A stretch of DNA of 20,071 nucleotides, taken from a virus. Under the pieces are notes generated by a model that was not told where the DNA came from, did not search any database, and worked only from the letters and a program-made list of their open reading frames with translations. The DNA lies in the IMG/VR virus record IMGVR_UViG_3300010430_000562, positions 1 through 20,071 of that record; one strand, 5' to 3'. This document shows positions 1 to 20,071 of the stretch, piece after piece; the stretch's first letter is position 1; every line of letters begins with the position of its first letter. The position numbers and the translations under genes are program-made.

Positions 1-126
1 GAGGTTAATCGAGCACCTTCCCCAATTTGTGGGGTGCCACACAAGATAACAGACCTGTTTCAATGTGGTCGTGGCAATAAGAAAGCCCTAACACTAATAA
101 GCGTAAAGGAGTTAACCAATGATTAA
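1..126 (+). CDS. C-terminal end of an unidentified phage protein (partial)
   Basis: An open frame enters from the left edge and runs 41 codons to a TAA. Its end reads like ordinary protein (ICGVPHKITDLFQCGRGNKK, then ALTLISVKEL). The stop overlaps the next start in the form ATGATTAA, the tight coupling common in phage operons. The start lies outside the window and no family was recognised. It could be a chance open frame, but the composition and the 8-base overlap argue for a real gene end. Confidence 0.55.
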   Translation, partial: EVNRAPSPICGVPHKITDLFQCGRGNKKALTLISVKELTND

Positions 127-442
127 CTGGGATAAGCCGGTAGAATGTGTGTATGGCGACGTTGAATACGTGTCAACAAACGAACGAAATACAAAGTGGG
201 TTCGCTTGGATAATACAGAATGGGCTGTAGCTCCAAATGGCGCACCTTTAGATTCTTGGATGCCCTGCGTATACAACAAGAAGCCAGAGCCTAAAACAAA
301 TGAGTACTGGCTATGTGAAAGTAATGAATTCAGCGGTCAGGCTGTTCTGAGCTTTCATGGTAATCATTGGGAGGGTGCTAATGAAGAATATGGATTGGGC
401 CATATTACACCGCTATACAAAATGGAGAGGGTAGAGGGATGA
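119..442 (+). CDS. Hypothetical phage protein, 107 aa
   Basis: The ATG follows a strong Shine-Dalgarno sequence (AAGGAG at 108-113) and overlaps the end of the preceding open frame by 8 bases. The product is soluble, acidic and rich in tryptophan and tyrosine, with no signal peptide or membrane segment. The W-rich strands (KWVRLDNTEWAVAP; WLCESNEF) suggest a small beta-rich fold. Its stop overlaps the next start by four bases (ATGA), so the two are probably translated together. No family was recognised; it is one of the accessory early genes. Confidence 0.75.
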   Translation: MINWDKPVECVYGDVEYVSTNERNTKWVRLDNTEWAVAPNGAPLDSWMPCVYNKKPEPKTNEYWLCESNEFSGQAVLSFHGNHWEGANEEYGLGHITPLYKMERVEG

Positions 443-693
443 AAGTAGATTCAAGATACGCAATCAGCTACTCAAGGCCATTGTCGAGTTACCGTATTTA
501 CGTTGAGCCGGAGCCAAAATTCAAAGCATTGAAAATATTAGGGCTGGGGCTTCTTCACTTAATTTTTGTGTCACTGGGATTGTTGGCTTTATTTTTACTT
601 CACCCTATTCTGCCGAAGCTATTTGCAATTCCTGCTGGACTTCTTACGGGAGCGTTCACATTTTACAGGTCCGTGGATAAAGGGTGGCTTTAG
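439..693 (+). CDS. Small two-helix membrane protein, 84 aa
   Basis: It starts inside the end of the previous gene (ATGA overlap). A hydrophilic N-terminus of about 28 residues precedes two hydrophobic stretches, about residues 32-54 (LGLGLLHLIFVSLGLLALFL) and 56-74 (PILPKLFAIPAGLLTGAFTF), then a short charged tail. It should sit in the inner membrane as a hairpin. Function is unknown. A holin-like role is possible from topology alone, but the early position away from lysis genes makes an accessory role more likely. Confidence 0.7.
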   Translation: MKVDSRYAISYSRPLSSYRIYVEPEPKFKALKILGLGLLHLIFVSLGLLALFLLHPILPKLFAIPAGLLTGAFTFYRSVDKGWL

Positions 694-696
694 ACT

Positions 697-768
697 ATGA
701 CCCACCCAATACCCACAGACTACAACGACGACCGTGATACAGGTCAAGATTATAATGTTAATGATTAG
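697..768 (+). CDS. Possible 23-aa peptide
   Basis: A short ORF begins three bases after the previous stop and ends in TAG followed by AGGTGATAT and the next ATG. The product is very polar (D, N, Y and T rich). It has no clear Shine-Dalgarno sequence of its own. It may be a translational bridge between its neighbours rather than a functional protein. Support is limited to position and the shared junction sequence. Confidence 0.3.
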   Translation: MTHPIPTDYNDDRDTGQDYNVND

Positions 769-775
769 GTGATAT

Positions 776-955
776 ATGAGTACATACGAAGAAGTAAAAG
801 AAGTTAACGCAAAGATAGACGCGCTAATTAAAGCGCTTGGGTTTGAAATTGAGAAGGAGGTCATTCAAAAATCAGCGTCACCATCATGGGAAGGATTTGG
901 CGCAGTGGATTACTGGGAAGAAACAGAGTACACAATAACTAAGCGAGATGATTAG
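776..955 (+). CDS. Hypothetical 59-aa protein
   Basis: The ATG is preceded by AGGTGAT, a moderate Shine-Dalgarno sequence. The product begins MSTYEEVKEVNAKIDALIKA, an amphipathic helix, then a short aromatic segment (SWEGFGAVDYWEETEY). It ends DD-TAG, and the following junction closely repeats the sequence in front of this gene. Small, acidic, no membrane segment, no recognised family. Confidence 0.6.
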   Translation: MSTYEEVKEVNAKIDALIKALGFEIEKEVIQKSASPSWEGFGAVDYWEETEYTITKRDD

Positions 956-962
956 GTAATAT

Positions 963-1136
963 ATGGATTTAAGGGAAATGTTAGAGCTAGAACGAAAGTG
1001 CAATAAACAAAAGCTAGAACAAAAGTTAAAAGAGGAGAAATATAAAAATCAACAACAAGTGATTAATAATGGCATTCAAATTGTAGGTGATCACATAAAT
1101 ATCACTACAATGGCCATTCTATCCAGTTTTAAATAG
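963..1136 (+). CDS. Hypothetical 57-aa protein with charged N-terminal helix
   Basis: Starts eight bases after the previous stop, behind AGGTAAT. The N-terminal half is a strongly charged predicted helix (LELERKCNKQKLEQKLKEEK), the C-terminal half a short strand-rich segment (NNGIQIVGDHINITTM). The stop codon sits at the base of a TTCG hairpin, so this is probably the last gene of the leftward part of the early plus-strand operon. Function unknown. Confidence 0.6.
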   Translation: MDLREMLELERKCNKQKLEQKLKEEKYKNQQQVINNGIQIVGDHINITTMAILSSFK

Positions 1137-1149
1137 GGCTTCGGCCCTA
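1134..1149. terminator. UUCG-capped hairpin at end of early operon
   Basis: A perfect 6-bp stem TAGGGC/GCCCTA closed by a TTCG tetraloop overlaps the stop codon of the 57-aa gene. There is no good T-run on the plus strand, and only a weak one (TATTTAAAA) on the minus strand. It could be a weak terminator, an mRNA 3'-end stabiliser, or act for both converging transcripts. Confidence 0.5.
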
Positions 1150-1182
1150 CACCCCATCAGAGCCTTCACACATACTCACCTC

Positions 1183-1219
1183 TACAATAAAGCCCGCTTA
1201 GAGGACTCCTAGGCGGGCT
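1183..1219 (-). terminator. Terminator of the minus-strand operon
   Basis: Stem AGCCCGC (1191-1197) pairs with GCGGGCT (1213-1219), extended inward by several more pairs around CTAG. Read on the minus strand it is followed by TTATTG, a short U-rich tail. It lies 39 bases past the stop of the minus-strand 64-aa gene and separates the converging operons. Confidence 0.55.
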
Positions 1220-1257
1220 GATAGCGTTTAAGCAACTACTTCCCTATGGGGATAATA

Positions 1258-1452
1258 TCAATCATAAGAGGCCTCCTCAAAACCAGCCTGAAGGATTGCC
1301 AGCTTCTTAGCTTCTAAAATGCCTACAGCCGCCACTGTAGGGATCTCACCAGCATACTCATCAATGAGCAAGGTAAGCCGCTCTGAAAGCTCGCCTAGCT
1401 TAGGGTAATGACTAACAGGCTCTTTTGAGAATTTCGCTACATTATCAGTCAT
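1258..1452 (-). CDS. Hypothetical 64-aa protein, second gene of minus-strand pair
   Basis: An ATG ten codons upstream would give 74 aa, but the ATG at 1452 is preferred: it follows GGAAGGT at proper spacing and overlaps the stop of the upstream reading frame (ATGACTGA), a typical coupled start. The product (MTDNVAKFSKEPVSHYPKLG..., then LSERLTLLIDEYAGEIPTVA, AVGILEAKKLAILQ) looks like a small all-helical phage protein. I do not recognise a named family with confidence. It shares the promoter at about 1740 with the broken upstream gene and so should still be transcribed. Confidence 0.6.
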   Translation of the reverse strand: MTDNVAKFSKEPVSHYPKLGELSERLTLLIDEYAGEIPTVAAVGILEAKKLAILQAGFEEASYD

Positions 1453-1703
1453 TGCTAGTACCTTCCACGCCACGATTAACACGCTCGGCGGTGCGATGTT
1501 CTTGCCACAAGAGAGCCTCCTCTAGTCGCGTAATGGTTATGGAGTTTTCACGACAAGGATGAGAATTGTTAAAAGACCGATATAAATTGATTGCGTACCG
1601 GATAATCTCGGAGGCATCGCAGCCATTGCGACCACTTTCTTTTACTGGCCCACTTTATATCTCAAAGGTTACATCTTGACCGCTAACCGTCTGTTTTAGA
1701 CAT
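1445..1703 (-). pseudogene. Broken gene of the RENxxxxTxLEEA/RGVEGT small phage protein family (possible Acb2/Tad1-type relative)
   Basis: The frame ending at 1445 encodes a coherent protein end: NGCDASEIIRYAINLYRSF, then RENSITITRLEEALLWQEHR and ERVNRGVEGTSND. This motif marks a common family of small phage proteins; the REN..TxLEEAxxW hairpin resembles that of Acb2/Tad1 proteins, which sequester cyclic-nucleotide signals of CBASS/Thoeris defence (attribution from memory). Upstream, in the same frame, QTVSGQDVTFEI continues the expected N-terminus but is separated by a TAA at 1657-1655. The well-placed ATG at 1703 (SD GGAG) is one base out of frame. Removing one A from the AAAA run at 1697-1694 restores MSKQTVSGQDVTFEI. 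So two lesions are seen: a +1 insertion and a CAA-to-TAA-like nonsense change. No alternative in-frame start exists before residue LW near the end. Sequencing error could explain the A-run but hardly the stop. Confidence 0.6.
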
Positions 1704-1738
1704 GATTTTTCTCCTGCAAATGCCGTTTTGGTTGTGCC

Positions 1739-1747
1739 ATTATACCA
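1739..1747 (-). promoter_or_regulatory. Extended -10 promoter of the minus-strand operon
   Basis: On the minus strand the sequence is TGGTATAAT, an extended -10 (TGn) with a perfect TATAAT. Transcription would start near 1732, about 29 bases before the ATG at 1703. No good -35 box is visible, which an extended -10 tolerates. Confidence 0.55.
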
Positions 1748-1794
1748 AATAACCCCTTGTATTTATAGAGTGCGCTTTTAATTTAGTGTGCCTT

Positions 1795-1803
1795 TGCTAT
1801 TAT
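1795..1803 (+). promoter_or_regulatory. Candidate extended -10 promoter of the replication block
   Basis: TGCTATTAT has the extended TGn element and five of six bases of TATAAT. It is divergent from the minus-strand promoter about 55 bp away. Related motifs AGTGCGC (1769), AGTGTGC (1785) and inverted CGCACTAA (1819-1826) flank it and could be operators. A start near 1809 leaves a leader of about 150 nt before the first gene. Confidence 0.35.
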
Positions 1804-1836
1804 AAATACTTGCTTATTCGCACTAAGCAGACAATA

Positions 1837-1943
1837 AACCTAAAATACCAAGAGCCGTTTGTAGGTCTCCTTGTATCCAGAACACTTTCTTTAGGTTGGG
1901 TGTTTATGGTGTGCGAGCAGGGATACCCACAAGCGGTTTTTTT
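1837..1943 (+). promoter_or_regulatory. Structured leader with possible attenuator
   Basis: AACCTAAA (1837-1844) is perfectly complementary to TTTAGGTT (1890-1897). The overlapping TGGGT (1897-1901) is complementary to ACCCA (1925-1929), followed by GCGG and seven Ts (1937-1943). The two pairings compete, as in antiterminator/terminator leaders. A five-codon ORF (ATG at 1944) then overlaps the gene start at 1958. This is inference from base pairing only. Confidence 0.25.
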
Positions 1944-1957
1944 ATGGATAAAATAAA

Positions 1958-2272
1958 ATGACAATAGAAAGAACCTCGGCCAGCTTGGCCCGCTATGAAG
2001 AGCGCCCCTACACTACGGTTATAAATGAAACGCTGGCAATAATTGAATGCCCGATTGCCTTTTCTATTTATGTCTACCTGCAAAGCAAGCCAGAAAACTG
2101 GACTGTGCGCCGTCAGGATGTCATGAACAGGTTTTCTATAGGTAGGGATAGGTACGATAAGGCTATAAGGAAATTAAAGGAACTGGGGCTTGTTAGTCAT
2201 GTTAGGGAAACCAATGAGGCAGGGCAGGTAATTAAGTGGGATTTGGTTATTCATTATGAGCCACAACACTGA
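1958..2272 (+). CDS. Winged-helix phage replication-initiator-like protein, 104 aa
   Basis: The product is one winged helix-turn-helix domain of the type found in phage O-like initiators and related DNA-binding proteins: LAIIECPIAFSIYVYLQSKP (helix 1), TVRRQDVMNRFSIGRDRYDK (turn and recognition helix), AIRKLKELGLVSHVRE (helix 3 and wing). It is first in the rightward block that ends with a P-like helicase loader and lies directly in front of repeated GGAAAACC sequences, so an origin-binding role is likely. There is no clear Shine-Dalgarno; a five-codon ORF overlaps the start by TGA/ATG and may couple translation. The C-terminus stops abruptly, and the next frame encodes a GKP-rich tail typical of this family (2271-2375), suggesting a frameshifted end. 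Confidence 0.7.
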   Translation: MTIERTSASLARYEERPYTTVINETLAIIECPIAFSIYVYLQSKPENWTVRRQDVMNRFSIGRDRYDKAIRKLKELGLVSHVRETNEAGQVIKWDLVIHYEPQH

Positions 2273-2380
2273 AAACCACCCTTGTGGAAAACCAGTGACT
2301 GGAAAACCACACTTGTGGAAAACCGACCACTTAGTAATTAAAGAATTATATAAATTAAAGATTATTAGTAATTGAATATT
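2270..2380 (+). other. Candidate replication origin: four iteron-like repeats plus AT-rich DNA
   Basis: (T/G)GAAAACC occurs at 2270, 2286, 2301 and 2317, with 15-16 bp spacing. Between copies 1 and 2, and copies 3 and 4, lie two palindromes of the form CCAC-NCTT-GTGG, 31 bp apart. Immediately right is AT-rich DNA (about 2331-2385). Iterons beside an AT-rich stretch next to the initiator-like gene resemble the lambda-type origin. The repeats may instead only encode a repetitive protein tail read in the shifted frame. Confidence 0.4.
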
Positions 2381-2418
2381 TATAGAAACGCACAGTTGCA
2401 AGCAACGGGACGTATTTT

Positions 2419-2913
2419 GTGAATGATAGCGATAGACTTAAAAATTATTTAAAGCTTGATGCAGGCATGGTTGATGGCGAATTGGCTAACCACCTGTCAA
2501 ATGAATATCTACTGATAGGAGATACAAGGTCAATTATTAAGCAGGCTATTAAAAAATTTGGGCTGCGAAGAAAGATGAAGCCAGTAAAGAAATTCAAGCA
2601 AAGTAAGAGGCAAAGAAAACAAAAAATCGAGCCGTTCAGTACAAAAGACAAAAGGTGGCAGGCTTTAAGAGAAAAGGTATTCAAGACATATGGGAAGATA
2701 TGCATGGAGTGTAGATCAACTGACGCACTTCACGTTGATCACATAAAGCCTAAGTCTAGATATCCTGAGCTGGCCTACAGATTTGACAACCTGCAAGTAC
2801 TTTGCAAAGCCTGCAACCAGAGGAGGTCGAACATTAATTGCAATGATTGGCGTGAAAAGTACGAGCAAGAAGAATACGAGTTAAAGCATTTAGCGGAATT
2901 AAACAGTCTCTAA
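2419..2913 (+). CDS. HNH endonuclease, 164 aa
   Basis: The C-terminal half has the HNH zinc/beta-beta-alpha-metal motif: CMEC (Cys95, Cys98), HVDHIKPKS (Asp107, His108), DNLQVLCKACNQRR (Asn124, Cys129, Cys132, Asn133). The two CxxC pairs would hold a structural zinc and His108 is the likely catalytic base. The N-terminal half has a small helical region (about residues 5-50) then a very basic linker (51-70: RKMKPVKKFKQSKRQRKQKI), suited to DNA binding. The start is GTG with a modest GGGA upstream. Enzymes of this kind nick or cut double-stranded DNA; in the replication block it may be a homing endonuclease or a recombination/replication nuclease. Function is clear at the family level only. Confidence 0.88.
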   Translation: MNDSDRLKNYLKLDAGMVDGELANHLSNEYLLIGDTRSIIKQAIKKFGLRRKMKPVKKFKQSKRQRKQKIEPFSTKDKRWQALREKVFKTYGKICMECRSTDALHVDHIKPKSRYPELAYRFDNLQVLCKACNQRRSNINCNDWREKYEQEEYELKHLAELNSL

Positions 2914-2942
2914 ATGACAACTATTACCTAAAGGAAAGAGAT

Positions 2943-3479
2943 ATGAAGAATCAGGATTTGCGACTATATGTTAAAGCTTTGAAATTTTGCATGACAGCGC
3001 ATGGCGACCAAAAGAGAAAATATACCGATGAGCCCTACTGGCATCATCCTGTAAGCGTTGCGACCATACTAATTGAAACCTGTATTTTTAATATAGATAT
3101 GGTTTGCGCTGCAATTTTACATGACACGGTAGAGGATACAGAAACGACTCAAGCGGACATTGAGGATAATTTCGGGCCAGAGGTGGCCGATCTTGTTCAT
3201 TGGCTTACAGATATTTCAAAACCAAGTGATGGCAATCGACAATACAGAAAGAAGCTAGACCGCTTACACCTAGCGAAAGCCCCAGCAGAGGCGCAGACAA
3301 TCAAGCTTGCAGACCTTATTGATAACTCAGAATCAATAGTTAAGCACGATCCTAGATTTGCCAAGGTTTACATGGAAGAGAAGGCGCTGCTATTGGATGC
3401 GCTCGATAAGGGCTCGCCTGTTTTGATGGCCAAGGCGCGCCGCATTGTTAATGAATACAATAGCTCAATTAAGGAATAG
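2943..3479 (+). CDS. HD-domain hydrolase of the MESH1/SpoT (ppGpp pyrophosphohydrolase) type, 178 aa
   Basis: Stand-alone HD domain with the full signature: His35 in PYWHHP, His60-Asp61 and Glu64-Asp65 in LHDTVEDT, and Asp124 in KLADLIDN. RKYTDEPY at about 25-32 matches the (p)ppGpp hydrolase substrate loop. It lacks the synthetase, TGS and ACT domains of RelA/SpoT, so it is MESH1-like in size. It would remove the 3'-pyrophosphate of (p)ppGpp or a related nucleotide using a bound metal. In a phage early region this could lower the stringent response or blunt alarmone-based defence; that role is inferred. SD AAGGA lies at good spacing; the next gene begins two bases after its stop. Another nucleotide substrate is possible. 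Confidence 0.85.
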   Translation: MKNQDLRLYVKALKFCMTAHGDQKRKYTDEPYWHHPVSVATILIETCIFNIDMVCAAILHDTVEDTETTQADIEDNFGPEVADLVHWLTDISKPSDGNRQYRKKLDRLHLAKAPAEAQTIKLADLIDNSESIVKHDPRFAKVYMEEKALLLDALDKGSPVLMAKARRIVNEYNSSIKE

Positions 3480-3481
3480 AT

Positions 3482-3676
3482 ATGACTGATAAAAAATACA
3501 CTTACTTCGTTTCCTATGTGCGCGGTGGTCTTCATGGGAATACTAAGGTAACTACTATCGAGCCTATATCTTCAATTGGTCACATTAGGTCAATAGAGGA
3601 TGATATTGATAGAAGGCTTGAGAAAGAGGGGAGTGTAGTAACTAACTACATCCTAATGAATAGCCAAAACCAATAA
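3482..3676 (+). CDS. Hypothetical 64-aa protein
   Basis: Starts two bases after the HD hydrolase stop, with AAGGAATAGAT in front as Shine-Dalgarno, so the pair is probably one translational unit. The product begins KKYTYFVSYVRGG, followed by a charged helix (RSIEDDIDRRLEKEG) and a short strand (VVTNYILMN). The beta-alpha-beta pattern resembles small phage proteins of unknown role; no family is assigned. Confidence 0.65.
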   Translation: MTDKKYTYFVSYVRGGLHGNTKVTTIEPISSIGHIRSIEDDIDRRLEKEGSVVTNYILMNSQNQ

Positions 3677-3726
3677 CCCACATAAAGACCGATAGGGAAA
3701 TACAATCACATAGCACTTGATCTAAT

Positions 3727-3753
3727 CCGCAAATTTCCGCAAACTACCGCACA
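3727..3753 (+). repeat. Three CCGCAMA repeats at exact 10-bp period
   Basis: CCGCAAA, CCGCAAA and CCGCACA start at 3727, 3737 and 3747. They lie in the 105-bp gap before the ribbon-helix-helix replication gene. One-turn spacing is typical of operators bound cooperatively by ribbon-helix-helix dimers, so this is a candidate autoregulatory operator. Apart from these repeats nothing else was recognised between 3677 and 3771. Confidence 0.45.
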
Positions 3754-3781
3754 TACTAAAAACAAAGGGCTGGAGGTTGAT

Positions 3782-4189
3782 TTGAACAGATTGGATGTAA
3801 GATTGAATAAGGAGCTGTCCCCAAAAGTTTCCGCTCTAATGAAGGAGCGCAAGTGGAGCGGGCAGAGCACGGGGGAGTTTATTATTGAGGAATATTTTAG
3901 GTTTGTTGAGGAAATGGAAAAGCCTAAAAATAAACGAGCGGCCACTAAACGATTTAAGAAGCCGGAATGGGGGGAGTTGTCCCAGTACTTCTTTGAGCAA
4001 GGGTCTGTAGCCTGTCAGGATGACGCCACACGATTTATTGACTACTACGAGGCTAATGGCTGGAAGATTGGAAAGAACCCAATGAAGGACTGGAAGGCAA
4101 CAGTTAGAACATGGATTCAAAGAGGGAAAGAAAATGGACAATCAGGAAGCAAGGCAGCACTTACAAACCTTAACGACACGGATTTCTGA
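3782..4189 (+). CDS. Replication-associated protein: ribbon-helix-helix N-terminus with DnaT-like C-terminal motif, 135 aa
   Basis: The TTG start is chosen because GGAGG lies five bases upstream. Residues 1-45 fit a ribbon-helix-helix fold: strand RLDVRLN, helix KELSPKVSALMKER, a G-x-S turn and helix EFIIEEYFRFVEEME. After a basic linker (about 48-62), residues 65-120 carry a motif seen at the C-termini of phage replication/primosome proteins and DnaT relatives (FIDYYEANGWKIGKNPMKDW then KATVRTWIQRG). It overlaps the helicase-loader gene by 56 bases. It is likely to bind DNA and take part in primosome assembly; the two-part architecture is inferred from motifs. Confidence 0.65.
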   Translation: MNRLDVRLNKELSPKVSALMKERKWSGQSTGEFIIEEYFRFVEEMEKPKNKRAATKRFKKPEWGELSQYFFEQGSVACQDDATRFIDYYEANGWKIGKNPMKDWKATVRTWIQRGKENGQSGSKAALTNLNDTDF

Positions 4190-4823
4190 ATCTGAGCTAT
4201 TGGCGGTAAATAAGCAGCAGGATACAGAGCAAGATAGAAAGGTTATCAGTTATATCATTCATAAGCTTCAGGCCATATGCCCAGCATGGCAGCAGTCTTT
4301 GGCAGGAATGGCGCAGGGGGAGAAGGAGCAGTTACTAAAGACAATTAAGAGAGAGTGGCTCAATAGTCTAATGGCGGCAGGCATTAACGAGCAGAGAATC
4401 ATTGATTACGCCCTGAATAGAGTGAAGGAGGCGGGTAGCCCATTCTTGCCGACTATAGGCGTGTTTCTAGGCTACTGTGAGGAGGGTGATTTGCCAGCAG
4501 GCGTTAAGACGCCAGAGGGGTCGTATAAAGAAATCGTTGATTATCAATGCCTACCAAGGGAGAGGCGCCAGCCGATAGGGTTGTCACCAGAGGTCTGGCA
4601 CACATTGAACAATCTTGGTGATCTGCACTCATGGCGACATATGAATGTAGAGAAGCATAAAAAGTATTGGCTAGATGAATACAGAAGAACGCTCAAGCAC
4701 TTAAAAAGCGGGAATTCGCTGGATGAAGCGCCCCCGCCAAGAAAGGCGATTGAGAATAAGCCAACACCAACAAATAAAGATGACGCAATAAGCCGATTAA
4801 AGGCTATGCGAGATCGATTATAA
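4134..4823 (+). CDS. Lambda P-like replication protein (helicase loader), 229 aa
   Basis: Residues 60-116 resemble phage P proteins: a helical region with KREWLNSLMAAGI followed by SPFLPTIGVFLGYCEE, matching the FLPSxGxFxxWC element of the family. Length agrees with lambda P (233 aa). P-type proteins bind host DnaB helicase and deliver it to the initiator at the phage origin; the O-like gene, HNH gene and P order fits this. The C-terminal third is helical and basic with a proline-rich linker (EAPPPRKAIENKPTPT). The start lies inside the preceding gene in another frame. The TAA stop sits within a TTATAAC box that is the first element of an attC-like site. Confidence 0.8.
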   Translation: MDNQEARQHLQTLTTRISESELLAVNKQQDTEQDRKVISYIIHKLQAICPAWQQSLAGMAQGEKEQLLKTIKREWLNSLMAAGINEQRIIDYALNRVKEAGSPFLPTIGVFLGYCEEGDLPAGVKTPEGSYKEIVDYQCLPRERRQPIGLSPEVWHTLNNLGDLHSWRHMNVEKHKKYWLDEYRRTLKHLKSGNSLDEAPPPRKAIENKPTPTNKDDAISRLKAMRDRL

Positions 4824-4867
4824 CCACCATGTTAAACGGCGGCTGCGCCGTCCTTTTGAATTATTTG
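4818..4867 (+). other. Resident attC-like site, left part (attC0), split by two cassettes
   Basis: TTATAAC (4818-4824) covers the stop of the P-like gene. It is complementary to GTTATAA at 5323-5329, on the far side of the cassette array. Between lies a strong stem ACGGCG/CGCCGT (4836-4841/4846-4851) with TCCTTTTG after it, so it may also terminate transcription. The site ends at G4867, where cassette 1 begins. The outer arms pair less well than in the other two sites. Confidence 0.65.
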
Positions 4868-5076
4868 TTATTCGTCCGAGAGGTGAGTATGTACGTTGAT
4901 TTATGTCAGCACTGTAAAACAAGCATTTATTCTAATGATGACTATGTAAGCCACTCTAGTGGTAATTATCACATTGAATGCGCAGAAGAAATTAATCTAC
5001 CAGAAGATGAAATTGAAGACGAATAACCCCTGCAATATGCGGCTGAGTGAAACGAAGTCCAAGCATGATTGCTTTG
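4868..5076 (+). mobile_element. Integron-like gene cassette 1 (209 bp)
   Basis: The unit starts after G at 4867 and ends with G at 5076, both followed by TTR as in G^TT recombination. Its first bases with the preceding G (GTTATTCGTC) are perfectly complementary over 10 bp to GACGAATAAC at 5018-5027, which contains the ORF stop. When circularised, the end G and the start TTATTC would rebuild an R' box matching R''. It holds one 45-aa ORF with its own Shine-Dalgarno. This is the defining cassette arrangement; the mobilising integrase is not in the window. Confidence 0.78.
4889..5026 (+). CDS. Cassette 1 protein: small Cys/His (zinc-ribbon-like) protein, 45 aa
   Basis: The ATG at 4889 is chosen over the upstream in-frame ATG at 4829, because AGAGGTGAG directly precedes it and the upstream extension would lie inside the attC0 hairpin. 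The product begins MYVDLCQHCKTSIYS and continues to HSSGNYHIEC, giving a C-x2-C...H-x2-C set (Cys6, Cys9, His28, Cys31) able to bind one zinc. An acidic tail (EEINLPEDEIEDE) follows. Half-LIM/zinc-ribbon peptides of this size often mediate protein contacts. It is the only gene of the cassette, and its stop lies in the R'' box. Function unknown. Confidence 0.72.
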   Translation: MYVDLCQHCKTSIYSNDDYVSHSSGNYHIECAEEINLPEDEIEDE

Positions 5077-5082
5077 TTAGCT
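5021..5082 (+). other. attC1-like recombination site of cassette 1
   Basis: The outer box GAATAAC (R'') is at 5021-5027 and GTTAGCT (start of cassette 2 with the shared G) at 5076-5082. The inner arms fold as GCAAT (5032-5036)/ATTGC (5068-5072), ATGC (5037-5040)/GCAT (5063-5066) and GGCT (5041-5044)/AGTCC (5056-5060). Unpaired G5067, A5061-A5062 and T5058 all sit on one arm. Extrahelical bases on one arm are how integron integrases choose the recombining strand of attC. Confidence 0.75.
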
Positions 5083-5323
5083 GTTAATTTTGGAGACTGA
5101 AACATGAGTATGAATAAAGACATTAAACTATTAAGGGAAGCACTAAAAGCAACTGTAAAACAACTGAACGATGTTACGCCACTCCTACAGACTGACGAAA
5201 ATGGAGTGGGACCAGGTTGCACTGCCCACTTTCAGGCGTTAATTAATGCAAGCCACGCTTTAGAAGAGACTAAAGACAGCTAACGCCGAATTCAACGGCG
5301 CGAAGCGTCCTTTGAATGAAGTG
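5077..5323 (+). mobile_element. Integron-like gene cassette 2 (247 bp)
   Basis: Starts TTAGCTGT after G5076 and ends at G5323. GTTAGCTGT (5076-5084) is perfectly complementary over 9 bp to ACAGCTAAC at 5276-5284, which again contains the ORF stop codon. It carries one 59-aa ORF with GGAG at good spacing and a short attC. It is directly joined to cassette 1 in the same orientation. Confidence 0.78.
5104..5283 (+). CDS. Cassette 2 protein, 59 aa, unknown function
   Basis: The ATG is preceded by TTTTGGAGACTGAAAC (GGAG, spacing 8). The product is mainly helical: residues 3-29 (KDIKLLREALKATVKQLNDV...) form one amphipathic helix, a glycine-containing turn follows (ENGVGPGC), then a second helix (TAHFQALINASHALEETK). 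A helical hairpin of this size could bind another protein or a small ligand. I recognise no family. The stop TAA is within the R'' box AGCTAAC, as for the other cassette. Confidence 0.72.
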   Translation: MSMNKDIKLLREALKATVKQLNDVTPLLQTDENGVGPGCTAHFQALINASHALEETKDS

Positions 5324-5329
5324 TTATAA
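5278..5329 (+). other. attC2-like recombination site of cassette 2
   Basis: R'' AGCTAAC is at 5278-5284 and GTTATAA (G plus the original flanking sequence) at 5323-5329. The inner arms pair as ATTCAA (5290-5295)/TTGAAT (5312-5317) and GGCGC/GCG-T-CC around a GAA loop, with a bulged T in GTCC. The same bulged GTCC occurs in attC1. At 52 bp it is at the short end for attC sites. Confidence 0.72.
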
Positions 5330-5337
5330 AGGGAAAT

Positions 5338-5520
5338 ATGAAGTTAAACGAAGCGTATGATATTTTGAGAATTCATCAAAAGTGGAGAAAAGGCGACCAA
5401 TATCTAAAGCGGGTTCCGCCATTTGTTTTGAGTGAGGCTATAGATATGATTTTAAATGCTCACTACTCGGCAGAGATGACAATAGCAACTCCAAAGGGGA
5501 AAGAAGGTGAGGGCAACTAA
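5338..5520 (+). CDS. Hypothetical 60-aa protein
   Basis: The ATG lies eight bases after the right edge of the cassette array; its Shine-Dalgarno (AAAGGGAA) begins right at that junction, so the insertion left the gene intact. Product: helical N-terminus (MKLNEAYDILRIHQKWRKG), middle PPFVLSEAIDMILNAH, polar tail. No membrane segment. It overlaps the next gene by 14 bases. No family recognised. Confidence 0.65.
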   Translation: MKLNEAYDILRIHQKWRKGDQYLKRVPPFVLSEAIDMILNAHYSAEMTIATPKGKEGEGN

Positions 5521-5743
5521 AAGAGAGATATTAAAAGAGACCGCCAAGGCAAAGAAGATTTTAAAGGAAGTGATTGATTTGAAGTCTTATATGGAAAAGG
5601 CGGGAAGGGAGCTAAAGGTTGCTAGGTTGACCAGTGAGCAGTTTAGAGAGCTTGGTGTTTCCGATGGGTTTAAGTATCAAGGTATTGAATTAAAACTAGA
5701 TAAGGAGAAAGCAGGGTGCATGAATCAATCATCGCTAATTTAA
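5507..5743 (+). CDS. Hypothetical 78-aa helical, basic protein
   Basis: GTG start within the end of the preceding gene, with GGGGAAAG upstream. The first 45 residues are lysine-rich amphipathic helix (ILKETAKAKKILKEVIDLKS), followed by a short strand-rich segment (SDGFKYQGIELKLDKE). It overlaps the following GTG start by 28 bases. Function unknown. Confidence 0.6.
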   Translation: MRATKREILKETAKAKKILKEVIDLKSYMEKAGRELKVARLTSEQFRELGVSDGFKYQGIELKLDKEKAGCMNQSSLI

Positions 5744-5958
5744 CGATAGAAGAATTAGAGGTTCATTTTTCAATTAATGATAGCGATCCTTTTGCTAAAA
5801 GACTCTTTGAATTGGTGACGGAAATCAAGGTTGAGAGGGATGATCTATCCGATGAGCTTGAATCTGAAAGGTGTAATCTTGGCGAAAAGATTGAGGAGCT
5901 AGAAGAAGAGGTCGGGAGACTAGAAGAGGTTATAGAGGAGCTAGAAGATGAATCCTGA
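5716..5958 (+). CDS. Acidic coiled-coil protein, 80 aa
   Basis: GTG start preceded by AAGGAG nine bases away, inside the previous gene. Residues 1-35 form a mixed segment (NLTIEELEVHFSINDSDPFA). From about residue 37 to the end the sequence is a continuous glutamate-rich heptad coiled coil (ELESERCNLGEKIEELEEEV and onward). It should self-associate and may bind a basic partner. The end of this gene supplies the Shine-Dalgarno (GAGGAG) of the next. Confidence 0.65.
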   Translation: MHESIIANLTIEELEVHFSINDSDPFAKRLFELVTEIKVERDDLSDELESERCNLGEKIEELEEEVGRLEEVIEELEDES

Positions 5959-6136
5959 AGAAACAGAGCAGTACAAAGCAGGTGTGCAGGCTAGGCTAGC
6001 ATTCGAGGGTAGCTCTACATGTCCTTACTCAATGCCTAGAGCTGCGGTATCTGGTGTTAACCACGAAGGTGGCCACAGCAAAGAAATAATTAACTTCCAT
6101 CTATGGATGGCCGGATACAATGACGCGGGGGAGTAA
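5948..6136 (+). CDS. Rmf/CrpP-like small protein, 62 aa
   Basis: YKAGVQARLAFEG...CPYSM (Cys25-Pro26-Tyr27) and a terminal FHLWMAGYNDA (Trp53, Gly56, Tyr57) match the G-x2-A-R...CPY...W-x2-G-(W/Y) pattern of ribosome modulation factor and the CrpP group. Rmf binds the 30S anti-Shine-Dalgarno region and promotes 100S ribosome dimers. Here about 25 residues lie between CPY and the tryptophan, longer than in Rmf, including histidines (NHEGGHSKE). Good Shine-Dalgarno GAGGAG; overlaps the previous gene by 11 bases. A role in phage-controlled translation is inference. Confidence 0.6.
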   Translation: MNPEETEQYKAGVQARLAFEGSSTCPYSMPRAAVSGVNHEGGHSKEIINFHLWMAGYNDAGE

Positions 6137-6406
6137 ATGATTTTTACAGAGCATGAATTAAACAAGATAAAGCCTAAACCTAAGCAAGATTTAAATATCT
6201 GCAAAAGCCGATATGGTAAAGACAAATACCGCCTTCATTGTCGAATAGATCGTAATGAAGAGTATTTAGGCACATTCACAGAAGAAGAAGTTGCACTTGC
6301 AGAAGAGGCAGCTCAGAAAATGATCAAGAATAGAATGGTTGATCAGAGATTTAGAGATGCACTAAAAAGCCGAGTAAGGAGAGTATTAAATCAATGTGCG
6401 GTATAA
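6137..6406 (+). CDS. Small protein with AP2/arm-type DNA-binding motif, 89 aa
   Basis: The ATG follows directly after the previous stop, with GGGGGAG as Shine-Dalgarno. Residues 24-62 (SRYGKDKYRLHCRIDRNEEY then LGTFTEEEVALAEEAAQKMI) follow the three-strand plus helix pattern of AP2-like domains, which bind DNA in phage HNH and integrase proteins (YLGTF followed by an alanine-rich helix). The C-terminus is basic (RFRDALKSRVRRVL). It may be a stand-alone DNA-binding protein. Family assignment is tentative. Confidence 0.55.
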   Translation: MIFTEHELNKIKPKPKQDLNICKSRYGKDKYRLHCRIDRNEEYLGTFTEEEVALAEEAAQKMIKNRMVDQRFRDALKSRVRRVLNQCAV

Positions 6407-6407
6407 T
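6402..6407 (+). promoter_or_regulatory. Possible -10 element TATAAT
   Basis: A perfect TATAAT overlaps the stop of the AP2-like gene, about 26 bases before the next ATG. No -35 match is seen at 16-18 bp and no TGn extension, so support is weak. Confidence 0.2.
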
Positions 6408-6432
6408 GCGCTCATAAATCAAGGGGCGCAAA

Positions 6433-6666
6433 ATGGAAGCTTGCAAAAAGGGGGTGGTGGTTATAAGTCGCCATGATATGGTTAATATATATCCGCTTGG
6501 CGGTCAGTATAATAACTACCTAAAACACCCTTTAATCTTTGCGCTATCCCTTATAGAGGTAACAAGAACACCAAATACAATAATGGAAAAAGCCATGGTG
6601 TTAGAAGTAGATGAGATATTAGATGCAATCACGAACATTGCTAGCAGACAAGCTAAATTTGACTGA
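6433..6666 (+). CDS. Hypothetical 77-aa protein
   Basis: ATG preceded by AAGGGGCGCAAA. The product has a strand-rich start (GVVVISRHDMVNIYPLGGQY) and a helical end (MVLEVDEILDAITNIASRQ). It contains no membrane segment or known motif. It overlaps the next gene by 44 bases in another frame. Function unknown. Confidence 0.55.
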   Translation: MEACKKGVVVISRHDMVNIYPLGGQYNNYLKHPLIFALSLIEVTRTPNTIMEKAMVLEVDEILDAITNIASRQAKFD

Positions 6667-6841
6667 CGCTGAAAAAATAAACACAATATACGCACTTAGA
6701 ATTCAAACATACCAACACCTTCACACTCTAGGAATGATTGACAATGGCCTACTCAAAGCCGAAAAAGAAGCCCGCAAAGAAAAAGCCCGTAAAGACATCA
6801 AACGCCAATGGCGCAAAGTTACGAAAGAAGAAGCCTTCTAA
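6623..6841 (+). CDS. Hypothetical 72-aa basic helical protein
   Basis: The ATG lies in the end of the previous gene with only a weak Shine-Dalgarno (GATGAGAT). Residues 10-40 form helices (LNLTDAEKINTIYALRIQTY), and the last 30 are extremely charged (KAEKEARKEKARKDIKRQWR). The last 98 bases also encode the start of another lysine-rich protein in a different frame (from 6744). Both frames look coding; this one is slightly less certain because of its weak start. Confidence 0.5.
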   Translation: MQSRTLLADKLNLTDAEKINTIYALRIQTYQHLHTLGMIDNGLLKAEKEARKEKARKDIKRQWRKVTKEEAF

Positions 6842-6905
6842 GACCGCTTTTGGTACTGGTATTAAGGCGAAAAAAGATCGTAACGGCAATGTAAAAAAGG
6901 CATAA
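6744..6905 (+). CDS. Lysine-rich 53-aa protein in overlapping frame
   Basis: An ATG with AGGA about ten bases upstream opens a frame for MAYSKPKKKPAKKKPVKT..., continuing ...LRKKKPSKTAFGTGIKAKKD and ending KKA. It resembles short histone-tail-like or nucleic-acid-binding phage peptides: many KKP repeats and almost no acidic residues. It fills the otherwise empty space to 6905, just before the next ATG at 6921. Such composition suggests DNA or RNA binding by charge; no family is named. Confidence 0.5.
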   Translation: MAYSKPKKKPAKKKPVKTSNANGAKLRKKKPSKTAFGTGIKAKKDRNGNVKKA

Positions 6906-6920
6906 AGCCAAGGGCTAAAG

Positions 6921-7409
6921 ATGACACCGATGATTCTAGTGGGGCTAATGATTCTAGCCCTAATCGTAAGAAGAACAAAGATAGCAGTAATAGTCGCAAG
7001 CGGGTTCGTAGCAAGTGAGCTTGTGGCCTATACAGGTTTGGACGTTGTATCAATGCTCATTATTTGCACTTCTATCAATATCATCATAGCCCTTGGCTGC
7101 ATTAAATACTGGCGAGACGAAGGTGACAACATAGGCGCATGGATGACCTTGATGACATCTATTGCGGCTGCCCTATCTTTTTCGAAGCTGGCTGCTATAG
7201 GCGTAGTAAGTGGCCCAGCATTACACAATTCAATAATGAACACGGTCAACGAATTACTGATAGGTGTTGCCATGTTCACTATTGCCCTATTGTTACTGCT
7301 CCCATCTAAACCGTGGACCCTTCATGAGCTATTGGCAGATATTAAGCATGGCATTTCTAGGTTGGGCTATTTATTTGGTCATAGCTCTGGCAATGGACGT
7401 GAGACGTGA
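6921..7409 (+). CDS. Multi-pass membrane protein, possibly a holin, 162 aa
   Basis: Four to five hydrophobic segments: about residues 4-16, 21-39 (IAVIVASGFVASELVAYTG), 42-61 (VVSMLIICTSINIIIALGCI), 75-95 and 109-127 (NELLIGVAMFTIALLLLL), then a 30-residue cytoplasmic-type tail. ATG preceded by AGGGCTAAAG. It ends with a GTGA overlap to another small membrane protein. Membrane genes just before the terminase often serve lysis in podophages, but no endolysin is seen nearby, so holin remains a guess. Confidence 0.65.
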   Translation: MTPMILVGLMILALIVRRTKIAVIVASGFVASELVAYTGLDVVSMLIICTSINIIIALGCIKYWRDEGDNIGAWMTLMTSIAAALSFSKLAAIGVVSGPALHNSIMNTVNELLIGVAMFTIALLLLLPSKPWTLHELLADIKHGISRLGYLFGHSSGNGRET

Positions 7410-7470
7410 ACATAAGCGGAAATCATGTAGTGGCAGGGACAAATCTAGGCTTCATGAACCTGACGACTGA
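7324..7470 (+). CDS. Candidate overprinted 48-aa membrane peptide
   Basis: Within the end of the previous gene, another frame encodes MSYWQILSMAFLGWAIYLVI (one transmembrane helix) followed by a basic tail (MDVRREHKRKSC). The shape (helix plus positive tail) is typical of small phage membrane proteins. The Shine-Dalgarno is weak (GTGGA) and the whole ORF overlaps two other genes, so it may be fortuitous. Confidence 0.3.
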   Translation: MSYWQILSMAFLGWAIYLVIALAMDVRREHKRKSCSGRDKSRLHEPDD

Positions 7471-7603
7471 CGAGGCCGCGTTTCTTGTATCTTCTGCGGT
7501 TGCAGTATCTTATGTTTTCATTGCTGCGTTTAATGCGTGGTCAGACCATAAATACAGGAAGGAGAGCTATAATGCCGCTAAAGAAGGGAAAGAAAAATAT
7601 TAG
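7406..7603 (+). CDS. Single-pass membrane protein, 65 aa
   Basis: The GTG start forms a GTGA overlap with the preceding membrane gene; an ATG at 7454 would give a 49-aa version. One hydrophobic segment (AAFLVSSAVAVSYVFIAAFN) is followed by a charged cytoplasmic tail (WSDHKYRKESYNAAKEGKEK). With its neighbour it may form a holin/antiholin-type pair, an inference from topology and order only. Confidence 0.55.
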   Translation: MNISGNHVVAGTNLGFMNLTTDEAAFLVSSAVAVSYVFIAAFNAWSDHKYRKESYNAAKEGKEKY

Positions 7604-7643
7604 TTCTAACATTAAGAAGTTGCGAGGCAAGGGTGAAGAATGA
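7572..7643 (+). CDS. Lysine-rich 23-aa peptide (MPLKKGK family)
   Basis: The ATG has GGAGAG at ideal spacing. MPLKKGKKNISSNIKKLRGK matches the start of a widespread family of short phage proteins beginning MPLKKGKSxKxISSNIKxL, usually about 40-60 aa. Here the family's QAVAIAL-type second half is missing and the frame stops after GKGEE, so it is a truncated member. It shares ATGA with the next gene. Confidence 0.6.
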   Translation: MPLKKGKKNISSNIKKLRGKGEE

Positions 7644-7801
7644 GTGACAAAGCCAAAATAAGCTTAGTGGCAGAAACACCAAGCGAAAAGAAGCGCAGGG
7701 AGTGGCAAACGGTAAGGGATTATAGGAAGTTGCTAGCCGCTTATGATCTACCTACTGTGCCAAACCCTGAAGAAAGCAAAAAGGTCAGCGTTAAGGTGTG
7801 A
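7640..7801 (+). CDS. Hypothetical 53-aa protein
   Basis: Starts in an ATGA overlap with the preceding peptide, with AAGGGTGAAG in front. The product (MSDKAKISLVAETPSEKKRR, EWQTVRDYRKLLAAYDLP) is a polar start followed by an amphipathic helix. It overlaps the following GTG start by four bases. Unknown function; real because of tight coupling on both sides. Confidence 0.55.
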   Translation: MSDKAKISLVAETPSEKKRREWQTVRDYRKLLAAYDLPTVPNPEESKKVSVKV

Positions 7802-7971
7802 CTCAATTAGTAGAAAACACCAGTAAATTCAATAGCTTACTAGAATTGTTTGATTTATCGCCTGATGGTATTAAGAATGTTATAATCAAGATAGATCGAG
7901 GCAAGGCTATGAGTGACGCAGGTGACTGCTACATAGTTAAGAAAGACAAAATGACAACCGATCAAGACTGA
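7798..7971 (+). CDS. Hypothetical 57-aa protein, last gene of the early chain
   Basis: GTG start in a GTGA overlap, with AAGG nearby. The product has a leucine-rich helix (SKFNSLLELFDL), then strands SPDGIKNVIIKIDRGK and DCYIVKKDKM. No family. A strong terminator follows 18 bases after its stop, so it ends the transcription unit before the late genes. Confidence 0.55.
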   Translation: MTQLVENTSKFNSLLELFDLSPDGIKNVIIKIDRGKAMSDAGDCYIVKKDKMTTDQD

Positions 7972-7988
7972 TAATTATTGTCACTTAC

Positions 7989-8010
7989 TGACCTTAACGG
8001 GTCATTTTTT
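7989..8010 (+). terminator. Rho-independent terminator before the late genes
   Basis: TGACC (7989-7993) pairs with GGTCA (8000-8004) around TTAACG, followed by six Ts (8005-8010). It separates the small-gene block from the terminase genes. Confidence 0.75.
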
Positions 8011-8045
8011 ATCCTTCACATAGTTTTATACGGGTTAATTACGGG

Positions 8046-8501
8046 ATGGCTAGGAGTAGCACGACATTCGGCGAAGATGCGCAACCCAGTAAGCGTAGAG
8101 GCAAAAGCGGGAAGACATTGGTACTAGAGGGCATCAAGGCTGCTATGCCCCTATGTAAGACCAGTGAGCAGGCTGAGACGCTTTACTTCAAAGAAGTAGC
8201 TAAGCGGGCTTTCAGTGTTGAAGATAAAGATAGTGCAATGCTTCTTAAGTGGATGGGGGACAAAGGATGGGCAAGCCTAAAGGCGGTACTAGAACCAGTT
8301 GCCTTTGAATACCCTGAAGATGGCACAAGACTAGAAAAGGCGGATGCTGTTTTGCTAGCAATGGCTAAAGGCATTATTCCTGCTGATGTTGGCTCTCTGT
8401 TCCTTCGCTCTAATGAGCACGTTTCTAATGTAGAGGTAGACACTAAGATCAAGCAAGAGCTAGAAGAGATTAAGCAGCACCTAGGTCTATCTGATGGCTA
8501 A
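8046..8501 (+). CDS. Terminase small subunit (probable), 151 aa
   Basis: It lies directly upstream of and overlaps the large subunit by eight bases. The basic, flexible N-terminus (MARSSTTFGEDAQPSKRRGK) and helical body (TLVLEGIKAAMPLCKTSEQA; RLEKADAVLLAMAKGIIPAD) are typical of small terminase proteins of marine podophages. The C-terminus is a charged helix (IKQELEEIKQHLGL). Small subunits assemble as rings that recognise the packaging site and stimulate the large-subunit ATPase. Assignment rests on position and N-terminal style more than a diagnostic motif. The Shine-Dalgarno is weak. Confidence 0.7.
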   Translation: MARSSTTFGEDAQPSKRRGKSGKTLVLEGIKAAMPLCKTSEQAETLYFKEVAKRAFSVEDKDSAMLLKWMGDKGWASLKAVLEPVAFEYPEDGTRLEKADAVLLAMAKGIIPADVGSLFLRSNEHVSNVEVDTKIKQELEEIKQHLGLSDG

Positions 8502-10188
8502 TGCAGCCTTACTTAAAGAGATAGATAGAATTAAGCCATTGGCCAAGGCCCAGTCAGGCACATTAGAGCCTACTGTCTACGGGATAGTTGATAGGGTAGA
8601 CAATATTGACGGTGAGTTAATCCCTAATATTATTCGTAAATGGAAGGGCACCATAGGGGATATGCACCCCACTGATGATGAGCCCACTGTATTGTTAGTC
8701 CCAAAGCTAGAGCCTGCCATACTCAAGTACAAAAAATATAAATGCTTTTTTGGCGGACGTGGTGGAATGAAGACTATGTTTGCTCAGAATGTGTTTACGG
8801 CAGAGGTTCACTCATCCGGAATTAAGAACTACGTGCTTCGTGAGCGAATGAAGTCATTAAAAGACTCTATATTCTCCGGTATTGAGACAACTATATCCAA
8901 ATCTGGATTGGGTGGCTTTATATCCGTTCCCTCTAAATGGGAAATAAGAAACACCAATGGCGGGAAGTTCGTATTCGGGGGTATGGCAAACATCCTTGAC
9001 ATGAAAGGCGCGGCGGACTTTAAGCGCTTTCTAATGGAGGAGGCAGAGAAGACCAGTCAGAAGACTATCGACACACTAGGCCCAACGCTAAGGGATATAT
9101 TAGGAGCTGAGCTTTGGTATCTATGGAACACAGGATCGAGCCAAGACCCAATGTCTCAGGAATTCATAATCCCTTATCAGGCTGATATAGATAGAGATGG
9201 GTACTATGAAGATGAGCACCATCTAATCATCAAGCTCACCTATGAGGACAACCCTTGGTTTATGCATGATGAGTCACTAAGGCAAGAGATTGAGAAAGAC
9301 CAGAACAAGGTTAAGCGAGGCATTATGAGTCAATCAAGGTTCGATGGCATATGGCTTGGAAAGTTCAATGATGATGTGGCCAACTCAGTGATTAAAGAGG
9401 ACTGGTTCAAGGCTTGTATTGATGCCCATGAGAAACTAGGCATAGAACAAAGAGGCGCTATCACCTCAGCGTGCGATCCATCCGATACTGGTAACGATCC
9501 ATGTGGCTTTGTATCTAGACAAGGAATAGTCTTTTTTGATGCGAGAGAGATAGAAGCTGAGAATGGCAACCGCAAGATAGATGAGGCTTGCAAGATTGCC
9601 ATATCTCATGGTTGCGATTCATTTGGATATGATGCTGACGGCTTGGGTGCAACGCTAAGGGATAATGTGGATAAGGCGTTTAGTGGAAAGAATGTAAATA
9701 TCTATGCTTACAAAGGGTCTAGCGAAATACATAGCCCGGAGGCTGAATTCAAGAGTGAGACAGCCGGATTAACCAATAGGGCAAACAAACTAAAAAACAA
9801 AGACGTTCTTCATAATAAGAAAGCTCAAAATATTATCAGCTTTGCTGAGGCGGTATTTAGAACATGGGAGGCAGTAGTGGAGGGTAAATATCATGACCCC
9901 GATACACTCATAAGCTTTAAGTCTTACGATCCTGAGACGAAGACAGGTATCAAGCCGGATATGATGGAGAAGCTAAAGGCGGAAGCTTGTAAGACTCCAA
10001 TAAAGCCTGCTGACACAGTTAAGTTCTACACTAAACCCGAGCTAAGGAAGGGCGTTCAATTGCCTGACGGGTCGAGACTGGTCATCCCTTCGCCAAACAT
10101 ATTTGACGCTGCTGTGCTTTCACGCGACAAGTCAAGTATAATGAAACAAATAGACACGGTGGAAGTGAATTTCCAGTCCTTATTTTAG
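8494..10188 (+). CDS. Terminase large subunit (packaging ATPase/nuclease), 564 aa
   Basis: Walker A is GGRGGMKT at residues 87-94 (CFFGGRGGMKTM) and Walker B FLMEEAE at 179-185, with Glu as catalytic carboxylate. The C-terminal RNase H-like nuclease shows Asp328 in SACDPSDTG and Asp380/Asp382 in GYDADGLG, the metal ligands that cut the concatemer. The motor pumps DNA through the portal encoded next. About 85 residues precede Walker A, including an N-terminal helical segment longer than in many relatives. Overlaps the small subunit gene; the portal gene begins eight bases after its stop. Confidence 0.95.
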   Translation: MANAALLKEIDRIKPLAKAQSGTLEPTVYGIVDRVDNIDGELIPNIIRKWKGTIGDMHPTDDEPTVLLVPKLEPAILKYKKYKCFFGGRGGMKTMFAQNVFTAEVHSSGIKNYVLRERMKSLKDSIFSGIETTISKSGLGGFISVPSKWEIRNTNGGKFVFGGMANILDMKGAADFKRFLMEEAEKTSQKTIDTLGPTLRDILGAELWYLWNTGSSQDPMSQEFIIPYQADIDRDGYYEDEHHLIIKLTYEDNPWFMHDESLRQEIEKDQNKVKRGIMSQSRFDGIWLGKFNDDVANSVIKEDWFKACIDAHEKLGIEQRGAITSACDPSDTGNDPCGFVSRQGIVFFDAREIEAENGNRKIDEACKIAISHGCDSFGYDADGLGATLRDNVDKAFSGKNVNIYAYKGSSEIHSPEAEFKSETAGLTNRANKLKNKDVLHNKKAQNIISFAEAVFRTWEAVVEGKYHDPDTLISFKSYDPETKTGIKPDMMEKLKAEACKTPIKPADTVKFYTKPELRKGVQLPDGSRLVIPSPNIFDAAVLSRDKSSIMKQIDTVEVNFQSLF

Positions 10189-10196
10189 GTGCTCAA

Positions 10197-12344
10197 ATGG
10201 CAACCAAAGAAGAAAAATTAAGAAATGAGTTCCAAGGCTGGATGCAGCAGCTAAAGGAAAACCAAGAGTCTGACGTTGATCAACGTGAAAACGCTAGGGA
10301 GTGCGACCGCTTTCTATTGGATAAGGACGGGCAGTGGGAAGATGAGATAGCCCAAACCCTAGATTCTCAAAAACGCCCCCGCTATACATTCGATAAGATT
10401 ACCCCAGTCCTAGAGTCTATGATGGCTGACATTGAAGACATGGACTTTGGTTGCAATGTTAAACCTTCTAACTCAGGGGCGGATAAAGATACAGCTCTTA
10501 CTTATGAAGGGATGATTCGCTCCATCCAAAATGAATCGAGGTCTGACGCTACTTTTAGAAATGCTTGCCGTCGTGTAATGCGCAGGGGCTTTGATGCATG
10601 GATGGTTAGAGCCAAGTACGCCGATGAATGGTCATTTGAGCAAGACCTATACATCGTACCTATTCCCAATGCTATTAACCGCGTATGGGGTAGCAACGCC
10701 AGTAAGAAGGCAGACAGTTCCGACTCTGATTATATGTATGTCTTAACTTCAATTAGCCTACAAGAGTACAAGGAGCGGTGGCCCGATAGGCAGCCTGTAA
10801 GTGTTGATGACTACGATGAAGATTACACCTATAGCAACCACGAGCCGGAAGTGGTGGTGATTGCCGAGCGATACTATAAGAAGAAAAGGCTTATAGAAAT
10901 TGCTCAAATGTCTAATGGTGAGGTATTTGAAGTCAATGACGACTTTGAGAAGATTGTGGACGAAATGGCCCAATCTGGAATTACAGTAGTTAAGACCAAA
11001 AAAGTGGATGACTTCAATTGGTGTTATTCGCTATTTGATGGCAATGGAATTATTGAATACGAGAAGCCGACGCCGTTCAAATCTAATCCTATCATTACGG
11101 TTTACGGTAACTATGAGCATATAGGTAGTAATTCAAAGATTACCTATTCAGGTTTTGTGCTCAAAGAACTAGACGCCCAGCGTGTTCATAACTATGCAAA
11201 ATCAAGAGAGATAGAGGAAGGTGCGCTTGCTCCTAGATCGAAATGGTGGATGACCAAGGGGCAGGCAAAAGGCAATGAAGACCAGATAGCGCGGATGAAT
11301 ATTAGTGCTGACCCTGTTCAATTCTATACGCCTGATGGCGAAGTGCCGCCACCGTTCTATCAGCAGGTGGCACAAGCAAGCCCGCACCTAAACACCCTAG
11401 GGAATCAAATGGCTATCGACATTAAGGAGCAGGCCAATGTCTTTAGTGCCATGCAGGGTGATTTTTCTGGCCGCATGTCAGAAGATACCGTGAGAATGCA
11501 AATAGACCGTGGAACCGCTGCGACTCGTAAATGGGTGAACTCTATTATTGATGGCATCCGTAGAACGTGTGAGGTGTTGGTGGAGACTATTCCAGTGGTC
11601 TACGACACCAAGCGTCAATTTGCCATTACAGGTATAGATGGTTCTGAAGATATGGTTGTTCTCAATGAAGAAATCTATGACCAACAGACAGGCCAGATGG
11701 TTAAGAAGAATGATCTTAATCGCGGAAAGTACAAGGTTATTTGTGACGCGGGTCCGGCATTCGCTAACCGTCAAGAGGCTGGCTTAGACGCGCTGCTTAA
11801 ATATGCTCAAGTTGATCCTACGGTTGTACAGCAGGCGGGTGATATTATGCTTAAAGCTATCGACGCCCCAATGGTTGACCAAGTATCCGAGCGCAAGCGT
11901 AAACAGTTATTACAGGCTGGCCAGATACCACCCGAGCAGATGACGGATGAAGAGAGGCAGCAAATGGCTGTGATGGCTCAGCAGCCACAAGCGCCAAGTG
12001 TAGAGCAGATCCTAGCTCAAGCCGAAGCTATGAAAGCTCAGAACGAACAAGCCAAGCTTCAGCTCACCGCTCAACTTGAAACAGCTAAGCTGCAACTCAA
12101 AGCCCAGCAGCAAGAGGTTGACAAGGCCAAGCTACAGCTTCAAGCACTACAAAGCGCCCGCAAGCAAAACTTAGACGAAGCTCAAGGTGTGGCGAATATC
12201 GAAAACACCAAAGCGGACACTATGAACAAGCTAGCCGATGCTGAGAAGACAAGTGGTGAGAGCGTGGCGCAACAGATAGAGAATATTCAAGCTGTTACAC
12301 CTCAAGTCACAATGGTTACGGTAGCGGGAGAGGAAGGGGTTTAA
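10197..12344 (+). CDS. Portal protein, P22 gp1-like, 715 aa
   Basis: Length (P22 gp1 is 725 aa), position and motifs agree: N-terminal KLRNEFQGWMQQLKENQESD, RPRYTFDKITPVLESMMADI, the SKWWMT and QMAIDIKEQANV segments, and FSAMQGDFSGRMSEDTVRMQ typical of P22-type portals. From about residue 590 to 680 the chain is a glutamine/alanine-rich helix (EQAKLQLTAQLETAKLQLKA), corresponding to the portal barrel. The dodecamer is the DNA channel at one capsid vertex, docking terminase and later the gp4-like tail factor. SD AGGTG precedes the ATG. Confidence 0.93.
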   Translation: MATKEEKLRNEFQGWMQQLKENQESDVDQRENARECDRFLLDKDGQWEDEIAQTLDSQKRPRYTFDKITPVLESMMADIEDMDFGCNVKPSNSGADKDTALTYEGMIRSIQNESRSDATFRNACRRVMRRGFDAWMVRAKYADEWSFEQDLYIVPIPNAINRVWGSNASKKADSSDSDYMYVLTSISLQEYKERWPDRQPVSVDDYDEDYTYSNHEPEVVVIAERYYKKKRLIEIAQMSNGEVFEVNDDFEKIVDEMAQSGITVVKTKKVDDFNWCYSLFDGNGIIEYEKPTPFKSNPIITVYGNYEHIGSNSKITYSGFVLKELDAQRVHNYAKSREIEEGALAPRSKWWMTKGQAKGNEDQIARMNISADPVQFYTPDGEVPPPFYQQVAQASPHLNTLGNQMAIDIKEQANVFSAMQGDFSGRMSEDTVRMQIDRGTAATRKWVNSIIDGIRRTCEVLVETIPVVYDTKRQFAITGIDGSEDMVVLNEEIYDQQTGQMVKKNDLNRGKYKVICDAGPAFANRQEAGLDALLKYAQVDPTVVQQAGDIMLKAIDAPMVDQVSERKRKQLLQAGQIPPEQMTDEERQQMAVMAQQPQAPSVEQILAQAEAMKAQNEQAKLQLTAQLETAKLQLKAQQQEVDKAKLQLQALQSARKQNLDEAQGVANIENTKADTMNKLADAEKTSGESVAQQIENIQAVTPQVTMVTVAGEEGV

Positions 12345-12430
12345 TCACCCTTATTGCTTCTGATAATCTCACTGAGCATTGTGTTAAGTAGTCTTTGCTG
12401 TTTAACCATGCTCTTATGAGAGGAGGATCC

Positions 12431-12514
12431 CTAGTGCTCGCAAGTCTTATCTAATCCAGTGCTCTCTCCTTTGAACACAACTTCCTTATCTTTGGTGTTT
12501 TTTGTGTCTTTCAT
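12431..12514 (-). CDS. Candidate 27-aa minus-strand peptide between portal and scaffold
   Basis: The 334-bp gap between portal and scaffold carries no plus-strand gene. On the minus strand AAAGGAGG, a perfect Shine-Dalgarno, stands four bases before an ATG opening MKDTKNTKDKEVVFKGESTG and ending CEH. A second minus frame of 22 codons (12409-12341) follows but has no ribosome site. No convincing promoter is seen. It is either a tiny gene or leader, or an antisense RNA region to the late mRNA. Confidence 0.35.
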   Translation of the reverse strand: MKDTKNTKDKEVVFKGESTGLDKTCEH

Positions 12515-12570
12515 AAATCCTCCTTTGTTTTACATAGCCTAGCACTGCCTGATATTTGATTAAAATTAAC

Positions 12571-12615
12571 TTTAGCTATCACTAACCCACCCTTAATTGC
12601 CTTTAACTATCACTA
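12571..12615 (+). repeat. Direct repeat TTTARCTATCACTA, 31 bp apart
   Basis: TTTAGCTATCACTA (12571-12584) and TTTAACTATCACTA (12602-12615) differ at one base and are three helical turns apart. They lie between the minus-strand peptide and the scaffold gene and could be operator or promoter elements for either direction. Confidence 0.45.
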
Positions 12616-12630
12616 GGGTTAAAATATAGC
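12602..12630 (+). promoter_or_regulatory. Weak candidate promoter for scaffold/coat genes
   Basis: TTTAAC (12602-12607) and TATAGC (12625-12630) are separated by 17 bp. Both match sigma-70 boxes poorly (3/6 and 4/6). The -35 box overlaps the second direct repeat. Confidence 0.2.
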
Positions 12631-12660
12631 CAAGGTACGCGACCTTATCGCGGTTTACTT

Positions 12661-12673
12661 CGCCTAGGAGGCG
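12661..12673 (+). promoter_or_regulatory. Hairpin covering the scaffold ribosome binding site
   Basis: CGCCT (12661-12665) pairs with AGGCG (12669-12673). The Shine-Dalgarno AGGAGG (12666-12671) is partly in the loop and partly in the 3' arm. Folding would reduce access of ribosomes. A second small hairpin AAGGT/ACCTT lies just upstream (12632-12646). Confidence 0.35.
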
Positions 12674-12678
12674 CTTAA

Positions 12679-13476
12679 ATGACTGAAGATGCTAACACCC
12701 CAGAAACCGAACCTTTAGAGCAAGGCCAGCCAGAAGACTCGCAAGTACAGGGCTCCGATTCATCGCCGGATAGTGGAGAAAGCCACGAACAAAAACACGA
12801 TTCTGTTCAGGCTCGTATTAATAAGATTACAGCCGAAAAGTATGCAGCAAAGCGGGAAGCTGACGATTTGCGTAAGCAGTTGGAGGAATCCCAAAAGGCA
12901 AAGGCAGATACACCAAGTGTGCAACCTGTTCAAAGTGGATCTATTCAGGCTCCTAGTGTTCCTGATGATATTTACGATGAAGAAGCTATGCGCAAGTACA
13001 ATGCTGATCTTGTTGCATATAGCCAAAAAGTTGCTGAAGACGCTGCAAGGTCACAGTATCAAAAGCAGCTAGAAGAACAGAATAAGACACAAGAGCAGGT
13101 TAAGCAGAAGCAGCTTATTGATTCATGGGTTGATAATGCACAGAAATCGGGTGTTGATCTAGATAAGCTAGGAGCAGCAGAGCAGACAATTGCTAATGCA
13201 GGTGTGAAGCCTGAGTTGGCTCAGCATATTATGTCTGACCCTAATGGCCCAGCTATCGCGGTTCACTTGGCTGAGAACCCAGCTCTTATGTATGAAGTGT
13301 TAAACATGTCTCCGGTAGCGGCGGCGGTCAAGATCGAAAATCAGGTCAAGGCCGAAGCTTTATCAAAGACACCAAAAGTATCTAATGCACCAGAGCCATT
13401 AGCTGAAATTAATGGCGGCGGAATGGCTGAAAAAGATGATTTCAGCCGACAATTCCCTGATGCGAAAATCATTTAA
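12679..13476 (+). CDS. Scaffolding protein, P22 gp8-like, 265 aa
   Basis: It lies between portal and coat as in P22. It is acidic, unstructured at the start (TPETEPLEQGQPEDSQVQGS) and then helical and glutamine/lysine-rich (AAKREADDLRKQLEESQKAK; QYQKQLEEQNKTQEQVKQKQ), with a C-terminal helical domain for coat binding. Scaffold directs procapsid assembly and leaves before or during packaging. Identity is by position and composition; scaffold sequences diverge rapidly. AGGAGG is the Shine-Dalgarno. Confidence 0.85.
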   Translation: MTEDANTPETEPLEQGQPEDSQVQGSDSSPDSGESHEQKHDSVQARINKITAEKYAAKREADDLRKQLEESQKAKADTPSVQPVQSGSIQAPSVPDDIYDEEAMRKYNADLVAYSQKVAEDAARSQYQKQLEEQNKTQEQVKQKQLIDSWVDNAQKSGVDLDKLGAAEQTIANAGVKPELAQHIMSDPNGPAIAVHLAENPALMYEVLNMSPVAAAVKIENQVKAEALSKTPKVSNAPEPLAEINGGGMAEKDDFSRQFPDAKII

Positions 13477-13487
13477 GGAGGCCAAAA

Positions 13488-14765
13488 ATGGCTAACGATT
13501 ATCAAAGTAATACCAATACAAAGCTATTAAAGGCATTTGCCCGACGTTTTGAGTCTAATCAGGTGTTAGGTAAAACTGTATCCAAGCAGCTTGTAGACGA
13601 CTTCGACGCATCCACGGGCAAAGACTACGGCTCGGTTGCTATGAAGCGCCCACCGCAATATGTGCCGCAGCGTACAGCCGACGGCGATATGTCCTCATCA
13701 ACCGCCAATCCTGTAAAAGTTGGTCGAGTACAGGCTGAAGTATCTGACTACATCACTGTGTTTGTTGAGAATACACAGGTTGAGGAGGCATTAGAGGCTG
13801 ATCAATTAGATGAACTTCTAGACCCTATCGCTATGGACATGACTACCACCTTGGAAAGTGAGCTGGCCCTATATATGGCTAAGAATGCAGCACTTCAAAC
13901 TGGTGATCCTGATAGCCCTATTGCTAAGTGGTCTGATGTTGCGGCGGCGGGTGCCCTGCTAAAAGAAATCGGCGCGCCTCAGGGTATGTCTTACGGTGTG
14001 ATCAACAACTTCACAGAGTCAGACTTGGCTGACCTTCAGACTCAGTTGGGTGTGAATAGCGAAGTTGGTGATGCTTGGTCCAGTGCGTTGGTCAAAAAGA
14101 ATTTTGCGGGCTTGGATGTTCTTACAACCAACAACCTACCAGAGTTCCAAGCGGGCAACACCACTAGCGGCCTAACTGTACAAGCTACGCCACTGGCTAC
14201 ATATAATGCCTATAAGAACACCTACCGCATGACGGTGGTTCTTGCTGGGGCGACACCTACCACGGGAACACTAAAGGCAGGAACAGCCTTGCAGTTTGAG
14301 GGTTCAAACCTTCTTAATATGCGCAACCGCAAAGTGCTTCGCAAAGCAGGTGTTCCTGTTAAATTCACCGCAACAGTGCTTGATGACGCAACGGCTGACG
14401 GTTCGGGCAATATTACGGTAAACATCTCAGGTGCCGCAATTAATGAGGCTGGCGTAAATGGCGCGTTTAATACTGTTGATGCTCCTATTACAGCCTCGGA
14501 TGCAGTAACGGTGCTTAATAGCACGGCTGATGCCTTCTATCGCCCCGAGCTTGCATACTGCAAAGACTTTGTAGGCATGGGCTCGGTTATTCTGCCTAAG
14601 CTTCACGCCTTGGATTCCAATGTGCTGAACTTCAACGGAAACTCAATCCGTGTTCACCGCTTCTCTGATGGCGTAGGCAATAAGAACCGTTACCGCTTTG
14701 ACTTGCTTCCAACATTCGCAACCTTCAACCCTGCTTGGGGTGTGAAAATGGGTGGCAACCCTTAA
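13488..14765 (+). CDS. Major capsid (coat) protein, P22 gp5-like, 425 aa
   Basis: Length and order match P22 coat (430 aa). N-terminal segment KLLKAFARRFESNQVLGKTV, then a helix with ALEADQLDELLDPIAMDMTT (spine helix of the HK97 fold), and a central beta-rich insertion (about 230-330: GTLKAGTALQFEGSNLLNMR and following) corresponding to the P22 I-domain. The C-terminal part LPTFATFNPAWGVKMGGNP resembles the end of the P22 coat family. Very strong Shine-Dalgarno AAGGAGG and a strong terminator downstream fit high expression. Confidence 0.93.
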   Translation: MANDYQSNTNTKLLKAFARRFESNQVLGKTVSKQLVDDFDASTGKDYGSVAMKRPPQYVPQRTADGDMSSSTANPVKVGRVQAEVSDYITVFVENTQVEEALEADQLDELLDPIAMDMTTTLESELALYMAKNAALQTGDPDSPIAKWSDVAAAGALLKEIGAPQGMSYGVINNFTESDLADLQTQLGVNSEVGDAWSSALVKKNFAGLDVLTTNNLPEFQAGNTTSGLTVQATPLATYNAYKNTYRMTVVLAGATPTTGTLKAGTALQFEGSNLLNMRNRKVLRKAGVPVKFTATVLDDATADGSGNITVNISGAAINEAGVNGAFNTVDAPITASDAVTVLNSTADAFYRPELAYCKDFVGMGSVILPKLHALDSNVLNFNGNSIRVHRFSDGVGNKNRYRFDLLPTFATFNPAWGVKMGGNP

Positions 14766-14784
14766 TAGGTTGCTAGTAGCACTC

Positions 14785-14811
14785 AAGGGGGTTTCGGCCC
14801 CCCTTCTTTTT
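14785..14811 (+). terminator. Strong terminator after the coat gene
   Basis: AAGGGGG pairs with CCCCCTT around a TTTCGGC loop and is followed by CTTTTT. It stands between the coat gene and the next start, so it would lower expression of the downstream tail genes relative to coat. Confidence 0.85.
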
Positions 14812-14823
14812 ACAGGTGGAAAA

Positions 14824-15093
14824 ATGCAAAGCGTAAAGACTATTTTTAAATCAGCAAAAACAGAACTCGGCTATTACAAGGTAATGATTAACGACCAAGA
14901 CACGTTCGACCACTTCACGGGCGATGGATGGGTTCAACACGTAGACCAACTACAAGCGCCTACCGAAGTTAGTGAGATGTCAGAAGAAGAGCGCCAGCTT
15001 CGTGATGAGTATGAGCAACTAACAGGCAAAAAAATTGGTGGTCGTGCTAAGCTGGAAACAATCAAAGAAAAGGTTGAAGAAGCCAGAGGCTAA
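14824..15093 (+). CDS. Hypothetical 89-aa protein (small head-completion-type)
   Basis: The ATG at 14824 is chosen because AGGTGG precedes it and an upstream in-frame ATG would place the start before the terminator. The N-terminal half is beta-like (LGYYKVMINDQDTFDHFTGD). The C-terminal half is a helical segment resembling a HeH/LEM-type motif (RQLRDEYEQLTGKKIGGRAK). Position between coat and gp4-like gene suggests a minor head or connector role. Not recognised beyond that. Confidence 0.6.
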   Translation: MQSVKTIFKSAKTELGYYKVMINDQDTFDHFTGDGWVQHVDQLQAPTEVSEMSEEERQLRDEYEQLTGKKIGGRAKLETIKEKVEEARG

Positions 15094-15095
15094 CC

Positions 15096-15836
15096 ATGCA
15101 GATCAACAAAGGCGACCTAGTGAATGGCGCTTATACCATTCTACGTATAAGCGGCCTCACATTAACAGCCAGCCCCGATGAAATTACAGCTGGTATTCAG
15201 GAATCGGATGACTTAGCGAGTGAATTAAAAGGCAGCGGCGTTGATGTTAATTGGCAGCAGCCTAGTGATTATGGGCTTAGTGATCCTGCGGATACTTCAG
15301 GTTTAACGCCTGAAATGGCTGGACCTTTTAAGAGTGTTCTAGCTCTTCGCCTTGTTGATCTATTTGGTAAGCAAGCAACACCGTCTTTAGCCAAGAGAGC
15401 TAGTGACGGGATGCGGACGCTAGAGCAAATCACGGTTAACGCTCCAGAATCGGAACTGCCTTCTACATTGCCATTTGGGTCAGGCAATGAGTGGGACTAT
15501 AGAAGCCGCCGATTCTACCCTGAGCCAGCCGCTAATAATGATGCTGATTATGTATTTCTTGATGATGTACTTAATTACACTGAAGATTTTAGCGCATGGC
15601 TTATTGACGAGGAGCTTGTGAGTGCGTCGTGGGAGGTTGCAAATGGCAGTGTTGAGATTGACAACGTAGTTAATGCAGAAACAACCTCAACCGCTCAATT
15701 GACCTTTTCGACTATTGGCGGCTTCACTCTTTGCATAACGGCAACCAAGACTAATTCGACCGATGTGTTCACAGTTCAAAAGAACTTTATAGTCAAGGAT
15801 TGCAATCGCCAAACTTATGGAATTATTACTCCATAA
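15096..15836 (+). CDS. P22 gp4-like tail accessory factor fused to an Ig-like domain, 246 aa
   Basis: Residues 1-140 resemble P22 gp4 (166 aa): INKGDLVNGAYTILRISGLT, a helical region with GPFKSVLALRLVDLFGKQAT, and LPFGSGNEW near 125-133, matching the gp4 PxGSGN element. Gp4 closes the portal ring after packaging and is the base for gp10 and the needle. Residues about 158-236 form a beta-rich domain (FSAWLIDEELVSASWEVANG, TAQLTFSTIGGFTLCITATK), an Ig-like fold often found on phage surfaces. The fusion would decorate the neck. AGAGG precedes the ATG. Confidence 0.75.
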   Translation: MQINKGDLVNGAYTILRISGLTLTASPDEITAGIQESDDLASELKGSGVDVNWQQPSDYGLSDPADTSGLTPEMAGPFKSVLALRLVDLFGKQATPSLAKRASDGMRTLEQITVNAPESELPSTLPFGSGNEWDYRSRRFYPEPAANNDADYVFLDDVLNYTEDFSAWLIDEELVSASWEVANGSVEIDNVVNAETTSTAQLTFSTIGGFTLCITATKTNSTDVFTVQKNFIVKDCNRQTYGIITP

Positions 15837-15858
15837 TAAAGCAAATGTAGTACAATTA

Positions 15859-15919
15859 AGGCGTTGATCTTGTGAAGGGGGTCAACACTAGGTTGATCAG
15901 CCGCCTATTACCTTCACAA
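15859..15919 (+). promoter_or_regulatory. Interlocking inverted repeats in a 154-bp gap (possible pseudoknot)
   Basis: AGGCG..GATC (15859-15869) pairs with GATC..CGCCT (15895-15906). TTGTGAAGG (15870-15878) pairs perfectly over 9 bp with CCTTCACAA (15911-15919). The two stems cross, so they form an H-type pseudoknot or alternative structures. A nested GTCAAC/GTTGAT lies inside. A weak GCCC/GGGC hairpin follows (15932-15949). TACAAT at 15851 could be a -10 but has no -35. Confidence 0.4.
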
Positions 15920-15990
15920 CCTTCACATAATGCCCTAGCTGTACGGGGCTTAAAATTCCCTTCGCGTAATCCTTCATTGAGAGGCTATAC

Positions 15991-16317
15991 ATGGCTAGAT
16001 TCTTAGTGCCATTAGCGAACGGGGTTTATGAGTCTCAAAACCTCCAGTCTATTGGCAGCGAAAACAACACCTTTTACCACCAAGTAAGTTTTGAGGTTGA
16101 CGGCAACCCTACTACTGGGACGGTTGAAATTAAAGCACGCGCTTTTGACTCTCAAGAGTACGAGTCCATCCCTGATGGAACTATCAGTTTTACCGCCCCG
16201 CAAACTCTTTTGTATCAATTCAATACGGATACCTATCAATTCACTGTGACAGGCTCGGATGTATCGGACGGCTTCATTATCGTGAATGACCAAGAGTTAA
16301 AAGGAGTTACACCATGA
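15991..16317 (+). CDS. Hypothetical beta-rich virion-associated protein, 108 aa
   Basis: ATG preceded by GAGAGG. Strand-rich sequence throughout (TFYHQVSFEVDGNPTTGTVE; LLYQFNTDTYQFTVTGSDVS). Overlaps the next gene by ATGA. Its place between tail accessory genes and its all-beta character suggest a capsid- or tail-associated decoration protein; no family is assigned. Confidence 0.6.
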   Translation: MARFLVPLANGVYESQNLQSIGSENNTFYHQVSFEVDGNPTTGTVEIKARAFDSQEYESIPDGTISFTAPQTLLYQFNTDTYQFTVTGSDVSDGFIIVNDQELKGVTP

Positions 16318-16856
16318 CACTAGGACCACAAACTATCGGCATCGGCCCTCAAAGGATTGGAGGCAGCGGTAGCAGTATTAAGCAGAGTCTTTGTCAGGTG
16401 TCAATTACGCACCCATCTCCTGCCTTTACAGTCGCCGTAACAGGGACGGGTGATAATGATCTTGATCCGACTGTATACGCAGCCAACTTTGTTACGCTGC
16501 TTAATGGATATTCTGAGCAATTAAATTCTGGCTCTGCATTCGAGACACAGCCAGATGGGAGGGTTAAGGTTTTGGCGGCTGGCGCTGTAGTTGTTAGCGC
16601 TTATGCGGATATTGAGCATACCGCAAACAACACAACAGCTGGCGCTGTATTTTCAATTGAGAGGAATGCTGTAACAATCCTGTCCCCTCGATCAGTTCAC
16701 GCGAGGTTGCCCAATACAGGTGATATAGGAAACCTTGCCGGAATAGGATCTTTTAACGCCCAAGCTGGCGATATAGTCGGGGTTGCACTAGCTAGCGATA
16801 CAACAGGTAGCCTGAGCGTTCGCGCGTCGTCACTGGTGTTTGAGATGTTCACCTGA
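16314..16856 (+). CDS. Putative decoration/head fibre protein with jelly-roll-like C-terminus, 180 aa
   Basis: Starts in an ATGA overlap. Gly/Ser-rich N-terminus (GPQTIGIGPQRIGGSGSSIK) may anchor it. Residues 35-180 are alternating strands (SAFETQPDGRVKVLAAGAVV; TTGSLSVRASSLVFEMF) with the pattern of a C1q/TNF-like jelly roll, common in trimeric phage fibre knobs. A terminator follows. The function is inferred from fold-like patterns and position. Confidence 0.55.
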   Translation: MTLGPQTIGIGPQRIGGSGSSIKQSLCQVSITHPSPAFTVAVTGTGDNDLDPTVYAANFVTLLNGYSEQLNSGSAFETQPDGRVKVLAAGAVVVSAYADIEHTANNTTAGAVFSIERNAVTILSPRSVHARLPNTGDIGNLAGIGSFNAQAGDIVGVALASDTTGSLSVRASSLVFEMFT

Positions 16857-16883
16857 TAATTAGCTCAAACTATCAACAACCAC

Positions 16884-16926
16884 AAACCCATGTTAAAATA
16901 CTATTAGTAATTTGCATGGGTTTTTA
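16884..16926 (+). terminator. Terminator immediately before the gp10-like gene
   Basis: AAACCCATG (16884-16892) pairs with CATGGGTTT (16915-16923) over 9 bp, followed by a T-rich tail (TTTTTATT counted from 16921). The loop contains a second small stem TACT/AGTA. It ends two bases before the ATG of the next gene and covers its ribosome site region. Confidence 0.6.
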
Positions 16927-16928
16927 TT

Positions 16929-18377
16929 ATGGCTGCTGTAACCCTAATTCAGGGCGACAAAATGGATGCGGGTAAGGTTGATTATAGAGACGCCTTGGCC
17001 GTTAATATGTACGCCATTCCCAAACCTATCCTTGGTGCTCAAGGGTATATGCAGCAAATCCAAGGCCTAACCTCTTTCGGCACTTCGTCTGATGTATCCA
17101 ATGGCGGTATCTGGTGCTCTGCCCAAGGTTTTGAAGGGCATTATCGCGTTCAGGGAGTCGATTTTGTCAGCGTATCATCTACTGGCGAGGTGACAGTTTT
17201 AGGAAACGTTGGCGGTGTTGGTCAGGCTGAGCTATGGTTCTCATTTGATAACATCGCCATTGTTCGAGGTCTTGGCCTCTACTACTACAATCCTACAGAT
17301 GGGTTTAGGCAAATCACAGACAACCCTGCTATAGGAAGTGTTGTGGGTAAGCCGGTATCTGGCTGCTATGTCTCTTCCATTATGTTTTTGACCGATGGCG
17401 AGAGAATCTACCACTCTCAATTTGATGAATTCGCGGGCGTAGACAAGGAGGAAGTTTGGCTTGTTGATGCCGAGTCGGTTGCGGAGTTTGTCGCTGATTA
17501 TACTTACGCACTGAGGCAGGCTGAGAATGATGAGCTGATTGTTTTTGGCTCTCGCTCCATTGAGCACTTCTATTTAACTGGAGCGTCTGGCTTTGCGTTT
17601 TCCCCATTAAACCAGAAATCATCCCGCCTAGGTGTTGTTGGGACTCATTCAATGGCCTTGTCTAAGGGTAGTTGGTATTTAGTGGGTAGAGATCAAGAGA
17701 GCGCCCCTAGTGTTTATATGTACCGCTCGGGCAGCTATCAGAAGGTAGCCAGTCGAGATATTGAAAAGACACTGAGCACTTACACTGACGACCAACTAGA
17801 AACCATTGTTGTAGATTCTATCGTTCAGGATGACATTGAGATGATCATCTTTCACCTTCCTGATACCACGCTACTATTCAATCCGACGATAGCTGGAATG
17901 GCAGGCAAAAACCTATCATGGTCTAAGTTAAAAACAGACACTACTGGCGACAAGCCATACAGGGCAAAAGACTTTGTACAAGACCCAAGGGTTAATCAGT
18001 TTATTGTGGGCGATAGACTGGATGGCACGTTGGGCATATTTGATAACACGGAATCTACTCATTATGGAAATATGGCAGAGTGGCTTTTATTCTCCCCTTT
18101 CGTCATGGCTGAGTCTCTATCAATCAATAGAATAGAAATTGAAACGATAGCCGGAATAGTTGGAGATGTTGAGGATGCAACTGTATTCCTAAGTACGACG
18201 CAAAATGGTAGAACCTACGGTCATGAATACTCCATGAATTACGGCGATAGGTATAACTATGGACAGAGGTTTGTAGCGCGTGCATTAGGCTATGTTCGTG
18301 ACTGGGTGGGCTTTAAATTTCGCGGTATCTCAAGAAACCGCATGGCCTTTGGTTTGTTTGATGTGGATGCCTCCTAA
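16929..18377 (+). CDS. Packaged-DNA stabilisation protein, P22 gp10-like, 482 aa
   Basis: Strong resemblance to P22 gp10 (472 aa): N-terminal DYRDALAVNMYAIPKPILGA (P22 has VNMLATPKEIL), FGSRSIEHFYLTGASGF (P22 IEYFSLTGA), SAPSVYMYRSGSYQKVAS, then IEKTLSTYT and IIFHLPDTTLLF. These are the conserved blocks of the family. The hexamer binds under gp4 and, with the needle, closes the tail to hold DNA. There is no Shine-Dalgarno; the ATG follows a terminator's T-run directly, which may limit expression. Overlaps the needle-like gene by one base (TAATG). Confidence 0.9.
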   Translation: MAAVTLIQGDKMDAGKVDYRDALAVNMYAIPKPILGAQGYMQQIQGLTSFGTSSDVSNGGIWCSAQGFEGHYRVQGVDFVSVSSTGEVTVLGNVGGVGQAELWFSFDNIAIVRGLGLYYYNPTDGFRQITDNPAIGSVVGKPVSGCYVSSIMFLTDGERIYHSQFDEFAGVDKEEVWLVDAESVAEFVADYTYALRQAENDELIVFGSRSIEHFYLTGASGFAFSPLNQKSSRLGVVGTHSMALSKGSWYLVGRDQESAPSVYMYRSGSYQKVASRDIEKTLSTYTDDQLETIVVDSIVQDDIEMIIFHLPDTTLLFNPTIAGMAGKNLSWSKLKTDTTGDKPYRAKDFVQDPRVNQFIVGDRLDGTLGIFDNTESTHYGNMAEWLLFSPFVMAESLSINRIEIETIAGIVGDVEDATVFLSTTQNGRTYGHEYSMNYGDRYNYGQRFVARALGYVRDWVGFKFRGISRNRMAFGLFDVDAS

Positions 18378-19102
18378 TGGCTATATCTAAAGAAGAGGCG
18401 TTAAGGCGTAGGCAGTTTAGATTCTCCTATAAAGATCTAAAAGCTATGACCTCGCTGCCCGATTCATTTATTAAAGATTACATCGAAGCGCGAGAAGAGG
18501 TGACGACTCTAAATGAAGAAAGCAGCACTCTTCAGGAGCAAGTTGCTGTAAACACACAAACAAACATAGATCAGCAGGACGAAATAGACTCTAACACGTT
18601 AGGCGTTAGCAATAACGCAGACAATATAGCCGCTAACGCCATAGCTATAAGTGATCATATAGGTAACACGGCAGGCGCTCATGCCGCTAGCGCAATCTCT
18701 TATGATGGCACCACTAGCGGCTATACAGCTATCGAGGTGCAAGCGGCCATAGATGAAGGTGCGGCTAACCTAGACACGCATGAGGCGCTAACGGCTGCTC
18801 ATGGTGTAACTGGTGATAATGTGGGTACTGAGGATTATGCGCAAACCGCCATAGGTGGTGCTGTGCTTTTAGCTGACTTGGTGGCCGATGTATCTGCTAC
18901 CACCACAGTCATAGCTACGGCGGACGTGGGCGCGGCTCCCGCCACTTATGACCAAGCTTATGCGGATCAGCAAACCGCTTTAACAAACGAATGTAAGGCC
19001 AAGATTAACTCACTGATTAATAATGATGTATTAGATTTGATCACTCAATTCAACGACCTTCTACAGCAAATGAAGGACGCCAAGCAGATGAATACAGTAT
19101 GA
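18377..19102 (+). CDS. Needle/tail-fibre-like coiled-coil protein (P22 gp26 position), 241 aa
   Basis: It follows gp10 as gp26 does in P22. After a basic N-terminus (EEALRRRQFRFSYKDLKAMT), residues about 35-95 are a trimeric-coil type helix with polar heptads (TTLNEESSTLQEQVAVNTQT; NNADNIAANAIAISDHIG). Residues 95-170 carry fibre-shaft repeats (AISYDGTTSGYTAIEVQAAI; AHGVTGDNVGTEDYAQTAIG). The end is a second helix (ALTNECKAKINSLINNDVLD). Such trimers plug the tail and pierce the outer membrane. Sequence similarity to gp26 is architectural rather than clear. Confidence 0.65.
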   Translation: MAISKEEALRRRQFRFSYKDLKAMTSLPDSFIKDYIEAREEVTTLNEESSTLQEQVAVNTQTNIDQQDEIDSNTLGVSNNADNIAANAIAISDHIGNTAGAHAASAISYDGTTSGYTAIEVQAAIDEGAANLDTHEALTAAHGVTGDNVGTEDYAQTAIGGAVLLADLVADVSATTTVIATADVGAAPATYDQAYADQQTALTNECKAKINSLINNDVLDLITQFNDLLQQMKDAKQMNTV

Positions 19103-19551
19103 GGTTTGAGCTAATAACACCGGATCAAGCGTCGGAAATCATAGACGCTGAGCTTTTAGATAGAATCTCTGATGACTATACGAATGCTGATAATATTAGG
19201 CTTCATAGAGATCACTTATATGTAGGCGTCTTCGGTGATGAGCTAATAGGGTTTATTAGGCTTCATCCTGAAAATAAAACAACAATGACTATCCATATAA
19301 ACATACCGGAAAGGCATAGAGATAAGGCAAAGCAAATGCCTAAGTTGTTTTTCTCTGAGATGAAGAAGAATGCAGCGCCAGAAATTCAAAAGTTTATTTG
19401 TAAGATTCCTGTGATTTATCAGGATGTTTACAATTTTGCGAAGTTCGCGGGCTTTGAAGATGAAGGCTTGGACAAGAAATCAATAATGAAAGGCGGCCAA
19501 CTAATAGACCGCTACATAATGGGTCTACAGAGGAAGGATATAGATGGGTGA
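19099..19551 (+). CDS. GNAT-like phage protein (DUF2824-type), 150 aa
   Basis: Starts in an ATGA overlap with the needle-like gene. Pattern MRFELITPDQASEIIDAELL, HLYVGVFGDELIGFIRLHPE (beta strands of the acetyl-CoA site region), HINIPERHRDKAKQMPKLFF and a C-terminal FAKFAGFEDEG fit small GNAT-fold proteins common in podophage structural regions. The family has the fold, but acetyltransferase activity is unproven. It occupies the P22 gp14 position between needle and gp7. Its end overlaps the next ATG. Confidence 0.65.
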   Translation: MRFELITPDQASEIIDAELLDRISDDYTNADNIRLHRDHLYVGVFGDELIGFIRLHPENKTTMTIHINIPERHRDKAKQMPKLFFSEMKKNAAPEIQKFICKIPVIYQDVYNFAKFAGFEDEGLDKKSIMKGGQLIDRYIMGLQRKDIDG

Positions 19552-20071
19552 TGCAAGCAACGCCTTTGCAGGACTAGAAGATGCGGGTACACAATTGTAC
19601 GGCGGCCTTACGGGTGAGACAGCTTCAGAAGCAGCTAAAGATGCGGCCGGAATAAGCGCCGAGGCTCAGCGAGAGGCATTGGACTACCTAATGCAGACTG
19701 AAGCAATGCCACAAGCTTTCCGCGAGGGCGCTCTCAGTCAGCTAGGTGCGTATTACGGAATTGGCCTAACTCCTCAATTGGATGCCGCCGGAAACCCTAC
19801 AGGACAGTATGATTTCAGCCAGATTGATCCTACACGCCCAACACAAGAGCAGCAGATAGCTCAAGCCAAAGATAGCGCGCTTTACCAATCCATTTTAGGT
19901 GGTCGAGAAGCTGGTGAAGAGTCCTTAGCTAGACGAGCAACAGCGTCGGGCGGGGGTCTTCGTGGCGGCGCGACAACATCAAGTTTAATTAATTACAACA
20001 CCCAACTTCAAAATGAAGCACTTATGCAATCGTTTGGGCAGCAACAACAGCAAGAGCAGCAGCGACTAGCA
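19544..20071 (+). CDS. DNA-ejection (internal virion) protein, P22 gp7-like, N-terminal part (partial)
   Basis: The ATG at 19544 has GGAAGGAT upstream and overlaps the previous stop. The frame stays open through 176 codons to the window end. The sequence is Ala/Gly/Gln-rich: a small-residue N-terminus (NAFAGLEDAGTQLYGGLTGE), a helical middle (EAQREALDYLMQTEAMPQAF), then a segment (ESLARRATASGGGLRGGATT) typical of gp7/p32-like DNA transfer proteins, where arginines and glycines precede NYNTQLQNEAL. These proteins are packed in the head and ejected to form a channel across the envelope. Confidence 0.75.
   Translation, partial: MGDASNAFAGLEDAGTQLYGGLTGETASEAAKDAAGISAEAQREALDYLMQTEAMPQAFREGALSQLGAYYGIGLTPQLDAAGNPTGQYDFSQIDPTRPTQEQQIAQAKDSALYQSILGGREAGEESLARRATASGGGLRGGATTSSLINYNTQLQNEALMQSFGQQQQQEQQRLA

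Follow-up and report, generated by a model that had tools for sequence, protein, structure and literature searches.

Cassette arrays of the integron type have already been described in phages. Qi et al. (2023, PMC9892861) reported 17 integrase-less arrays (CALINs) in phages, and found that IntI1 recombined five of the six phage attC sites tested, two of them from phage H101 (PH101). The cassettes of H101 and TJE1 were described there as lying in one direction and as 'most typical' of bacterial arrays, and reversed attC sites were not mentioned. One of the published phages, MW202573 (our contig L196), is filed as Myoviridae and possesses a P22-like coat, portal and terminase; its published array lies opposite to the strand of its early genes. 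With regard to the recombination sites themselves, attC folding is favoured if the lagging-strand template carries the bottom strand (PMC8946536). Integron arrays are thus known from phages, one of which has P22-like head genes, and a first-pass annotation of the DNA studied here, which knew of few descriptions of such an array in a podophage early region, is partly outdated by the 17 phage arrays and by MW202573 with its P22-like coat and portal. Reversed attC polarity in phages is apparently unreported: no report of it was found in the open-access literature searched.

Here, we focus on an array carried by a P22-like phage. The window, namely the whole stretch of DNA analysed, comprises 20,071 nucleotides (positions 1 to 20,071 of IMG/VR record IMGVR_UViG_3300010430_000562) and is a fragment of a P22-like phage, in which the large terminase and the P22-type portal, scaffold, coat, gp4-like adaptor and gp10-like closure families were matched. 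By terminase, its nearest cultured relatives are Vibrio lentus phages. From position 4081 onwards, the window has a 99.99% match in a second IMG/VR contig, a 22.8-kb record of the same phage, and the phage genome is incomplete in the sequence examined, i.e., the window and this overlapping record. A replication region, including a lambda-P-type helicase loader (P gene), lies upstream of the array. Beside the replication genes, positions 2943-3479 encode an HD-domain phosphohydrolase (Pfam HD_4, E 1e-18) that may be SpoT/MESH1-like. Directly behind the stop codon of the P gene, three attC-type sites delimit two cassettes, one of 203 bp and one of 257 bp, and the locus is composed of the following features:

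4134-4823, plus strand: P gene, lambda-P-type helicase loader (Pfam PF06992, E 1.9e-14; PHROG 109).
4818-4873, minus strand: attC-like site 0, with R'' GAATAAC, L'' TTcAAA with a bulged C, a stem-loop, L' TTTAA and R' GTTATAA.
4824-5026, minus strand: cassette C, 203 bp between G^TT points, its ORF1 antisense to the cassette's own attC.
4889-5026, plus strand: ORF1, a 45-residue small protein with a CxxC..HxxxC pattern, ribosome-binding site GAGGTGAG, PHROG 33960 (E 1.4e-4).
5021-5082, minus strand: attC-like site 1, with R'' AGCTAAC, L'' GCAATcATGC with a bulged C, L' GCATATTGC and R' GTTATTC.
5027-5283, minus strand: cassette B, 257 bp between G^TT points, its ORF2 antisense to the cassette's own attC.
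5104-5283, plus strand: ORF2, 59 residues, ribosome-binding site GGAG.
5278-5329, minus strand: attC-like site 2, with R'' TTATAAC, L'' ATTCAA, a GGAC motif, L' TTGAAT, GGC and R' GTTAGCT.
5338-5520, plus strand: ORF3, the first gene past the array.

Very probably, this locus is a CALIN of two cassettes and three left-facing attC sites, located behind the P stop within a rightward early operon, with the cassette genes facing right. The first-pass annotation had recognised, in a P22-like phage, two early-region cassettes of the integron type with attC sites, which holds, but it had missed the site at 4818-4873, so that the site count rises to three. No integron integrase (TIGR02249) is present in the window or in the 22.8-kb record of this incomplete phage genome, and the locus consequently lacks, in both, the integrase gene that defines a complete integron. 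Three minus-strand attC sites within 512 bp, without an integron integrase in the sequence examined, correspond to the definition of a CALIN, and one that would need a host integrase, since none was found alongside it.

Compared with the phage CALINs TJE1, H101, P12002L and MW202573, the window likewise combines a short attC array with small genes and no integron integrase, but its three sites are weaker and stand at the stop codon of the P gene, unlike those of the published arrays. It shares with MW202573 the P22-like coat, portal and terminase, and the attC sites of H101 and MW202573 are also opposite to most annotated genes, whereas the polarity of TJE1 is normal. The chromosomal integrons of Shewanella, Marinomonas, Rheinheimera, Pseudidiomarina and their relatives display the same R''-L''-stem-L'-R' architecture, the AACAA and GGAC motifs, and pairing of the cassette start with its own R'' box. 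However, their gene and attC share a strand at 63 of 66 informative sites, and they adjoin an integrase, whereas the window genes are antisense and no integrase was found. A further likeness is to attG (G^TT) integration outside integrons, attributed to Loot et al. (2024): a G^TT in non-integron DNA, here the reversed TAAC of the P stop, is a possible entry site. Unlike in that process, the array is flanked on either side by a full attC rather than by a G^TT alone, and phages as a rule have the reversed polarity.

Recognition of the three sites was based on two models. The training set consisted of 80 bacterial loci around integron integrases, in which the attC sites upstream of the integrase were extracted by a strand-blind structure rule, and a position-specific profile was trained on bacterial attC sequences only, with orientation taken from the integrase and base pairing ignored. 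Among the 806 AAC..GTT pairs of the window, sites 0, 1 and 2 occupy the first three ranks, all on the minus strand, with scores on minus and plus of 22.8 versus 14.0 (site 0), 25.7 versus 6.6 (site 1) and 29.1 versus 18.6 (site 2); with a cleaned training set, site 0 scores 17.9 on minus versus 1.8 on plus. The hairpins could in principle be chance attC-like elements between genes of an operon, acting as terminators or in RNA processing or translation coupling, a reading to which their intergenic position lends itself. Terminators predict neither pairing from end to end across a gene nor R and L boxes, though, and after dinucleotide shuffling of the window the profile, with R- and L-box filters, returns 0.01 hits per 20 kb that score as high as the weakest of the three sites. 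In addition, 889 kb of other phage DNA contains no profile match scoring at least 15, and an Rfam search of the window returned no match, so that we hold this explanation to be extremely improbable.

The second model, a covariance model derived from 45 attC sites of bacteria, is of the kind that the first-pass annotation had put forward as a check. It ranks site 2 first in the window (17.1 bits, E 0.023) and site 1 second (13.4 bits, E 0.21), both on the minus strand, and does not properly align or recover site 0; the check thus supports two of the sites and leaves out the third. All three sites are therefore recognisable as attC by the profile, and sites 1 and 2, but not site 0, weakly by the covariance model. 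Bacterial and published phage attC sites, those of H101 included, mostly reach about 25-44 bits with this model, versus 13-17 bits for the window sites, which look like weak or diverged members of the class and may be decaying. An exact attC pattern derived from site 2 had no match among 85,000 bacterial genomes and, in IMG/VR, retrieved this phage alone. Elsewhere in the window, a minus-strand attC-like covariance match of 12.4 bits (15301-15360) falls within a structural gene and is probably due to chance.

All three attC sites are read on the minus strand, and the genes, those of the cassettes included, all on the plus strand. In a leave-one-out procedure, the profile gave each of the 83 bacterial sites its correct polarity by a margin of 25 bits or more, and the cleaned profile favours the minus strand by 16, 34 and 22 bits for sites 0, 1 and 2, respectively. 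Furthermore, the single bulged L-box base of sites 0 and 1 occupies the canonical arm only if these sites are read on minus. We rejected the possibility that the polarity is an artefact of bacterial training because the leave-one-out result and the side of the bulge are concordant. Unconstrained single-strand folding gave a weak or mixed outcome and did not separate the strands. Ordinary sense cassettes, in which the attC sites would lie on the plus strand and each gene would precede its own attC, constitute the layout implied by the first-pass annotation, and the orientation of the ORFs and the position of their stops in would-be plus-strand R'' boxes do resemble normal cassettes. This layout is nonetheless contradicted by the higher scores of the three sites on minus, by the two best covariance matches on that same strand and by the side of the bulge, and we consider it very unlikely. 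Since the attC sites are on the minus strand, the recombinogenic bottom strand is the plus strand, i.e., the coding strand of the phage, opposite to the strand previously proposed for folding. The window cassettes thus depart from the usual bacterial arrangement of gene and attC on one strand, but the antisense gene makes them a variant without excluding them from integron cassettes, as 7 of 106 bacterial cassettes are antisense as well.

The boundaries of the units are equally informative. The P gene aligns with PHROG 109 over residues 23-225 of 229 (23-226 of 236 in the family) and, because this alignment extends so close to the end, its C-terminus is the natural one. The TAA stop of P (4821-4823) lies inside the R' box of site 0, whose boxes, as read on the plus strand, are TTATAAC (4818-4824, holding the stop), a stem-loop and GTTATTC (4867-4873), and the array begins one base after the stop. 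Likewise, the TAA stops of ORF1 and ORF2 end exactly at the cassette edges, within the R' box (G^TTA read backwards); the edge coincides with the final base of the stop, since a TAAC in coding orientation reads as the recombination point G^TTA from the opposite strand. Each unit consequently has the layout of a reversed attC, a ribosome-binding site, an ORF and a TAA. On visual inspection, the hairpins are not followed on the plus strand by the run of T that marks a rho-independent terminator.

Both units are bounded by G^TT and have first bases complementary to their own R'' box, as in integron cassettes. The sequence GTTATTCGTC (4867-4876) is complementary to GACGAATAAC (5018-5027) over 10 bp, and GTTAGCTGT (5076-5084) to ACAGCTAAC (5276-5284) over 9 bp; these inverted boxes, the ORF1 and ORF2 stops inside them and the one-arm bulge of the hairpins are all found where the earlier annotation had placed them. 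The start of cassette C (GTTATTC) pairs with its own R'' GAATAAC at 7 of 7 positions, versus 5 of 7 with the neighbouring R', and that of cassette B (GTTAGCT) with its own R'' AGCTAAC at 7 of 7, versus 4 of 7. This pairing of each start with its own R'' is the strongest cassette-specific evidence, and it is the pattern expected of units moved by an integrase. It also bears on a different history, according to which the array was acquired as a block and is now a degenerate remnant that can no longer be recombined, its two genes having become ordinary early genes. The low covariance scores, the failure to align site 0, unpaired spacers that are longer than in most bacterial attC sites and the lack of cassette turnover in the near-identical second copy would all fit such a history. 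Against it stand the start/R'' pairing, perfect over 7 bases and reaching 9-10, and the bulged bases and L boxes retained in sites 0 and 1, and we regard a remnant as rather unlikely, albeit worth keeping in mind.

Removal of both cassettes would leave hypothetical flanks forming a single attC, with R'' TTATAAC and R' GTTATAA paired at 7 of 7 positions. This junction could be taken to mean that the whole circular phage is a giant cassette, inserted into a host integron through a single ancestral attC, made up of sites 2 and 0 joined together, in which two cassettes were later trapped; the perfect pairing of the first-site R'' with the last-site R' and the lack of an integron integrase in the sequence examined are compatible with it. 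Nevertheless, random pairs reach 7 of 7 in 5.9% of cases, no more than 4-6 positions pair in other phage arrays with 4-7 sites, the genome of this phage is incomplete and no such prophage was found, which makes this proposal very doubtful. A phage attC at L211 (4476-4531) has R'' and R' boxes paired at 7 of 7 positions and one other low-scoring site nearby, similar to the inferred cassette-less junction of the window phage.

As for the cassette genes, the ORF1 product looks, from its sequence, like a small metal-binding protein. A protein search of phages, plasmids and about 400 genomes revealed a single distant relative, at L194, in a mobile-element-like region without attC. ORF2 has no match in Pfam or PHROG and no relative in plasmids or 395 bacterial genomes, its sole IMG/VR match being the same phage. 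In the environmental phage contig L228 (5475-6510), three successive cassettes with the same antisense layout, hereafter mirror cassettes, encode small cysteine-rich proteins, like window ORF1. The search for the two units in related phages and host integrons, also suggested by the first-pass annotation, returned the same phage only: no bacterial integron carrying the window cassettes was found, nor any phage relative with a different or empty array, the only other copy being identical over the region. Neither P nor ORF3 has a close relative beyond this phage, and attC sites are absent from the phages whose replication genes are related.

The mirror layout was then compared between phages and bacteria. 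IMG/VR was scanned with two generic attC patterns blind to genes, the published phages were added, and each attC was called sense when an ORF of at least 60 residues ended in the R'' TAA, and antisense when it ended in the R' TAA. Beside intI in bacteria, 63 sites were sense-only and 3 antisense-only, versus 3 and 25 in phages (Fisher p 2e-16, the sites being partly non-independent, with several per array). A search of bacterial genomes with the same patterns, matched for ascertainment, gave 22 sense-only and 2 antisense-only sites; an artefact of the search patterns was rejected, since this matched control is biased the opposite way. Similarly, of 106 cassettes in integrase-adjacent bacterial arrays, 99 have their longest ORF in the same sense as the attC and 7 have it antisense. 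The mirror layout is therefore common in phage arrays and rare in bacterial ones.

Examples of it are found in L228, where genes end at 5870 and 6187 within R boxes, and in L209, L203, MW202573 and L227, whose array encodes a DNA methyltransferase; TJE1 and L205, and probably L202 and L221/L224, are exceptions with normal polarity. On the attC-bearing phage contigs, which belong to several phage types, there are genes for terminase, head, baseplate, primase or transposase, and none of the 12 such records tested contains an integron integrase. A stretch of about 110 bp in L228 (2740-2848) shares 83-87% identity with relatives of Staphylococcus phage K, although the contig is environmental, and is possibly an intron core. 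In H101 (L027, 25416-29280), our scan located four attC sites, opposite to most of the annotated genes, between the endolysin and RNR-beta genes, which are 3.9 kb apart. In three relatives of H101, about 1.1-1.3 kb without attC extends from endolysin to RNR-beta, and the H101 array is thus an insertion relative to these relatives, which keep the flanking genes.

The analysis establishes the sites and their polarity, the edges of the cassettes, the pairing of each start with its own R'', the lack of an integrase in the examined sequence and the recurrence of the mirror layout in many phages, and a scheme for the origin of the array can be proposed. A host integron integrase would have bound the folded plus strand of the sites, and the cassettes would have been inserted at G^TT, antisense across the P stop (TAA^C), an entry point that leaves P intact; a host integrase may still be able to move them. 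Being antisense to their attC sites, the cassette genes are co-directional with the early operon; the early promoter of the phage would drive their transcription, and each would use its own ribosome-binding site for translation. The mirror polarity may have been kept because upstream phage genes stay intact and cassette genes run with the operon. If the operon is co-directional with the replication fork, this layout would, hypothetically, also place the bottom strand on the lagging-strand template and favour mobility.

On a broader scale, we can tentatively propose that diverse phages share their own pool of mirror-polarity cassettes, exchanged via host integron integrases, although we rate this as possible rather than probable. 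As TAA-C doubles as an antisense G^TTA, such cassettes would enter harmlessly behind a gene and join its operon, and they would be backwards and silent in bacterial integrons. If the mirror layout of phages is true, tools and annotators presuming one strand for gene and attC would misread these cassettes, and attC sites placed behind phage genes at TAA-C stop codons represent a candidate origin of new cassettes. There may then be a pool of cassettes on the phage side, with phage promoters driving their genes and host integrases moving them.
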